Positions 1-64,000 of a stretch of DNA of 64,000 nucleotides are shown one piece after another. The DNA comes from Isosphaeraceae bacterium (GTDB lineage: Bacteria > Planctomycetota > Planctomycetia > Isosphaerales > Isosphaeraceae). Under the pieces are notes generated by a model, which saw only the letters and a program-made list of their open reading frames with translations, was not told where the DNA came from and did no database searches. Each line of letters starts with the position of its first letter. Position 1 is the first letter of the stretch. The stretch lies in contig JANXSX010000048.1 in assembly GCA_025356475.1 (NCBI GenBank), positions 62,001-126,000 of the forward strand, in the 5' to 3' direction. The translations under genes were made by a program, and so were the position numbers.

Positions 1-170
1 GGCCAGTTTCGAACGAATATCGGTGGGATCCCGAGCCGAGGGAGTGGGCATTCAGGCGGGCAAATCGAGGACTTTGCTCTCGCCCTGGGAGCGAAATCAT
101 GCTGTAATTGAAGCTTACGCGATCGATCGCGGACTTTTTCGTTTGTAGTTGAGGCGTAGCGAAATCTTCG
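1..170. other. Left edge, upstream of hom
   Basis: No gene can be assigned. All forward frames close before the hom start, so the tail of a preceding gene could end here, but no frame is recognisable. A perfect 14-base palindrome (CGCGATCGATCGCG, 118-131) lies 40 bases before the hom start. GATCG-rich words are common throughout the window, so the palindrome may mean nothing. Confidence 0.3.
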
Positions 171-1475
171 ATGGAATCTCTGGCGATCGGCCTTTTGGGC
201 CTGGGAACGGTCGGTTCAGGCGTAGCGCGGATCCTACATGATTCATCGGAGCGGATTACGCGTCGATCGGGTCGTCACATTACGCTGAAGACGGCATTGG
301 TACGTGATGCAGAAAAGGATCGCGGCGATTTCGTCCATTCTTCCAAGATCGTCACGGACCCGTCACTAGTTCTCAACGACCCGTCGATCCGGGTTGTCCT
401 TGAAGTCATGGGGGGCCTCGAGCCGGCCCGGACCTACGTCTTGGAAGCACTCGCCCGTGGCAAGGACGTTGTCACGGCGAACAAAGCTCTCCTCGCAGAG
501 CACGGTCCGGAGATTGTGGCTCAGGCGCGAAAGTACGGGCGTTGTGTTGCCTTTGAAGCCTCGGTCGGGGGCGGGATTCCGATCGTCCACGCTTTGGCCG
601 TCTCACTCGCGGCGAACCAAGTCCTGAGCATCGCGGCGATCCTTAACGGCACCTGCAACTTCATTTTGACGGCCATGACACGAGACGGGCTCTCCTACGA
701 GACAGCGCTCGCTAAGGCTCAGGAACTCGGGTATGCCGAAGCCGATCCGACACTCGACGTCGACGGAACAGACACAGCCCACAAGCTGGCAATCCTTGCC
801 CAGCTTGCATTCGACGCGAGCGTCACGACCCGGCAGATTCCGCGCGTAGGGATCGACCAGCTCCAATCTGCCGACTTGCGATATGCAGACGAGCTGGGTT
901 ACGGGGTGAAGTTGCTGGCACTTGCCAAGTATGCACCAAGTGGCCTTGAACTCCGAGTCGCGCCCACGCTGGTGAAGTTGGGAACTCCATTGGCCGAAGT
1001 TCGTGGCCCTTACAATGCGGTACGCGTCGTTGGCGATGCCGTTGGTGACACCCTCTTCTACGGACGAGGAGCCGGCTCAATGCCGACGGCCTCAGCCGTT
1101 GTTGGCGACCTCATTGATGTCGTGGTCGGTCGATCGAAGTTGACTTTCGACGCACTCAATCTCTGGCCCGAAGGCTCCCCCGCCCCCAAGCTCGCCTCCT
1201 CAGACGGGGTTCGATCGAGATACTATTTACGCTTCTCGATCGCCGATAAGCCAGGAGTGCTCGGGTCGATCGCCGATCGGCTAGGGAATGCCGGGATCAG
1301 TATCGCCAGCGTGATCCAACATGATCCTGGTGAGGATGATGCCAAGGACTCCTCAGTGCCGCTGGTTGTGATGACTCACATTGCGGTTGAGTCGAAACTC
1401 CACTCGGCTTTGGCGGAAATTGACCGGCTTTCTGGGGTCAAAACGCCTTCCGTTTGTCTCGGTGTCGAAGAATAA
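171..1475 (+). CDS. hom: Homoserine dehydrogenase with C-terminal ACT domain
   Basis: Cytosolic NAD(P)-dependent reduction of aspartate semialdehyde to homoserine, the branch point to threonine and methionine. The 434-residue length is typical of the ACT-containing class. An N-terminal Rossmann motif (GLLGLGTVGSGVARIL, about residues 7-22) binds the nucleotide. The catalytic core carries the family motifs ANKALLAE and GGGIPIV, followed by NGTCNFIL. The last 85 residues form an ACT domain (FSIADKPGVLGSIADRLG), which in this family gives feedback control by threonine. The ATG at 171 places the Rossmann fold right at the N-terminus. It is the first gene of a same-strand run with the mutase-like gene (gap 58) and lysC. 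Identification is firm; allosteric control is inferred from the domain. Confidence 0.96.
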   Translation: MESLAIGLLGLGTVGSGVARILHDSSERITRRSGRHITLKTALVRDAEKDRGDFVHSSKIVTDPSLVLNDPSIRVVLEVMGGLEPARTYVLEALARGKDVVTANKALLAEHGPEIVAQARKYGRCVAFEASVGGGIPIVHALAVSLAANQVLSIAAILNGTCNFILTAMTRDGLSYETALAKAQELGYAEADPTLDVDGTDTAHKLAILAQLAFDASVTTRQIPRVGIDQLQSADLRYADELGYGVKLLALAKYAPSGLELRVAPTLVKLGTPLAEVRGPYNAVRVVGDAVGDTLFYGRGAGSMPTASAVVGDLIDVVVGRSKLTFDALNLWPEGSPAPKLASSDGVRSRYYLRFSIADKPGVLGSIADRLGNAGISIASVIQHDPGEDDAKDSSVPLVVMTHIAVESKLHSALAEIDRLSGVKTPSVCLGVEE

Positions 1476-1533
1476 GCACGTTACGTCGGGTATCTGGTGG
1501 ACGGCCTCAACGGTATTAGGGCGGGATCTGACG

Positions 1534-2748
1534 ATGGCCACGAAGTACGCGATCATCATTCCCGACGGTGCCTCCGACGAGAGAGTCGAAAGCTTGGGCG
1601 GTAAGACACCGCTCCAGGCTGCGAAGATTCCAGCCATGGACGAGATCGCCCGGACCGGGGTCCTTGGTCGATCTTCGAACGTCCCGAGCCGGTTTCTCCC
1701 TGCGAGTGACGTCGCAACCTTAAGCCTCTTTGGCTATGACCCTGAAGTCTACTTCACGGGCCGAGCCCCGCTCGAAGCGGCTGCGATGGGCCATAAGCTC
1801 GGTCCCGATGACTGGGCGGTCCGTTGCAACCTGATGACGATCAACAATGGGCTGATGACCGACTTCACCGCCGGACACATCTCGTCGGAAGAAGGCCGCC
1901 AGATCATGGCCGACCTGCATCAGGCTCTTGGCCGTCCTGGGCTCGAATTCCATGCGGGCGTCCAGTACCGAAACCTGATGATCTATCGAGGCCAACCTGG
2001 CGAGATCCCGTTCGATGAGTCGACCCTAACGACCCCTCCTCACGATGTTCCTGACAAGCCGGCCAGCGAATTTCTCCCAAAGGGCAAAGGAGGAGAACTC
2101 CTCGGCGCATTGATGAATGCTGGGCTCGCTGTCGTCACAGATCATCACGTGAACCGGGCACGAATCGCGGCTGGCAAACGTCCCGCGAACGCGATCTGGC
2201 TGTGGGGACAAGGTAAGGCACCTCGACTCAAGTCATTTCTTGAACTCCATGGACTTCATGGAGCCATCATTTCGGCGGTGGATCTCGTACGAGGGGTAGG
2301 CATGCTCGCGGGCTGGACCCGGATCGATGTCCCGGGCGCGACCGGCTATCTCGACACCGACTATGCTGCTAAGGGACGATATGGGATTGAGGCCCTCAAG
2401 CATCACGACCTCGTCTGCATTCATGTCGAAGCCCCCGACGAGGCGAGCCATGAGGGGCGAGCCGACGCGAAGGTCGAAGCGTTGGAGCGGATGGATCGCG
2501 AGATTGTAGGTCCGGTGCATTCCGCCCTGAAAGAGTACGGTGACTACCGTATACTGATTACCCCCGACCACTCGACAATGCTCAATACTCGTGCCCATGA
2601 CCGGGCTCCGGTCCCTTGGGCGATGGCGGGGGTCGGGCTTGGAGGTTCAGGATTCACGTACGATGAAGTGGCGGCGAGCCAGGCGGGTCTCCCCTTTTTG
2701 GAACAGGGGTTCCGCCTGATGGACCAGTTCTTGATCAAGCGCGGCTGA
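1534..2748 (+). CDS. apgM: Phosphoglycerate mutase-like alkaline-phosphatase-fold protein; candidate homoserine kinase
   Basis: 404 residues of the archaeal-type cofactor-independent phosphoglycerate mutase family (ApgM, alkaline phosphatase superfamily). Metal-site motifs are visible: IIPDGASDE near the N-terminus, SDVATLSLFGYDP around the expected nucleophile serine, HVEAPDEASHEG (about 297) and TPDHST (about 343). A subgroup of this family has been proposed, from gene context, to be a homoserine kinase (TIGRFAM TIGR02535, as I recall it) in genomes that lack ThrB. The position between hom and lysC fits that role better than glycolysis. The ATG at 1534 is preferred over upstream in-frame starts, which would overlap hom and add unrelated residues. 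Family membership is clear; kinase versus mutase activity cannot be told from sequence alone. Confidence 0.88.
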   Translation: MATKYAIIIPDGASDERVESLGGKTPLQAAKIPAMDEIARTGVLGRSSNVPSRFLPASDVATLSLFGYDPEVYFTGRAPLEAAAMGHKLGPDDWAVRCNLMTINNGLMTDFTAGHISSEEGRQIMADLHQALGRPGLEFHAGVQYRNLMIYRGQPGEIPFDESTLTTPPHDVPDKPASEFLPKGKGGELLGALMNAGLAVVTDHHVNRARIAAGKRPANAIWLWGQGKAPRLKSFLELHGLHGAIISAVDLVRGVGMLAGWTRIDVPGATGYLDTDYAAKGRYGIEALKHHDLVCIHVEAPDEASHEGRADAKVEALERMDREIVGPVHSALKEYGDYRILITPDHSTMLNTRAHDRAPVPWAMAGVGLGGSGFTYDEVAASQAGLPFLEQGFRLMDQFLIKRG

Positions 2749-2781
2749 CCTCTTCCGTCAACCGCTTCGGAGTGGACTATC

Positions 2782-4560
2782 GTGCCTCTTGTCGTGCAGA
2801 AATTTGGCGGCACAAGTGTCGCGGATTCGAACAAGATCCTTGCAGCGGCTCGACGCGCGATCCGAGCCCATCAGGCGGGGAACCAGGTCCTCGTCGTTGT
2901 GTCCGCGCGTGGCCACACTACGGATGAATTGATCGCGCTCGCTAAAGAGATCCATGAGCGACCCCCCGCCCGTGAGATGGATATGCTCCTCTCAACCGGC
3001 GAGCAGGTAAGCGTTGCCTTGATGGCGATGGCCATCCAATCTCTGGGTGTTCCGGCGATCAGCTTCACCGGTGCACAGATCGGTATCGTCACGGATAGTT
3101 TTCACACGAAGGCGCGGATTCGGAACATCTCGACCGAGCGGATCGAACAAGCCCTCGAGGAGGGGAAGATCGTGATCGTCGCGGGGTTCCAAGGGGTCGA
3201 TGAGCACTATAACATCACCACTTTGGGTCGCGGCGGCTCGGACACGACTGCGGTCGCACTCGCAGCCGTCCTTGGCGCAGATGGGTGTGAAATTTACACC
3301 GATGTCGATGGTGTTTATACGACCGACCCACGCCTCGTGCCCGAAGCCCGCAAGATTGATCGGATTAGCTACGACGAGATGCTCGAACTCGCAAGTCTTG
3401 GCGCAGGCGTGATGCACTCGCGCTCGATCGAGTTTGCCAAGAAGTATGGTGTCCCAATCCACGTCCGGAGTAGCTTCTCAGACACAAACGGGACATGGAT
3501 CGTCGACGAGTCCGAAGCCCGCCGGCTTGGTGTCCATGTCAGCGGAGCTGCGCTTGCGAAAGACGAAGCGCGGGTGACGATTCACGGTGTGCCCGACCAT
3601 CCTGGCGTGGTTCATGCCATTTTCCGGCGAATCGCTGAGTCGAACATCGTGGTCGATATGATCGTCCAGAATGTCTCCACCGACGCTCGGACCGAGGTCA
3701 GCTTCACGGTCGCCGCCAGCGAACTCGCCGAGACCCTACGAGCCGCAGAGGCAGGTGCCAAGGTTATTGGGGCAACCAGTGTCTCTCACAATGCCGGTGT
3801 CGCGAAGGTTTCCGTTGTTGGGCTCGGTATGCGCACCCACACGGGCGTAGCGACTGCGATGTTCCAGGCGCTCGCTGATGAAGACATCAACATCCAAATG
3901 ATCACAACAAGTGAGATTAAGATTAGTGTGCTGGTCGACCGAGAATCGGCGACCCGAGCCCTCAAGATCGTCCATCGCGCGTTTGCCCTCGACCGCGCTC
4001 CCGCAGACCTTCCCAGACCTTACTCACCCAAGAGTAAAGAGGCACAGAAGGCCGAAGCGAGTGATAATTCTCCTGCCACTGCCCTCAATCATTCGTTGGG
4101 AATGGAAGACCTGGTCGTGTCCGGGGTCGAGCTCGTCGAAGGGCAAGCCCGCGTGACGTTACTCGACGTACCCGATCGCCCAGGCTATGCGGCTCAGGTC
4201 TTCCAGAAGATCGCCTTCGCCAACGTCTTTGTGGATATGATCGTCCAGAACGCGGGGAGCGATGGTAATACTCACCTCTCATTTACGGTTCCCTCCGAAC
4301 AGGCGGAACGAGCACGGGCAGCCCTAGCCGATAGCGGCCTCGGGCGGATTGTCGTCGAACCGACGATCGCAAAACTCTCAGTTCTCGGGGTCGGCATGCG
4401 AACCCACACGGGGGTTGCCACCCGCATGTTCGGGGCGCTCGCCGATGCGGGAATTAACATCGCTCTGATCAACACCAGCGAAGTCAGAATCAACGTTGCA
4501 ACTGAGCCGGAGCATGGATTGGCGGGTTTGCAGTGTTTGAGGGCTGTCTTCCTCCAATAA
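2782..4560 (+). CDS. lysC: Aspartate kinase with two tandem ACT-pair modules
   Basis: Phosphorylates aspartate, the first step to lysine, threonine and methionine. The kinase domain opens with KFGGTSVADSNK and contains GRGGSDTTAVALAAVLGAD and ExYTDVDGVYTTDPR. At 592 residues it is well above the usual 400-450. The extra length is a duplicated regulatory module: residues about 265-415 and 457-592 resemble each other, each holding a VPDxPG...VDMIVQN segment and a GMRTHTGVAT segment. Four-ACT aspartate kinases are known in cyanobacteria. The GTG start at 2782 is preceded by GGAG nine bases upstream. The gap to the mutase-like gene is 33 bases, so the three genes are probably one operon. Identification is firm; the effector amino acids are not visible in the sequence. 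Confidence 0.95.
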   Translation: MPLVVQKFGGTSVADSNKILAAARRAIRAHQAGNQVLVVVSARGHTTDELIALAKEIHERPPAREMDMLLSTGEQVSVALMAMAIQSLGVPAISFTGAQIGIVTDSFHTKARIRNISTERIEQALEEGKIVIVAGFQGVDEHYNITTLGRGGSDTTAVALAAVLGADGCEIYTDVDGVYTTDPRLVPEARKIDRISYDEMLELASLGAGVMHSRSIEFAKKYGVPIHVRSSFSDTNGTWIVDESEARRLGVHVSGAALAKDEARVTIHGVPDHPGVVHAIFRRIAESNIVVDMIVQNVSTDARTEVSFTVAASELAETLRAAEAGAKVIGATSVSHNAGVAKVSVVGLGMRTHTGVATAMFQALADEDINIQMITTSEIKISVLVDRESATRALKIVHRAFALDRAPADLPRPYSPKSKEAQKAEASDNSPATALNHSLGMEDLVVSGVELVEGQARVTLLDVPDRPGYAAQVFQKIAFANVFVDMIVQNAGSDGNTHLSFTVPSEQAERARAALADSGLGRIVVEPTIAKLSVLGVGMRTHTGVATRMFGALADAGINIALINTSEVRINVATEPEHGLAGLQCLRAVFLQ

Positions 4561-4616
4561 CTGCTCTGATCTGATCTGAATTCAAGGCCCTCATACCAGA
4601 ATCGAGAACCCATCCC

Positions 4617-5876
4617 GTGGCACGTGACAAAGTTGTCCTCGCGTACAGCGGCGGCCTCGACACTTCCGTCGCCGTCAAATGGATCAATGAAACCTATGAC
4701 CTCGATGTGATCGCCTACACGTGCGACCTAGGTCAAGGTCAGGATATCGAGGCGATCCGTCAGAAAGCACTTCGAACAGGCGCGGTCGAGGCGATCGCCG
4801 AGGACGTCCGCAACCTGTTCGTTGACTTCTTCTGCATCCCCTCGCTGATGGCTGGGGCTCTCTACGAAGGAAAGTATCCGCTCGCAACCGCACTTGGTCG
4901 GCCTTTGATCGCCCAACTTATGGTCCGGGTGGCCAAGCAGCATGGTGCTGTGGCAGTGGCACACGGATGCACCGGCAAAGGCAACGATCAAGTTCGATTC
5001 GACGTGACGTTCCAGACATTGAACCCAGCCCTCAAGATCATCGCACCTGTGCGAGAATGGAAGTGGACCCGTACTCAGGAGGTCGAGTACGCCAACAAAC
5101 ACGGCATCGAGATTGAGGCGACCAAAAAGTCGATTTACAGCACAGACCAGAATCTCTGGGGACGTTCGATCGAAGCGGGGACCCTGGAAGATCCTTGGAT
5201 CGAGCCGGCCTCGGACGCCTTTCAGTGGACGGTCGATCCCCAACTCGCCCCCAACGAGCCCGAGGAGGTCACGATCGAGTTTGAGCGGGGGAGACCGATT
5301 GCTCTCAATGGGACGGCAATGGGGGCCGCCGAACTGATTGCCAGCCTAAACACGATCGCTGGGCGACACGGTGTTGGTCGTATCGACCATGTCGAGAACC
5401 GACTCGTGGGCATCAAATCTCGCGAGATCTATGAGGCACCGGCAGCGGTAGTGCTGCACGAAGCCCACCGCGAGATCGAGTTCTTGACGCTCTCGAAGGA
5501 AGCCCTTCGATTCAAGACGTACGTGAGCCAGCAGTATTCGGACCTGATCTACAACGGACTCTGGTTCAGCGCACTCCATCAGGATCTGATGGCGTTCGTC
5601 GTCTCGAATCAGCAATACGTCTCCGGAACAGCCCGTGTCAAACTCTTCAAAGGTCATGCCGCGATCAGTGGCCGCAAGAGTGAACACAGCCTCTACCGGC
5701 ATGAACTTGCAACCTATGACGAAGGCGATCAATACGACTCGTCGGCTGCACAGGGATTCATCAAGATCCACGGTCTCTCTCAAACCACCCAGGCGAAGTT
5801 TCAGATGCTCACCGGAGCGGGTGCCCGCCGCCTCGAACTGCCGAGCATCATCCCCCCTTCCGACGAGATCCGCTAA
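4617..5876 (+). CDS. argG: Argininosuccinate synthase
   Basis: Joins citrulline and aspartate with ATP to give argininosuccinate, the penultimate arginine step, in the cytosol. The N-terminal ATP-binding loop of the N-type PP-loop family is AYSGGLDTS (residues 9-17). HGCTGKGNDQVRF and the citrulline/aspartate-binding segment follow. The 419-residue length is normal. The start is GTG at 4617; no strong SD is seen. It follows lysC by 56 bases on the same strand, so it may share the operon, which would group aspartate-consuming steps. It ends three bases before the stop of the convergent nucleotidyltransferase gene, with no visible terminator hairpin between them. argC, another arginine gene, lies elsewhere in the window. 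Confidence 0.97.
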   Translation: MARDKVVLAYSGGLDTSVAVKWINETYDLDVIAYTCDLGQGQDIEAIRQKALRTGAVEAIAEDVRNLFVDFFCIPSLMAGALYEGKYPLATALGRPLIAQLMVRVAKQHGAVAVAHGCTGKGNDQVRFDVTFQTLNPALKIIAPVREWKWTRTQEVEYANKHGIEIEATKKSIYSTDQNLWGRSIEAGTLEDPWIEPASDAFQWTVDPQLAPNEPEEVTIEFERGRPIALNGTAMGAAELIASLNTIAGRHGVGRIDHVENRLVGIKSREIYEAPAAVVLHEAHREIEFLTLSKEALRFKTYVSQQYSDLIYNGLWFSALHQDLMAFVVSNQQYVSGTARVKLFKGHAAISGRKSEHSLYRHELATYDEGDQYDSSAAQGFIKIHGLSQTTQAKFQMLTGAGARRLELPSIIPPSDEIR

Positions 5877-5879
5877 GCC

Positions 5880-7136
5880 TCAACCTCGTTCGTCCACGGC
5901 TTTCAGATAATCTCGGACCCAGATGAGGGCGGAGTCGCGTGAAGCGATTGCGCCCTCAAGCTGAGCATTTCGCACCGCTTCGAGGATTCCGCTAAAACTC
6001 CTGCCGGGCTGATACCCTTGGGCAATCAGGTCTCGACCATTGAGGATCGGTGGGGGGTCGATCGGACCGTCGGGCAAGTCATGGTGATATCGTTCCACAA
6101 ATTCGACGGTTTGCACCTTCGCCTGGCCTTCAGCTCGCCACCATTTGAGAAGCTCTGGGAAGTTCGAGTGGGCGAATAGCCGTTTGAGCTTGGAACTGCG
6201 TGGCAGATTCGCACTGTCCACTGCGTCCGCATGCTCGACCAACCAGCAAATAAGGAGTCGCTCCTCGTTGGAGAGTCGAAGTTCGTTGCATGTCTTGGTG
6301 ACCTCCTCAACGCCGAGGTCGGCGACCAAGATGGTGAATCCAACTGAGAATCCCGCATCGGCTGGCAGTCTTGCGAGTGCCTTTGACGTCCGAGTCCACT
6401 GTTCATCTGAGACAGAGAGCATTGCCGGAACAATGGCCCCGAGAAGTCCCAAGTCGCGAGCGAGGCTCATCGCCTGGGCTCGGCTGGGATGAGTGAGCAT
6501 TCGTCGAAGCTCTTGAGCGATCCGCTCGGCAGCGACAACCGTGACCCGGGGGCTCATAAGTTCGATGGCATGGCGAGTCGCCCCATCAATCGCAAGGTCG
6601 AAGCGGGCTGCGAATCGAGCGGCACGGAGGAGACGAAGCTTATCCTCCTCGAATCGCTCAACCGCATTGCCGATCGCGCGGAGCCGCCTTGATTCGAGAT
6701 CTTCAAGTCCGCCGACATAATCAATCACCTCGCATGTGATTGGGTCATAGAACATGCCGTTGATTGTGAAGTCGCGACGCGTTGCGTCGGCCTCCGCAGA
6801 GCCGAACGTCACGCTTTCAGGACGTCTTCCATCGAGATATTCTCCGTCAGAACGGAACGTCGCCACCTCAACCTCTAAGGATCTGCCGTCCCCCAGGACC
6901 CGGACGACCCCAAAGCTGATGCCGACATGGCTGGTTCTTCGAAAAAGCTTGATCACACGCTCAGGCGTGGCGTCGGTTGCAATGTCGTAATCAGACGGGA
7001 CTCGTCCAAGCAGTAGGTCCCGGACACAACCGCCTGCCCAGAATGCGACGTGCCCAGAATTCCGGAGAGTCCTCACCACCGAGGTTGCAAACTCGCGGAC
7101 GACGTCAGGATTCGTCGGAAGGTCGAACTTCAACAT
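5880..7136 (-). CDS. cca: CCA tRNA nucleotidyltransferase / poly(A) polymerase family protein
   Basis: Class II nucleotidyltransferase of the type that adds CCA to tRNA 3' ends or adenylates RNA. The N-terminus has the family signature GGCVRDLLLGRVPSDYDIAT, whose paired aspartates bind the catalytic metals, then RRDFTINGMFYDP and the RLLRAARFAARF neck motif. The length of 418 residues fits bacterial CCA enzymes. The ATG at 7136 (protein begins MLKFDLP) is preferred over an in-frame TTG 21 bases upstream. The 5' end overlaps the end of rsmD by 32 bases, so the pair is probably cotranscribed and coupled. CCA-adding and poly(A) polymerases cannot be separated here by motif alone; I favour the former because no other copy is seen in the window. 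Confidence 0.88.
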   Translation of the reverse strand: MLKFDLPTNPDVVREFATSVVRTLRNSGHVAFWAGGCVRDLLLGRVPSDYDIATDATPERVIKLFRRTSHVGISFGVVRVLGDGRSLEVEVATFRSDGEYLDGRRPESVTFGSAEADATRRDFTINGMFYDPITCEVIDYVGGLEDLESRRLRAIGNAVERFEEDKLRLLRAARFAARFDLAIDGATRHAIELMSPRVTVVAAERIAQELRRMLTHPSRAQAMSLARDLGLLGAIVPAMLSVSDEQWTRTSKALARLPADAGFSVGFTILVADLGVEEVTKTCNELRLSNEERLLICWLVEHADAVDSANLPRSSKLKRLFAHSNFPELLKWWRAEGQAKVQTVEFVERYHHDLPDGPIDPPPILNGRDLIAQGYQPGRSFSGILEAVRNAQLEGAIASRDSALIWVRDYLKAVDERG

Positions 7137-7740
7137 CGTGGTGGGCACCGGGCTCAACAGTCACAGGGCGATCTGGTTCTTGGTCGAGCACACGAAATGC
7201 GACCTGAGTGCCCCCATATTTCCGCAGGTCCCACAAGTCTGGTTCTGGGAGGATCTCGTCGGCCACGATTCCCTTGCTCGACTCAACAACGAGGATGGAA
7301 CCTGCCGGAAGTGACCCTACCAGGCCAGTCAGAGTCTCATGGATGCGTTCTGGGCTTCGTTCAAATTCACGATAGGGGGGGTCCATAAAGATGATTACCG
7401 GCTCGCCAGCCGTCGGGGTCATCGACTTGGCCCAGCGAAACGCATCATTGACGACCACGTGGCCCCGGTCTTCAAATCGAAGCGTCGCAAGGTTTCGGCG
7501 GATTAAAGCAACGTTCACCCGATGCTTTTCAACGAAGACCGCTCGCTCAGCTCCTCGGCTCAGCGCCTCGAGTCCAAGGCCGCCACTCCCCGCAAACAGG
7601 TCGACAACCAACAAGCCTTCGACGGCTTCGCCGAGGATATTGAAAATGGCTTCCCGGACGAGGTCACTTGTAGGACGTGTCTCATCGTCATTAGGGCCGT
7701 CGAATTTATGTCCTCTGCGCAGTCCTGCAATGATCCGCAT
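7105..7740 (-). CDS. rsmD: 16S rRNA (guanine(966)-N2)-methyltransferase RsmD
   Basis: S-adenosylmethionine-dependent methylation of G966 in 16S rRNA during 30S assembly. The 211-residue protein opens MRIIAGLRRGHKF, carries RPTSDLVREAIFNIL, the SAM-binding motif DLFAGSGGLGLEAL, and the amino-methyltransferase tetrapeptide DPPY in MDPPYRE. All are hallmarks of the RsmD/YhhF family. The ATG at 7740 is preceded by AGGAG with six-base spacing. That SD is the 3' arm of a small hairpin (see 7746-7760). It is the upstream gene of a two-gene unit with the overlapping nucleotidyltransferase gene. The 35-residue tail after the fold is not conserved in any way I can recognise. Confidence 0.93.
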   Translation of the reverse strand: MRIIAGLRRGHKFDGPNDDETRPTSDLVREAIFNILGEAVEGLLVVDLFAGSGGLGLEALSRGAERAVFVEKHRVNVALIRRNLATLRFEDRGHVVVNDAFRWAKSMTPTAGEPVIIFMDPPYREFERSPERIHETLTGLVGSLPAGSILVVESSKGIVADEILPEPDLWDLRKYGGTQVAFRVLDQEPDRPVTVEPGAHHDVEVRPSDES

Positions 7741-7745
7741 AGCAC

Positions 7746-7760
7746 TCTCCTACGAGGAGA
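7746..7760 (-). promoter_or_regulatory. Hairpin containing the rsmD ribosome binding site
   Basis: A perfect six-base-pair inverted repeat (TCTCCT, loop CGT, AGGAGA as read on the minus strand) sits six bases before the rsmD ATG. The AGGAG SD lies in the 3' arm, so folding would hide it. Whether it forms in vivo is inference. Confidence 0.45.
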
Positions 7761-7960
7761 CTACCAGATTTGCTCAAGTCTCGACACCCAACTGTCGGGC
7801 TCGCCTTGACGGTTCCATGAAGCTGGTCCATACTCCCCGGTCGTGGGGTCGGTCCTTTGATGATGCGTCCCCAAGATCCTGCCTCGACGACAACGAAGAT
7901 CACACCTCACGGATGAGGTCGACCGAATGCAAATCCGGTCGTCCACGCGTTGGATAGGAC

Positions 7961-9676
7961 ATGGATGTCATGAAGCGAATGACCTCGGCCATCCTTGCCG
8001 TCGCACTCGGTCTCACCCTCGGGGGCAGGTCCTTTGCGGGTCCCACCGAGGCTTTGGAACAGGCTCAGAAGCTCCTCAACCTGAATGATGGTCGAGCTGC
8101 CGTTCGGGTTCTTGAAGAAGCTCTGAGTGAACCCGGAGCAGAACGGTCACGGATCGTTCTACTCCTCAAACGTGCCTACGAATCGGCGGCCGCACAAGCG
8201 GAAACCGCCGGTCGCAAGTCGGAAGCTGCCGTATTTCGTGAGGACCTGGCCATCCTGAGTCGGCTGAAGTCGACTCCGAAGGTTGTCGCTGAGTCGCCTA
8301 CAAGCCGAAGCATCGATCCTCCCGCTGCTCTGACTGTGGAAGCTCCTCCCGCAGCCCCGTCCGCCACCATCCAATCGATACCCAATAGTCCGATCGATCC
8401 TCTCCCTTCTTTATCGTCAAGAGTCCAGGTCGCCCCCGAACCACAGGTGGCGCAACCGGCCACCAAGCCTGCCTTCTCACTCGAAGAGGCCGACGTCGCT
8501 TACCGAGACAAGAAGTACACCGAGGCCGGTCGAATCTACTCTGGCCTTGCCTCGACCCAGCAGCTCCCCGAGGGGCGAAAAGAACAATGGGCCTACTGCC
8601 GATGGTTCGCGGTCGTCCAGCGCATTAATGCCAAGCCAAGCTCGCCGACCGAGTGGGATTCAATCGACACCGAGCTTGAAGAGATCCGCAAACTCTGTCC
8701 GTTGAACTTTTTTGGCGAGTACCTCAAACAACGCGCCGCTACGCGCATTCCAGGATCAGGCAAATCGGCTTTGAAGCAAGTGGCATCCAAAAACGAGCCG
8801 GTCATTATCCGAGGTCAAACCCCTGAGTCTCCTCCGAGTGCAAATCCCACCAGCCCCCCTGCCCCGATCGCGAAGCCTGCGCCCGTGCCTTTGACCCAAA
8901 ATCGGGGATCAAGGACCGGGATGGACCAGGTGATCGAAACGACGAACTTCCGAATTCATCATTCAGACGAAGGGCTCGCCGAGCAGGTTGCAAGAGTCGC
9001 TGAGGATACACGTGAGGAGCAGGTCCGTAAGTGGTCGGGGGCGAGCTCCTCGAGTCCGTGGGTCCCTCGCTGCGAGATCTTTCTCTATCCGACCGCGCAA
9101 GTGTACAGCCAGGAGACGAGGCAGCCGCTTGATTCGCCCGGTTTCTCGACGATGGGTGTCACCGATGGACGGATTCATGATCGAAAGATCCACCTGAGAG
9201 TCGGCGCGAGAGGGCTGGTGCCCGCAGTCCTTCCTCACGAAGTGACGCATGTCGTCTTGGCGGATTTGTTCACAACTCAACAAATCCCGCGCTGGGCGGA
9301 TGAGGGAATGGCGGTGCTCTCGGAGCCGACCAGTGAGCAAACTCTTCGAGCCAACGATCTTGATGAACCTTTGAAGTCGGGGCGGCTCTTCACGGTGACC
9401 GATCTGATGGTGATGGATTACCCCGACGGAGAGTTCTGGAGCGTCTACTATGCACAGAGCGTGTCACTCACCAAGTTTCTAGTTGAGCGAGGGACGCCTG
9501 GCAAATTTGTCCAGTTCCTCCAGGCCAGCCAGCGAAATGGAACTGAAGTCGAACTTCAACGAGTTTATGGATTCAAGAACCCCCGCGATCTTCAGGATCA
9601 ATGGCTGACATGGGCTCGACGAGGCCCAAATCTGATGACTGCCAACGGAAGCTCAGTGACTCGGGAAACGAAGTGA
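7961..9676 (+). CDS. Secreted peptidase-MA-like protein with N-terminal repeat region
   Basis: A signal peptide (about residues 1-26, hydrophobic core TSAILAVALGLTLGG) predicts export. Residues 30-70 (ALEQAQKLLNLNDGRAAVRVL) and 170-230 look like TPR-type helical hairpins. They are separated by a Pro/Ser/Ala-rich linker (about 95-160). The C-terminal half holds a zinc-peptidase-like signature HEVTHVVLADL near residue 426 followed by WADEGMAVL, as in the peptidase MA family seen in planctomycetes. The HExxH motif is intact, so activity is possible; the substrate is unknown. The ATG at 7961 is used; ATG 7970 is equally possible and leaves the signal peptide intact. It is divergent from rsmD and probably monocistronic. 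Confidence 0.75.
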   Translation: MDVMKRMTSAILAVALGLTLGGRSFAGPTEALEQAQKLLNLNDGRAAVRVLEEALSEPGAERSRIVLLLKRAYESAAAQAETAGRKSEAAVFREDLAILSRLKSTPKVVAESPTSRSIDPPAALTVEAPPAAPSATIQSIPNSPIDPLPSLSSRVQVAPEPQVAQPATKPAFSLEEADVAYRDKKYTEAGRIYSGLASTQQLPEGRKEQWAYCRWFAVVQRINAKPSSPTEWDSIDTELEEIRKLCPLNFFGEYLKQRAATRIPGSGKSALKQVASKNEPVIIRGQTPESPPSANPTSPPAPIAKPAPVPLTQNRGSRTGMDQVIETTNFRIHHSDEGLAEQVARVAEDTREEQVRKWSGASSSSPWVPRCEIFLYPTAQVYSQETRQPLDSPGFSTMGVTDGRIHDRKIHLRVGARGLVPAVLPHEVTHVVLADLFTTQQIPRWADEGMAVLSEPTSEQTLRANDLDEPLKSGRLFTVTDLMVMDYPDGEFWSVYYAQSVSLTKFLVERGTPGKFVQFLQASQRNGTEVELQRVYGFKNPRDLQDQWLTWARRGPNLMTANGSSVTRETK

Positions 9677-9812
9677 GCCGGGCACGTCCCTGCGCGTTCC
9701 CCTACCTGGATCTGCGGAACCTCCCCATCCGAGTTTATGACTTTGATTGAAAGAGTTAGGATAAGATCATCCTTCTGGCAACATTTGAAGCGTCTCGAAC
9801 GATGAGGATCTT

Positions 9813-10148
9813 ATGGTAATTCGCCTGGACGATTACGTGGACAAACTGCCTAAAGAAAGGCAAGACGCTATTCGACAACGAACAGCGGAATTGATCGCCG
9901 AGGAGGGAACACTTCGCCAGATTCGGGTAGCTCGCGAACGCTCACAGAAAGCGCTCGCCCAACGGCTTCATATCAACCAATCGGCGGTGTCAAAGCTGGA
10001 ACGTCGCACCGATATGTATCTCAGTACGTTAAGAGGTTACATTGAGGCGATGGGCGGGAACCTTGAAATTATCGCCCGGTTTCTTGACCAGGCTATTCGG
10101 ATCACACAATTTGAATCCCTAGATCCTGAGCGACTTTCACAGACTTAA
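9813..10148 (+). CDS. XRE-family HTH regulator, HigA-antitoxin-like, without visible toxin
   Basis: 111 residues. A helix-turn-helix spans about residues 48-72 (QKALAQRLHINQSAVSKLE), followed by LSTLRGYIEAMGGNLEIIARF. This tail is typical of HigA-like antitoxins that pair with RelE/HigB-type toxins. Such pairs usually place the toxin gene immediately upstream. Here the upstream gap is only 136 bases with no reading frame that could encode one, and the downstream gene is separated by a terminator hairpin. It may be a solitary regulator, a relic of a toxin-antitoxin pair, or an antitoxin acting on a toxin encoded elsewhere. The start at 9813 is the only ATG that includes the conserved N-terminal helix. 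DNA binding is well supported; partner and targets are not. Confidence 0.8.
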   Translation: MVIRLDDYVDKLPKERQDAIRQRTAELIAEEGTLRQIRVARERSQKALAQRLHINQSAVSKLERRTDMYLSTLRGYIEAMGGNLEIIARFLDQAIRITQFESLDPERLSQT

Positions 10149-10180
10149 CCCTGTTGTCTGGTTGGATAACCCCTTGCGTG

Positions 10181-10206
10181 AAACACCGACGAATCGGGTG
10201 TTTTTC
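10181..10206 (+). terminator. Rho-independent terminator after the HTH gene
   Basis: The stem AAACACC / GGTGTTT, extended inside by GA/TC with one bulged G, is followed by a short T-run. It lies 33 bases after the stop of the HTH gene. Confidence 0.65.
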
Positions 10207-10315
10207 ATGAATGATCGCCCATGCGTATGGTGAGAGTATTGATCCCTTTGTTGGAAACACTTGGTATCGGTTAGGATTGGGCTCGGGACTGTTGCGAGCT
10301 CTCTCGGAGGTTGTA

Positions 10316-11086
10316 ATGCCGATCCAAATCGACCTCACTGGCAAGGTGTCGCTAATTACGGGGAGTTCCCAGGGAATCGGTGAGGCGATTGCTCGCCGAC
10401 TCCATGAGGCGGGGAGCCTGGTCATCCTCAACCACCCTGGGCTCGATGGTGGCAAAACCGAGTCGGACTGCGGAACAATCGCCACGGAACTGAACCTCCG
10501 ATCTCCTGACTCAGCCTGGGTTGAGGCTGGCAACGTGGCGGACCCGGACTCTGTGCTTCGGATGATCGAGCGGGTGTCCACTCGGCTTGGAGGAATCGAC
10601 ATCCTTGTCAATAATGCGGGAATCCTCCGTGACCGCTCGATCGCGAAGATGAGTCTGGACGAGTGGAACGCTGTGATCAATGTGAACCTCTCGGGGGTGT
10701 TCCACTGCTGCAAGTTCGGGCTTGAGATTCTCCGAGAGGGAGGTTCGATCGTGAACATGGGGAGCCTCGCGGCTTATGTTGGCTTCTATGGCCAGTCGAA
10801 TTACGCCGCCGCTAAGGCAGGTGTCCACGCATTGACTAAGGTCCTCAGTCGGGAATGCGCTCGCCGATCGATTCGTGTGAACGCGGTCGCTCCAGGTGTT
10901 GTCGAGACGCTGCTGGCCCTTCAAATCGCAGAGTCGGTCCGGACCGAGATGATCAAGTCCATTCCTTGGGGTCGATTCGCCAAGCCGAGCGAGATCGCCG
11001 ATGTCGTCCTCTTCCTCGCCTCAGATCTGGCGAGCTATGTCACAGGTCAGACGATCGAAGTGAACGGCGGTTGGCACGCGAGTTGA
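10316..11086 (+). CDS. fabG: FabG-like short-chain dehydrogenase/reductase
   Basis: NAD(P)(H)-dependent classical SDR of 256 residues. It has the dinucleotide motif TGSSQGIG, NNAG in the central strand, a candidate catalytic serine in NMGSLAAYVG, the YAAAK active-site Tyr/Lys, and a C-terminal YVTGQTIEVNGGW that is typical of 3-oxoacyl-ACP reductases and acetoacetyl-CoA reductases. The ATG at 10316 is chosen because GGAGG ends five bases before it and the protein then begins with the canonical short lead (MPIQIDLTGKVSLITG). A longer open frame upstream would add 35 unrelated residues. It is isolated from fatty-acid genes, so FabG proper versus another ketone/alcohol SDR is undecided. Confidence 0.85.
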   Translation: MPIQIDLTGKVSLITGSSQGIGEAIARRLHEAGSLVILNHPGLDGGKTESDCGTIATELNLRSPDSAWVEAGNVADPDSVLRMIERVSTRLGGIDILVNNAGILRDRSIAKMSLDEWNAVINVNLSGVFHCCKFGLEILREGGSIVNMGSLAAYVGFYGQSNYAAAKAGVHALTKVLSRECARRSIRVNAVAPGVVETLLALQIAESVRTEMIKSIPWGRFAKPSEIADVVLFLASDLASYVTGQTIEVNGGWHAS

Positions 11087-11107
11087 TCTTGAATACGGAA
11101 CTGAAAC

Positions 11108-11956
11108 ATGATCGATCCCGCCGAGCCAGAACGTGCCATTGCCGACGCATCTCGCATGTTTGAAGAGGCTCCAAGTGAAGCTTCTGCGACCCCGAGTAAA
11201 CCGCTGCCGAACTCAGTTGATATCTCATACGATCTGGAAGCGGTAGAGCCTCCCAAGCGGACCCCGACTCGCGCTGACTCGGTCTTCGAAGAGCCGCGAG
11301 CAGGCCGGTCTCACCGCCTAGAGAGAGGGTCATTATCCGCATCGCCGCTCCCTAATGGGCAAGTCTGGACTCGGCTCGGGGAGTGGGGGCCGGCACTGAT
11401 TCGTGTCGGGCTGGTGGTACTGATTTTTGCAATCATCACTTGGCAGGCGTATCAGCTTGTTGGACTCACATTTGGTTTAATGCTGCTCTTCATTGGATCT
11501 ATTACCACTGTTCTAGTGGCCTACCCAATCATCATCACGCTCGAACGCCCGGTTCGCTTCACGCCGGAACAAGCGGTGAGAGACTACTATGGAGCCCTCT
11601 CGAACATCTTTCCGCACCATCGTCGAATGTGGCTACTGCTAAGCTCCAAGGGGAGAGACACCTCCGACTTCAGTTCGTTGACGAGCTTTCGCAACTACTG
11701 GCGTGAGCAGGTCTTCACGCTTGGAGGGACGCGATGGAGCTGCTTCCTCCGATTCCAACTTGCAGAGTTCAAGTCCGATAAAGGGGGTGGGCAGAGTTCA
11801 GTAGAAGCCACTTATCGCATCGTGGTGAGTCGGCTCGGCAGCCAGAAGACACCGATCGCAACTCGTGAAGTTGTGGCGACCTTGAGCCGAGGGGCCGATC
11901 GGATGTGGTATCTCGATGAAGGGCGTCTTACAGAAACAACGCTTGAAGCATCTTGA
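11108..11956 (+). CDS. Conserved-looking membrane protein with C-terminal soluble domain
   Basis: 282 residues of unknown function. The first 95 residues are polar and probably disordered. Two adjacent membrane helices follow (about 97-118, LIRVGLVVLIFAIITW, and 120-142). The C-terminal 130 residues begin PVRFTPEQAVRDYYGALSN, then a compact mixed alpha/beta stretch that could be an NTF2-like or SnoaL-like fold. It lies 21 bases after the SDR and is probably cotranscribed with it. Its 3' end overlaps the end of the convergent membrane gene by 29 bases. No family name can be given. Confidence 0.7.
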   Translation: MIDPAEPERAIADASRMFEEAPSEASATPSKPLPNSVDISYDLEAVEPPKRTPTRADSVFEEPRAGRSHRLERGSLSASPLPNGQVWTRLGEWGPALIRVGLVVLIFAIITWQAYQLVGLTFGLMLLFIGSITTVLVAYPIIITLERPVRFTPEQAVRDYYGALSNIFPHHRRMWLLLSSKGRDTSDFSSLTSFRNYWREQVFTLGGTRWSCFLRFQLAEFKSDKGGGQSSVEATYRIVVSRLGSQKTPIATREVVATLSRGADRMWYLDEGRLTETTLEAS

Positions 11957-12485
11957 CCGTCAACGATGCGACAACGATGAGAACTCCGAATAGCCGGCCC
12001 GAGAACTCCCATACATCCAATTCATCGTTCCCCACGATCCCGGCAATTTTTCGAGTGAACGCGAGCGCGGGGACCGCCCAAACAAACTGGTCCAAGAATT
12101 GATGGGTACATGTCGCATGCATCATACGAATTTGGATTTCACGAGCGGGACATACACCAGAACGTCGGTATTCGGTCAACAAGAGAACCAACATTGTCGA
12201 GGAGAGGTTTAGGAGGGCAAAGAGGGCGGAGACGGACCAGATCCAGCGACCGATGCCCCAGGTTGAAATCGGCCTGGTGCCCAAGAACCGCTGGGTGAGG
12301 AGCAAGACTCCGCCGACCAAGGCAATCGCGGTCAGTTCGTTCCCAGCGACAATCTTGATACGGGCGCTCCAAGGTCCTCCCCGCAGCCATGCTCGCGTGA
12401 TCGGCTCGGCGGCCTGCCCGCGGGCGAGGGTGGCACCGAGTGCGAAGGCGAGAATCGCGGTCATCATGAAACGAATATGCAACAT
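11928..12485 (-). CDS. Small polytopic membrane protein, last gene of the ABC operon
   Basis: 185 residues with about four hydrophobic segments: an N-terminal one with an export-like AxA pattern near residue 27, ELTAIALVGGVLLLTQ, WIWSVSALFALLNL and a C-terminal GVLIVVASLTVKML. A cysteine pair (CPAREIQIRMMHATC) lies between helices. It starts five bases after the stop of the ABC permease, so translation is probably coupled and its role is likely tied to that transporter. Function unknown. Its end overlaps the convergent 11108-11956 gene. Confidence 0.65.
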   Translation of the reverse strand: MLHIRFMMTAILAFALGATLARGQAAEPITRAWLRGGPWSARIKIVAGNELTAIALVGGVLLLTQRFLGTRPISTWGIGRWIWSVSALFALLNLSSTMLVLLLTEYRRSGVCPAREIQIRMMHATCTHQFLDQFVWAVPALAFTRKIAGIVGNDELDVWEFSGRLFGVLIVVASLTVKMLQALFL

Positions 12486-12489
12486 GACC

Positions 12490-14181
12490 TCAGGCCGATC
12501 CCCCTGCTTTCCACCAACGGAGCCAGAAGGCGACGTAAGTAATGCCGAAGAAGCCTAAACAGAGTGGGGGATAAATCGCGAGGAATACGAGCCAAACCGG
12601 AACAGACCAACCATTTGTGAATGGGAGCTGGATCCAGTTGGGATCAGGGGGCGGAAGCATTGAAGGATTGGTCGCAGCACTCGTGGCCGCTAGGGTGAAC
12701 GGGGCTCGATATGCAGGAACACTCAAGGCAGCCGAGAACGGGCTGGTGATCGTAAGCGCAGCGAGCCGATCTTCTCGGATGTTCGTAAAGCCTTCAAGGA
12801 ATCTTACGAGTCCTACTGGACCAGCAAAAAGCACGAGAAGCACCAGATACGTCATGACCATGGCGACCGAGGTCTTACGCGAAAGCGACGAGCACATCAG
12901 CCCAATCGTCGTGGTCACAAGACACGTCATCAAGATGATTGCGAGATACACAAACAGGAACCAAAAGCGGTCGCGGAGTTCCTGAATCAGACCGTAGGCG
13001 AGAAGGAGCTGCTCGCAGAGGAGCAACGTCAGGACGGTCGAGACTCGAAGTGCCGCTGCCAACTTGGCGATGATAATTCGCCCAGGTGTGAGAAGGGTTG
13101 TCAGCAAGAGAGCAAGCGTCTGACGCTCACGCTCTTGGGTAATGCTGCCGGAAGAAAAGACGGGGCCGACGAGCATATTGAAGGTCAAAACGTAGCAAAC
13201 GTAATAACCCGAGTTCTGTGGCTTCAGGAACAGAAGTGCAGCCATCAATGGGATCGAGAGCAACATGCTTACTTGGATCACAACTCGGAGCATCAATGTG
13301 CCCTGGCTGAAGATCTCGCTACGGAGCTCTTTGTCGAGGACGGGATTCGTCCCATCGGGCATCAGTTCCAGCCGCTTTGCAGGGGCAAATAACTTGTCCG
13401 GGAACAGGTCGCGGTCGATCACAACACCGATGGCGTACTTCATTTCCTGATCTTCGTCGACAACGTCTCGACCTTCACTTCCAACATCGGGCGGGCGCAG
13501 AAGGCGGCGATTGATCAAGATAACCAAGACGGTCCAGATAGCCAGGCACCAGGGCGGAAGCACGGACATGGAGACAAAATCACGAAAGAGCATGTTGTCG
13601 GTTCGCGTAATCCAGATACACGCAACCGCCAACGGCAAGATGATCAGGTAGCTTACAACCAAAGCAGATGAAGTCCGCCGGAAGTAGCTGGAGCAGGCAA
13701 TGGACAGCAGACCGAACGTCCCTGCGGCAAGGATGAGAAGCAGATATGCACGACCGATCTCTGAGAGCAGGATCCCACCCAACAAGAAACAGAGAATCAT
13801 CAAGGGAAGCGTTGATATAATCAGAATGACAAGATAGGTCAGTGAACTGAGTAGCTTACCGACCAAGATCCGGCTCGGGTCGAGCGGACTTGCTAGGAGC
13901 ATCTCATATGTCTTGCGCTCCTTCTCACCAGTGATACTTCCCGATGCGAACGTTGGGGCGACGAGCGCGACGAGGAAGAACTGGCCGAGAAAGAACAAGT
14001 CGAATAGACGCGTCGCAGCCCCCGCGCTGACCTGCTTCGCGCCCGCTGCGCCGGCAGGCCAGGCAAAGTAGACCATTAAGCCCAGGAACGACACGTAGAG
14101 TAGTTGAAGCACAAACGCGCGGGGCGAACGCAAGTTGACCAGGAGTTCGCGCGAGAGCACGGGATTATCGCGGAAAATCAT
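12490..14181 (-). CDS. ABC-2-type permease, tandem duplication of two permease units
   Basis: 563 residues with about twelve hydrophobic segments, the membrane component of an export-type ABC transporter. The protein is internally duplicated. NPVLSREL at 6-13 recurs as NPVLDKEL at 279-286, and GSITGEKERKTYEMLLASPL at 81 recurs as GSITQERERQTLALLLTTLL at 345. Each half therefore equals one ABC-2 permease, the pair supplying both halves of the channel in one chain. It lies 41 bases downstream of the ATPase gene and four bases before the small membrane gene. Such permease/ATPase pairs plus a large extracytoplasmic protein resemble GldA/GldF/GldG-type systems. The transported substrate is unknown. 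Confidence 0.85.
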   Translation of the reverse strand: MIFRDNPVLSRELLVNLRSPRAFVLQLLYVSFLGLMVYFAWPAGAAGAKQVSAGAATRLFDLFFLGQFFLVALVAPTFASGSITGEKERKTYEMLLASPLDPSRILVGKLLSSLTYLVILIISTLPLMILCFLLGGILLSEIGRAYLLLILAAGTFGLLSIACSSYFRRTSSALVVSYLIILPLAVACIWITRTDNMLFRDFVSMSVLPPWCLAIWTVLVILINRRLLRPPDVGSEGRDVVDEDQEMKYAIGVVIDRDLFPDKLFAPAKRLELMPDGTNPVLDKELRSEIFSQGTLMLRVVIQVSMLLSIPLMAALLFLKPQNSGYYVCYVLTFNMLVGPVFSSGSITQERERQTLALLLTTLLTPGRIIIAKLAAALRVSTVLTLLLCEQLLLAYGLIQELRDRFWFLFVYLAIILMTCLVTTTIGLMCSSLSRKTSVAMVMTYLVLLVLFAGPVGLVRFLEGFTNIREDRLAALTITSPFSAALSVPAYRAPFTLAATSAATNPSMLPPPDPNWIQLPFTNGWSVPVWLVFLAIYPPLCLGFFGITYVAFWLRWWKAGGSA

Positions 14182-14222
14182 CGCGTGGTTCCGGACCTTG
14201 ATCTAAAATGATGTTGAGTTGA

Positions 14223-15149
14223 CTAATTGACAATGCCTTTAGTAATCATCATAAACGCCTCTTCAAGACTCAATGGCTCCTCGGAAAAGGAGAGGACCCC
14301 TACTCCGGCGCCGATCAAGAGGTTCAATAACCGTGAGAGGTCAGCGTCCTCGCCCTCGAATTCGGCTGTGATTGTGTGATCATAGTGCTCGACCGAGCGA
14401 ATTCCTTCTTCCGCACGCAGAAGTTCTGCGGCACGTTCTGGGGCTTCTAACACCCGGACGCGAAGAACCCGGTGCGATCTCAGCCGTTTCTGAATTTCCT
14501 GAATGCTGCCTGAAGCCAGGAGCTTGCCCCGCTCGATGATGCCGATCGAGGTACAGAAGTCGGCGAGTTCAGAGAGAATATGGCTAGAGACCAGGATGGT
14601 TTTGCCCATCCCTCTCAACTCATTCAAGAGAGCTTTCATCTCAAGGCGAGCACGTGGGTCAAGTCCAGATGCAGGTTCATCGAGAATCAGGACGGGTGGG
14701 TCGTGAACCAGAGTTTTCGCCAGACAGAGCCGCTGCTTCATGCCCTTCGATAAGCCGTTTACGTAATCATCACGCTTATGGGTGAGGTCGAGAAGCTCCA
14801 AAACCTGGCCGATAATCTGCTTGCGCTGGACACGGGGGATTTCGTAGGCGACGGCGAAGAAATCGAGGAATTCCCAAACTTTCATGCCATCATAGACACC
14901 AAAGTCGTCGGGCATGAAGCCGATGACGCGGCGGACGGCCATCGGATCGGTGACCACAGAGTGGCCGGCAACTCGCCCCTCGCCCGACGTCGGTCGAAGG
15001 AGAGTCGCCAGAAACCGGATGGTCGTGCTCTTGCCCGCACCGTTCGGCCCAATAAAGCCAAAGACTTCACCTCGACCGATGGACAAGTTTAGATCATCAA
15101 CTGCGATGAAATCACCGTAACGCTTGGTGAAGTGGATCACCTCAATCAT
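14223..15149 (-). CDS. ABC transporter ATP-binding protein
   Basis: 308-residue cytoplasmic ATPase. It has Walker A GPNGAGKST (about 35-43), the signature region LSKGMKQRLCLAKTL, Walker B with LILDEPASGLDPRA, and the H-loop VSSHILSE. The C-terminal 90 residues match the accessory tail of the ABC-2/CcmA-like exporter subfamily. The start at 15149 gives the standard MIEVIHFTKRYGDF opening. It lies between the large secreted-type protein (64 bases upstream of its start) and the permease (41 bases downstream), so it surely energises that permease. Confidence 0.93.
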   Translation of the reverse strand: MIEVIHFTKRYGDFIAVDDLNLSIGRGEVFGFIGPNGAGKSTTIRFLATLLRPTSGEGRVAGHSVVTDPMAVRRVIGFMPDDFGVYDGMKVWEFLDFFAVAYEIPRVQRKQIIGQVLELLDLTHKRDDYVNGLSKGMKQRLCLAKTLVHDPPVLILDEPASGLDPRARLEMKALLNELRGMGKTILVSSHILSELADFCTSIGIIERGKLLASGSIQEIQKRLRSHRVLRVRVLEAPERAAELLRAEEGIRSVEHYDHTITAEFEGEDADLSRLLNLLIGAGVGVLSFSEEPLSLEEAFMMITKGIVN

Positions 15150-15212
15150 GGAGAAGACGACTCCTGGCGTGTGATTTCAGGTCGAGCAAGCGGCATCCGA
15201 AAGGTCTTGAGC

Positions 15213-17843
15213 CTACCTGATCTGGAACTGACGTACCTTGGAACTGGGAGAGCCGGGTGACTGGTTCGGAGGATCCGAGATCGGTGTCAGATCGGCCCCT
15301 CGCGCGAGTGCATCAAACTGAGGACCATCTGGACTCGGCGGTAACCCGTGGCTCAGATTCGCTACGACCAACGTGAACCCTCTGGATCGATCCAGAGCAG
15401 GCAGAATCTCTTGGCCGGCCCTCGTGCCAGGCGACCATGCGATCAGTCGAAGGGTCCCCTGCTCTTCTGGTCGGCTCAGTTTCTGATCGTGGATCAATTT
15501 GATGATTTGGTCGGGCTGAAGCGGTCCCTTCGCAGAGGTTGAGGATGGGAACGATTTCGATTCCGTGCCAATTACGACACTCGCACCCTTGGCAATATCT
15601 CCGAGTACGAAGGTCTGATCCGACCCGTCCAGCAGAACGGCATCATGTAGGTCGATCTCCGACTCATTGATAATTGATCGCGTACTTGCATCGAGTGTCA
15701 ATCGAATTGACCCATCCATGGCCCACATCTGTTCTGCGCGAAACATGGAATAGCTTCGAGGTTGAACCCGAAACTGACTAAGCGACGGAACAGGCTGAGT
15801 CTGGAAGGTTGAATCGATGATGTCTTCACCTCGAAGCGAGCGACCACTATCAAACGGCAGAGCAAGCGCGGTCGATTCGTCGGGGTAGGTGATTGCGAAT
15901 TGCACTCGAGACGACGAATAGATGGAGCCGAACCGAGTCAGATGTGCTCGCGGATATTCTCCCTGGATCTCCAGTATGTCAATCTCGTCGCACGCCGCTT
16001 CGAACCCAAGGTCGAATGAGGCAGCTCGTTCGACCCCAATCGCAAAGCCCATCGAGAGGACCGGAATCACTGCCCACGCCCACTCCTTCCTACCGAGCAG
16101 ATATCGACAGACCAACCAGTTCAGCGGAACCAGAGCTAGTAAGTAGGCGAGAATGACCCTGAACACAAATGTCGAACTGGGGATTGATAATCCTGAAGCC
16201 TCTTCGAGCATGTCACGGCAGAGACGCGGAAGGGGTGCATCGTCAACCCAATCCCCAACGGGACGTGATGGGGGTGGGGGAGGGAGATCCGAGACTCTGG
16301 TCGAGGTGAATCCCATCCCCGAAACTCGTGCGCCAACCGGTCCTCTCGTCAGATTTGTCGCCGGAAGGATCGGCCCCGGTGAGGTTCCAACAAGCGGATC
16401 CGGGTTGTTCGACGGGGGAACGATCGAAGAGCCGAGATCACGGCTAAGGTAACGGACCCAACTGAGGTCTTGGCCACTCAGAGCCTGATAACGGGGAGGT
16501 TCAAGACCCCCGTCCCGGCGAGTCAGGGCTCGAACCATCGGTTCTTCCGGCCTTCGCAACAAGAATCGACGGACGAATGTGTCGATGCCGGGCCATGCAA
16601 TGAATGCAGGATCGGTGGGATTGATGCCCAACATCTGGATCCGCCCACGACCAACTCTGGACTCAACTGCAAGGATGAGTTTATCGCCAGCGGCTCCCAG
16701 TGGGAGTACCGTACTCCCCGGCTTGGGATCGAGACCCGTCAAGAAGACAGGTCGATTGGAGGCCGGAATGATCGATACAGGTGCTGTGTAGCGTTTTCCG
16801 AATAGCTCGTAAGCATCTTTAAGAGATGATGGTTCGGGCTGAGGTTCCTCGGGATCGGGGAGCTTGGTCACAGGGGGATATGCCTGTGCGAGCGGCCTCA
16901 GATCGGCTTCGGAGAGCTGGGAGTTTGATCCAGAGAGATCGGCAGGCAAATAAGGCCCGAGAAAGCTCTCTCGAAGAGCGGCGAAGTTCGGACCTGCACC
17001 GCCGACCAACACCAACTGTCCCCCCCAATGAATCCAGTCGAGCATCGCCGATTGTTGAGCGGGGCTGAGGAGTTCCGGTTCTAGACCATCCCAGATCACG
17101 TGACTAATCACAGTCCAGGTCAGCGGATGCGGAGAAAGGACCGGCTTGTCGGGCTCCTGGGGCAAGACGAGCCGATAATAGCGCTGACGTTCAGCCGACA
17201 ATGCATCGTCGGCCGAAGATGTCGGCATGAATGCCCTTAAATTTGTCCATTTGGCATAAGAGTCATTTGCCTTCCGGCTCAAGATCACAACCAACATCTG
17301 GTGTGGTTCGAGCACCCTGAGATTAGCGACCGTCGTCTCATCAGCGCGAATCTGGTCGGGCCGAATCAGCTCCAAACCCAATTCTCTGGGAATTCTTGGC
17401 AGAAAAACCTGCATGCTGAGGCGTGATCTCTGCTCTTTGATCAGCCGAGCGTCCCGCTTGAAGGTGACGGATTGGGGCTGACCCCGGAGTGTTACGGGTG
17501 CGCTCTGGAGAGATCCTTCGTAGTTCGCTAGATTCGAACGCAACTCCAGGCTGAGCGTACTCCAATGATTCGGCTTTACATATGGAAGAATGTCAAAAGG
17601 AGCGATCTGAGATCGGAAGATCTCAAACGGTGGCTTCGTTTTTGCTTCTTTCCGCTTGGCTTCTTCATCGATTGACTTGAGGCGATCATCTTCCGGCGAT
17701 TGGACGCCTGGAATCTGCTCCGTCGAGTTCTGATCCGCTGGATCCTGCTTGTCTGGGTTCTGCTGCGCACGTGCTGAACCCGACAATATCAGGAGCACGA
17801 AGAACGCCACGAGTCGACTCGAAGTTGTCGAGAATAATCGCAC
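15213..17843 (-). CDS. Large extracytoplasmic membrane-anchored protein, first gene of the ABC operon
   Basis: About 876 residues. An N-terminal signal peptide (LVAFFVLLILSGSARA) is followed by an Asp/Gln/Pro-rich linker. A long extracytoplasmic region follows, containing a GATase-like segment (LDWIHWGGQLVLVGG) of the kind found in DUF4350 and GldG-like ABC accessory proteins. A pair of membrane helices near residue 565-610 (VILAYLLALVPLNWLV and WAWAVIPVLSMGFAIG) precedes a second beta-rich region. The GTG at 17843 is chosen because GAGG lies eight bases upstream; a TTG eight codons earlier is possible. It heads the four-gene unit with ATPase, permease and small membrane protein. A sensor or substrate-handling role for the exporter is inferred from context only. 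Confidence 0.7.
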   Translation of the reverse strand: MRLFSTTSSRLVAFFVLLILSGSARAQQNPDKQDPADQNSTEQIPGVQSPEDDRLKSIDEEAKRKEAKTKPPFEIFRSQIAPFDILPYVKPNHWSTLSLELRSNLANYEGSLQSAPVTLRGQPQSVTFKRDARLIKEQRSRLSMQVFLPRIPRELGLELIRPDQIRADETTVANLRVLEPHQMLVVILSRKANDSYAKWTNLRAFMPTSSADDALSAERQRYYRLVLPQEPDKPVLSPHPLTWTVISHVIWDGLEPELLSPAQQSAMLDWIHWGGQLVLVGGAGPNFAALRESFLGPYLPADLSGSNSQLSEADLRPLAQAYPPVTKLPDPEEPQPEPSSLKDAYELFGKRYTAPVSIIPASNRPVFLTGLDPKPGSTVLPLGAAGDKLILAVESRVGRGRIQMLGINPTDPAFIAWPGIDTFVRRFLLRRPEEPMVRALTRRDGGLEPPRYQALSGQDLSWVRYLSRDLGSSIVPPSNNPDPLVGTSPGPILPATNLTRGPVGARVSGMGFTSTRVSDLPPPPPSRPVGDWVDDAPLPRLCRDMLEEASGLSIPSSTFVFRVILAYLLALVPLNWLVCRYLLGRKEWAWAVIPVLSMGFAIGVERAASFDLGFEAACDEIDILEIQGEYPRAHLTRFGSIYSSSRVQFAITYPDESTALALPFDSGRSLRGEDIIDSTFQTQPVPSLSQFRVQPRSYSMFRAEQMWAMDGSIRLTLDASTRSIINESEIDLHDAVLLDGSDQTFVLGDIAKGASVVIGTESKSFPSSTSAKGPLQPDQIIKLIHDQKLSRPEEQGTLRLIAWSPGTRAGQEILPALDRSRGFTLVVANLSHGLPPSPDGPQFDALARGADLTPISDPPNQSPGSPSSKVRQFQIR

Positions 17844-17945
17844 GGGGGAGACCTCGGGAAGCGACAATTCGGGTCGAGAGAACAGGTGTTCGACGATTGT
17901 CCTAGTCTAGCGGTACCCGACGGGATTTTGAAAGGGTCGAGTGGT

Positions 17946-18572
17946 CTAAAGCGAGGAAATCCATGAACTTTGTGCGAGTCGAATTTGATATTCCTCAAGG
18001 GTATCCAGATCGCAGAGGATGCCTTGATCGTTCACGGGAAGTTCGATCAGGTCGGGATGACCCTGAATTAAGGAGTTGAGTCCCCGATCTATGGGAAGGG
18101 AGCGGATCTGCGAGACGATACTCCAAGGCAAGACGATCGGGTGCCCGCGTTTCCCGTTATATGTGGGAGCGATGATTCGTTTTGGATGCCTGAATAAGAG
18201 GGCGATTAATTGCCGAGTCACATTCTCGGAGAGGTCGGGGCAGTCCGCTGGTGCGATCAAAAATGCGTCCGGGCTTGATCCGTGGAGATGAGTGACCAGA
18301 AAGTCGATCCCATGTTCGATCGTCGCCCTCATGTCGGGCGTCTCCTCACGGAGTCGGTGGAGTTCGGCCCCTTCTGCGAGAACTGCCTCCGCGAGTTCAC
18401 CTGCCCCTGGAACATCGTCCGGTGGCACGACCACAACAATCGGGCTGGCTCCACCGCCTTGAAGCGCACGGATCGTCCGGACGATCAAGGGGACCTCCTC
18501 AATTGGCAGGATCAGCTTAGGCTGGCCCATCCGCCGACTTCTTCCAGCGGCTGGAATAATTGCCGGGATCAT
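17946..18572 (-). CDS. mocA: MocA-type molybdenum cofactor nucleotidyltransferase
   Basis: 208-residue MobA-like NTP transferase. It opens MIPAIIPAAGRSRRMGQPK, the nucleotide-binding signature, has the metal-binding aspartate region APADCPDLS, GKRGHPIVLP, and the closing DLDTLEEY that corresponds to the DIDTPEDY of MocA/GlmU-like transferases. MocA transfers CMP to molybdopterin for xanthine-dehydrogenase-type enzymes. The ATG at 18572 overlaps the stop of xdhC by four bases (ATGA), so the two are translationally coupled. That coupling with xdhC favours MocA over MobA. No molybdenum hydroxylase subunits are in the window. Confidence 0.82.
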   Translation of the reverse strand: MIPAIIPAAGRSRRMGQPKLILPIEEVPLIVRTIRALQGGGASPIVVVVPPDDVPGAGELAEAVLAEGAELHRLREETPDMRATIEHGIDFLVTHLHGSSPDAFLIAPADCPDLSENVTRQLIALLFRHPKRIIAPTYNGKRGHPIVLPWSIVSQIRSLPIDRGLNSLIQGHPDLIELPVNDQGILCDLDTLEEYQIRLAQSSWISSL

Positions 18573-19621
18573 GAAGTCACCGATGCTGGCGGCCCAAGGT
18601 TGCGCCACGAGATCAATTCCGCGACCACGCTGATACCGATTTCTGGGACGGTCTGCGATCCGATATCCAGGCCGATTGGCGCTTTGACGCGTTGCAATGT
18701 CGCCTCGGACATGCCGTGATCCCGCACATTTTCGAAGATCAACTTGATCTTCCTTCGGCTCCCAATCAAACCGACATACGTTGCCGGGGTGGGAGCGAGA
18801 AGTTCGAGCGCCTCCTGATCGTGGCCGTGCCCTCGGGTCACGATCAACGCATACGTGTTTGTCGTGATCTCTAGAGTGGGGATGACCTGATCTAATGCCC
18901 CGACGACGATCTCTTGAGCCGCAGGGAAACGTTCTTTGTTGGCATACTGTTGGCGGTCATCGACTACGCAGACATCGAAATCTGCATGAGCTGCCAGTTG
19001 AGCGACCTCTTGGCCGACATGGCCTGCTCCTACGATGATCAGTCGAATCCGAGGCAAGGTCGGAAGGAGTGCAATTCCTGAACGAACCGACGGCTTTGGG
19101 CGTCGCACGAGAGGGATGACCGACTCGGCAAGTTGAGGAGGAATCGCCGAACCGAACCGCGAGCTGACGGCTGTGGCCTGGGAGTCGAGCAGAAATCGTT
19201 CCCCCCGAGGCAAGCCGACTCGTTCGTCGTCCACAACAACGGCTTCGGTAAATCCAAGGCCTGCTTCGAGCAGCTCTTGGAAGCATTTGTAATAGGCAAA
19301 TGCGCGTTCACCTCGGGCGGATTCCGCGAGGATCACCATTTTACCTCCGCAGATCAGTCCATCAGCCCACGCGTAGTCGTGGTCGAGAATATACTCGTGG
19401 AACTCAACCCGATCGGAGCTATAGAGTCGAATCGCCTTCTGCTTGACCTCTCCCTCGACGCAGCCCCCGCCGAGGGTCCCACGTTGCCGACCCTCGGGAT
19501 CGACCAGCATCAGTGCGCCTGCTTTTTGAGGCGTTGAGCCTCTGGTCTCGACGACCTCACAGACGACGACTTCCCGTCCGTCGCGGAGGGTGTCGGTCAG
19601 ATATCGGATCAGGTCGCGCAT
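18569..19621 (-). CDS. xdhC: XdhC/CoxI family molybdenum cofactor maturation protein
   Basis: 350 residues. The N-terminal XdhC/CoxI domain includes RGSTPQKAGALMLV, GGGCVEGEV and GLICGGKM with its conserved cysteine. The C-terminal Rossmann domain has LIIVGAGHVGQEVAQLAAHA and ends with YVGLIGSRRK. Family members bind and sulfurylate Mo cofactor and deliver it to xanthine-dehydrogenase-like enzymes. The open frame runs 193 codons further upstream across the maf promoter and start; the ATG at 19621 (MRDLIRYLTDT) matches the family N-terminus and is preferred. It is followed by overlapping mocA and is divergent from maf (111 bases apart). Confidence 0.9.
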   Translation of the reverse strand: MRDLIRYLTDTLRDGREVVVCEVVETRGSTPQKAGALMLVDPEGRQRGTLGGGCVEGEVKQKAIRLYSSDRVEFHEYILDHDYAWADGLICGGKMVILAESARGERAFAYYKCFQELLEAGLGFTEAVVVDDERVGLPRGERFLLDSQATAVSSRFGSAIPPQLAESVIPLVRRPKPSVRSGIALLPTLPRIRLIIVGAGHVGQEVAQLAAHADFDVCVVDDRQQYANKERFPAAQEIVVGALDQVIPTLEITTNTYALIVTRGHGHDQEALELLAPTPATYVGLIGSRRKIKLIFENVRDHGMSEATLQRVKAPIGLDIGSQTVPEIGISVVAELISWRNLGPPASVTS

Positions 19622-19732
19622 GTTTGGAATTGGTTGGTTTGAGAGCGGATCATCGTCATACGAGGGTATCTCTCGCGAGAAACAACGGCAAGGGCTTGAG
19701 GCTTTGGTTCCAGAATGAGTATCGTTCCCGAT

Positions 19733-20326
19733 ATGAACCACACTCTGATTCTTGCGAGCGCTTCCCCTCGTCGCCGACAGCTTCTCTCCGATGCGGGTTA
19801 TCAATTTTCGGTCGAAATCTCGGGAGTGGAGGAGCCCGAACCTGAGACGGGTTCTGACCCTTCCGCCTATGTGGCGGAGCTGGCCTGGAAGAAGGCACGC
19901 GCGGTTGCGATTCGTCACGTTTCCGGACTGATTTTGGCGGCGGATACGACGTGTGCCGTCGCTGGAGAGATCCTCAATAAGCCGATCGATCGCGCTGACG
20001 CCGAGCGGATGATCCGCCTTCAAGAAGGACGTGATACCAAAGTGATCACTGGTCTGTGTTTGTACCGGGCAGATCGCCACGAGTGGGTCGGCGCGATTGA
20101 TGTCAGCATTGTCCGAGTGAGCCCAATGACCGACCACCAGATGACGGAGTTCCTCGTTAGCGGGCGTTGGGAAGGCAAGGCGGGCGGGTATGGGGTCCAA
20201 GACGACGATCCGTTCGTCAAACTTGTGACGGGCAGTGTCTCCAATGTCGTTGGCCTGCCCATGGAGCGATTGGCGGCTCTTCTCGCGGCATATCCCGAGC
20301 TATCAACCCTTCGTGGAATTGACTAG
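19733..20326 (+). CDS. maf: Maf-family nucleoside triphosphate pyrophosphatase
   Basis: 197 residues. The N-terminus LILASASPRRRQLLSDAG is the Maf signature, followed by the AADTTCAVAGEILNKP segment and KxITGLCL. The family hydrolyses dTTP/UTP or modified nucleotides to monophosphates (house-cleaning) and is linked to septum control in some bacteria. ATG 19733 starts four residues before the signature; ATG 19715 in frame is also possible. Divergent from xdhC; followed 42 bases later by the M28-type gene on the same strand. Confidence 0.92.
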   Translation: MNHTLILASASPRRRQLLSDAGYQFSVEISGVEEPEPETGSDPSAYVAELAWKKARAVAIRHVSGLILAADTTCAVAGEILNKPIDRADAERMIRLQEGRDTKVITGLCLYRADRHEWVGAIDVSIVRVSPMTDHQMTEFLVSGRWEGKAGGYGVQDDDPFVKLVTGSVSNVVGLPMERLAALLAAYPELSTLRGID

Positions 20327-20368
20327 AGTAGCTTAGTGGACTGCAACCACGCCTGCGGAGATCACCCA

Positions 20369-21394
20369 ATGGACGACGCCAAAGTTGGATCCGTGTCCCG
20401 AATGCGATCTCCGCTCCTTTTGGGATTGGCGGTGATCGGGATCGGACTGGCGATCGGGTTTGCACCTCCTCGGCTCTTCCTGGGAACGACCATGGCGGAC
20501 CCTCGCAACCCAATCGCCGCCCCCGTCGACGGTGATCGGGCCTTCGGATACCTCAAGGCAATTTGCGACCTGGGCCCCCGACCTGCAGGTTCGGATGCCA
20601 ACACGCGCCAACGCTCGCTCGTCGCTGCGCATTTTGTAAAAGCCGGTGGCAAGGTCAGTGAGCAAGCGTTCACCGCAAAGGACCCGATCTCGGGTGCGCC
20701 CGTGGCGATGGCGAACTTGGTCGGCTCGTGGTATCCCGAACGAACCGAACGCGTCGTCCTGGGTGCCCACTACGATACGCGCCCGTTCCCAGATCAAGAG
20801 AAGGATCCCGCGAAGCGGCGTGCTCCTTTCATCGGAGCGAACGATGGGGCTTCAGGAGTCGCCCTTCTCATGGAGATTTCCAATCACCTGGCAACATCGA
20901 CCACCCCATGGGGTGTCGACCTTGTTCTCTTCGATGGTGAGGAACTCGTGTACGGCGAACAGGGGGATTACTTCCTCGGGTCGAAAGAATTCGCCCGTCG
21001 TTACGTCGAGGCTGAGGGGGGGCAAAAGGCCAATCACTATGTGGCAGGGATCGTTCTGGACATGGTCGGAGACAAGGATCTTCGGATTGATCAGGAGCAA
21101 TACAGCCTCGACCTTGCACAAGCCCTGATGCGCGACCTCTGGACTGTGGCTGCGAAACTCAAAGAATCAAAAACCTTCCCCAATCGCGTCGGACGCGCGG
21201 TCAATGACGACCACCTTCCCCTGAACAATGCAGGGATTCCCACGATCGACTTAATCGACTTTGACTACCCTCACTGGCATACAACAAAAGACATTCCTGC
21301 AAATTGCTCAGGTGCGAGTCTTGCCAAGGTGGGTCGCGTCGTCACGGGCTGGCTGTCACTTCCCAAACTTGAAGAGAAAAAGAAGAGGCCTTGA
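20369..21394 (+). CDS. M28-family metallopeptidase, glutaminyl-peptide cyclotransferase-like
   Basis: 341 residues with an N-terminal signal-anchor (LLLGLAVIGIGLAIGFA), so periplasmic or membrane-attached. Metal-binding motifs of M28 are in order: GAHYDTRPFP, GANDGASGVALLMEI, DGEEL and a late DYPHWHTTKD with its histidine. Together with the length these match bacterial and animal glutaminyl cyclases, which convert N-terminal Gln to pyroglutamate, as well as M28 aminopeptidases. ATG 20369 is preferred because GGAG lies eight bases upstream; a GTG eleven codons earlier is less likely. It may be cotranscribed with maf, though the functions are unrelated. Confidence 0.85.
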   Translation: MDDAKVGSVSRMRSPLLLGLAVIGIGLAIGFAPPRLFLGTTMADPRNPIAAPVDGDRAFGYLKAICDLGPRPAGSDANTRQRSLVAAHFVKAGGKVSEQAFTAKDPISGAPVAMANLVGSWYPERTERVVLGAHYDTRPFPDQEKDPAKRRAPFIGANDGASGVALLMEISNHLATSTTPWGVDLVLFDGEELVYGEQGDYFLGSKEFARRYVEAEGGQKANHYVAGIVLDMVGDKDLRIDQEQYSLDLAQALMRDLWTVAAKLKESKTFPNRVGRAVNDDHLPLNNAGIPTIDLIDFDYPHWHTTKDIPANCSGASLAKVGRVVTGWLSLPKLEEKKKRP

Positions 21395-21405
21395 GGCCTG
21401 CTCCT

Positions 21406-21669
21406 TTATCGACATGCCAGACCACGTGACTCGTCTCGTTCAGTTCGGGTGAGATCGAGGTCAAACCGGGAGAGGGAGAGTTCGAGCCGAAGCTGCTCCA
21501 GTCCCCCTCTGGCCAACGCCATGGCTCGCGCTCGGAATCTCGCCTGCTCGATAACGTCCAAAACGCGTTCTTCGAGTTCGGCCCGTTCAGGATATGGCAG
21601 CCCCCGGACGAGCTCGAGAAGCTCTGCCAGTTCGACCGGCGTCTCTTCGCATTTCATCGCGATGCTCAT
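21406..21669 (-). CDS. Small predicted helical protein
   Basis: 87 residues, highly charged, almost entirely helical (LAELLELVRGLPYPERAELE then a long Arg/Glu-rich helix). The pattern ends in a heptad-like stretch around LRLELSLSRFDLDL, suggesting a short coiled coil. No domain is recognised. ATG 21669 is taken; an upstream start would add eleven residues. It lies convergent to the M28 gene (12 bases apart) and divergent from the large secreted protein. It could be real or a chance frame; the amino-acid make-up looks protein-like, so I keep it with moderate doubt. Confidence 0.45.
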   Translation of the reverse strand: MSIAMKCEETPVELAELLELVRGLPYPERAELEERVLDVIEQARFRARAMALARGGLEQLRLELSLSRFDLDLTRTERDESRGLACR

Positions 21670-21886
21670 GGTGTACCTCTGGTGGTAAGAGATATATACC
21701 ACGCGAATCTAGAGAAGATAGTCGGATTGCGTAAACTTGAAGATCTGGGAATTTTGGACGGTTGCATTTTCGGCCAGAAGGCTGGTTGGACTTCGCGGAT
21801 TCGGTTTGACCTGCTAATTTCATCCAATTGCATGGGGAAAGTTCCTCGGAGAGGGACTTCGGGTCTGACACGGAGGTCTGCTATCG

Positions 21887-24800
21887 ATGCGCCGCCTTCA
21901 ATCCAGGACGCTCTTTTTCTGGCTCGTATTGGGTTTGTTCAGTCTTGGCGCGGATGCTCCGCTCGGAATCCTCCGTGATGGGTTTGAGACCGACCGCCCA
22001 ACCTGGCGGCAGGAGGCTACGGATGCCACGATCCGTTTGATCGCCCATGACCGCTCGGACCGAGCGGCCCATGATGGCAAGCTCTCCGAGCATTTCGAGT
22101 TTGAAGCGGGTCCTGGAAGTGCTCTCTATTACAGTTATGCGATCCCTAAGGTACCCATCCGTCCCGGGCTAAGAGTCGGGCTCTTTGTCCGATCCAACCG
22201 TGTTGGGGTGGCTCTATCAAGCCGGGTGATTCTGCCTAACGATATTGATCCCGAATCGAAGCAGCCGACATTCCTGACGATCCCCGGAACGATTTATGAG
22301 GAGGCCGATCGCTGGCGTAAGCTGGAGATCTTGGACTTTCCAACGGCCGTTGAGCGCCAGGCACGCATCCTTCGCGCTTCGACCAAGAGGCCGGTAAAGA
22401 TTGAGGGGGCGTATCTCGAACGACTCCTCATCAACATCCACGGTGGTCAGGGCGAGAACGAAGTCTTTCTTGATGAGCTGACAATCTCGCCGGTGACGAA
22501 CAACGAGGGCGACGCGATTGCCGATGTGGGGCCACCCGTAGACGAGGCTGAGGAAGGGGTGGCAACTGCGCGTCCGAAAGCCGACTCGCGGATCACTCTT
22601 CCCCGGAATCGACTCAAGAAGGACGGGCGTGATTGGGTCCCAACCATTATCGATGCGCCCGGCGCGGACATTGAGCCATTGAGGGCTGCGGGCTTCGACG
22701 TCTTGGCGGTCCCTCGTGAGGCTGACCCGATCCGAGTCCAACGGGCGGTTGAGAGTGGCATGTTGATCATGCCTAAGCTTGAAGTGAATGACCCCAACTC
22801 CCCGCTCGACGGACCTGCCGCGCTTGCCTTGATTCGGGATTTCCCAGCCCGCCAATCGGTCGCGTTCTGGCATCTCGGTGAGGGGCTCGGAGCGACTCCC
22901 GACCGTGAGGAGCGGAAAGCCGAACTGAAGCGAGTCCGCGAGGTCATTTCCTCAATCCGGAAGAACCCCACCGATAGTTCCAACTTAACGAGCGGGACGA
23001 TCGAAGCACTCTGGCCGCAGTACGGACGTGTTCCACAGAATCTCGACCTGTTGGGTGCGATGCCGACGATGTGGGCCGCGTCAACCGACATTTCGCTAAC
23101 CTTGCAGTATCTAGCAGCTCGGCGCGACATGACCTTACGTGGTAATGCGGAAGCATTCCATTGGGCGGTCATTCCCTGTACGCCCTATGCCCAAGCGCGA
23201 GAGGGTGTTTGGGGTAATGAACCCCCGCCATCCGGGGGAGATCCCCAGGTCTCTCCCGAGCACCTCCGACTCTTCACTTATGCAGCACTCTCCGCCGGTT
23301 ATCGAGGTTTCGCGTATAAGGCCGACGCGCAATTGACTCGCCCCCGTGGACAGCCTCTCCTGACGGAACTCGCATTTCTGAACATGGAGATCGATCTGGT
23401 CGAGTCGATCATCGCTCAAGGGGCCGACCCCATTGAACGTGCACCTACTCATTATCCCGACCCGCCCCTAATTCCAGCGAGCGCAAACCAGAATCTGCTC
23501 CAGCTCCAGAAGAGCCCCGAGGCTCCCCCCCACCCCACGATCAAGGTCGCAAAGATCCAAACCGCTGACCGACGTGGTGCTTTACTCGTCGTCACGAATT
23601 TCGGGGGAAATGCTCAGTTTGTTCCTGGGCAACTGACGGAGAACGACGTCGTTGTAATCGTCCAGGGCAACGAGGCAGGTCAGGCGTATGAGATCTCACC
23701 TGGCGGTGTTACGCCACTCGTCCGCAAACGAGGCCCGGGAGGGCTTGAGATCACCCTACCGATTCTCGATGTGTCGGCACTCGTCCTGGTCACGAGTGAC
23801 ACCGCACTGATCGACAAGCTTGAGACGGCAATCGCCCGTGTCCGCCCTCGCGCGGTGCAAATGGCTATTGAGCAGGCTCAGCGGCGCATGGAGCAGACGG
23901 CTGAGGTCAACACGCAGTTGACCATCGAAGGCCACCCGACGAAAACGGGGGCCGAGTTGATTGAACAATCCGGACGGTTCATCAAGTCTGCGCGGGAGCG
24001 GCTCGAAGATGCAGACTACGAGGTCGCTTGGTCGGAATCCAGGCGTGCGATCCGTCCTCTGCGAATCCTGATGAATGCGCACTGGAATGATGCGTTCCTA
24101 GCCACCACCAAGGCTGTTCGAGTCGGACGTGGTCAGCCAGAAGATCCACCCAAGGTCAAGCCTGGCACTCGCCCCCCCAAAGAGGCGTTGCTGCCGGTTC
24201 TGGTGAATGCGGTCGCCTGTCCTCCCTTGCTGAGTTACAACACCTTGCCACAGCAGTACACGTGGATTGAGTACATCCGCTCTGGGCAGTTCGGCCCTAA
24301 TCTCTTGTCGGGGGCCGATTTCAGTGATTTGAGCGTCCTCAAGGCCGAGGGCTGGAACCTCAATGCAGGACACAACTTCGATGGCGTTTCTTCAAAGGTC
24401 GAGATCGATCGGACTCAAGCGGATCATCTGAGCGGTGTTCTCAAGCTCTCGGTCGACGCTGCCATTAAAGGGACGATCGACGACTTGCCCCCGACAATTG
24501 AACAGCCGGTTGCGGCAGTGACGACTGCGCCGATCAGGCCGGACGTCCCGATCATGCCTGGCCAATTCTTCCGGATCACGGTTCAAGTGAAAATGCCTCG
24601 ACCCGTGACCGACGGCATCGGCGGATTCATCGTCCGAGATTCCTGGGGTGGAGAGAGCATGCAGTTCACCTATTGTTACCTGCTATCCGACTGGCGCGAG
24701 ATTGTGCTCTATCGTCGCTGCCCGTCGAATGAGCCACTCACGGTGACACTCGGCCTGGCAGGCTATGGTGCCGTCTATTTCGACGACCTGAAGGTTGAAC

Positions 24801-24922
24801 GAATCGAAGATCCGCGGATTCGGATTCCTCGGCCAGCCGCAACGTCGGGTGATCTGACACGGGACCGAAGGCCGACCGCCGGGCCCACAGCCGGCCGTTC
24901 TGTACCACCTCCACGACGGTGA
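21887..24922 (+). CDS. Large secreted protein of planctomycete type, glycosidase-like middle region
   Basis: 1,011 residues. A signal peptide (LFFWLVLGLFSLGADA) starts the protein. Residues 25-215 are beta-rich and resemble a carbohydrate-binding-type sandwich (GILRDGFE to VFLDELTISP). A middle region (about 240-540) has a barrel-like layout with FWHLGEGLGA, MPTMWAAS, FHWAVIPCTPY and AALSAGYRGFAYKADA, similar in style to glycoside-hydrolase-like folds. A helical segment near 640-730 precedes a second beta-sandwich (about 800-960). The tail is Arg/Pro-rich. No catalytic pair can be assigned. GGAGG lies ten bases before the ATG. Its stop codon abuts the stop of convergent polA with no base between them. 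Confidence 0.7.
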   Translation: MRRLQSRTLFFWLVLGLFSLGADAPLGILRDGFETDRPTWRQEATDATIRLIAHDRSDRAAHDGKLSEHFEFEAGPGSALYYSYAIPKVPIRPGLRVGLFVRSNRVGVALSSRVILPNDIDPESKQPTFLTIPGTIYEEADRWRKLEILDFPTAVERQARILRASTKRPVKIEGAYLERLLINIHGGQGENEVFLDELTISPVTNNEGDAIADVGPPVDEAEEGVATARPKADSRITLPRNRLKKDGRDWVPTIIDAPGADIEPLRAAGFDVLAVPREADPIRVQRAVESGMLIMPKLEVNDPNSPLDGPAALALIRDFPARQSVAFWHLGEGLGATPDREERKAELKRVREVISSIRKNPTDSSNLTSGTIEALWPQYGRVPQNLDLLGAMPTMWAASTDISLTLQYLAARRDMTLRGNAEAFHWAVIPCTPYAQAREGVWGNEPPPSGGDPQVSPEHLRLFTYAALSAGYRGFAYKADAQLTRPRGQPLLTELAFLNMEIDLVESIIAQGADPIERAPTHYPDPPLIPASANQNLLQLQKSPEAPPHPTIKVAKIQTADRRGALLVVTNFGGNAQFVPGQLTENDVVVIVQGNEAGQAYEISPGGVTPLVRKRGPGGLEITLPILDVSALVLVTSDTALIDKLETAIARVRPRAVQMAIEQAQRRMEQTAEVNTQLTIEGHPTKTGAELIEQSGRFIKSARERLEDADYEVAWSESRRAIRPLRILMNAHWNDAFLATTKAVRVGRGQPEDPPKVKPGTRPPKEALLPVLVNAVACPPLLSYNTLPQQYTWIEYIRSGQFGPNLLSGADFSDLSVLKAEGWNLNAGHNFDGVSSKVEIDRTQADHLSGVLKLSVDAAIKGTIDDLPPTIEQPVAAVTTAPIRPDVPIMPGQFFRITVQVKMPRPVTDGIGGFIVRDSWGGESMQFTYCYLLSDWREIVLYRRCPSNEPLTVTLGLAGYGAVYFDDLKVERIEDPRIRIPRPAATSGDLTRDRRPTAGPTAGRSVPPPRR

Positions 24923-27622
24923 TCATTCAACGTCGAGCCAGTTATCCCCGACTCCGATTTCGACCTTGAGCGGCACGTCGAGCTCCATTGCCGTCGTCAT
25001 CTCATGTTCGACGAGTTTCCGGAGTTCGGGAATTTCGTGCTCAGGAGCCTCAAAAACTAACTCGTCGTGTATTTGGAGCAGGAGCCGAGCCTGAAGACCT
25101 CGGCACTTGATGGCACGATCGACAGCGATCATTGCCTTCTTGATCAGGTCCGCAGCAGAGCCTTGGATGACGGTGTTTACCGCAAACCGCTCGGGTTGCC
25201 CGATCATTTGCTCTGTGCTCTTGATCCCTGAGATCATCCGTCGTCGACCCAGAATCGTCTCGACTCGCCCGTTTAACTTGGCGGATGTTAGGGTCGCCCG
25301 GATGAAACCCATGACGCCGGCATAGCGCTCGAAGTAGGCATCAATGAATGCTGATGCTTCAGTTCTAGAGATGCTGAGTCTCGTTGCTAGTCCATAGGAA
25401 CTCAGGCCATAAATCACTCCGAAATTGACAGTCTTGGCGACCCCTCGCATCGCTGAAGTCACTTCTGACTCGCTAACCGCGAAGATCTCGGCTGCCACGA
25501 CCGAGTGGACATCACGATCTTCGGCAAAAGCGCGCACCAAAGCTGGATCTTTCGAGTAGTGAGCAAGAATTCGGAGTTCGATCTGCGAGTAATCCGCTGT
25601 GAGCAGTTTCCAGCCAGCTTGACCAGCGATGAATGCTTGACGAATCTGCCGACCATCTTCAGTTCGAACCGGAATGTTTTGCAAATTCGGGTCGGATGAG
25701 CTGAGACGACCGGTCGATGTGACCACCTGATTGAACGAGGCATGCACGCGACCATCGTTGGGGTGGACCAGTGTCGGGAGTGAGTCGAGGTACGTATTCT
25801 TGAGTTTTGAGAGTTGCCGATGTTCGATCAGCAGCTTGGGCAGGGGGTGGATCGCTGCGAGTTCTTCGAGAACCTCCTGATCGGTGCTCGGCTCTCCCCC
25901 CGGAGTCTTCTTCTTCGAAGGGAGCTTGAGTTCGTCGAAGAGGACCTGGCGAAGTTGGTTGGTCGAGGCGATGTTGAACGAACGCCCCGCTGCTTCAAAG
26001 ATAGCCGCTTCAATCGTCACGATCCGGGCCGCGAACTCGACCGAGAGCTTCTTGAGCAACTTGACGTCGACCTTCACACCATGAGCTTCCATCCCCGCAA
26101 GGATTCGGATCAGCGGCCGTTCGAGATCAGCGTACAGATCCCAAAGACCAGCCTCACGAAGTTTGGGAGCAAGGATTTCGGCTAACTGCCAGGCGGCATC
26201 AGCATCCTCGCCGGCGTACTCCGCAACCCGGCTCGGCTCGACCTCGTCCATTCGGCTTTGCTTCTTGCCTTTACCGATCAGATCCGAGATCGGGATCATC
26301 GTGTGGCCAAGATACCTGGAGGCCAACTCGTTGAGGTTATGGTTCTTTTCTCCACTTTCGAGCAAGTAGGAGAGAACCATGGTGTCGGTGATGGGGCCCG
26401 CAACCTCGATACCGGAAGTGCTCAGGACTAGCATGTCATACTTGAGGTTCTGGCCGATCTTTTCCACCTGAGAATTTGCAAGTATCGGTTTCAGGGCGGT
26501 CAGCACCATCTCCTCATCGAGCGACTTGGTCCAGAGTGGAGCCCGGACGGGGATGTAATAGCCCTCGCCATTAGCCCAAGAGAATGAAAGTCCAACCAGC
26601 TTCGCTCGAAGCGGATCGATCGAGGTCGTCTCGGTGTCAACACTAAATCGGGTCTGTTGATTGAGGATTTCCAGAAAGCTCTCGAAGGCGTCGGGCGTGT
26701 CGACTAACTTGTATTCGTAAGCCCAGGCAGCCTCGGGAGTTTGCTCTTCGCCGGGTAGTTCGGCCAAGAATGTCTGAAATCCACACTCGCGACAAAGTTC
26801 CCGAAGCGCGACCGAATTCGGGTCGGAGAGTTTAAGTTCGTCCCAGTTAAGCCCGAGCTCAAGGTCCTCTTGAAGTCTGATCAGCGTCTGGCCGCGACGC
26901 GCGATGTCGCCAAATGCCTGCAGGTTCTCCTTGCGCTTGACACCGCTAACCTTACCGATGTTCGCGAGAATTCCTTCGAGCGTTCCGAACTCCTGGAGGA
27001 GGGTTGCACCGGTCTTCAGCCCGATTCCAGGGATGCCCGGAACATTATCGGCCGTATCTCCGGTGAGCGCGAGCAAATCGACCACCTGGTCTGGGCGGAT
27101 CCCCCACTCGCTCAGGAGGCCAGATTCGTCCAGGTATTCCTTCTTCCGAATATTATAAATTCGGATGTTCTCGTTCAGGAGTTGGCGAGCGTCCTTATCC
27201 GCAGTGCAAATGACGACATCGAAGCCTTGCTCCACACCCCTGCGGGCGAGTGTCGCGATGATATCGTCTGCCTCAGACCCTTCATGAATCAAAACGGGGA
27301 CGTTAAAACCCTCATAAACACGTTTCACGACATCAATCTGGGGGATCAGGTCGGTTGGGGTCTCTGCTCGTTGCGATTTGTAACTAGGATCAATCTTGGA
27401 TCGGAAAACTGGGCCAGGACCGTCGAAAGCGGCTGCAAGGTAGTCTGGTTTTTTGTCACGGATCAGGTTGAGAACGTCGCGAAAGACCCCATGCACGGCG
27501 TTGGTCGGCTCTTGGGTCGGAGAATGCATTGTCGATCGGCCTTCACGATTCGTGGTCGCGTGAAAAACCTGAAAGATCAGAGCAAAGACATCAATGATGT
27601 AGAGGACGGGCCGAGGTGTCAT
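24923..27622 (-). CDS. polA: DNA polymerase I
   Basis: 899 residues, full length. The N-terminal 5'-3' exonuclease/flap domain has DVFALIFQVFHA, AAFDGPGPVFR, EADDIIATLARRG, CTADKDARQLL and LTGDTADNVPGIPGIG. A 3'-5' exonuclease domain follows with an intact DTETTSIDP, so proofreading is probably active. The polymerase domain has motif A DYSQIELRILAHYS, motif B RGVAKTVNFGVIYGLS and motif C QIHDELVFE. ATG 27622 (MTPRPVLYIID) is the natural start; a longer open frame adds 47 residues that are not family-like. It is involved in Okazaki fragment processing and repair. Divergent from the coiled-coil gene across 317 bases. Confidence 0.97.
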   Translation of the reverse strand: MTPRPVLYIIDVFALIFQVFHATTNREGRSTMHSPTQEPTNAVHGVFRDVLNLIRDKKPDYLAAAFDGPGPVFRSKIDPSYKSQRAETPTDLIPQIDVVKRVYEGFNVPVLIHEGSEADDIIATLARRGVEQGFDVVICTADKDARQLLNENIRIYNIRKKEYLDESGLLSEWGIRPDQVVDLLALTGDTADNVPGIPGIGLKTGATLLQEFGTLEGILANIGKVSGVKRKENLQAFGDIARRGQTLIRLQEDLELGLNWDELKLSDPNSVALRELCRECGFQTFLAELPGEEQTPEAAWAYEYKLVDTPDAFESFLEILNQQTRFSVDTETTSIDPLRAKLVGLSFSWANGEGYYIPVRAPLWTKSLDEEMVLTALKPILANSQVEKIGQNLKYDMLVLSTSGIEVAGPITDTMVLSYLLESGEKNHNLNELASRYLGHTMIPISDLIGKGKKQSRMDEVEPSRVAEYAGEDADAAWQLAEILAPKLREAGLWDLYADLERPLIRILAGMEAHGVKVDVKLLKKLSVEFAARIVTIEAAIFEAAGRSFNIASTNQLRQVLFDELKLPSKKKTPGGEPSTDQEVLEELAAIHPLPKLLIEHRQLSKLKNTYLDSLPTLVHPNDGRVHASFNQVVTSTGRLSSSDPNLQNIPVRTEDGRQIRQAFIAGQAGWKLLTADYSQIELRILAHYSKDPALVRAFAEDRDVHSVVAAEIFAVSESEVTSAMRGVAKTVNFGVIYGLSSYGLATRLSISRTEASAFIDAYFERYAGVMGFIRATLTSAKLNGRVETILGRRRMISGIKSTEQMIGQPERFAVNTVIQGSAADLIKKAMIAVDRAIKCRGLQARLLLQIHDELVFEAPEHEIPELRKLVEHEMTTAMELDVPLKVEIGVGDNWLDVE

Positions 27623-27939
27623 GGGGCGTTCGCCATTCCAGTCGAGGGAGTGCCAAGGTGTCAAAGTATCAAGCGAAGAACCAGGTGCGAAAGTAGGTTG
27701 AGTCGAACGGAAGAATTGAAGATCTGGGAATTTGACCCTTTGACCGCAGGGTGCGTGACTCATAAAATCTATGGAGTCGACGTAATCAGGATACTCCTCG
27801 CGGCTCGCTGCGATGATTTCGGACGGATCTGTCCGCCTTTTCGCCGGTATGTGTCATAGTTCAGTCGAACTGGCGGAAGCGTGCGCGCGATTCGACCGTC
27901 TTCAGCACGAACACGCCCCTGGATCGGAGCCTCCACCCA
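27623..27939. other. Intergenic region between divergent polA and coiled-coil gene
   Basis: 317 bases that must hold the promoters of both divergent genes. Open frames cross it on both strands, but none has family content. I see no convincing -35/-10 pair, no hairpin with a T-run and no repeat. Confidence 0.4.
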
Positions 27940-29574
27940 ATGCCCCCACAGTCGAATGATTCTCAAGGGTTGAAGATTGCCGTGGCGGCGTTTGTGACGC
28001 TGTCGGTGATCCTCGCCGTAACTACCTATTTCGGTTTCTCTTCTGCTTCCACCGCGAACGAAAAACTCGCGGCTGCCGAGAAGAAAGTCACCGACAGTGC
28101 ATCTGCCGCTAATACCGCACTGACGCAATACCAAGAGTTGATCAGCCGCGCTGGCTACGGCGCAATCACTGACCACGCCTCGGTACAAGCGGCGATTAAG
28201 AAGGATGAGGCCGCGCTTGGGGCTGAACTCGACTCGATCGTCAAAGATCTGAACGAGGCGGTCGCCAAAGCACAGGCTGGTGGTGAAGCGAATCCCAAGT
28301 TCGAGGAACTCCGGCAGGCTGCCAACTCGATCGCCCAGCAATATCAGAGTGAGCCGAACAAGTCCTACAAGGACAGCTTGGTTCGGATCGCAAGCTTGCT
28401 TCGTAACCTGTCGACCATCACCAATAACTTCGCCCTCAATGATATCGACCTCCGACGAAGCCTGACAAACCAAAACCAGGTGAATCTGGCCCGGCTGAAT
28501 CAGACGACTGATGCCCTCGACAAGAAGGCAAAGGATCTGGAGGAGGAACACCGGCTCCACGAGTCGCAACGCCAAACCCTGAACGAAGCCGTCGATCTTG
28601 CACAGACCAAGATGGCGCAGCAATCGACCGAGATTGCCAACCTTCAGAGCAAGTACGACACGACCGTTGAGGCGAAGGACAAGACGATCAAGCAGGCTCG
28701 GTCGATCGCTAGCCAACTCCAGCAGGAAAAGGACAAGAAGGACAATGTCCTCGACCGTCCCGATGGGCGAATTACCTACGTGGATCTTGGTCGAAACGAG
28801 ATCCGTGTCAATCTGAGCCGTCGCCAAGGCGCTCGGCCACAGATGAAATTCGCGATCTTCGATAAGAACGCGGCAGGTGTCCCAAGCGATCAGCCGAAAG
28901 GCCGGATCGAACTCCTTTCTGTTGGTGAGCAAGACAGCATCGCTCGGATCGAAACCGGTTCGACGAAGCCTTTTGCTCCCATCAGCATGGGCGATATTGT
29001 CTACTCGGCAGCCTGGAGCCCAGGCTCTCCCGAGAAGTTCGCCTTGGTCGGTCCGATTGACATCAATCGGGACGGCAAAGACGACCGAGCTGATCTGATC
29101 CGTTTGATCGAAGCGGCTGGTGGTGTGGTGGCTTACGACCTGGTCCCTCCTGGTGCCGATGCGGCTCCTGGGATCAAGGCAATTAACCGCTACTATCAAA
29201 GCCTTGGAGTACCGACCCCACCCCGGGTTGGAAAAGCTCTCGGCGAACTCGATAGTACCTATGCCTACTATGTCATCGACGAACGAGGGGCGTTTTCGAG
29301 CACTCGGCTCAGAAGCGACGAAGTTGAATCGGCTGATGTGATTGCGTTCCGGAGTGAGAAGTCCGGGGCGATTGCCGCCTGCCGCGAGAACGGCATTCGT
29401 CCGATCCCGATTGATAAGCTGCTGGCTTTCCTAGGCTACAGCCAACTTGGCTCACTCCCGAAGATCGGCGAGAACGAGGCTCGCGACGCGAATGCACTCA
29501 AGTCGTTGCTACGACCAAGGAATCCCGGAGCTGGAACAACAGCACCGGCCGTCAAGAAGGAAGAGGACAACTAA
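27940..29574 (+). CDS. Membrane-anchored coiled-coil protein with C-terminal globular domain
   Basis: 544 residues. One N-terminal membrane helix (IAVAAFVTLSVILAVTTYFG, about 13-32) is followed by a long helical region (about 40-275) rich in Ala/Lys/Gln/Glu with heptads, including a strongly charged stretch near 200-265. The C-terminal third (about 280-520) is globular: a beta-rich part (RPDGRITYVDLGRNEIRVNL) and then an alpha/beta part (DLIRLIEAAGGVVAYDLVPP ... YYVIDERGAF) that has the look of a BRCT-like fold. The topology suggests a rod extending from the membrane. Function unknown. An antisense open frame of 476 codons overlaps much of it and is judged a shadow. GGAG lies upstream of the ATG. 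Confidence 0.75.
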   Translation: MPPQSNDSQGLKIAVAAFVTLSVILAVTTYFGFSSASTANEKLAAAEKKVTDSASAANTALTQYQELISRAGYGAITDHASVQAAIKKDEAALGAELDSIVKDLNEAVAKAQAGGEANPKFEELRQAANSIAQQYQSEPNKSYKDSLVRIASLLRNLSTITNNFALNDIDLRRSLTNQNQVNLARLNQTTDALDKKAKDLEEEHRLHESQRQTLNEAVDLAQTKMAQQSTEIANLQSKYDTTVEAKDKTIKQARSIASQLQQEKDKKDNVLDRPDGRITYVDLGRNEIRVNLSRRQGARPQMKFAIFDKNAAGVPSDQPKGRIELLSVGEQDSIARIETGSTKPFAPISMGDIVYSAAWSPGSPEKFALVGPIDINRDGKDDRADLIRLIEAAGGVVAYDLVPPGADAAPGIKAINRYYQSLGVPTPPRVGKALGELDSTYAYYVIDERGAFSSTRLRSDEVESADVIAFRSEKSGAIAACRENGIRPIPIDKLLAFLGYSQLGSLPKIGENEARDANALKSLLRPRNPGAGTTAPAVKKEEDN

Positions 29575-29608
29575 GACAAGTCAAGCGATCGTAACTCTGA
29601 AATGAGCT

Positions 29609-29645
29609 ACGCCCTGCCCCAGTCGTCTCGACTGGGACAGGGCGT
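29609..29645. terminator. Bidirectional terminator hairpin between convergent genes
   Basis: A long near-perfect inverted repeat: ACGCCCTG then CCCAGTCG, loop TCT, then CGACTGGG and CAGGGCGT, with one mismatched pair. It lies between the coiled-coil gene (+) and gltA (-). No strong T-run is present on either side, so it may act as a bidirectional stop or mRNA 3'-end stabiliser. Confidence 0.65.
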
Positions 29646-29673
29646 TTGCGTTCCTGATACAATTCGACGAGAC

Positions 29674-30825
29674 CTAGCCGCGCGATGCGATCGACGAGAC
29701 GGATCGATTTGGTGGTCCGATATAGCGTGCACGCGGGCGCATGAGCCGATTGTGATCGAGCTGCTCGATGATGTGTGCTGCCCAACCCGCGACCCGAGCC
29801 ATCGCGAAGATCGGGGTGTAAAGGTCGATGTTGAGCCCCATGTAATGATACAGGCGGGCGCTGGGCCAATCGACATTGGGAGGAAGGTGCTTCTGTTCAG
29901 TCACAGCCTTCTCGATCGGCTCGGCAATCCGCTCCCAACGGTCGTCACCAATCTCTACCGCGAGCTTCTGGCAGTACTCTTTCAGGATACGAGAGCGTGG
30001 GTCACCCGTCTTGTAGACGCGATGGCCGAACCCCATGATGCGTTCCTTGCGAGCGAGCGCATCCTTGATCCACTGTTCGGCGTGTTCGGGTGCCCCGACC
30101 TGCTCAAGAACTTTCCAAGCCTCTTCATTGGCACCGCCGTGCAAGGCCCCCTTGAGGGTGCCAATCGCCGCAACGACCCCCGAATAAATGTCCGAAAGCG
30201 TCGAGACCGTCACGCGAGCTGCGAACGTAGATGCGTTCAGCTCATGTTCTGTATAAAGAACCAGTGAGAGGTCGAACGCGAATCTCATCGTTTCTGAAGG
30301 CACGGTGCCATGAATCATATGCAGGAAATTGGCCGACTGATCGAGATCGACACGGGGGCGAATCAGATCCTTGCCATTACTGAATCGTTCTCGATAGGCG
30401 ATGGCGGTCGGCATCTGGGCGACGAGCCGTTCTGCTTTACGAACGTTGGCCGCATGATCGGTGGGGTTGGCGTTCACTTCAGGATCAAAGTGGGCCATCG
30501 CGCTGGTTGAAGTCCGCAAAACATCCATCGGGTGGTTGCCCGCTGGAATGCTCTTGAGAAGTTCGACAATCGGAGCGGGAAGTTCGCGCATTGATCGAAG
30601 CCGAGACTCAAAGTCGGCAAGCTGGACACGGGTGGGGAGATCCCCATGAAGCAACAGGAACGCGGTCTCTTCGTAGGACACGGCACCCGCGAGGTCCTCG
30701 ATCCGGTAGCCGCGGTACTCAAGCCCTCCATCACCCTCTTTGCCTTCGAGATTCGCAATCGCCGTCTCGCTCGCGATCACTCCTTCAAGGCCTGGAAAAT
30801 ACTGGTCCACCGACTCGGTGCTCAT
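29674..30825 (-). CDS. gltA: Citrate synthase
   Basis: Condenses acetyl-CoA and oxaloacetate at the entry of the TCA cycle. At 383 residues it belongs to the short (dimeric-type) citrate/2-methylcitrate synthases. The catalytic histidines lie in LHGGANEEAW and MGFGHRVYK, and the catalytic aspartate in NVDWPSARLYHYMGL. The opening (LEGVIASETAIANLEGKEG) is typical. The ATG at 30825 has GGAG six bases upstream, which decides the start. The next gene upstream on the same strand is a GbsR-like regulator, 390 bases away. Citrate and 2-methylcitrate synthase cannot be separated by sequence here, but no propionate genes are nearby. Confidence 0.94.
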   Translation of the reverse strand: MSTESVDQYFPGLEGVIASETAIANLEGKEGDGGLEYRGYRIEDLAGAVSYEETAFLLLHGDLPTRVQLADFESRLRSMRELPAPIVELLKSIPAGNHPMDVLRTSTSAMAHFDPEVNANPTDHAANVRKAERLVAQMPTAIAYRERFSNGKDLIRPRVDLDQSANFLHMIHGTVPSETMRFAFDLSLVLYTEHELNASTFAARVTVSTLSDIYSGVVAAIGTLKGALHGGANEEAWKVLEQVGAPEHAEQWIKDALARKERIMGFGHRVYKTGDPRSRILKEYCQKLAVEIGDDRWERIAEPIEKAVTEQKHLPPNVDWPSARLYHYMGLNIDLYTPIFAMARVAGWAAHIIEQLDHNRLMRPRARYIGPPNRSVSSIASRG

Positions 30826-31215
30826 GACGATCTCCGCAGCAGGACGAAGTCCCTAACAACCCAAAATCCGTCGGCGAACTCGACAAAGTCGTCGCATCAC
30901 CATTACGAGAATGAAATACTAGTCGAAGACTGGGTTAGCTTCCATGATCTTGCGAAGAAACGAGGTAATTCCGCTTCGAAATCGACCGAGGCCACAGCCT
31001 GTCGGATCGACAAACTGCGGCCCCGGCATAGAAACGAACCCCAACAAGCTCTCACCCCCAAGGTGAGTTGTCCACGCCTTCCGCCCAGATTGCGCAGACG
31101 GCCTGCAGGGGCCCGTCAGCTCGTGGTCAGGGATGCCGGTTCCGCATCACAAAATTGTTTTAGTCAGTTCAGTCAGCATTGAAAAGGGTTGCGTCGAAAT
31201 TTATTTCGGAATCTA
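30826..31215. other. Gene-free region upstream of gltA
   Basis: 390 bases between the regulator and gltA, both on the minus strand. No credible gene. A short hairpin (CGAAAT, TT, ATTTCG; 31195-31208) lies just past the regulator stop and could end its transcript. The AT-rich stretch at about 31150-31190 is a plausible place for the gltA promoter, but no clear hexamer pair is seen. Confidence 0.4.
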
Positions 31216-31803
31216 TCACTCGCTCTTGGGTGTTGGCTCCAGAAGACGAAGCAAATCCTCAAGTGCATCAATTTGGTCAGCTTCGAGTGTGAGGAGGAGT
31301 GTGGCTAGTCGATCGATAAGCCCGGTGAATCGTTGCAAAGCAACAATCCGTTCCCGAGCGGATGCGAGCTCGCTCCCATCGCCAACTCGTTCGGCGGCCG
31401 CCTTGAGGAGTGCAAGAGTGGGGTCGAGTTCTCGCCGCTTCCGCTCGGCAAGAATCCGGCGGAATAGCGTCCAGACCTCATACTCCGCCCTGTAAAACTC
31501 CCTGCGTTCGCCTTGTCGGTGAACTTTGTGGACGACCCCCCAAGACATCAATTCTCGAAGATTCATGCTGACATTTCCGCGTGAAATGCTCAACCTCTCG
31601 CGAAGTTCGTCAGCGGTCCAATCCGATCCGGTGACATACAGGAGGGCGAAAAGCTCACCCATGGTGGCATTAATACCCCAGGAGCGAGCCATGACCCCCC
31701 AATGTTCCACAAAGTCACGAATCAGCGTTGGACCTGCCGTAACGATGGTCTGTCGAGGCTCGTCAGACGTAGAACCTAGATCTTCTTGTTCGGCTTCGGT
31801 CAT
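31216..31803 (-). CDS. GbsR/MarR-family winged-helix regulator
   Basis: 195 residues. After a 20-residue polar lead comes the family opening LIRDFVEHWGVMARSWGINATMGELFALLY, a winged-helix core with TADELRERLSISRGNVSMNL (recognition helix) and RELMSWGVVHKV, and a C-terminal helical dimerisation part. GbsR-like proteins repress glycine-betaine or osmolyte genes in other bacteria, and many members have unknown targets. The ATG 31803 start gives a complete fold. Its position upstream of gltA on the same strand does not prove control of gltA. An inverted TTGA/TCAA pair lies about 30 bases upstream of the start and might be part of a binding site. Confidence 0.85.
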   Translation of the reverse strand: MTEAEQEDLGSTSDEPRQTIVTAGPTLIRDFVEHWGVMARSWGINATMGELFALLYVTGSDWTADELRERLSISRGNVSMNLRELMSWGVVHKVHRQGERREFYRAEYEVWTLFRRILAERKRRELDPTLALLKAAAERVGDGSELASARERIVALQRFTGLIDRLATLLLTLEADQIDALEDLLRLLEPTPKSE

Positions 31804-32075
31804 GGGGGGCTCGGCGATCGGTTGCGTATTGACTATAAAAAATCAAGGTCTGTGCGCTGGATGCTTGCCAGAGCCAATCTCAACGAGCATGATGAGGTTA
31901 TCCTGTCCTAAAGTCGAGTCGTGCATTTCTTTGATTGTCCCCCTACGCACCTACTCAAGAGAATGTAGGAAGTGCGACCGGTCAGGAATCACTATTAGCT
32001 ACGTTTTGAGAATCGCTTACTCACCACGTTCATCCCCTTTTTCGACTCTCCAGGATTTGGCCGCCTGGGGACGAT
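31804..32075. other. Intergenic region between the divergent GbsR-like and RHH genes
   Basis: About 270 bases with no gene. It contains an AT-rich block with TTGACTATAAAAAATCAA (31831-31848), which carries the inverted TTGA/TCAA ends, close to the regulator start. No firm promoter call is possible. Confidence 0.35.
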
Positions 32076-32093
32076 CTCCTTAGGCCCAAGGAG
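32076..32093 (+). promoter_or_regulatory. Hairpin enclosing the SD of the RHH gene
   Basis: Perfect inverted repeat CTCCTT, loop AGGCCC, AAGGAG. The 3' arm AAGGAG is a near-consensus SD seven bases before the ATG at 32101. Folding would hide the ribosome binding site, giving a simple translational switch. Formation in vivo is inference. Confidence 0.5.
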
Positions 32094-32100
32094 TTTAGAG

Positions 32101-32265
32101 ATGCCCGAGACAGTCGTTCATTTTCAGATCCGCATGCCACCAGTCCTCCATGAGCAGCTCGCAAGTTGGGCCAAAGAAGACAAGGCCTCTTTGAACGCTC
32201 TGATTGTTGGCATCCTTGAACGAGCGATTGCGCAACACGACGATAAGGTCGAACCCAAAGTCTAA
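32101..32265 (+). CDS. 54-residue ribbon-helix-helix (Arc/CopG-like) protein
   Basis: A short gene with protein MPETVVHFQIRMPPVLHEQL as its first 20 residues. The pattern is that of a ribbon-helix-helix DNA-binding protein: a beta-strand VVHFQIRMP, helix 1 PVLHEQLASWAKED, turn, and helix 2 SLNALIVGILERAIAQH. Arc-type proteins dimerise and bind operators through the paired strands; many act as antitoxins or autoregulators. An AAGGAG SD with seven-base spacing supports real translation. No toxin-like gene is adjacent: upstream is the divergent GbsR-like gene, downstream tRNA-Asn. The acidic/basic tail after helix 2 is short. Target unknown. Confidence 0.8.
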   Translation: MPETVVHFQIRMPPVLHEQLASWAKEDKASLNALIVGILERAIAQHDDKVEPKV

Positions 32266-32325
32266 CCCCTCGAATCGGGACCACGCTGGAAATCCGCCAG
32301 TTTGCTAACTTTTCGTTCCCGGGGC

Positions 32326-32354
32326 TTGAGTTTACGAGGCGTCGCTGCTATTAT
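32326..32354 (+). promoter_or_regulatory. Sigma70-type promoter of tRNA-Asn
   Basis: -35 TTGAGT (32326-32331), 17-base spacer, -10 TATTAT (32349-32354). The -10 ends 12 bases before the tRNA 5' end, which is a normal distance for a stable RNA. Confidence 0.75.
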
Positions 32355-32366
32355 CTCTCTACCGAT

Positions 32367-32439
32367 TCCCCGATAGCTCAATCGGTAGAGCGAGCGACTG
32401 TTAATCGCTAGGTTCTAGGTTCGAGTCCTAGTCGGGGAG
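32367..32439 (+). tRNA. tRNA-Asn (anticodon GTT)
   Basis: 73 bases folding into a full cloverleaf: acceptor TCCCCGA/TCGGGGA with discriminator G, D-stem GCTC/GAGC, anticodon stem AGCGA/TCGCT with loop CTGTTAA (anticodon GTT), five-base variable region AGGTT, T-stem CTAGG/CCTAG with loop TTCGAGT. CCA is not encoded. It has its own promoter upstream and terminator downstream. Confidence 0.97.
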
Positions 32440-32464
32440 CTTTGTTTAGGTCTTCCTGCGTTTT

Positions 32465-32508
32465 AAAAAAACTCCAACCACAACTTATGTTGAGGTTGGA
32501 GTTTTTTT
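32465..32508. terminator. Bidirectional Rho-independent terminator
   Basis: Strong hairpin: CTCCAACC ... GGTTGGAG with an inner CAAC/GTTG pair, flanked by seven As on the left and seven Ts on the right. It serves the tRNA-Asn transcript on the plus strand and the exporter gene on the minus strand. Confidence 0.92.
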
Positions 32509-32556
32509 GTCGAATGATCTCTGCGGGAAAATACCTATGCAGCATCGAATTCTGTG

Positions 32557-34926
32557 TCACAGCTTCCCGCCAGGATCAACCGAGGTCGTGCTGGACCGCT
32601 CGAATCGATTCAGGAGTGTCAGACACGCTGGTAACAGGAGGAGATTTCCTAAGGTGCTACCCGCAGTAGCGATCCCGACCATCGTTCCGAAGTTAATGAA
32701 CGGGACAAACTGGCTAAGTCGGAGGGCTGCGAATCCGATCGCCACAGCGAGACTTGAGAGCAATACTCCGGGGCCACTAATGGCATAACTCTCCGCGAGA
32801 CTCTCCCGATATCCCATCGTCTTTCGGCAACGACGATACTGAAGCAAGCAGTGGAACGTATCATCGACCGACAATCCCAACGCAACACTGGCAACAAGTG
32901 CTGTCGCCATATCAAGCTTCACGTCAAGCCACCCCATCAGGCCGAGGACCAGACCAACTGAGAGGAGGGTGGGTAACATCGCTAGGGCAGCCATGAAGGG
33001 AGTGCGGAGCGCAAGAGTGAGCATGACCAAGATCCCTGTCACCGACCAGAAAAAGGTCGTCCATTGAGTCTTGATCACACCTTGAGTGGTCTTCGTCATC
33101 AAGTAAGAAAGACCAGTCAGGTAGGATTCCGAACCAAAGAGCCCCCGCGCTGCCTCGACAGAAGCCTGAAAGAGGTGACTTTTCGTCGCAGCCGGCTGCT
33201 GTTCCTTCATCCGAACAATGATGCGAGCCTCCCCCTTCTCCGCATTCCAGAAGGTCCTGAGCAGTTCCGCTTGCGGACTGGCTTCGATCAACTCAAGTTT
33301 CGTGGCAATCAGCCGCTCAAATCCGGACTTCGAGGTCGCGGCGAGGCGTCCGTCTGGGTCAAGAACCGTGGATATCGAGAGGGGCCTAGGCGTCAGATTG
33401 TCGTTGAGGAGCGGACCAACCTGAGCGTCGAACGTTGCAAATCGGTCCAGGGATTGAGAATCGAGTTTTTGGCCGACCGGTACAACAACTCCCACGAGGC
33501 CGATGCCTCCCAGTCGCGACTCAATCTTGTTGTAGTCCGTGACTACTCTCGAATCCGAGCGAAATGCGTTGATGTAGTTCGTCTCATATCGAAGGCGCGT
33601 CATCCCCAGGCAGAGGGGTAAGACGATGCTTCCGACACCGAGGAGCACCCAGAGAGGGCGGCGGAGAGCTTGATTCGTTACTGAGGCCATCACCGCCTGA
33701 AGACGCGAGTGCGTTCCGAATTTAACCGGCCACTCCAACGGAAAAGGGGGCATCATGGCGGCGGGGGCAAGAAGCATTACCACGAGTGCCGACACTAACG
33801 TACATATCCCCATGATCCAACCAAACTGCTGAATAGGCACAACCGTGCTTGTGACCAGAGCCCCATACCCAATCGCACCAGTGATCGCACACCAGAGGAT
33901 CGGGACCCAGACCGCTTGGAGTGTTGATTGAGCTGCGGCCTTGCGGTCCACCATATGTCGGCGGTCGTCACGAAAGTGAATCGCGAGGTGACTCGCTGCC
34001 GGCATAGTGAGAACGATAATTTGGGCAACCAGTGGCCCTCCCGAAAGCGAAAGCTTCAGGCCGAGTTTCGCCATGATCAGCTCAGTTCCAAGCCAGACCA
34101 CCCAGCCCGCCATGAGCGGGACAAATGCCCACCAGAGACTCCGGACAGCCGAGAGCATCACGAAAGCGATCAGCCCCATTCCTACGGCAGCAAGACGACG
34201 ACCATCCGTTTTTATGCTCAGGAATCCGTCTGCCAGGAGGACTGGTGGACCAACAACGGTAGGACGATCGAGACCCCGTCGTTCCGAGAAGGAATCGGCT
34301 ACCCTGCGAAGCGAAGCAATTGTTTCAATAACATCTTGCTGATCGTTGGGCTTGAGCCGGACGACGACCGCCGTCGAGGTCGCGCTCCGGTCGATCAAGG
34401 TTCCGCAAAATAGAGGATGCTCGATAAGTTTATTGCGAATCGCGGCCACCGAGGCTTCGTCACCCCCTCGAACGGCCGAGCCGACGCTGAGTGCGCCGAT
34501 GGAAGCTCCTTCGAAATTCTTCAGCGATCTCTTGGCCGTATTGATTGCAATTCGCCGAGCGAATTCAGGGGTCCGCTCGAGCCCCAGTAGAAGATCGTCG
34601 ACCTTCCATAAGAGAGGCATTGCGTCGAGCGACTCGACGCGAAGGACTCCGGGAATCGGTTTGATCTGGGAGGCAAGTTCACTGACCCTATCCATCCCTC
34701 CGGGAGTCAAAAGCTTATTATCGTCATAACCGACAAAAACAAAGTTATCGTCACCAAAGCTGAGCGATGCCTTGCGATAACTGACAATGTCGGGATCGTG
34801 ATCGGCAAAGAAGGACTGAATCGACTGGTCGTATTTCAGTTCCGCCCCATAAAAGCCGAGCACAATGAGACTGAGAACCACAAAAAGCAGCGAAAAATTA
34901 CGAATCTTGAACAAAAACTCAAACAC
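32557..34926 (-). CDS. RND/MMPL-family exporter
   Basis: 789 residues with the typical two-fold plan of RND-superfamily (MMPL/HpnN-like) proteins: one N-terminal helix (LLFVVLSLIVLGFYG), a large extracytoplasmic loop, five helices, a second helix-loop unit and five more helices, the last with GLSVDDTFHCLLQYR. The latter is the characteristic acidic TM motif for proton coupling. It probably moves hydrophobic compounds across or into the membrane; relatives handle hopanoids, lipids or siderophore-like molecules. GTG 34926 with GAGG eight bases before is preferred; an in-frame GTG at 34962 has a poorly spaced SD. It is single-gene, converging on tRNA-Asn. Confidence 0.85.
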   Translation of the reverse strand: MFEFLFKIRNFSLLFVVLSLIVLGFYGAELKYDQSIQSFFADHDPDIVSYRKASLSFGDDNFVFVGYDDNKLLTPGGMDRVSELASQIKPIPGVLRVESLDAMPLLWKVDDLLLGLERTPEFARRIAINTAKRSLKNFEGASIGALSVGSAVRGGDEASVAAIRNKLIEHPLFCGTLIDRSATSTAVVVRLKPNDQQDVIETIASLRRVADSFSERRGLDRPTVVGPPVLLADGFLSIKTDGRRLAAVGMGLIAFVMLSAVRSLWWAFVPLMAGWVVWLGTELIMAKLGLKLSLSGGPLVAQIIVLTMPAASHLAIHFRDDRRHMVDRKAAAQSTLQAVWVPILWCAITGAIGYGALVTSTVVPIQQFGWIMGICTLVSALVVMLLAPAAMMPPFPLEWPVKFGTHSRLQAVMASVTNQALRRPLWVLLGVGSIVLPLCLGMTRLRYETNYINAFRSDSRVVTDYNKIESRLGGIGLVGVVVPVGQKLDSQSLDRFATFDAQVGPLLNDNLTPRPLSISTVLDPDGRLAATSKSGFERLIATKLELIEASPQAELLRTFWNAEKGEARIIVRMKEQQPAATKSHLFQASVEAARGLFGSESYLTGLSYLMTKTTQGVIKTQWTTFFWSVTGILVMLTLALRTPFMAALAMLPTLLSVGLVLGLMGWLDVKLDMATALVASVALGLSVDDTFHCLLQYRRCRKTMGYRESLAESYAISGPGVLLSSLAVAIGFAALRLSQFVPFINFGTMVGIATAGSTLGNLLLLPACLTLLNRFERSSTTSVDPGGKL

Positions 34927-35016
34927 GACACGGACCTCGGGAGATCGTTGAGGGCAACTCACTCCCCAGTTGTAGAGTACCTCCCCGGTAACGTCTACAC
35001 CGCAGCCGGATCAATC

Positions 35017-36480
35017 CTAGCGCCAACCGATCAAACTCGCCCAGGGAATCGGTCGAATCCACTCCATAAAGATGCTATACGCAGCCACCGCAGTGATCGC
35101 AAAGAAGGCCCCCCAGACCAGAACATCCGAGAAGAATGTCCCCGCCACCCGCGAATCGCGATCGCGCTGGCGTAGATACAGGATTCCGCCCGAGATCAGC
35201 GGGAGCATCAGGGCCTGTGCCGTCCCACCGAGTTTCACAAGCCCCTTAGGCTCGCCAATCATGAGATAGATCAGGAGCGCCGCCATAGGATACACGACGC
35301 AGAAGAAGCGGATGACCCGATCACGTGACTTCTCTGAATGTGCTTTCCAGATGCCGCTTAGGTCCAGGAAGTCGGCTGTTAATCGACTATTTGCGGCGGT
35401 CGCGACGTAGAGGGTCTTGAACAAGACAGCCCATGCTCCAAGCAAGAAGACCTCGCGAGTCCACATTCCCAGTGGCTTGACGTACATCATTGAAAGGGAC
35501 TCGATCATGGCTGCCCCCTTGGGGTCGAGTCCCTGAGGCTTTAGCACCGCAGCACCCAGCAAGTAAAACGCGACGGTCGCCAAGGTGAAGACGACCATGC
35601 TGAACCATGCATCGATCTGCATTACCTTCATCCAACCTCGTGCACGGAATGCCCAGGCATCATCCGGCGACCTAGGTCCTACCGAACGGGCGTAGCCTTT
35701 TTCAATACACCAATAAGGGTAGGCGAACAGCTCGCTCGCTCCGACTCCCGTGATCCCGAAGGTCGCCAAGGCCAGGCCAAGTCCGTTGGAGGGGAGATGA
35801 AATTCAAACCCCCCAGCAATTCCCGCCGGGTCCAGGGGGAATTCCGTCCAGGCCAACCCGACGACACATCCGACTGTGATGAGCGTTACGAAAGCCACAA
35901 GCGCCGTCGTGATCGTTTCGAGTCGCTTATAGCCACCAGAAAGCAGGAGAACGATGGCAGCGAGGGCGGTGAGTGCTGCCCAAAAATGATCAGGATGGAG
36001 TCCAACATGAACTCCCAGCGCGGGCCATCCCATCGAGAGTACGATCGCGATTCGGTCGGACGCGGTCGGGAAGGCGGAATGCGCCGCTTGCCCCACAAGC
36101 CCTTCCATTGCCGCAATCTGAGATTGGGTCGCCAACATCATCCCCAGCCAGAGCCAACTCATCCAGTTCGCGCCGATTCGCGGACCGGGAAGGCTCTCCA
36201 TCGCCGCAAGAGTCGTCTTTCCATGGGTAATCGCATAACGCCCAAGTTCGACTTGGACGAATACCTTGATAATACAGCTCAGGATGATCAACCAGAGCAG
36301 CGAATATCCGTTCTCCGCCCCCAGGCCTGTGGTCGAAATGAGCTCGCCCGTCCCTACGATCGAGCCGGCCAGAATCAGGCCAGGTCCAATCTGTCGAAGC
36401 GAGAGCCAGAGCGTTCGAGGCGGGTCTTGGATGTCCTTGAGAGACATCTCAGGGTTGTCAATCGGCTCAGTGGGGTTCAT
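35017..36480 (-). CDS. NRAMP-superfamily transporter-like protein lacking the metal-site motif
   Basis: 487 residues, about eleven to twelve membrane helices. The opening RQIGPGLILAGSIVGTGELI aligns with the NRAMP TM1 pattern, but canonical NRAMP has DPGN where this protein has GTGE. The TM6 segment TGVGASELFAYPYWCIEKGY also lacks the MPH metal-binding motif. The fold is therefore NRAMP-like, but the usual Mn/Fe coordination residues are absent. It may carry another substrate. It is single-gene: the RND exporter starts 90 bases beyond its stop on the same strand, and the TatD gene ends 153 bases before its start. No metal-responsive site is seen in its upstream region, though a Fur-family gene lies about 1 kb upstream. 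Confidence 0.8.
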   Translation of the reverse strand: MNPTEPIDNPEMSLKDIQDPPRTLWLSLRQIGPGLILAGSIVGTGELISTTGLGAENGYSLLWLIILSCIIKVFVQVELGRYAITHGKTTLAAMESLPGPRIGANWMSWLWLGMMLATQSQIAAMEGLVGQAAHSAFPTASDRIAIVLSMGWPALGVHVGLHPDHFWAALTALAAIVLLLSGGYKRLETITTALVAFVTLITVGCVVGLAWTEFPLDPAGIAGGFEFHLPSNGLGLALATFGITGVGASELFAYPYWCIEKGYARSVGPRSPDDAWAFRARGWMKVMQIDAWFSMVVFTLATVAFYLLGAAVLKPQGLDPKGAAMIESLSMMYVKPLGMWTREVFLLGAWAVLFKTLYVATAANSRLTADFLDLSGIWKAHSEKSRDRVIRFFCVVYPMAALLIYLMIGEPKGLVKLGGTAQALMLPLISGGILYLRQRDRDSRVAGTFFSDVLVWGAFFAITAVAAYSIFMEWIRPIPWASLIGWR

Positions 36481-36633
36481 GTCGATATCGCACTTCGAGA
36501 GGTGAGCCGAGTCCAGGATTTCGTATCCTAACCATGAGGAGGGCCTCGGTCCAACACCCTGGTGGAGGATCCCTCAAATGCCGCGGACTCAGCCGACCTC
36601 GCATGAGATCAACACGTTAGGCTATTTTAATCT

Positions 36634-37437
36634 CTAAGTGAACGAATCAGGCACTTGAATCAGAGGTAGCCTGAATAAGCGTCGAGCATTCGCTGTGGTC
36701 ACTTCGGCCAGGAGTTCCAGACTCATTTCACGAAGCTGGGACAGTTTGAGCGCGGTATGCTGAACTCGGGCCGGTTCATTTTGCTTCCCGCGAAATGGAT
36801 GAGGGCTAAGGTAGGGGCTATCGGTCTCGATCATGATCCGGTCGATCGGTGCCTCCTGGGCTGCCAATCGGAGTGGGTCGAGATTCTTATTACTAAAGGT
36901 GAGCATGCCTGCGAATGAAAGATAAAGGCCTAAATCAAGAAATTCCGAGGCTTGTTGGGGATTGCCGCAGAAGGAGTGTAGGACACCATGAATTGGTTTA
37001 CCACGCTTGCGAAGGTGTTCGATCAACTCGTCTTCGCACTCTCGACAATGGATCGAGACTGGCTTCTTAAGTTGGTCTGAGAGGTCCAGGTGAAGGTCGA
37101 AACCAAGCAATTGTTGCTCAAACGGCGTATCGTGCCAATGCCGATCAAGACCCGTCTCGCCAATCGCAACGACGCGGGAGTTGGCGGCAAGATCAACGAT
37201 CCTTTCCCAGTCCCCAGGCTCCGAAGTGGCCCAGTCGTTGGGATGAATCCCAACCCCTGCAAAAATCCCGGGGTGGGCTTCCGCCATCTGGAGCGTTTCG
37301 CGACTATTCGCTGCCGTCGTGCCCAGGCTAAGGATCTGGACGACCCCTGCCCGGCTTGCGTTGGCGATCACTTCCTCAAGTCTTCCCTGAAACTGCTTGT
37401 GGTAAAGGTGGGCATGTGAGTCAATCAACTCGATCAC
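36634..37437 (-). CDS. tatD: TatD-family metal-dependent DNase
   Basis: 267 residues, amidohydrolase-fold nuclease. The metal-binding motifs are complete: DSHAHLYHK at the N-terminus, GETGLDRHW (Glu), SIHCRECEDE (His), VLHSFCGN (His) and IETDSPYLSP (Asp). The family shows 3'-5' exonuclease or AP-endonuclease activity and has roles in DNA repair or degradation. The start is GTG, which overlaps the fur stop by four bases (GTGA), so translation is coupled to the regulator. It lies downstream of fur in a two-gene unit. Confidence 0.93.
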   Translation of the reverse strand: MIELIDSHAHLYHKQFQGRLEEVIANASRAGVVQILSLGTTAANSRETLQMAEAHPGIFAGVGIHPNDWATSEPGDWERIVDLAANSRVVAIGETGLDRHWHDTPFEQQLLGFDLHLDLSDQLKKPVSIHCRECEDELIEHLRKRGKPIHGVLHSFCGNPQQASEFLDLGLYLSFAGMLTFSNKNLDPLRLAAQEAPIDRIMIETDSPYLSPHPFRGKQNEPARVQHTALKLSQLREMSLELLAEVTTANARRLFRLPLIQVPDSFT

Positions 37438-37910
37438 GATGGTTCGACCTCGCGTGAGTCGGCTTGCTCGTAATAACCGAGCAGTTCAAGTCGATATCCT
37501 GTGAGCTTGAAGCCTTGATGGCGGAGACGGGACTCGATCTCAGGATCAAGCTTCGCAATCAACTCAGGATCGAAATTCATGGGAACATCATCGACACGTC
37601 CCGTTTTCAAGCAACGGAGATGATGGTGTCCATGCCCCCGGACTTCATAACGAGCAGGAACAAGGCCAGTATCGCCCTGGAGCCTCGTCGCAAGACCAGC
37701 AGTCACAAGGGTTTCCAACGATTTATAAACGGTCGCCAAACTGATTGATGGGATCAACAACTTTACCGCCTGAAAGACATCGTCAGCAGTGGGGTGCCCA
37801 TCCGCCTGGACCAGGTGGCCTAATACGGCTACCCTCTGTTGAGTACAACGGCATCCCACACTCTCAAGAGCGATCCGAATTGCCGAAGTCTCGTGAGGTT
37901 GGGGCAGCAT
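37434..37910 (-). CDS. Fur-family regulator lacking the CxxC zinc site
   Basis: 158 residues. The N-terminal winged helix is typical (CRCTQQRVAVLGHLVQADGH, then HPTADDVFQAVK and SLATVYKSLETLV). The dimerisation domain has the GHHHLRC region, but where most Fur proteins have HHHHLxCxxCG this one has a single cysteine (HHHLRCLKTGRV). No C-terminal CxxC pair is present either. The structural zinc site seems lost, while the histidine-rich regulatory site persists. It could be a PerR-, Zur- or Irr-like member; the class cannot be set by eye. The gene is coupled to tatD by a four-base overlap. Fur proteins usually autoregulate; no clear Fur box is seen upstream. Confidence 0.88.
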   Translation of the reverse strand: MLPQPHETSAIRIALESVGCRCTQQRVAVLGHLVQADGHPTADDVFQAVKLLIPSISLATVYKSLETLVTAGLATRLQGDTGLVPARYEVRGHGHHHLRCLKTGRVDDVPMNFDPELIAKLDPEIESRLRHQGFKLTGYRLELLGYYEQADSREVEPS

Positions 37911-38364
37911 CGTGTTCGATCAGATCCCATTGATAAAGTTGGCAACAAGTTCACCTGGTTCATTGTTCGGATGCTTGACTTTCGTGTCAACGGGCTGTTA
38001 ACTGGTAGGAGAGGGTCGTGGGAAAAAGTTGGTGTTAGGTAGGGTTTATCCCAAACCTGGCTCTGGAATGACTCCGATCCCTGTCGGTGCCAACGAGTTG
38101 ACCTAAGTTGATAGTGTTCTGGCATTATTAACTTGGCTCTCATCATGGTGTCGTGATCTTTGTAAGTGGTAGGAAGTTCCTGGTCGCCACCACCGGTTGG
38201 CGACAGGCGTCGTGCAGTCCCACGTTTTCATGGGAGTGCTCGCGTCGGCGGAAAACGACGGCCTCGCCTGTCTTCCGTCCGGGGGACTTGCCGAGTCGTT
38301 CTCAGCCTTGCGGGTAACTTTCGGATCGTCGTGCCCTGCTCGTCACGCCTCGGAGTCTGTCGGA
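37911..38364. other. Intergenic region and long nusA leader
   Basis: 454 bases between divergent fur and nusA. An open frame extends nusA upstream by 56 codons but its residues are not NusA-like, so the region is treated as untranslated. The classical rimP gene is not here. No strong promoter was found; a TTGACC at about 38098 lacks a good partner -10. Confidence 0.4.
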
Positions 38365-39891
38365 ATGAGTGTCGATCTTGTCCGTATCGTCGATAGCATT
38401 CACCGCGACAAGAATATCCCAAAGGATGTTCTGTTCGAGGGGATCGAATCCGCACTCGCAACGGCAGCCAAGAAGCATTACCCCGACGCTGAAGAGATCA
38501 CCGTTCATATTGATCCTGAGAACGGCAAGATCCAGACAATTAAAGACGGCGTACGCGTCGACCCTCCTGATTTCGGACGGATCGCAGCCCAGACTGCCAA
38601 ACAAGTCATCATCCAGAAGATCCGCGAAGCCGAACGAGATAGCCTCTTCGAAGAATTCGAGGACCAGCGCGGCGACCTGATTACAGGGACTGTTCAACGG
38701 TTTGAGAATAGTGCGGTCACGGTTAATCTGGGCAAGACGGACGCACTTCTCCCCAGAAGCGAACAAATTCCTGGTGAGAGCCACCACCCCGGCGAACGTG
38801 TTCGGGCTGTGATCCTTGAAGTGAAGAAGGTCGCTCAGCGAATCAAGATCATCCTGAGCCGTACCCACCCCGACTTTGTTCGACGGCTCTTCGAACTCGA
38901 AATCCCCGAAATCGCTGACCAAGTGATTAGTATCCGTGCCATCGCTCGTGAGGCGGGATACCGATCCAAGGTCGCGGTCACGTCGAGTGACTCAAAGGTC
39001 GATGCGGTCGGAGCTTGCGTCGGTGTTCGTGGGACGCGAATCAAAAACATCGTTGATGAGCTGGGTGGCGAACGGATCGATATCGTTCGTTGGAACGAGT
39101 CGCTCCAAGTCCTTATTCCTTATGCTCTCCAGCCTGCTGAAATTGAGGAAGTGATGCTCTGCCAGCTTCTCGGGCGAGCCATTGTTCTCGTCCGTGAAGA
39201 CCAGCTCTCACTCGCGATCGGTCGCCGTGGTCAAAATGTTCGGTTGGCCTCAAAATTGGTCGGCTGGGACATTGAGATCATGACCAGCGACGAACTCGAC
39301 GAGCTGATCGAGAAGGCGGTCGGCCTGTTCACGAAAATTGACCAGGTTGACACGGACCTTGCAGAACGACTCGTGGAACAAGGGATTCTCTCCTACGACG
39401 ACCTCTCAGTGATGGAAATCGACGCCTTGATTGCGACAATTGAAGGCTTGGACGAAGATCGTGTCAATGCGATTGTCGCCCGAGCGGAGGTTCTGGCAGA
39501 AGAGAGTACGGAAGAGACGCCTCGTCGCAAGGGAGCACGTACGTCTCCCCCGCCGGTAGCCCAACGGCTAGAGGATCCGAACCCATCGAGCCTCTCCGAA
39601 CTGCTGGGGGACGAGTCAACCAACGAGTCGGAAGAATCTGAGGATGAGGCCACAGACCACGAACTTCACGATGTTGAGCTTTCGTCCGAGCTCCACCACG
39701 GGAACGATCAACACGAAGTGACCACGGCACCGAGTGATGCCGACCAAGACGTCGAAGGGCAAATCCTCCATTCTGCGGTGGAGCCGTCGGAAGACGAGGA
39801 AAGCCCAGCAGTTCGCACAGGGGACGAGCATGGCTCACCCCAATCAAGCTCTGATTTCCCGGAGATTGAATCGGACATGAACAAACCATGA
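38365..39891 (+). CDS. nusA: Transcription termination/antitermination factor NusA
   Basis: 508 residues. The N-terminal RNA-polymerase-binding domain ([20 protein letters not shown]) leads into an S1 domain ([18 protein letters not shown]), then two KH domains, marked by [20 protein letters not shown] and [17 protein letters not shown] helix-hairpin-like segment ([16 protein letters not shown]) follows. The last 100 residues are acidic and low-complexity. It binds RNA polymerase and nascent RNA to adjust pausing and termination. The ATG 38365 is the family start. It is the first gene of the nusA-infB-ylxP-rbfA run but without rimP upstream or ylxR downstream. Confidence 0.95.
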
Positions 39892-40040
39892 GGCCCCTCA
39901 CCAGGGCACGCACCGGTCGCTGCCTGCGGTGCCACATCTCGCTCCTGAATCCTTAACGGTCGCCCCGGCGTCCGTAAGGGCGTCGGAAGTGGGCTTGGCA
40001 CGATTGGCCGGCGAAGTCCACAATAGATGACCAATCGGGT

Positions 40041-40069
40041 CCTTCTCACTGAATCGTTCGGTGAGAGGG
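40041..40069 (+). promoter_or_regulatory. Leader hairpin upstream of the infB SD
   Basis: Nine-base-pair stem CCTTCTCAC / GTGAGAGGG with one G-T wobble and an 11-base loop, located eight bases before the infB SD. It could regulate infB translation or stabilise processed mRNA. No T-run, so not a terminator. Confidence 0.4.
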
Positions 40070-40077
40070 GCTAATTC

Positions 40078-40085
40078 AGGAGGAG
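40078..40085 (+). promoter_or_regulatory. Strong SD that sets the TTG start of infB
   Basis: AGGAGGAG, six bases before a TTG at 40092. The strength and spacing make TTG the true start even though ATG is absent near the family N-terminus. Confidence 0.8.
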
Positions 40086-40091
40086 TCGCCG

Positions 40092-43000
40092 TTGTCCATA
40101 CGTGTCCATGAGTTGGCGAAAGAACTCGGACTCAAGAGTCAGGAATTGCTCGACCGAATCCAAAAATGGGGCTTGGAGGTCAAAAGTAGTACCTTCGCAG
40201 GCCTTTCCACAGAGATGGTGACCCGGATTCGAGAGCTTAATGACGGTGCCAATACATCGTCGCCCCGCCCCGACGCTGATACCGAACGCCCAGGGTCCTC
40301 ACCCAAGTCCAAACCTCCCAGCCCTGTGGAGATCTCTCCTATCCCCTCGACAGCGACCGCCGAGCCGAGGCTTAGCCCGCCGCCTGCCCCGGCCACCACT
40401 CCTGAGCCTTCGGTCACGGCACATCCTGCCACTGCCGTCAAGCCGGCCCACGCGCCCGTAACCACTGACGTCCCTCCCGTCGATGTCTCGCCGGTTCCAC
40501 CCAAGAAGGTGTCCGAGGCACCCGCTTTGCCAGTCACCCCGGTTGAGTCCGCGACTCTCACGAGCGCCCCTTCAGCGCCGAATCCGACCACCGCGCCGCC
40601 TGTCGCTCCCGCGAACACGGGATTGAGTGGACGCCCCGCAGGTGCCCCTCGCGCTCCGGGTGCTGGTGCCCCTCCCATTTCACGGGTCAGCGGTGGTGGG
40701 ATGGCCAATGCCCCTCGGTCGGGGGCCGGACCTCTGTCCGGTCACACTTCACACCGGGGTGGGCAGCCACAAGCCGGTGGCCCTCCACTTGCGCCTCGAC
40801 TACAGCAGGGTGCGCCCTCTGCGGGGGGTGGGTACGATCCTCGCCCCAATCCGACCAGCCCGTCGCCCTTACGTCACAGCGACTATATTTCGCCGGGTGG
40901 GGTGAGGTCGAGCGGTCCTCCTCCACTCCAGAGTCGTACAGGACAAGGGTCGGGCTCGACTCCTCCTCGTCGAACTGATGGGAACGACATTTCTCGGCAA
41001 CAAGGCCCGTTGGTCACGCGTCGCCCGCTCCCTCAAGTTGCCGCCCCTTCGACAGCCCCGCTGCGGCGTCCTGAGCCGCCACGGCCTGCTGGCCCCGAGT
41101 CCAAGTCGCAACGTCCCGAAGTCAGGTATACGCCTGAGCAACTCCGGGCCATGATGCAACAAGGTCAACTCGGCACGTCCCCCCCTCCTGCCCCTGGTCG
41201 TCCAGGTACAGGTCTTCGTCCCGGGGATCGCGGGCCTGTAGCGCCTCGTTCTGGTTTCGCAGGTGGGCCTAATCCGGGCTCGGGTCCAATGTCGGCTCGT
41301 GGACCTTCAGCGCCTCCGGGTTCTGGCGCTCCCGCTCTGCGTCGCCCCCCGGCTCCTGGTACGGCTCCACTCACCGCACCGCCGGCGATCACGCCGACGA
41401 TCGACGAGGATGAGGATCGTAAGGGTAAAGGAGCCGCAGGTCGTCTCGGTACCCCGGCAGACCGGGCAGGACGGCGTGCGAAACGTAACGAGCGAGCCGC
41501 CGATCGTCGTGTCTCCACCTCACCCGTCCCGGTGAATGCGATCCTCGCCGAAACGGAAGAGGAAACACGTCGGCGTGGCGGAGGAAGGCGTGGGCAAAAG
41601 GGTTCGCGAAGGGCAGCTCAGGCCCTCACCCGAAAGTCCCATGCCGAAATCGTTCCGCCAATTAACATGCGGACGCTCTCGGAAGCCATCGGCGTCAAGG
41701 CGAATGAACTCATTCGCAAGATGATGAACTCGTTCAGCGAACTTGTGACCATCAACGCCAATCTTGATGCGGAAATGGCTCAGATGCTCGCCCTTGAGTT
41801 TGGTGTGGAGCTGGAAATCCTCCAGCCTCGTACCGCTGAGGACGACATGATCGAGGCACTTGCCGCGCCTCGTGAAGACGCGCCTGAGAAGATGGTCCCT
41901 CGGCCTCCGATCATCACCATCCTCGGTCACGTCGACCACGGCAAGACCTCGCTGCTCGATAAGATCCGTAAGGCCGATGTCGCCGCTCACGAGACGGGCG
42001 GGATCACCCAACATATCGGTGCGTACCAGATCGAGCACGAAGGGAAAATGATCACCTTCGTCGATACGCCTGGTCACGAAGCGTTCACCGCGATGCGTGC
42101 CCGAGGTGCGAACGTCACCGATATCGTCGTCTTGGTCGTTGCTGCGGATGACGGTGTTATGCCGCAGACCCAAGAGGCCATCGCCCACGCAAAAGCTGCC
42201 GGTGTGCCCATTGTTGTGGCTCTTAATAAGATTGACCTGCCCAACGTCAATCTCAACAAGATCTACGGCGAACTCTCGCAGCAAGAACTTGTCCCTGAAG
42301 AATACGGGGGCGACACCCCCGTCGTGAAAACGTCCGCTACCACGGGCAAGGGGATCCCTGAGCTGCTTGAAATGCTCGGGATCGTCGCGGAGTTGAAGGA
42401 TCTCAGGGCGAATGTTGACCGGCCCGCCAGCGGTACGTGCCTTGAGGCTTCGATCAGCGATGGCCGTGGCGTTGTCGCGACGATCCTTGTCCAGGATGGT
42501 ACGCTCAAGGTTGGCGACTCGATCGTTTGCGGTGACGCCTTCGGCAAAGTTCGTGCCTTGTTCGACGACAAGGGACGCAGCATTCAGGTTGCTGGTCCTT
42601 CGACCCCGGTCGAAGTCTCCGGCCTCGACGAGGTTCCAAACGCTGGCGAGAAATTCGCTGTTCTCGAAAACATCAGCCGAGCTCGCGAGATTGCTAGCCG
42701 ACGACGCGAACGGTCACGCGGCGTCCAACTCGGCGAACGTGACGCAGTCACGCTTGAGAATCTGTTCTCTCGGATGGCAGAGCAGAAGGTCAAGAATCTC
42801 AACTTGATCCTCAAGGCCGATGTTCAGGGATCGCTCGAAGCCCTCGTCAAAGAGCTCGACAAGCTCGAGAACGCCGAAGTTCCCATCCGAATCCTCCTCA
42901 AGGGTGTCGGTGGAATTTCTGAGAGCGATATCTTGCTGGCTGACGCCTCGCAAGCCATCGTTATCGGCTTCCGGGTCGCTCCCGAAGATAGGGCCGTCAC

Positions 43001-43403
43001 CCTTGCTGAAGAGAAAAAGATTGATATCCGGCGCTACGACATCATCTATCAGGTGACCGACGAGGTGAAGAAAGCGGTCGAGGGCATGCTTGTGCCTGAG
43101 ATCAAGGAAGTTCACCTCGGTCGGGCCGTCGTTCGCCAGACGTTCAAGATCTCCAAGGTCGGGACCGTGGCAGGCTGCTTTGTGACTCAAGGTTCGATCG
43201 AACGATCCGCCAAGGCGCGGGTCATTCGAGAGGGTCGCGAGATCTACAAGGGGGCCATTGAGGCTCTCAAACGCTTCAAGGATGATGTCAAAGAAGTTGC
43301 CCAGAACTTCGAGTGTGGTATCAAAGTCACCAACTTTGATGACCTCAAGACCGATGACATTGTCGAGGCCTATCGGATCGACGTCATCCGACGCACCCTT
43401 TAA
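40092..43403 (+). CDS. infB: Translation initiation factor IF-2
   Basis: GTPase that brings initiator tRNA to the ribosome. 1,103 residues, longer than common IF-2 (about 740-890 in many bacteria), because a Pro/Ala/Gly/Ser/Arg-rich linker occupies about residues 55-440. An N-terminal IF2-N module ([19 protein letters not shown]) and a second one at about 525-575 ([18 protein letters not shown]) bracket it. The G domain begins with [14 protein letters not shown] (about 615), then VDTPGHEAF and NKIDLPN, followed by IF-2 domains II-IV. The start codon is TTG with a strong SD. The gene lies 200 bases after nusA. Confidence 0.96.
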
Positions 43404-43413
43404 CTTTTGGTCA

Positions 43414-43446
43414 CCCCGGCTCGCTGCGTTCTGCGGTGAGCCGGGG
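43414..43446 (+). terminator. Terminator-like hairpin between infB and ylxP
   Basis: Perfect nine-base-pair stem CCCCGGCTC / GAGCCGGGG with a 15-base loop, followed by TTCTTCC. It starts ten bases after the infB stop. It may cause partial termination within the operon. Confidence 0.7.
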
Positions 43447-43511
43447 TTCTTCCATGAGTTTACGCGATCTCGACGTATCCTTACCTCTGAATAGCCTCAA
43501 AGCGTACCTCC

Positions 43512-43790
43512 ATGAAGATGATGGCCCTTCGGGTCGAACTTCAGCTCGATACGTCAAGTTCGCGCGAACGTCGGCGACGGGTCCAATCTGTCTTGGAAAA
43601 GTTGCACGAACACTTGAATGTGGCCGTCCTCGACCTAGAGGAGGGCGATCATCCCCAAAAAGCAGCCGTCGGCGTAGTGACGGTCGCAAGCTCTCGGCGC
43701 GAAGCACGCGAGATCTTAGAGCGTGTCATAGACGCCCTCTGTGCTCACCCCCGACTCACTGTTGTTTCCCAGACAATTCACGAGGTCTGA
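43512..43790 (+). CDS. ylxP: YlxP-like DUF503 protein
   Basis: 92 residues. Features of the DUF503/YlxP family are LRVELQLDTSSSRERRRRV near the start, HLNVAVLDLEEGDHPQKAAV in the middle and an IDALCAHPRLTVVSQTIHEV tail. The classical position is between infB and rbfA, as here. Its role in ribosome assembly or RNA metabolism is not established. The ATG at 43512 is used. It is separated from infB by a terminator-like hairpin and from rbfA by only four bases. Confidence 0.88.
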   Translation: MKMMALRVELQLDTSSSRERRRRVQSVLEKLHEHLNVAVLDLEEGDHPQKAAVGVVTVASSRREAREILERVIDALCAHPRLTVVSQTIHEV

Positions 43791-43794
43791 CGTC

Positions 43795-44220
43795 ATGTCC
43801 AACCATCGCGGTCTACGAATGGCCGAAGCCATCCGGGAGGTCGTGTCCGAAGCGATCTTGTTCGCAGTCTCCGACCCTCGGGTCCGCGGCGTTACGATTC
43901 TCCATGTCGAATTATCCAATGATCTTCACTCGGCATCTATCATATTCTCGGTTATGGGCTCGGACCAGGAAAAAAGCCAAGCCGTTCGTGGGCTCACCTC
44001 AGCCACCGGTTTCCTCCAGTCACTTGTGGCCGCGCGACTCCAAACTCGTTTCACACCCGTTCTTCAGTTCAAGCGTGACGACGGAATCTCGAAATCGGTC
44101 GAGATGTCACGGCTGATTGACGAAACGATCGCTAAGGATCGGCTCGAAAGATCCGCAGAGATCGAGGCAGAGAAGGCCGACAAGGCGACAAGGGATCAAG
44201 ATGAGACGATCAGCGACTGA
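43795..44220 (+). CDS. rbfA: Ribosome-binding factor A
   Basis: 141 residues. The KH-like fold of RbfA: RGLRMAEAIREVVSEAIL, then DPRVRGVTILHVELSNDLHS, SVMGSDQEKSQAVRGL and LQFKRDDGISKSVEMSRLID. It binds 30S precursors near the 5' end of 16S rRNA and aids late maturation, especially in the cold. An acidic/basic tail of 25 residues follows. The ATG 43795, four bases after the ylxP stop, is preferred over a frame that overlaps ylxP. Confidence 0.93.
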   Translation: MSNHRGLRMAEAIREVVSEAILFAVSDPRVRGVTILHVELSNDLHSASIIFSVMGSDQEKSQAVRGLTSATGFLQSLVAARLQTRFTPVLQFKRDDGISKSVEMSRLIDETIAKDRLERSAEIEAEKADKATRDQDETISD

Positions 44221-44277
44221 CACGGCCTGAAGATTTTCAAGACACCTTTCCTCCACCCCTGTGATGTGAACCAGGCT

Positions 44278-45120
44278 ATGGCTATTACAAGTAAGACCCA
44301 ACTACTCACTGATATTCAAACCGCTCTCAAGAAGCATTACAATATCAGTCCGCCCTCTGAGAAGCTCTCAGTTATCGAGGCTGTCATTTACGGGATCTGC
44401 CGCGAAGGCACGACCCGTCATGCTGCTGAGAAGGTCATCAGTGACTTCAAGTCGGAATTCTTCGACTGGAATGAAGTCCGAGTGAGCACGATCGAAGAAC
44501 TCCAGGTTGTCTTCAAGCATTTTCCAGACTCCGAAGCACGCGCGAATCGCCTACGGCGTTTCCTCCGGCAACTCTTCGAGAAGACTTACTCGTTCAATCT
44601 CGATGCCTTGATCAAGAAACCTCAGAAAGAGGCCCTCAAAACGCTCTCCGAGTACGAAGCCCTTTCCTCCGACTTTGTGCTTGCTGTCGTGATCCGTTTT
44701 GCCTTGGGTGGTCACGCCATTCCGATTGATGTCCCGGCTCGTAGAGCTTTGGGCCGACTCGGAGTGGATGAAGGGGCCGTGGACGACGCGACGCTCCGCG
44801 CGACTTTGGAACGCGCGATCCCGAAGACCCGGGGTGGAGAATTCATCGATCTCTTGGAGGCACTCGTTCACGACACCTGCCTGGAAATCGCACCTCAATG
44901 TCCACGCTGCGAGCTGAGGAAGATGTGCCCCTACCCTAAGCTTCTCGCTGAAAATCCTGCTCTTCCTGCAAAAAAGGCCACTCCGACTCCGGCAACCAAA
45001 GTTGTGAAAGCGAAGTCGGAATCGAATTCGCCTCCCCCGCTTCCGCCAGTCGAGAAGACACCTAGTGCGCCACCTAAATCGGCTGTCCCTAAGACACCGA
45101 AGCCCAAGTCCAGCAAATGA
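44278..45120 (+). CDS. Endonuclease-III-like HhH/FeS protein with altered active site
   Basis: 280 residues from ATG 44278 (a GTG four codons earlier is possible). The C-terminal part carries the complete four-cysteine iron-sulfur motif of the Nth family, C-x6-C-x2-C-x5-C ([17 protein letters not shown]). The usual catalytic helix-hairpin-helix LPGVGRKTA is replaced by [13 protein letters not shown], so the lysine nucleophile is absent. The aspartate that normally follows (VDTHV) remains as [10 protein letters not shown] Lys/Pro-rich tail of about 45 residues ends the protein. It may bind damaged DNA without glycosylase activity, or act by another mechanism. It follows rbfA by 57 bases and ends at a terminator hairpin. 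Confidence 0.85.
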
Positions 45121-45126
45121 CCTACT

Positions 45127-45151
45127 GGAGAGAGTCCAGGGTTCTCTCTCC
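45127..45151 (+). terminator. Terminator hairpin after the Nth-like gene
   Basis: Eight-base-pair stem GGAGAGAG / CTCTCTCC with nine-base loop, six bases after the stop, followed by CATTTATT (weak T-tract). Confidence 0.6.
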
Positions 45152-45159
45152 CATTTATT

Positions 45160-45211
45160 GTCTAGATTCTTTTCGAGGGACTCTAGACGTCTCGTTCTCT
45201 ACGGTTATAAC
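45160..45211 (+). promoter_or_regulatory. Candidate promoter of the fasciclin gene with operator-like inverted repeat
   Basis: -35-like TAGACG (45184-45189), 16-base spacer, -10-like TATAAC (45206-45211). A perfect seven-base inverted repeat GTCTAGA (45160-45166) / TCTAGAC (45182-45188) overlaps the -35, as a repressor operator might. The predicted transcript starts about 85 bases before the gene. Confidence 0.5.
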
Positions 45212-45301
45212 ACATTTGGCGGAGATTTGACGACACCCAAACGTTTTGGAATTCGTCATTTCTTAATGTCCCAAACATGTTTTACCGTGGAGTACTTTCT
45301 G

Positions 45302-45781
45302 ATGCGCAAGTTGCTTGCTGTTGCCGTCTTGTTCGCTGCCGCTGCCCCCGCATTTGCTGCCGACAAGGACATTGTTGACACGGCTGTTGCTGCTGGCTCT
45401 TTCAAGACTTTGGTCGCGGCCGTTAAGGCTGCTGGCCTGGTCGACACGCTTAAGAGCGATGGCCCGTTCACCGTCTTTGCCCCCACGGACGAAGCTTTTG
45501 CAAAGCTCCCCGCCGGGACCGTTGAGAGCCTTCTGAAGCCCGAGAACAAAGACAAGCTGATCGCCGTCCTGACCTACCACGTCATCCCAGGCAAAGTTCT
45601 CGCTGCCGATGCCATCAAGGCCGATGGCAAGAGCGTCAAGACAGTTCAGGGTTCATCCGTCAAAGTCAAGGTGACCGACGGCTCGGTCTACATCGACAAG
45701 GCCAAGGTTGTGAAGGCTGACATTCTGACCTCGAACGGCGTCATCCACGTGATTGACACGGTCATCCTGCCCGCCAATTGA
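45302..45781 (+). CDS. Secreted single fasciclin-domain protein
   Basis: 159 residues. A signal peptide ([17 protein letters not shown], about 3-20) is followed by one complete FAS1 domain: [20 protein letters not shown], the H1 box [17 protein letters not shown] and the H2 box [14 protein letters not shown]. Fasciclin domains mediate adhesion in cell-surface and secreted proteins. The upstream open frame would put 79 unrelated residues before the signal peptide, so the ATG at 45302 is preferred. GGAG lies nine bases before. It is probably monocistronic, between a terminator upstream and a hairpin downstream. Confidence 0.92.
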
Positions 45782-45805
45782 TTCGCACCACCACCGATGC
45801 CGAAT

Positions 45806-45839
45806 CGAGCCCTGGAGACAGAAATGTCTGCTGGGCTCG
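45806..45839 (+). terminator. Hairpin after the fasciclin gene
   Basis: Stem CGAGCCC / GGGCTCG with inner AGACA/TGTCT, 24 bases after the stop. Only a weak T-tract follows. Confidence 0.55.
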
Positions 45840-45920
45840 CTCTGTTTCGAATCGCCCCCAAAAAACAACCTGCCTCAGCTCAGTACCACCCCACTTAGAC
45901 TGGGACGTTGAACCGATACC

Positions 45921-46040
45921 CCATCGCGAGCGGGATTTCTTCCCGCATGGATGCCAGCGATTGGCCGGGGGTCGACCGAGGTACGAGCGATACCACCGGT
46001 AGCGTAACGCGATAAGAAACACACCGGAGGTGTGCCAGCG
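45921..46040 (+). repeat. Palindrome-rich dispersed repeat, copy 1
   Basis: About 120 bases that match, in reverse orientation, the stretch at 47255-47372. Identical cores are ACGAGCGATACCACCGG (17 bases) and CACACCGGAGGTGTGCCA (18 bases). The second core is itself an imperfect palindrome (CACACC...GGTGTG). No reading frame here resembles a known protein. Confidence 0.75.
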
Positions 46041-46152
46041 GCGATGTTGGAGACGCCCTGTCGATCCTCTGGACCTGGCGGGCAGGATCGCCCCAAAACG
46101 GCCTCACGCCGTCAACGATCTTCCGAATTGTCAAAGAGCCTGCGGCCAAAAT

Positions 46153-46932
46153 CTACAAAAGCGGCGAGGCGACCGGGGCCTCTTCAGCGTCGGCGGAAAC
46201 GGTCGAGGATGGCGAATCTGCCAGTGCAACTTCAACTTCAGGATCTTCTTTGGTGGCCAGCAGCCGCTCCTTTTCCAGGACCTGAATGCGTCGTTCGCAA
46301 CTGGCGATCTCGCGTTCGGTCCTATTCAGGAACGGGTCTGTATCGAAGAATTCCCCGGCTTTCGCCTTGGCCTGAGCGTCCTTGTTCTCGAGGTCGAGCA
46401 CTTTCATGATCTCTGTCAGCCGGCGCAACTCGCGAATGAAGAGTTCGCGATACTGTTTCCGAACAGCGATTTCCCACTCGGGATCATCACGTGAAATTGC
46501 GTCGGTATTGAGTTCAGACTCCTCGTTATCCCACTCGTCGGGAGGAATCCCCAACAGGCAGTGGGCAGTCATGTGGTCACGCTTACTTAGCTCGCCTTTG
46601 AACTTCTTTGAGACCACTTTCTGGTGAAGGTAGCTCCAGCGCTTCATCAAGAAAAGACAGCCGTGATACGTGGTCGTCAGTCGAGCGACGACACGGCCTG
46701 GTTGACTTTTGATCCTAGAGGCCAGGGCTTCGACCTTATCGCGATGGTCGGCATCCCAGACCAAATCCGCTCTACGAATGAGCCATGCCCGCTTGGTCTC
46801 GGACCGTTCTTGCAACAATGCAAGCCGTTCACGTTCCAATTTGATGGCGTGATCGACCTGGCGAATCGTGCGCCTGGTGATGTTTGAGGCGGGGATGGCT
46901 CCCGAAAGTGTGGCCGTCGTTGAGCGTGACAT
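46153..46932 (-). CDS. Unknown helical protein inside the repeat-flanked island
   Basis: 259 residues, strongly charged and mostly helical. The middle holds TTTYHGCLFLMKRWSYL, and then KRDHMTAHCLLGIPPDEWDN. This GC-x-F-L-x-x-RW layout reminds me of a family of unknown-function proteins I have seen in planctomycete genomes, but I cannot confirm it. C-terminal half: long helices (RELFIRELRRLTEIMKVL, EREIASCERRIQVLEKERLL), then an acidic Ser/Ala-rich tail. ATG 46932 (MSRSTTATLS) is preferred; an upstream start adds 17 hydrophobic residues that lie over an inverted repeat. No transposase motif (DDE, HUH) is visible. It is flanked on both sides by inverted copies of a dispersed repeat. Confidence 0.65.
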   Translation of the reverse strand: MSRSTTATLSGAIPASNITRRTIRQVDHAIKLERERLALLQERSETKRAWLIRRADLVWDADHRDKVEALASRIKSQPGRVVARLTTTYHGCLFLMKRWSYLHQKVVSKKFKGELSKRDHMTAHCLLGIPPDEWDNEESELNTDAISRDDPEWEIAVRKQYRELFIRELRRLTEIMKVLDLENKDAQAKAKAGEFFDTDPFLNRTEREIASCERRIQVLEKERLLATKEDPEVEVALADSPSSTVSADAEEAPVASPLL

Positions 46933-47084
46933 CGTCGTAATCCCGTAAAGAGGGTGCAACATCGCACGTAACGGGATTACCATCGGTATGCGGGGCTAGA
47001 GGCTTTGGGGATTTTGGGAGAATTTGCGAAGATTTTTTGGATTAGAGGAGGGCGGGTGGGTGAGCAGGTTTTCCGCAAGTCATC

Positions 47085-47140
47085 CCTCCCCAGGGCGTTG
47101 CCGGTGGGCTGATATGTGGCCGCCCTTACAGGGCTATAAG
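47085..47140 (+). repeat. CCAGGGCG-type palindromic repeat
   Basis: Two GC-rich hairpin arms (CCCAGGGCGTTGCCGGTGGG and GCCGCCCTTACAGGGCT) joined by CTGATATGTG. It looks like a repeat type that I recall as widely dispersed in planctomycete intergenic regions; only one copy is seen in this window. Confidence 0.5.
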
Positions 47141-47201
47141 GCTCATGAGGACATCAGGTTACGTCAGATTTTCAAGGATGCCTGCGGCATCTTCGCAATT
47201 C

Positions 47202-47231
47202 GCCGGTGGTTGAGCGAAGCGACACTACCGG
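47202..47231 (+). repeat. Partial repeat unit in direct orientation
   Basis: GCCGGTGGTTGAGCGAAGCG followed by ACACTACCGG: the central unit of the dispersed repeat, oriented like copy 1. With the facing copy 2 it forms a larger inverted pair that could extrude as a cruciform. Confidence 0.6.
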
Positions 47232-47254
47232 ATCAACAGTGCATCTCCCGCCGC

Positions 47255-47372
47255 AGCGTTGGCACACCTCCGGTGTGCATTTTGATCGCGTTGGTCGTCC
47301 GGTGGTATCGCTCGTGCCTCGCTCGACCACCGGCTGGTAGCTGGCATTCCTGCAGGAGGAAATCCTCTCTCG
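47255..47372 (-). repeat. Palindrome-rich dispersed repeat, copy 2 (inverted)
   Basis: Reverse-complement counterpart of 45921-46040. The two identical cores lie at 47260-47277 and 47299-47315. The two copies enclose the unknown gene, spanning about 1.45 kb from end to end. Confidence 0.75.
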
Positions 47373-47440
47373 ACCACTGGCTAATGGCTGGCTTCCCTGC
47401 GGGATGAAATTCTTGCTCCTTCATCGGCTAATGGCTGACA
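47324..47440 (+). repeat. Tandem degenerate units of about 47-49 bases
   Basis: Unit 1 (47324-47370) begins CGACCACCGGCTGGTAGCTG, unit 2 (47371-47419) begins CGACCACTGGCTAATGGCTG, and a partial third (47420-47440) contains TCATCGGCTAATGGCTGAC. Each full unit ends with a CTGC...GAAAT segment. The array overlaps the end of copy 2. Confidence 0.6.
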
Positions 47441-47717
47441 GGCTCGGCCACGAGCACAATCTGCGACGCGCAGGATTGAAAATCAGGACGCGAGTTGGGA
47501 AGGTGATTGCGAATCCAATTCCCTTCGGTTATTAATAAATGAAGTTCCATTCCATCCGCTTGACCATATTAGCCCTATCGCGTGAATCATCCTCCCTCGT
47601 TGCTCCGGTTCGTGCGAGCCGTGTATCGATGGCGAGAATGAGTACCTTTGAGCCTCGCCCTCCACTCTCTGCCGATCATCTCAAATCACAAATCCGCATC
47701 ACTTTTCTCCCAAGAAT

Positions 47718-48467
47718 ATGAGTACGATGGCGCGCCCTCAGCCTGAACGTCGCCGATCACCGTCCGGCTACCGTCGAGGACCCTGGCTTCATGGTCCCAT
47801 CCCAGTCATTGGGATTGTCGGAGCCATTGGAGCTGGCAAGAGCTCGGTCGCCGAGATTCTGGTGGGTCATGGAGCCTTCGTGCTCGATGCCGATTCGATC
47901 GGACACGCGCTTCTCGATCAAACGCCCCAGAGAGAGATCGTCGTCGCCCGATTTAGCCGATCCGTCGTTCAGCCCCCCACCGAGCTCATCCTCCACGAGA
48001 CGATCAACCGCTCTGCGTTGGCGTCTATCGTTTTTCAGGACCAGAAGGCTTTACGAGACCTCGAAGCAATTCTTCATCCAGCGATGCAGCGTACATTTGA
48101 TAAGGCGATCTCACGCGAAAGTCGGCGGCACCGATTTCGGGCTGTTCTCTTGGACGCTGCAATCCTGTTCGAGGCAGGGTGGGACTCGCTTTGCGATGCG
48201 ATCATCTTTGTCGGCGCTGCTCGTGAAACCCGTCAACAACGCCTGCTCGACTCTCGAGGCTGGAGTGGGGAAGCGGTCGCGGCGCGAGACAAGATGCAAT
48301 GGTCGGTTGAGAAGAAGCAAGAAGGGGCGAGCTATCATGTCGTCAATAATGGTGATCGTGAGGCATTGGTCACTCAGGCGATCGACGCCTGGAAAGCAAT
48401 ACTCGTGAGCCGCCGCCAGCGTAACCGCAACGTAAGGCCTGAATCATCAGGCGATTCTGACGTGTGA
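47718..48467 (+). CDS. coaE: Dephospho-CoA kinase
   Basis: Last step of coenzyme A synthesis, ATP-dependent phosphorylation of the ribose 3'-OH. 249 residues. After a basic, probably disordered lead of about 28 residues comes the P-loop GIVGAIGAGKSSVAEIL, DADSIGHALLDQ, a lid region, and LEAILHPAMQRTF and VLLDAAILFEAGWDSLCDAI, all matching CoaE. A C-terminal Arg/Asn-rich tail is not conserved. ATG 47718 is used; ATG 47727 is possible. It is first in a run with rho and ribH. Confidence 0.92.
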   Translation: MSTMARPQPERRRSPSGYRRGPWLHGPIPVIGIVGAIGAGKSSVAEILVGHGAFVLDADSIGHALLDQTPQREIVVARFSRSVVQPPTELILHETINRSALASIVFQDQKALRDLEAILHPAMQRTFDKAISRESRRHRFRAVLLDAAILFEAGWDSLCDAIIFVGAARETRQQRLLDSRGWSGEAVAARDKMQWSVEKKQEGASYHVVNNGDREALVTQAIDAWKAILVSRRQRNRNVRPESSGDSDV

Positions 48468-48599
48468 ACCCTCGTTGGCTTGAGTGAACCCGTCGTCAAA
48501 TACGTCTCCAGCTTCCTTCTCCCATCCCCACCCCTGCCCGATTTCGGCCCGCCCTGATGGCGACCGCCGTTGCATGACCATTCCGAGGAGCCTCCTAAC

Positions 48600-50336
48600 A
48601 TGCCGAACGAAACACGCCCACGCCGGGAACCAACCGGTAGTTCGCGGCCCCGACCTAAGTCAAACGGTACCCTTGCTCCCTCCGACAATAATGTGCCGGC
48701 GGAAACTGAGATTACGAAAAGTGAAATGATCCGGGACGAGCACGATGGCTCGAACCCTCGTATCAGTGTCCGTCCCAGGCCCGACCGAGAAGTTGGGTTG
48801 ACCTTGAGGGACCGCATCCAGAGGGATCGAGCCGATCGCGAGGTTGCAAATCGTCAAAGAGAGGAAGCCGAGGCGGTCGCAGCGGCAACCGCAGCCCAAA
48901 CTTTGCAGCGTGCTGAATCGACCCAGTATACCACGTCCAAGCCTGAATCCGGAACAAATCCCTTCGCGGACGGTGCCGCCAACTCTGCCGATCCTCAAAG
49001 CCAGGAAGATGAAGAGGACGATCTCTACGGCGACAACGCGATTCATGAGCGCTACGAAGATATTAAGCGCGGTGAAATTCATCTCACCGAGTTGCAGCGC
49101 ATGACGATGCCCCAACTGATCCGGACGGCAAAGGCCGAAGGGGTCGCCGAATATACGGGCCTCAAGAAGCAAGACTTGATCTTTAAGATTCTCAAAGAAC
49201 GCGTCAAACAGAATGGCTTGATGTATGGGGAAGGGACACTTGAGGTCTTGCCGGATGGATTTGGGTTTCTGCGAAGCCCCGACTATAACTATCTCCCCTG
49301 TCCCGACGACATTTATGTATCACCAAGTCAGATTCGCAGGTTCGGACTCAAGACCGGAGCGATTGTTGCTGGTCAGATTCGTCCTCCCAAGGAGAACGAA
49401 CGCTACTTTGCACTCCTTCGAGTTGAGGCGATCAACTTCGAGGATCCTGACCGACTGAGCGAGAAGGTTGGTTTTGATGATCTCACCGCCATGCACCCGA
49501 TTGGTCGGATCATTCTTGAAACGACCGCCGATGAGCTGAACATGCGGGTCGTTGATATGGTCACACCGATCGGTAAGGGCCAGCGAGGTCTGATCGTGGC
49601 CCCTCCTCGTACAGGCAAGACGGTGCTGCTTCAGAAAATCGCCAACAGCGTCCTCACAAACCATCCTGACGCCTATGTCATGGTCCTGTTGATCGACGAG
49701 CGTCCTGAAGAAGTGACTGAGATGGAACGCTCGGTCAAGGGACCGACTGCCGAAGTGATTAGTTCGACCTTCGACGAGCCAGCCAGCCGCCACATCCAGG
49801 TGGCTGAGATGGTGATCGAGAAGGCGAAGCGGATGGTCGAATTCGGCAAAGACGTCGTCATCCTGCTCGATTCCATCACGCGGCTTGCCCGGGCCTATAA
49901 CACCGAGGCCCCACACTCGGGCAAGATCCTCACCGGTGGGATCGATGCCTCCGCCCTTCAGAAGCCCAAGAGGTTCTTCGGAGCCGCCAGAAAGATCGAA
50001 GACGCCGGAAGCCTGACGATTTTAGCGACTGCGCTGATTGAAACGGGGAGCCGGATGGACGACGTGATCTTCGAGGAATTCAAAGGGACGGGCAACATGG
50101 AGCTCCACCTCGACCGCCGCCTGGTGGATAAGCGGGTCTGGCCGGCGATCGACGTCAATCGCTCAGGGACGCGCCGGGAAGAGATCCTGTTTGATGCCGA
50201 CGAACTCCGCCGCGTCTGGATTCTTCGAAGGGTCCTGAACGACATGAATCCTGTTGAGGCGATGGAACTGCTCACAGGTCGCATGCGGAAGACTAAGACG
50301 AATAGCGAATTCCTCATGACGATGAATCTCTCCTGA
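48600..50336 (+). CDS. rho: Transcription termination factor Rho
   Basis: RNA-dependent ATPase/helicase that ends transcripts. 578 residues, longer than the E. coli form (419) because of a 150-residue Arg/Pro/Ser/Gln-rich N-terminal region. The Rho N-domain ([20 protein letters not shown]), the cold-shock-like RNA-binding fold ([20 protein letters not shown]) and the ATPase core ([55 protein letters not shown]) are all intact. ATG 48600 with GAGGAG nine bases upstream is preferred to ATG 48570. Long N-terminal extensions are common in Rho of other phyla and may bind RNA. Confidence 0.95.
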
Positions 50337-50377
50337 TCACCTCATCCCCTTCTTTGTCGGAATTAGACGAATTTGCT

Positions 50378-50857
50378 ATGCCAATCTATCAAGGTGACCT
50401 CGTATCTGTGGCGGGACGGTTTGCCGTTGTAGCCGCACGGTTCAACAGCCTGATTACCGAGGCTCTTTGGAGCGGCTGTCTCGACGCCTTCGTACGCCAT
50501 GGGATTCCCGCCGAACGAGTGGACCTGTTTTGGGTTCCGGGATCGTTTGAAATCCCACTGATTGCCAAGAGGCTGGCCTCCTCGGGTGAGTACGTTGCGG
50601 TTGTGACACTTGGTTGTATTATTCGGGGGGAAACCGGACACTACGACCATGTCGCCGGCCAGGCGGCCGCTGGGGTCATGAATGCTTCGCTCAGCACCGG
50701 TGTCCCCGTCATTTTCGGCATCCTGACCACGGAGTCCGTCGAACAGGCGTTGAATCGGGCTGGACTTAAAGCAGGGAATAAAGGGGCCGAGGCTGCCACC
50801 GCTGCGATCGAGGTCGTGAGCCTCATGAGCAAGTTACCAACCGGGTCTCCGAAGTAA
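50378..50857 (+). CDS. ribH: 6,7-dimethyl-8-ribityllumazine synthase
   Basis: Penultimate riboflavin step: joins 5-amino-6-ribitylaminouracil with a four-carbon phosphate. 159 residues. The motifs are VVAARFNSLITEALWSG, WVPGSFEIPLIAKRL, the active-site region CIIRGETGHYDHV (catalytic His), and FGILTTESVEQALNRAG. It normally assembles as a 60-mer or pentamer. An in-frame TTG at 50354 would add eight residues; ATG 50378 matches the family N-terminus. It follows rho by 41 bases. The common ribH-nusB pairing is not seen here. Confidence 0.95.
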   Translation: MPIYQGDLVSVAGRFAVVAARFNSLITEALWSGCLDAFVRHGIPAERVDLFWVPGSFEIPLIAKRLASSGEYVAVVTLGCIIRGETGHYDHVAGQAAAGVMNASLSTGVPVIFGILTTESVEQALNRAGLKAGNKGAEAATAAIEVVSLMSKLPTGSPK

Positions 50858-50976
50858 GATCATTCCCAGCGTTGAAATCCTGACGAGCTGTTCTAAATTC
50901 TCCAAGATCAGGATTGATCCAACGAAGAAGTCCTCATGGCGGAGAGTTCCCGCTCAGTTATCGCTGGAGAAGACTC

Positions 50977-51303
50977 ATGCACTTCGACAAGGATCAGGCC
51001 GATAAGCTGTCGGGAGGCGTCTTCCTCATGGGGATGGGTGTGCTCTTCTATATAGGCAATTGGTGGCCTGGCCTGCTGTTCGTGATCGGGGCCTCGTCGC
51101 TTGTCGAAGGGCTCGCCGAGGGGCGAGGTTGGTGCGGGCTCCAAGCAGCCGCGTGGTCGATCGGCCTGGGGATCGTGTTTCTCTTTAGAATTCATTTTGT
51201 CGTCGCCCTCTTCGTCTTGCTGGGGTTGAGTTCGATCCTGGGCGTTCTGGTGAGACCGCCGGGATTCCAAAATAAGCCCCATGTGGATAACTCTCTTGAG
51301 TGA
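50977..51303 (+). CDS. Small four-helix membrane protein
   Basis: 108 residues, almost entirely hydrophobic after a 15-residue polar lead. About four helices in two pairs: GGVFLMGMGVLFYIG / WWPGLLFVIGASSLV and AAWSIGLGIVFLF / FVVALFVLLGLSSILGVLV. The layout resembles small DUF5668/LiaF-like membrane proteins, whose function is often envelope sensing. GGAGA six bases before the ATG 50977 decides the start. The final 23 bases overlap the next gene. Exact role unknown. Confidence 0.75.
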   Translation: MHFDKDQADKLSGGVFLMGMGVLFYIGNWWPGLLFVIGASSLVEGLAEGRGWCGLQAAAWSIGLGIVFLFRIHFVVALFVLLGLSSILGVLVRPPGFQNKPHVDNSLE

Positions 51304-51985
51304 TGTCGAAACACGCAAGACCACCCTCATACCTCAGCCCTTCTGGTTCCGCCCCCTCTTTCAGGCGCCCAAGGTCGAGAGAATTCCTCGCGTCAGCCCG
51401 ACTGGGAGGCTCCTGGACCTAGCTGAGGCTTGCCTCCTGCCGAACTTCGGAGAGCTGGATGGGCATGCTGGGTGGTCGCGGGTCTGGGTCGCTTGGAACG
51501 ACCGGGGGCTCGCATTGTCGGTAGAAGTGACAGGAAAATCCGGACGAATCCAATTCGATTCATCGCGCCCCCAAGGCTCCGATGGCATCAACGTATGGGT
51601 TGATACGAGAGATACCCGCGACATTCACCGAGCCAGTCGATATTGTCACAAGATCTCTGCAATGCTCTTTCCTCGCCGCCCTGGTGAGGGTCCTGACGTC
51701 ATGATAGTCCCCGAGAAGATCGCCCGAGCCCAGGCCGATGCACCGCTCCCCGATCCTGACTCGTATCAATCGCGAGCCGCGTTGACCAAGCAGGGATGGC
51801 GGCTTGAACTATTCATCCCTGCGAGGAATCTGCAGGGATTTGACCCCGAGACCAATCGACGATTGGGGTTCAATGTCCAGGTCATCGACCCTGAACGGGG
51901 CGATGAATTTCTGACCGGCCTGGGACGTGAGTTCCCTCAAGGGGAAGATCCCAGCCTGTGGTCGAGCCTCGAACTTGGTGCCTAA
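51281..51985 (+). CDS. CBM9/DOMON-like beta-sandwich protein
   Basis: 234 residues with no signal peptide. The pattern WSRVWVAWNDRGLALSVEVT, DGINVWVDTRDTRDIHRASR and WRLELFIPARNLQGF resembles CBM9-like domains found in cytochrome-type cellobiose dehydrogenase and in many planctomycete proteins of unknown role. The N-terminal lead is Lys/Arg/Pro-rich. The ATG lies 23 bases inside the preceding gene, so translation is coupled. Carbohydrate binding is plausible from the fold; a cytosolic place would be unusual for such a domain. Confidence 0.7.
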   Translation: MWITLLSDVETRKTTLIPQPFWFRPLFQAPKVERIPRVSPTGRLLDLAEACLLPNFGELDGHAGWSRVWVAWNDRGLALSVEVTGKSGRIQFDSSRPQGSDGINVWVDTRDTRDIHRASRYCHKISAMLFPRRPGEGPDVMIVPEKIARAQADAPLPDPDSYQSRAALTKQGWRLELFIPARNLQGFDPETNRRLGFNVQVIDPERGDEFLTGLGREFPQGEDPSLWSSLELGA

Positions 51986-52077
51986 GTCTTGGCCTGACGA
52001 GTCGAACAGGCTAGATTATTCAATGCGACCTTCCGTTCCGGAAGCTCCGTTTGCCTGTCCGCGCGACCGATGGATGA

Positions 52078-53418
52078 ATGGCCATGAGCAATTTCACTCG
52101 CCCCAACCCCGTTGACGACCAGATCGACGCTGCCATGAAGGTCAAGGCAGCTCCCGAGGGGCGAGTTTCGGAGCCCTTGCTCAAGCAACTCTGGGATGAT
52201 GATCTCGAGAAGGAACTCGCAGCCGCCCTCGAAGGTTTCGACGAGACCTCTTTCGATGTGGCCGCTCCTCGAGGTAAGTCGTCAAATAAAGAAGTCGCAA
52301 ACTCCGCCGCGCGGGGTCAAGAGTCGCGCCGGGGTCCCCAGGTTGGTGAGGTGATCGCGATCCGGGGAAAGAGCGTCTTCGTCGATCTCGGTGCCAAAAG
52401 TGAGGGCGTTCTGCCTCTCGAACAGTTTGGCGACACTCCTCCCGAAATCGGTTCGATGATCGAAGTTGTCCCCGACCACTTCGACGCTGCGGAAGGCCTC
52501 TTGCTCCTCGCTCTCAAGGGTGCTGCGGTCGAGGCCAACTGGGAGAATCTTCGGAAGGGACTCATTGTCGAAGCCAAGGTCACCAAGACCAACAAGGGCG
52601 GCCTTGATGTCGAGGTCAATGGAATTCGCGGGTTTTTGCCCATCGGTCAGATCGACTACAATCGCGTTGAAGACACATCGATTTATGTGAATCAAAAGCT
52701 TCGAGTGATCGTGACCGAGGCGAACCAGCGGGAAAAGAATCTGGTCGTCTCTCGGCGCGAACTGGTCGAGCGTGAACGCGCTGAGATGCGTGAAAAGACC
52801 TGGAAAGAGCTTGAGGAAGGGCAGGTCCGCAAGGGCATCATTCGCTCGGTTCGCGACTTCGGAGCTTTCGTGGATCTGGGTGGTGTCGACGGGCTCCTCC
52901 ATATCAGCGACATGAGCTGGGCTCGCCTTACGGACGCCGGTCGAGCGGTCACCGTTGGGCAAGAGGTCGAAGTCAAGATTTTGAAGATCGACCGCGAAGC
53001 GCAGCGTTTGAGCCTCGGGCTCAAGCAACTCACGCCAAGCCCATGGGATATGGCTGAGTCGAAATACCCGAGAGGGACGACCGTCACGGGCAAGGTGACG
53101 CGACTTATGGAGTTCGGTGCCTTCGTCGAACTTGAGCCTGGAGTCGAGGGCTTGATTCACATCACCGAACTTGGCGCAGGGCGAGTCCGACGCGTCGCCG
53201 ACATTGTCAATCCTGGCCAAGAGGTTGAGGTCCGGGTCCTCAAGGTTGAGTCCGACATCAAGCGGATCGCGCTTAGCATCAAACCCATCCCGGTCTCAGT
53301 TGAAGCAGACCCTGAAGTCGCGGCCGTGGAAGAAACCGAAGATCCTTCGACCCCCAAACCAGTCCGGAAGGTCCCCTTGAAAGGTGGGCTCGGCGACGGC
53401 GAAAAGCTGTTCGGCTGA
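52078..53418 (+). CDS. S1 RNA-binding-domain protein, ribosomal protein S1-like
   Basis: 446 residues. An N-terminal helical lead ([20 protein letters not shown]) precedes four S1 domains at about 88-152, 160-235, 250-320 and 335-405. The third and fourth are the best conserved ([20 protein letters not shown] and [20 protein letters not shown]). Four- to six-domain proteins of this kind are annotated rpsA in many bacteria, where they recruit mRNA to the 30S subunit. In a genome with few SD sequences such a factor would be important; that link is inference. Start ATG 52078 or 52084. A terminator hairpin follows. Confidence 0.88.
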
Positions 53419-53447
53419 GTGCTACTAGGGACGACGAAGCCAGGAGC

Positions 53448-53473
53448 GAGGGAGTGGATGACACCCCTCCCTC
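53448..53473. terminator. Bidirectional terminator between the S1 gene and argC
   Basis: GAGGGAG / CTCCCTC stem, extended by a GG/CC pair across one mismatch, followed by TTCTT on the plus strand. Lies between convergent genes. Confidence 0.6.
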
Positions 53474-53494
53474 TTCTTGGCCACCGAGCGATTC

Positions 53495-54514
53495 TTAACA
53501 AAGTGCAGTCATTTCGGGATGCCCCGTAATGAGATTGAAGTTCTGGACCGCAACCCCCGACGCTCCTTTGAGTAAATTGTCGAGTGCTGAGAATATGATG
53601 ATTTTGCCTCGAACCACACGTACCGTAATATCAACAAAATTTGTAAATGAAGAATCTTTCGTGGAAGGAAGCCCTTTGACAATTCTCACAAAAGGAGAGC
53701 TTTGGTAAGTACTGCGGAAGAGGTCCATCAGGTCGTGTTCGGTGACATGCCTCTTCGGGTTCGCATAGATTGTTGCGTGGATTCCCCGATCCATCGGCAC
53801 AAGGTGAGGGGTAAAGATCACTTCGACTTTCGGGGCTCCGTCTGCGCGGATTCCGCTAAGAACTTGGTCGATTTCAGGCGTGTGTCGATGTTGACCGACG
53901 CTGTAGGCGGAGAGGGATTCGTTGCATTCCGGGTAGTGGGTCGTAAGTTTGGGCGAACGCCCAGCACCAGAGACGCCGCTCTTCGCATCAATGATGATCC
54001 CGACATTCTCGATCAGGTCGGCTCGGACCAGCGGTGCGAGGCCGAGGATACTCGCGGAGGTATAACAACCTGGGTTCGCGATCAAGCCACGACCTCGGAT
54101 CTGGTCGCGGAACAGTTCGGGAAGCCCGTACACCGCCTCTTGGAGTCCAGCGAGATCAGAATGCGTGTGCCCATACCAGTCTGCGTAGACGGTTGGATCC
54201 GTCAGCCGATAGTCGGCACTGAGATCGATCACTCGAACGTTGCGCTGGCGTAAGGCAGGGGTCACTGCCATGCTGGCTGTGTGCGGCAATCCTAAGAAAA
54301 CGACGTCGGCACGGGACGCGATCTTGTCGGCATCGAACGGCTCGCATTCGAGATCGATCCGGCTCGCGAGGCTCGGATGGAGCGCGTCGAGTCGAGGACG
54401 ATCCGTCTGAGTCGTCGTCGCAACCGTAATCTTCACGTCTGGATGACCAAGTAGAATCCGCACCAGCTCACGTGATGTGTATCCAGATGCACCGATGATG
54501 CCGACTCGAATCAT
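53495..54514 (-). CDS. argC: N-acetyl-gamma-glutamyl-phosphate reductase
   Basis: NADPH-dependent third step of arginine synthesis. 339 residues. Motifs are the Rossmann loop GIIGASGYTSRELVRIL, the catalytic cysteine region LIANPGCYTSASIL, the substrate segment SGVSGAGRSPK, and the histidine region FTPHLVPMDRGIH. The ATG 54514 overlaps the stop of the membrane gene by four bases (ATGA), an unexpected partner for an arginine gene. Convergent to the S1 gene. argG lies far away at the other side of the window. Confidence 0.96.
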   Translation of the reverse strand: MIRVGIIGASGYTSRELVRILLGHPDVKITVATTTQTDRPRLDALHPSLASRIDLECEPFDADKIASRADVVFLGLPHTASMAVTPALRQRNVRVIDLSADYRLTDPTVYADWYGHTHSDLAGLQEAVYGLPELFRDQIRGRGLIANPGCYTSASILGLAPLVRADLIENVGIIIDAKSGVSGAGRSPKLTTHYPECNESLSAYSVGQHRHTPEIDQVLSGIRADGAPKVEVIFTPHLVPMDRGIHATIYANPKRHVTEHDLMDLFRSTYQSSPFVRIVKGLPSTKDSSFTNFVDITVRVVRGKIIIFSALDNLLKGASGVAVQNFNLITGHPEMTALC

Positions 54515-57027
54515 TTTGATGGACTTTCTATCGCAAGTGCGACGCTCGACTGGGATCTACGGAGCTTCCAGGCCCTCGCCATTACCAATCCCCAAATGAG
54601 CCACGAGCCTAGGGAGATCCTCTGACCTAGCTGTTCGCTTGAGGCTTGATATCGTAGCGTGAGATGATGAGAACCCGAAGAAGGTTCCGGCGGTTCAACC
54701 TGCTGCCAACGCACTGACAACTCTGAGAGGTTCGCGGTTCGGGCTCCAGACTCTCCCGACCAGGTGGCCTGCCATTCTGGGTGGAAAAGCTTCGAGCCCA
54801 GGATGACCCAAGAATCGCCCGAATCCGCAGGCAAATCGAGTTCGACGAGTTCGGGCGTTCTGGGCTTAGTGACCAGGACTTCACCAAGTCGATGATCGTT
54901 CGCCATTCTCAAGAAGCCATCGGTCCCAGGCTCCAGGGATTGAAGGCCCTTGGGAGCGATCTGCCAGGATACGGTCGCGCTGTCAGGCCAAATCAGCCCA
55001 AACTGGACAGCGCGATCACCTTTCTGACGAATCCAATCGACCCCAAAAAGCCATCCTGCGAGTGCGGGATCTTGGATCACTTCAAGTCGGGACCATCCCG
55101 CAGGAAGCCTCCCAGCCCGCTGCAACTCCGCTAACTCGAACGGGTCGAGGATCCGAACACCCGTGCCAATCAGTTCCATTGCTCGAACAACTTGTGTGGA
55201 TGCCACGCCCCCGGTGAGCGGACCACGAGCGAGTCCTGTCAACTTGGGCATCGCGGAAAGATCCAAGGTCCGATAGGCAGCCACCGGTGCTGCTCCCACG
55301 ATCATCGCTAGGTTCCCCATCGGGTCGATCGTGCGGATGCCCCTCGGAGACTCGGCCAAGCGCGCGAGTACCGGGCTCTTGTTCGCTAGACTCCCGACCG
55401 GTGAAAAATCGAGGGGACGATGTTGCGCCAGGAGGAGAAGGTCGATGAAGCTGAGCAGCAGAAGACCAAATTGAAGCTGCACAGCCGAGATCGGTAAAAG
55501 TGTAAGCATAAAAAGTGTGGCAAGACACAAGAGCGTCAGCTTCAGTTCGGAGCCATAGATGCGTTTTCGTTGATCAACCAATCTGGGGCTCTTCATCGTC
55601 TCTTCAAGCTTCCCTTGTCGAGCCAAAGCCGTTTGGACTCTCAGATCAACCTGAGGGCGTCTCGCCTGGGCCATGATCGCTGGGAATTCCTCATTCTTAT
55701 CCCAGGGAGAGAGTCGCCCTAACTGATTCCCAATTCTTACCAAAATCGTCGAGCCTGAGCCCTCCGTTGCTATGAGCGCAACTTCGAAGGCCAGCAGATA
55801 GGAAACAAGGACAAGGATCGAAAACCCCACGAGCTTCCGGATTGCGAGGCAGATCTCTCTTGTCCCAATGACCAGATCGAGCCCAAGTCCACCCAGAATA
55901 CTGAGACCGAAAACCAAACCGAGCCCCCATCGGGCTGGGGCACGAAAAAATGAGAATCCAGGCAGTTTGATCAAGTAGGAGAAACCTGGTACGTAAGGAC
56001 CGAAGCTGAGAACCAACATCCCTAACGAAACCAGTGCAAGGCACTTCACTTCAGGGGAATGACGGAATCGTTGACGTAAACAGACGAGTCCCAGGAAGAG
56101 TGGTGCCAAACCGACGTACGGCAAATGTTCCTCCGGCATCGCATGGAACGGGTCCCAGAGGATTGGCCGCCAGAGCGGGGAATCGTGGAATAAGGATGGC
56201 GCGATCAGGCTGAGGAAGTGGGTCGGTGGTGAGGCAAAGCCCGAGAGGTAGTCGAAGTCGCGACGGTTGGCGGCAAGCTCTGCCAGTTGAAATGTCGGCC
56301 AGAACTGGGCAGCCCCGAGCGGCAGCATGAAGACCAAGCCGCCCGCAATCCTCAATGCTCCCTGCCAATTCCGTTCAAGGAGGCGGCAGACGGCGATCAG
56401 GAAGACCCCGAGTTGCGTGACAAATCCAAGTTGAAAGTGACCGGGAAGAATTTGGAGTGTGAGCACTGCCGCAAGCAGGAGGGGTCCAGAACTGGATTTC
56501 CCGGTTTTGTCTGAGAGCCGCCAGGCGATGCCTAAGGCCCAAGGCAACCAGCAGCCGGTTGTCGCTCCCCACTGGTGGGGGAGATGAATAAGGAACCAGC
56601 CAGATGCGCCAAAAGCGAAGCCCGAGACAACCGAGGCCCTTCGGGAGACTCCGAAAACCTGAGCAGCCCACGAAGCGCCCCACCCCGCCCAGATCGTGTG
56701 GAAAACCAGGCTCGCGGTATAGGCGGCTTCCAGGGGCAATAAGCCATAAAGAAGCAGGTGGGCAGGGTAGTAGACCCCCATCTGGCTCTCGGCGATCCCT
56801 GGGAAGCCATAACCCCAGAGGTCGTTCCAGTAGGGCAATCGGCCTGCCTGTATCGAGTTTTGCAGGAAGGCCATCAGACCGAGCGAAAACTGAGTGACAT
56901 CCCCCCCGACCGGCATCATCCCCCCGAGCCCGATCGGCCAGAGCCACGCCAAAAGTGCGAGTGCCACCAGACCCGGAGCCAATATCGCTCTGGCCAATTT
57001 TCGGATCAATTCACGAAGAGTGGGCAA
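54511..57027 (-). CDS. YfhO-like large polytopic membrane protein
   Basis: 838 residues with about twelve or more N-terminal and middle helices followed by a 250-residue soluble region and a final helix. The opening LWPIGLGGMMPVGGDVTQFS and the loop RLPYWNDLWGYGFPGIAESQ with its YYPAHLLLY continuation are typical of YfhO/GT-C-like membrane proteins, often glycosyltransferase-like. YfhO in Gram-positive bacteria glycosylates lipoteichoic acid; the role here is open. The start is TTG with no SD, so the exact N-terminus is uncertain. It is coupled to argC downstream. Confidence 0.8.
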   Translation of the reverse strand: MPTLRELIRKLARAILAPGLVALALLAWLWPIGLGGMMPVGGDVTQFSLGLMAFLQNSIQAGRLPYWNDLWGYGFPGIAESQMGVYYPAHLLLYGLLPLEAAYTASLVFHTIWAGWGASWAAQVFGVSRRASVVSGFAFGASGWFLIHLPHQWGATTGCWLPWALGIAWRLSDKTGKSSSGPLLLAAVLTLQILPGHFQLGFVTQLGVFLIAVCRLLERNWQGALRIAGGLVFMLPLGAAQFWPTFQLAELAANRRDFDYLSGFASPPTHFLSLIAPSLFHDSPLWRPILWDPFHAMPEEHLPYVGLAPLFLGLVCLRQRFRHSPEVKCLALVSLGMLVLSFGPYVPGFSYLIKLPGFSFFRAPARWGLGLVFGLSILGGLGLDLVIGTREICLAIRKLVGFSILVLVSYLLAFEVALIATEGSGSTILVRIGNQLGRLSPWDKNEEFPAIMAQARRPQVDLRVQTALARQGKLEETMKSPRLVDQRKRIYGSELKLTLLCLATLFMLTLLPISAVQLQFGLLLLSFIDLLLLAQHRPLDFSPVGSLANKSPVLARLAESPRGIRTIDPMGNLAMIVGAAPVAAYRTLDLSAMPKLTGLARGPLTGGVASTQVVRAMELIGTGVRILDPFELAELQRAGRLPAGWSRLEVIQDPALAGWLFGVDWIRQKGDRAVQFGLIWPDSATVSWQIAPKGLQSLEPGTDGFLRMANDHRLGEVLVTKPRTPELVELDLPADSGDSWVILGSKLFHPEWQATWSGESGARTANLSELSVRWQQVEPPEPSSGSHHLTLRYQASSEQLGQRISLGSWLIWGLVMARAWKLRRSQSSVALAIESPSK

Positions 57028-57241
57028 GGCTGTTAACCAAGTAGGGACGTGCTTTCAAGGAATCTGATTAGCCCTGATCTCCAACTTCCTCGCAAGAGAG
57101 TACCCCGGCGGGAACTTGGAAGACATGCTATGATCCCCGACCTACGCATGATCGAGGTGGAGGCTGAGAATCGATCGAGAAAGGTTGCTGCGTGTCTGGG
57201 TGCCTCAGCAAACGAACCAGAAATCGATCGCCGATCGTGAC

Positions 57242-57271
57242 TTGACCGCATGCTTGTGTGAGAGGCATGAT
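57242..57271 (+). promoter_or_regulatory. Candidate promoter of tRNA-Leu
   Basis: -35 TTGACC (57242-57247), 18-base spacer, -10-like CATGAT (57266-57271), ending nine bases before the tRNA. Confidence 0.5.
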
Positions 57272-57280
57272 GTCTGAAAT

Positions 57281-57365
57281 GCCGGTGTGGCGGAATGGCA
57301 GACGCGAAGGACTTAAAATCCTTTGGGGGGTTACTCCCGTGTGGGTTCGAATCCCACCACCGGTA
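57281..57365 (+). tRNA. tRNA-Leu (anticodon TAA)
   Basis: 85-base class II tRNA: acceptor GCCGGTG/CACCGGT (first pair G-T) with discriminator A, anticodon stem AAGGA/TCCTT around loop CTTAAAA (anticodon TAA), long variable arm GGGGGGTTACTCCC, T-stem GTGGG/CCCAC with loop TTCGAAT. CCA is not encoded. Confidence 0.96.
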
Positions 57366-57709
57366 CTATCGGGCGAGCGAGTCAACATACGGCGCTCAGT
57401 ATAGATTCACCCCCGCAGAGAGCCTCGAGTCCCCTCCAAAGACTGCTCAGGCGGTCTTGAGCAAATCTCAATGACTCGTTGAAGCGCAAGGGAACTGACA
57501 CGATCCCACAGATCACGAGGATGTAGCGTGGTGGGGATCAGCCGAAAATCGTCAAGATATCACATAACTCAGTTCGCATCGATGTCGATGCTGTGAGTTG
57601 AATGGAGCGTCCGCCGTATGAGTCAAAGACCGAACCGCTCAGGGCTTCGACAATCTCAAGGTCCCATGGCGGCTTGAACGAGATCGGAATTCAGGCTGAA
57701 AAATCAAGA
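57366..57709. other. Gene-free region between tRNA-Leu and tRNA-Gly
   Basis: 344 bases with no gene. A compound hairpin (57566-57599: AACTCA/TGAGTT outside, GCATCGA/TCGATGC inside) may end the minus-strand tRNA-Gly transcript, though it has no T-run. Confidence 0.4.
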
Positions 57710-57780
57710 AGCGGGATACCGGAATCGAACCGGTACATGAACCTTGGGAAGGTTCCAGGCTACCACTACATCAATCCCGC
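57710..57780 (-). tRNA. tRNA-Gly (anticodon CCC)
   Basis: 71 bases on the minus strand: acceptor GCGGGAT/ATCCCGC with discriminator T, anticodon stem GAACC/GGTTC around loop TTCCCAA (anticodon CCC), T-stem ACCGG/CCGGT with loop TTCGATT. CCA is not encoded. Confidence 0.95.
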
Positions 57781-57957
57781 GAAAATTCGCCCTATCTCTG
57801 ACCATGAAGATCGTACCAAATTGTAACCTGGTCGCAAGTGTCTGGTCTCAGAATCCGGACCAGTTCGTGACGGATCCTTGACCTGGCACACTCGTTAAGG
57901 AATTCTCTATAGATGCTCCCTGTCTGCAATTCTTGTATCTGAGTTGGGGTCAAGCTG

Positions 57958-59121
57958 ATGTCCGATGAAATGGCAAGGATGAGTCGCAGGCAGTGGCTCG
58001 GTACTTCGGCGAGTCTGATGGTCGCCTCCTCCTTAGTTCCGAGAACCGAGGTTGCGGCGGGAGAGCCGGGAGATGCGGGTTTGATCGTGAGGGAACTCTC
58101 ACCACCGAACTTCGAAATGCCTTTCTCTACTTTGAATTCGTTCGTGACTCCCTCGGACCAAATGTACGTGCGATGTCACTTCCCGGTCCCACAGATTAAG
58201 CCAGAGAGCTTCTCTCTCAAGATCGAAGGTCGGGTGAAGTCACCATTCACGATCGGGATCGCAGAGCTTAAGAAACTCAGCTCCACGACCGTCACAACCG
58301 TGATGGAGTGTGCTGGGAACGGTCGCGTGAGTCTGGTTCCCAAGGTCCGAGGAGTCGCTTGGGACCTCGGGGCTGTTGGCAACGTGACGTGGACGGGCGT
58401 GCCTCTCAGCCTGATCCTCGAACGGGCGGGAATCGAGCAGACGGCGACCGAAGTTCTCCTCGAAGGTGCGGACTCGGGAGCGATCAACGATGACCCCAAA
58501 AGTCCTGGGGAGATCCGATTCGACCGCTCGATTCCAGTGGCGAAGGCGACCAAAGATGTGATACTTGCCTATCAAATGAACGGGTTAGACCTCACCCCAG
58601 CACACGGTTTCCCCCTCAGAGCCATTGTACCGGGCTGGTACGGGATGGCTTCGGTCAAGTGGTTGACTCGCGTTGTTGTTCTCGACCAAGCCTACCAGGG
58701 TTATTTTCAATCTCTTGATTACGCATATTTTGATCGCACACTCAGCGCTCCTTCTTTGACGTCACTTACAACGATGCAGGTGAAAGCGCAGATTGCACAA
58801 CCGAACCGGTTTGAACGGATCAAACAATCCACAAAGGTTCGAGTTCATGGCGCGGCCTGGAGCGGAGACTCACCGATCGCCAAGGTGGAGTTCAGTGATG
58901 ATGGTTCCGTGTGGCATGCCACGACTCTTCTCGGCCCGGACATACCGAACGCCTGGCGGCTGTGGGAATATCCCTGGACCTCACCCGATAAGACCGGGCC
59001 GATGCGGCTTGCCGTCCGCGCAACAGATAAGGCGGGCAACACCCAGCCTCTGACTCGATCCATCGATCGCCGCACGTACATGATCAATCATGTGGTTCCG
59101 ATCGACATTCAAATTGTATGA
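57958..59121 (+). CDS. Tat-exported sulfite-oxidase-family molybdoenzyme
   Basis: 387 residues. A twin-arginine signal (SRRQWLGTSASLMVASSLV) predicts export after folding with cofactor. The Mo-pterin domain holds VTTVMECAGNGRVSLV, with the Mo-ligand cysteine at about 118, and HGFPLRAIVPGWYGMASVKW. The C-terminal Mo-co dimerisation domain includes VRVHGAAWSGDSPIAKVEFS. No haem domain is fused, so an external electron carrier is needed. Sulfite or another small oxide could be the substrate. It heads a run of three exported proteins. mocA-xdhC in this window serve the other Mo-enzyme class and are unlikely to mature it. Confidence 0.9.
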   Translation: MSDEMARMSRRQWLGTSASLMVASSLVPRTEVAAGEPGDAGLIVRELSPPNFEMPFSTLNSFVTPSDQMYVRCHFPVPQIKPESFSLKIEGRVKSPFTIGIAELKKLSSTTVTTVMECAGNGRVSLVPKVRGVAWDLGAVGNVTWTGVPLSLILERAGIEQTATEVLLEGADSGAINDDPKSPGEIRFDRSIPVAKATKDVILAYQMNGLDLTPAHGFPLRAIVPGWYGMASVKWLTRVVVLDQAYQGYFQSLDYAYFDRTLSAPSLTSLTTMQVKAQIAQPNRFERIKQSTKVRVHGAAWSGDSPIAKVEFSDDGSVWHATTLLGPDIPNAWRLWEYPWTSPDKTGPMRLAVRATDKAGNTQPLTRSIDRRTYMINHVVPIDIQIV

Positions 59122-59152
59122 TCAGGCGGATTCACTTCGGGGGTTTGAACTT

Positions 59153-60109
59153 GTGACCACTAAAACTCGTAATGCCGTCACGCGACGTGAGTTCCTGGGC
59201 GAGACCGCCGGCTTGGCCGCCACGGCCATTCTCCTGGACCCAAGGGCCGAACTTGCCCCCTTACCGATCATCGACACCCATCAACATTTGTGGGATCTCG
59301 ATCGTTTTAAGCTCCCCTGGCTTGAGAACGCCAAGACGCTCGACCGCTCATTCCTCATGAGTGATTACCTTAAGGCCGTTCAGGATCTGAACGTTGTCAA
59401 GTCAATCTACATGGAAGTTGATGTCCACGTGTCTCAGCAGTTGGCTGAGGCTCGTGAAGTCATGAGTATCATTGCGCGTGGTGATACCCCGATGGTTGGA
59501 GCTGTCATCTCAGGGAGGCCGAATAGCGACAACTTCAAGAGTTATCTCGATCATTTCCAGGGAAAGCCCGCCATCAAGGGGCTTCGCCAGGTGTTGCACT
59601 CGAAGACGACTCCCCAAGGCTATTGTCTTGAACCAAAATTCATCGCGGGGATCAAGCTACTTGGAGATCGAAACCTAAGTTTTGATCTCTGTATGCGATC
59701 AAGTGAATTGGCCGACGCGGCGAAACTGGTCGATGCGTGTCCGGGTACGACCTTTATCCTCGACCACTGTGGCAACCCAAACGTTCAGTCCGCCGATCGA
59801 TCGCAGTGGAAGCAGGACATTCTCTCGTTAGCTAAACGACCGAATGTCACGGCCAAGATTTCGGGAATTGTCGCGTCCGCCAAAGCTGGATCTTGGACCG
59901 CTGACGACCTCGCGCCGATCATCAACCACGTCATTGACGCATTCGGTCCGGACCGTGTCGTCTTCGGTGGCGACTGGCCGGTCTGTACCCTGACGGCCAC
60001 CTATCGCCAATGGGTCGAAGCACTCCTCCAAGTGGTCAAGGACCGGCCTGTCGATGTCCAGAAGAAGCTGCTCCACGACAATGCGATCCGTGTCTATAAA
60101 CTCGCATAA
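59153..60109 (+). CDS. Tat-exported amidohydrolase, fuconolactonase-like
   Basis: 318 residues from GTG 59153. A twin-arginine motif (TRREFLGETAGLAATA) is followed by the amidohydrolase-2 fold: IIDTHQHLWDLDRFKLPWL at the N-terminus, IKGLRQVLHSK, FILDHCGNP, and VVFGGDWPVCTL near the end. This set matches L-fuconolactonase and related lactone or dicarboxylate hydrolases. The open frame extends 21 codons upstream into the previous gene; the GTG keeps the Tat signal near the N-terminus and leaves a 31-base gap. Substrate unknown; export of a fuconolactonase-type enzyme is unusual, since this family is usually cytosolic. Confidence 0.85.
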   Translation: MTTKTRNAVTRREFLGETAGLAATAILLDPRAELAPLPIIDTHQHLWDLDRFKLPWLENAKTLDRSFLMSDYLKAVQDLNVVKSIYMEVDVHVSQQLAEAREVMSIIARGDTPMVGAVISGRPNSDNFKSYLDHFQGKPAIKGLRQVLHSKTTPQGYCLEPKFIAGIKLLGDRNLSFDLCMRSSELADAAKLVDACPGTTFILDHCGNPNVQSADRSQWKQDILSLAKRPNVTAKISGIVASAKAGSWTADDLAPIINHVIDAFGPDRVVFGGDWPVCTLTATYRQWVEALLQVVKDRPVDVQKKLLHDNAIRVYKLA

Positions 60110-60140
60110 ACCAATTCATAAACAAAATCGAGACGTCTCC

Positions 60141-62204
60141 ATGACTTTATCAGTTCGCCACGTTTTCCATGTCTCCGCGTCACTTTTGCTGAGCCTGAGC
60201 GTTGCTGGCGCTGCGGATCAAGAGGTCTTTGGCCCCAAACATGTTGCCAAGATCCGGGCGGTAACTGCTGTTGCGATGGCACCGGATGGCTCGCGGATCG
60301 CGTATCTCTTGAGCATCCCTCGCAAGCCGATGGTCGAGGCCGATGGCCCAGCTTGGACCGAGCTGCATGTTGTTGATCGGCGAGGGAATGATCGCGGGTA
60401 CGTAACGGGAGAAGTCAATGTCTCGGATCTTAGCTGGATGCCAGACTGTAAATCCGTCACGTTCTTGTCGAAGCGAGGTAAGGATACGCAGAAGTGCCTC
60501 TATCGAATCGACATTGAGGGGGGTGAGGCACGAAAAGTCATCGGCTTTGTGACGGACATCTCTGCATACGCTTTGAGTCCAACGGGTTTGGAAGTGGCGT
60601 TCCTTGCTACTGAAGCGACTTCTCCGTCAAAGTCCGAATCGGTCAAGATGGGCTTCGACCAGATCGTCGTGGAAGAGGGATCCAAAAACGTTCAGGTTTG
60701 GATTGCGACAATTGCTCCTGAGTCACCAGCACCAAAGGCGATTAAGCTTGTGGGTTCGGCTTCGGAACTTCGCTGGAATCCCAATGGGAAACAACTCTGT
60801 GTTGCTTTGGCACCGTCGTCGTCCGTAGACGACGGATTCATGAGACGTAAGATCACCCTCGTTGACATTGAATCGAGCAAGATTAGTGCAACGATCGAGA
60901 ATGTCGGCAAGCTTGGTAAGGCCCTTTGGAGTCCAGACGGAGCGAATCTTGCCTTCATTTCCGCCGCAAGTTTGAATGATCCTCATGCCGGCAACCTCTA
61001 CTCTGTTTCGGCGACCGGTGGAGCTCCTAAAGAGATCACACCGAGCAAGACAAGTCATGTGGCCGACTTCGTCTGGATGGACAACGAGAAGATCGGATTC
61101 ACACTCGATGAGGGGGTCCAGACCAGGCTCGGCCTGGTTACGATCGCGGACGGCGACATCCACATGTTGCCACCAAACGATCAGCCGATCGTGACGGCAC
61201 TCTCAGCTTCATCCGACGGCAAGGCCATCGCTTTGATTGGAGAATCGTCGCAACATCCTTCAGAAGTATTCATTGTTTATCGCGAAGATCCCAATCCCCA
61301 ACAACTCACCAAGAGCAACCCGTGGCTCTCCGGCCTGACGTTCGCCGCGCAAGAGGTCGTGAAGTTCAAGGCACGCGATGGTCTCGAACTTGAGGGGATC
61401 TTGATCCGTCCGCTCGGTGTGAAGGCGGATCAAAGAACACCGCTTGTCCTGACGGTCCACGGTGGCCCTGAGGCTCATATCCGTAACGGCTGGCTCACGA
61501 CCTACGCCAACCCAGGTCAGGTCCTGGCCGCCCACGGGATAGCCGTGTTCTATCCGAACTATCGTGGAAGCACTGGCCGGGGGGTTGAATTCTCAATGTT
61601 GGGTCAAGGTGACCCGGCCGGCAAAGAGTTCGATGATCTTGTCGATGCCGTTGATCATCTTATCGAGACAGGTGTTGCGCTAAAAGCAAAGGTTGGCATT
61701 ACAGGTGGATCCTATGGTGGTTATGCGACGGCCTGGTGCGCCACGCGGTACTCCGATCGATTCGCCGCCGGAGTGATGTTTGTTGGGATCTCCGACAAGA
61801 TCTCCAAGACGGGGACGACCGACATCTCCGAGGAAGAGTTCCATGTCCACGCGCGTAAGCGACCTTGGGAAGACTTCGAAGGTTTGCTCAAACATAGCCC
61901 GATCTATCATGTCAAAGGAGCAAAAACTCCCTTGATCATCCTTCATGGTAAAGATGACCCTCGCGTGTTTCCTGGCCAATCGATGGAACTCTTCCGCTTT
62001 CTAAAGGTACTGAACCAGGCACCTGTAAGGTTGGTGCTCTATCCCGGCGAGGGTCACGGGAACCTTCGAGCAGCCTCTCGACTCGACTACCACTTGAGGA
62101 TGATCCAGTGGTTCGAACACTACCTCAAGGGTCCTGGGGGCGATGCACCTGCGTTTGAGATCCCCTACAAGTCGATGTTTGCTGATGAACCGGTGGCGAA
62201 ATAG
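60141..62204 (+). CDS. Secreted S9-family prolyl oligopeptidase-like peptidase
   Basis: 687 residues. A signal peptide (VSASLLLSLSVAGAAD) precedes an N-terminal beta-propeller of TolB-like repeats (AMAPDGSRIAYLLS, LSPTGLEVAFLA, LWSPDGANLAFISA). The alpha/beta-hydrolase domain has the nucleophile in GITGGSYGGYATAW (Ser about 524), the aspartate in DDPRVFPGQS and the histidine in GEGHGN. It probably acts as a dipeptidyl/oligopeptidyl peptidase outside the cytosol. ATG 60141 is chosen because earlier frame codons overlap the previous gene. Third gene of the exported run, 31 bases after the amidohydrolase. Confidence 0.92.
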   Translation: MTLSVRHVFHVSASLLLSLSVAGAADQEVFGPKHVAKIRAVTAVAMAPDGSRIAYLLSIPRKPMVEADGPAWTELHVVDRRGNDRGYVTGEVNVSDLSWMPDCKSVTFLSKRGKDTQKCLYRIDIEGGEARKVIGFVTDISAYALSPTGLEVAFLATEATSPSKSESVKMGFDQIVVEEGSKNVQVWIATIAPESPAPKAIKLVGSASELRWNPNGKQLCVALAPSSSVDDGFMRRKITLVDIESSKISATIENVGKLGKALWSPDGANLAFISAASLNDPHAGNLYSVSATGGAPKEITPSKTSHVADFVWMDNEKIGFTLDEGVQTRLGLVTIADGDIHMLPPNDQPIVTALSASSDGKAIALIGESSQHPSEVFIVYREDPNPQQLTKSNPWLSGLTFAAQEVVKFKARDGLELEGILIRPLGVKADQRTPLVLTVHGGPEAHIRNGWLTTYANPGQVLAAHGIAVFYPNYRGSTGRGVEFSMLGQGDPAGKEFDDLVDAVDHLIETGVALKAKVGITGGSYGGYATAWCATRYSDRFAAGVMFVGISDKISKTGTTDISEEEFHVHARKRPWEDFEGLLKHSPIYHVKGAKTPLIILHGKDDPRVFPGQSMELFRFLKVLNQAPVRLVLYPGEGHGNLRAASRLDYHLRMIQWFEHYLKGPGGDAPAFEIPYKSMFADEPVAK

Positions 62205-62281
62205 AGGTGCTCACAAGAACACCCGAACAAGTTTGCGTAGTTTTAGTCAATCATCGAAGCCAAATTGCGCGGTGATTCCTG

Positions 62282-63907
62282 ATGATCTTGACCGAGTACT
62301 TGTTCCACAGGCTTCGTGAACGTGGCGTGACCCACACATTTGGGATCCCTGGCGACTTCGTCTTGCCAGTTTATGCTGTGCAAGACGAGGTCGGCATGTC
62401 GACCGTTGTCTGTGCTCATGAGCCGGGGGTTGGTTTCGCAGCGGACGCCTACGCCCGAATTCGCGGCTTGGGGGTTGGGCTTGTCACCTATGGGGCGGGT
62501 GCTCTGAATCTGTTGAATTCCGTCGCTTGTGCATATGCTGAGCAATCACCGTTACTGATCGTGAGTGGTGGCCCGGAGATCAGTTATCGTCGGCCTGATG
62601 TCTACCTCCACCACGTCGTCAAGAGTTTTGAAAGTCAGCTCAAGATCTTCCAAGAGGTGACTGTCGACTCCGCGATTTTAGATAATCCGGCAGTTGCTCC
62701 ATCGATCATTGATCGAGTTCTCACCCAAGTCATCAATCGTAAACGCCCAGGATACCTGGAGATTCCTCGCGATCGGGTAAGGTCAGACGTCAAACCTCCA
62801 ACGGGCCTTCTCAACCTGGACGAGCCGCCCACCCTGCTCCATGAGGCGGCCCTTGGGGAAGCCATCGCCGAGATCGGCTCGATGTTGGCGAACGCAGAAA
62901 AGCCCGCCCTCTACGTGGGTGTCGGTGTCCGCCGACATGGATTGACAGAGCTTGTGGTCCAGCTTGCAGAGCGGCATCGGCTTCCGGTCGCCACCGACGT
63001 GCTTGGAAAGGCGTCGTTCCCCGAGAGTCATCCCCAATTTGCGGGCGTGTATATGGGGGCTCTTGGTGACCAACGCGCTCGCAAACTCCTGGACACGTCC
63101 GATTGTGTGATCAGCCTGGGGGTGCTCCGATTCGACACGAATACCGGCTTCTGGACAGATAGGATCAACCCGTCCTCGTTGATCGCCGTGGAACCCGATC
63201 GTGTACGTGTTCGGTTCCACAATTACGATGGGATTACGATCACAAAGTTGGTCTCAGCACTTGCGGAGTTACCCGAGGTCGCGCGTCGCGACACGCCTTG
63301 CTTCACTCCCGTCGTCGAGCCACTGAAGGTCACTACCGGAGGTGCGTTGCGAGTCGCTGAGATCATCAACGAACTCCTTGGCCTTGATCAGAAGAAATAT
63401 AGCTTTGTCACCGATGTGGGAGACTGCTGGTTCATTGGTCTCGAACTCCGAGCTGATGTCTTCTTGGCACCAGGCTACTATGCGTCGATGGGATTCGGGA
63501 TCCCAGGCGCACTCGGAGCTGGGCTAGCCGATCCCACTCGGAGGCCATTCGCCCTCGTGGGGGATGGTGCGTTTCAGATGACAGGGACCGAACTCGCGAC
63601 GCTGGTCGATCAGGGGCTGCGTCCGATCGTTCTTCTGCTTAACAATTCGTCCTATGGGATGCTGGAAGCTCTTGACCGACCGCATTGGTACTACGATCGA
63701 CGCCCGTGGGATTACCTCGGAATGGCTCGGGCACTGGGATGCCCTGGAGAACGAGTCACCGACTCCGAACAGTTGAGAATCGCAATTGTTAATGCGGAAG
63801 CCGCTGAGGGTGCTTATCTCATTGAGGCGATTATCGACAAGAACGACCTCTCCCCCTTTATGAGCCGGATCAAAGCCCATATGGAGGCGAGCCGAGCGGC
63901 CAAGTAA
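62282..63907 (+). CDS. Thiamine-diphosphate-dependent 2-keto acid decarboxylase
   Basis: 541 residues of the pyruvate/indolepyruvate decarboxylase family. The N-terminal PYR domain has FGIPGDFVLPVYAV and the catalytic glutamate in AHEPGVGFAADAYARIRG; the paired histidines VYLHHVVKS correspond to the HH motif of decarboxylases. The central Rossmann domain is typical, and the PP domain has GDGAFQMTGTEL with the following NNSSYGMLE for ThDP/Mg. It likely turns an aromatic or branched 2-keto acid into an aldehyde; pyruvate and indolepyruvate cannot be separated. It has no signal peptide, so it is cytosolic. It lies 77 bases after the S9 peptidase and may or may not belong to its transcript. Confidence 0.9.
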   Translation: MILTEYLFHRLRERGVTHTFGIPGDFVLPVYAVQDEVGMSTVVCAHEPGVGFAADAYARIRGLGVGLVTYGAGALNLLNSVACAYAEQSPLLIVSGGPEISYRRPDVYLHHVVKSFESQLKIFQEVTVDSAILDNPAVAPSIIDRVLTQVINRKRPGYLEIPRDRVRSDVKPPTGLLNLDEPPTLLHEAALGEAIAEIGSMLANAEKPALYVGVGVRRHGLTELVVQLAERHRLPVATDVLGKASFPESHPQFAGVYMGALGDQRARKLLDTSDCVISLGVLRFDTNTGFWTDRINPSSLIAVEPDRVRVRFHNYDGITITKLVSALAELPEVARRDTPCFTPVVEPLKVTTGGALRVAEIINELLGLDQKKYSFVTDVGDCWFIGLELRADVFLAPGYYASMGFGIPGALGAGLADPTRRPFALVGDGAFQMTGTELATLVDQGLRPIVLLLNNSSYGMLEALDRPHWYYDRRPWDYLGMARALGCPGERVTDSEQLRIAIVNAEAAEGAYLIEAIIDKNDLSPFMSRIKAHMEASRAAK

Positions 63908-63926
63908 CTGGAGCGAAGCTCGCAGT

Positions 63927-64000
63927 TTATGGGGTCTTCTCGGTCCCTTCGAGCGAGAGGTAGACGGCCATGAGGAACGCGTGAAATCCGTTGGTAATTT
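63927..64000 (-). CDS. C-terminal fragment of a gene that runs off the right edge
   Basis: The minus strand is open to the window edge and ends in TAA at 63927-63929. The visible tail reads ITNGFHAFLMAVYLSLEGTE then three more residues. This is protein-like but too short for a name. It would be convergent to the decarboxylase. Confidence 0.35.
   Translation of the reverse strand, partial: ITNGFHAFLMAVYLSLEGTEKTP

Follow-up and report, generated by a model that had tools for sequence, protein, structure and literature searches.

A locus of REPtron-like layout in an Isosphaeraceae bacterium as a candidate copy of a dispersed single-gene unit with an rRNA-type boxA sequence past its stop codon

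The closest described systems in terms of layout are the REPtrons, in which tnpA-REP (RAYT) genes lie between inverted REP palindromes (PMC3733652, PMC8266576, PMC2817692). The locus reported here resembles them in that a protein gene is placed between inverted palindromic repeats which are also present elsewhere in the genome; it differs in that the protein gives no Y1/HUH profile match and has an all-helical model, in that the family gene is itself present in tens of copies, most of which lack the paired repeats, and in that a boxA sequence lies at the 3' end of the family gene. Inverted palindromes occur on both sides of the copy in the window and upstream of one further copy, L070, but not at most copies; the protein encoded between the repeats is not of the Y1/HUH transposase-like type, and we observed neither the target-site duplication nor the common terminal inverted repeats expected of a classical insertion sequence or MITE. 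Judged on these features, the locus is REPtron-like in its layout, but is not a REPtron.

With respect to its 3' end, the relevant precedent is boxA, a short signal that keeps rRNA transcription going. Cases outside rRNA operons have been described, including in the suhB leader; the known non-rRNA examples given by Baniulyte et al. (2017, PMC5725501) are from gamma-proteobacteria and precede genes. The 3' motif of the family considered here shares its sequence with the boxA of rRNA operons in this bacterial family and, in contrast with the suhB type, follows the stop codons of dozens of paralogues rather than lying upstream. The window is a 64-kb stretch (C90:62001-126000) of the 5.9-Mb, 232-contig assembly of an Isosphaeraceae bacterium (G000). 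We put at roughly one in two the probability that the locus represents a single-gene unit which is dispersed, in many copies, through genomes of Isosphaeraceae-type planctomycetes, a figure which includes the predicted use of the boxA as a 3' signal and the proposed roles of the 3' motifs and of the protein.

The first-pass annotation had drawn attention to a palindrome-rich repeat on both sides of the gene in opposite orientation and with identical 17- and 18-base cores, and both observations hold. The downstream repeat (45933..46067, + strand), defined by alignment of the arms and by genome search, is also present 3' of other copies of the same subfamily, S1; the upstream repeat (47230..47410, - strand) has a homologous arm in L070 only. 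The outer arms (45933-46018 and 47280-47365, 86 nt) and the inner arms (46020-46067 and 47230-47277, 48 nt) are each 79% complementary, giving approximately 135 nt on each side with a separation of about 1.16 kb (45933-46067, 47230-47365), and form the strongest inverted pair in the window. In the whole window there are exactly two occurrences of each core (CACACCGGAGGTGTGCCA and ACGAGCGATACCACCGG), one in either flank and in opposite orientation, the chance expectations with up to 3 mismatches allowed being 0.04 and 0.14, respectively. As read from the sequence, the repeat comprises three hairpin-forming palindromes in a row, i.e. GCACACC-TCC-GGTGTGC, CCGGTGGT...ACCACCGG and CATCCC-TGC-GGGATG, and the right arm runs on as a tandem 47-bp unit (47317-47363, 47364-47410).

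A genome search with the left arm gave 18 matches in G000, corresponding to 17 separate sites, about 11 of which have a family gene within approximately 0.6 kb and are almost always placed 3' of it; several of these are homologous copies, so that the sites beside family genes are not independent events. It is very improbable that two unrelated intergenic repeats flank the gene by accident: the repeat does occur away from the family, at no fewer than five sites without a family gene nearby (C228:152911, C173:25020, C50:31140, C22:7537 and C215:7644), but the proportion of sites beside family genes and the recurrence of the inverted layout in L070 both argue against coincidence. The association with the gene family also speaks for the earlier annotation, to which repeats unrelated to the family would have been adverse.

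Of those close copies whose upstream flank is readable, the window copy and L070 (contig C6) alone have the inverted upstream arm. L070 is at a different locus and has both a homologous inverted upstream repeat and a homologous linker between arm and leader, implying that the gene-plus-repeat block has been copied; the similarity to L070 stops at the outer edge of a palindrome. These shared features, together with the concentration of the repeats beside family copies, are what would be expected of a composite element, in which two MITE- or REP-like palindromic repeats and the gene are moved together by a transposase acting in trans. We nevertheless consider such an element improbable, because the upstream arm is missing from most copies, both arms are absent from the copies of subfamilies S2 and S3 and from those of G020, a genome of a different genus, and target duplications, for which the annotation had proposed a search, were not found. 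The four Y1 transposase fragments of G000 have no such repeats near them, and a RAYT was rejected as mobiliser on the same grounds. Consistent with the annotation, there is no transposase within the repeat-to-repeat interval. Its suggestion of a cassette or MITE-like unit stands in so far as the gene has many dispersed copies and the block has been copied, but not in so far as it has the repeats as general unit ends; they more probably belong to a family of intergenic repeats carried along with some of the S1 copies, without defining the ends of the unit.

The sequence that close copies at unrelated loci have in common, as defined by blastn of the own-genome copies, spans 46099..47168 (- strand): similarity to L053 and L071 stops at 47168 and that to L085 at 47166, with the other limit (46099) set by L053. 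Dispersed units of this type are approximately 1.1 kb long, with sharp edges and unrelated contexts, and consist of a leader, an ORF and a conserved 3' end. In the G000 subfamilies similarity extends over up to about 215 bp of leader, and further in the window copy and L070, where it takes in the palindromic repeat, and over up to about 260 bp 3' of the gene, the remaining kilobase being unrelated between copies. The leader of the window copy is assigned to 46984..47168 (- strand), with a start near 47040-47055 possible in other copies; the S1 leaders start either at 47166-47168 or, where the copy is shorter, near 47040-47055, and those of S2 begin at about 47040-47055. G020 copies likewise have common leaders, mostly of 90-220 bp. 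Just before the start codon these leaders (L233-L252) have two short palindromes in common, CGCGCGACGYCGCGCG and CGCCGAYGYCGGCG, which suggests a structured 5' UTR. Derivation of the unit leader from an rRNA leader was rejected, boxA alone standing out in that comparison.

A palindromic stretch of the window leader (47089..47135, + strand) has a weak likeness to the Acido-Lenti-1 RNA (RF01687; PMC2864571), with better matches elsewhere in G000; in the window the score is below the gathering threshold (20.4 versus 37 bits, E 0.11), and the stretch is a feature of the longer S1 leaders only. Acido-Lenti-1-like hairpins in inverted pairs about 95 bp apart, a BIME-like arrangement, were seen in G000 at C189:4715-4854, C201:18459-18599 and C80:31823-31964, the C80 pair being upstream of a family gene.

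The ORF itself (46153..46983, - strand) encodes a 276-residue protein of subfamily S1 of a multicopy family, assigned by protein and family-profile matches in G000 and by dN/dS; position 46932 is a possible internal start. Searches with the protein gave 34 matches in G000, of which four cover the full length (82-100%), a further group is at 50-60% and the others are near 30%, and a family profile built from canonical members found 45 places in G000 and 37, 24 and 34 in three other genera (G020, G007 and G018, respectively). Many of the G000 matches are at contig ends, and pairs of contigs break at an equal position (C6/C134, C53/C54, C142/C84), as expected of an assembly broken at identical segments. 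Relatives were found in eight other genomes from six genera, and a phylum-wide sample, with only five candidates scored per genome, gave matches in 23 of 394 genomes. Canonical members, which came to light among the relatives in the eight genomes, have the N-terminal motif STGPKTxEGKxxSRxNAxxHGL, which the window copy lacks; the N-terminal part is also present in Acidobacteria, Armatimonadetes, Chloroflexi, Omnitrophica and one Syntrophaceae MAG. The genome-contig and viral-contig collections searched contained no close relatives, and a plasmid search gave a single weak match, in Planctomyces sp. SH-PL62.

At the sequence level there was no meaningful match to known families in Pfam, NCBIfam, PHROGs, PADLOC or the PDB, the window protein having no Pfam match at E <= 1 and none of 27 family members matching the Y1 profile. 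AlphaFold models of the window protein and of a canonical member are all-helical (mean pLDDT 84.5 and 80.4, respectively); Foldseek gave no match at E <= 0.001 for either, and the best VIA-align score (Z 9.6, versus coiled coils) is inside the range expected for helical models. Our literature search found nothing on the gene family or on a 3' boxA in planctomycetes. That a family can number tens of copies in a genome and match none of these five resources points to a large blind spot.

The values of dN/dS, 0.17-0.33 within S1 and 0.29-0.43 for positional counterparts in G007 and G025, two genomes of another genus, indicate that the ORF copies are under purifying selection. Five copies tested hold the same positions in G007 and G025, so that movement in these genomes is at best slow; in the clearest pair of counterparts (L255 versus L391) the gene is 85% identical and both flanks are 95% identical, implying that the gene evolves faster than its surroundings. 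Conserved positions and purifying selection are both properties of an old paralogous family, spread by rare duplication and rearrangement and homogenised by gene conversion, for which the leader and boxA would be promoter region and 3' UTR, and the identical segments at contig ends could equally reflect conversion or recent copying. We regard such a family as a possible but less probable explanation, given the sharp edges and unrelated flanks of dozens of copies, the existence of solitary 3' ends without a gene and the lack of a counterpart of the window copy in relatives: beside coaE none was present in 18 relatives, in 16 of which the coaE-rho adjacency is fully visible. In G020 a family gene is 4 kb from coaE. 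The ends of 14 G020 units have no shared direct repeat, and outside the window repeats no direct repeat of >7 nt was found at unit ends. Mobility is a putative property of the unit: the dispersed, sharp-ended copies, the solitary ends and the coaE-rho comparison speak for it, and the lack of target duplications and the fixed positions in G007 and G025 against it.

Past the stop codon, the copies of S1 and S2 have in common the sequence TCTTTGACAATTCGG or CTTTGACAATTCGG, which most copies of G020 also carry. In the window copy, an exact CTTTGACAATTCGG (46123..46136, - strand), of the rRNA boxA type, lies 19 nt past the last sense codon and is the sole exact occurrence in the window. Exact CTTTGACAATTCGG is present at 31 sites in G000 and 17 in G020, compared with 0 for the reversed pattern, and 28 of the 31 G000 sites come after a family stop codon, a count based on 14 of 17 sites read directly and 14 more placed by coordinates, with C152 and C156 among the latter resting solely on a contig offset that matches C7 and C59. 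Of the three remaining sites, two retain the 3'-end sequence of S2 but have no gene, and resemble solitary ends of the unit. Allowing up to 2 mismatches, boxA was found within 300 nt downstream of 21 of the 37 G000 members examined and of 14 of 20 G020 copies, as well as downstream of L149, which comes from the MAG of an uncultured member of the Isosphaeraceae; members in the other genomes sampled gave no such match, and no case was antisense to or upstream of a family gene. The spacing is 16-23 nt in all G000 cases except one. The S3 members of G000 are without boxA and have a related, degenerate sequence at the equivalent place; the motif is thus not essential to the family, since S3 and most of the other sampled genomes have genes without it.

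Because the G000 assembly contains no 16S gene, the comparison with rRNA boxA was made with six related genomes, in which we found sequence identity or near identity with the rRNA-operon motif. In G020, CTTTGACAATTCGG precedes 16S genes by 264 nt at three sites, and the sequence around a fourth site matches theirs. A match with 1-2 mismatches is present 230-377 nt before 16S in five more genomes of the bacterial family (an offset of -1414 on one contig reflects a locus cut at the contig end), where the motif usually recurs in the spacer past 16S. This pre-16S and spacer location is the established place of boxA in rRNA operons. The likeness might still be non-functional, with the 14-mer serving the unit as a site of recombination or binding and equalling rRNA boxA by chance. 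Such an origin is conceivable and would suit the position of the 14-mer after a gene and not before one, the degenerate S3 sequence at the same place, and the prospect that the S1, S2 and G020 copies have one ancestor; against it count the match in G020, where 14-15 nt are exactly those of the genome's own rRNA boxA, and near identity with that of five other genomes, and we hold it less likely than a working 3' signal.

With boxA as a working signal, its use in the 3' UTR being a predicted function, the unit would be transcribed from its own leader and its protein made, NusB-S10 (NusE) would load on the boxA, and RNA polymerase would leave the gene in a Rho-resistant state, which could make insertions less polar on their neighbours. 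Alternatively, the benefit may lie in a completed, structured 3' end in S1. The polarity benefit is not favoured, because neighbour orientation is 7 to 7; the structured end is favoured by the fold of the window copy alone. A role for boxA in serving the downstream gene was rejected, the co-directional and convergent neighbours (7 to 7, on rough gene calls) looking random, as was a conserved hairpin after boxA, with z -2.2 in the window and -1.4 to +2.0 elsewhere.

The 3' nucleotide motifs, boxA here and CGAAACGAA[CG]CCA in other subfamilies, may mark the end of the unit for the copying machinery, and the helical protein may act on nucleic acid, with its own unit or transcript as the probable target; as the agent that copies the unit it is a candidate by association only. 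A wider proposal, which we consider rather doubtful, is that of an undescribed class of selfish or domesticated single-gene units that number in the tens per genome in Isosphaeraceae-type planctomycetes and have relatives in other phyla; they would be defined by 3' signals (boxA letting transcripts escape Rho, or CGAAACGAA[CG]CCA) and propagated by a helical protein that does not resemble known transposases. Were the predicted use of the 3' boxA to hold, boxA antitermination would extend beyond rRNA, phage and a few known regulatory leaders to the 3' ends of a whole multicopy family.

The second motif, CGAAACGAA[CG]CCA, is often near the 3' end of copies without boxA, including S3 of G000 and copies of G018, G007, G025, Acidobacteria and Omnitrophica. 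It was found at 46 distinct sites in approximately 1.9 Mb of loci biased towards family genes, with no occurrence of reversed or complemented controls in the same 1.9 Mb. The motif may lie in the ORF in two frames (ETNPI/ETKPI or RNEPI), past the stop codon or antisense; since frame, position and strand vary, it is conserved as nucleic acid rather than as peptide. Its placement at the 3' ends of family genes is seen across phyla (L035:2760-2845, L090:3943-4087, L145, L151, L158, L173, L176 and others), and it also occurs alone in short arrays, with L035 having three copies about 35 bp apart. The second end motif is not enriched in viral contigs, and phage spread of CGAAACGAACCCAATT was rejected, with 12 viral contigs versus 84 for the reversed pattern. 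Two family members from one genome, the Acidobacteria MAG JAPKZA (L164 and L166), are followed at 47 and 50 nt past the stop codon by TCTTTGACA(C/A)C/A-like sequences, which are possibly the acidobacterial lineage's own boxA.
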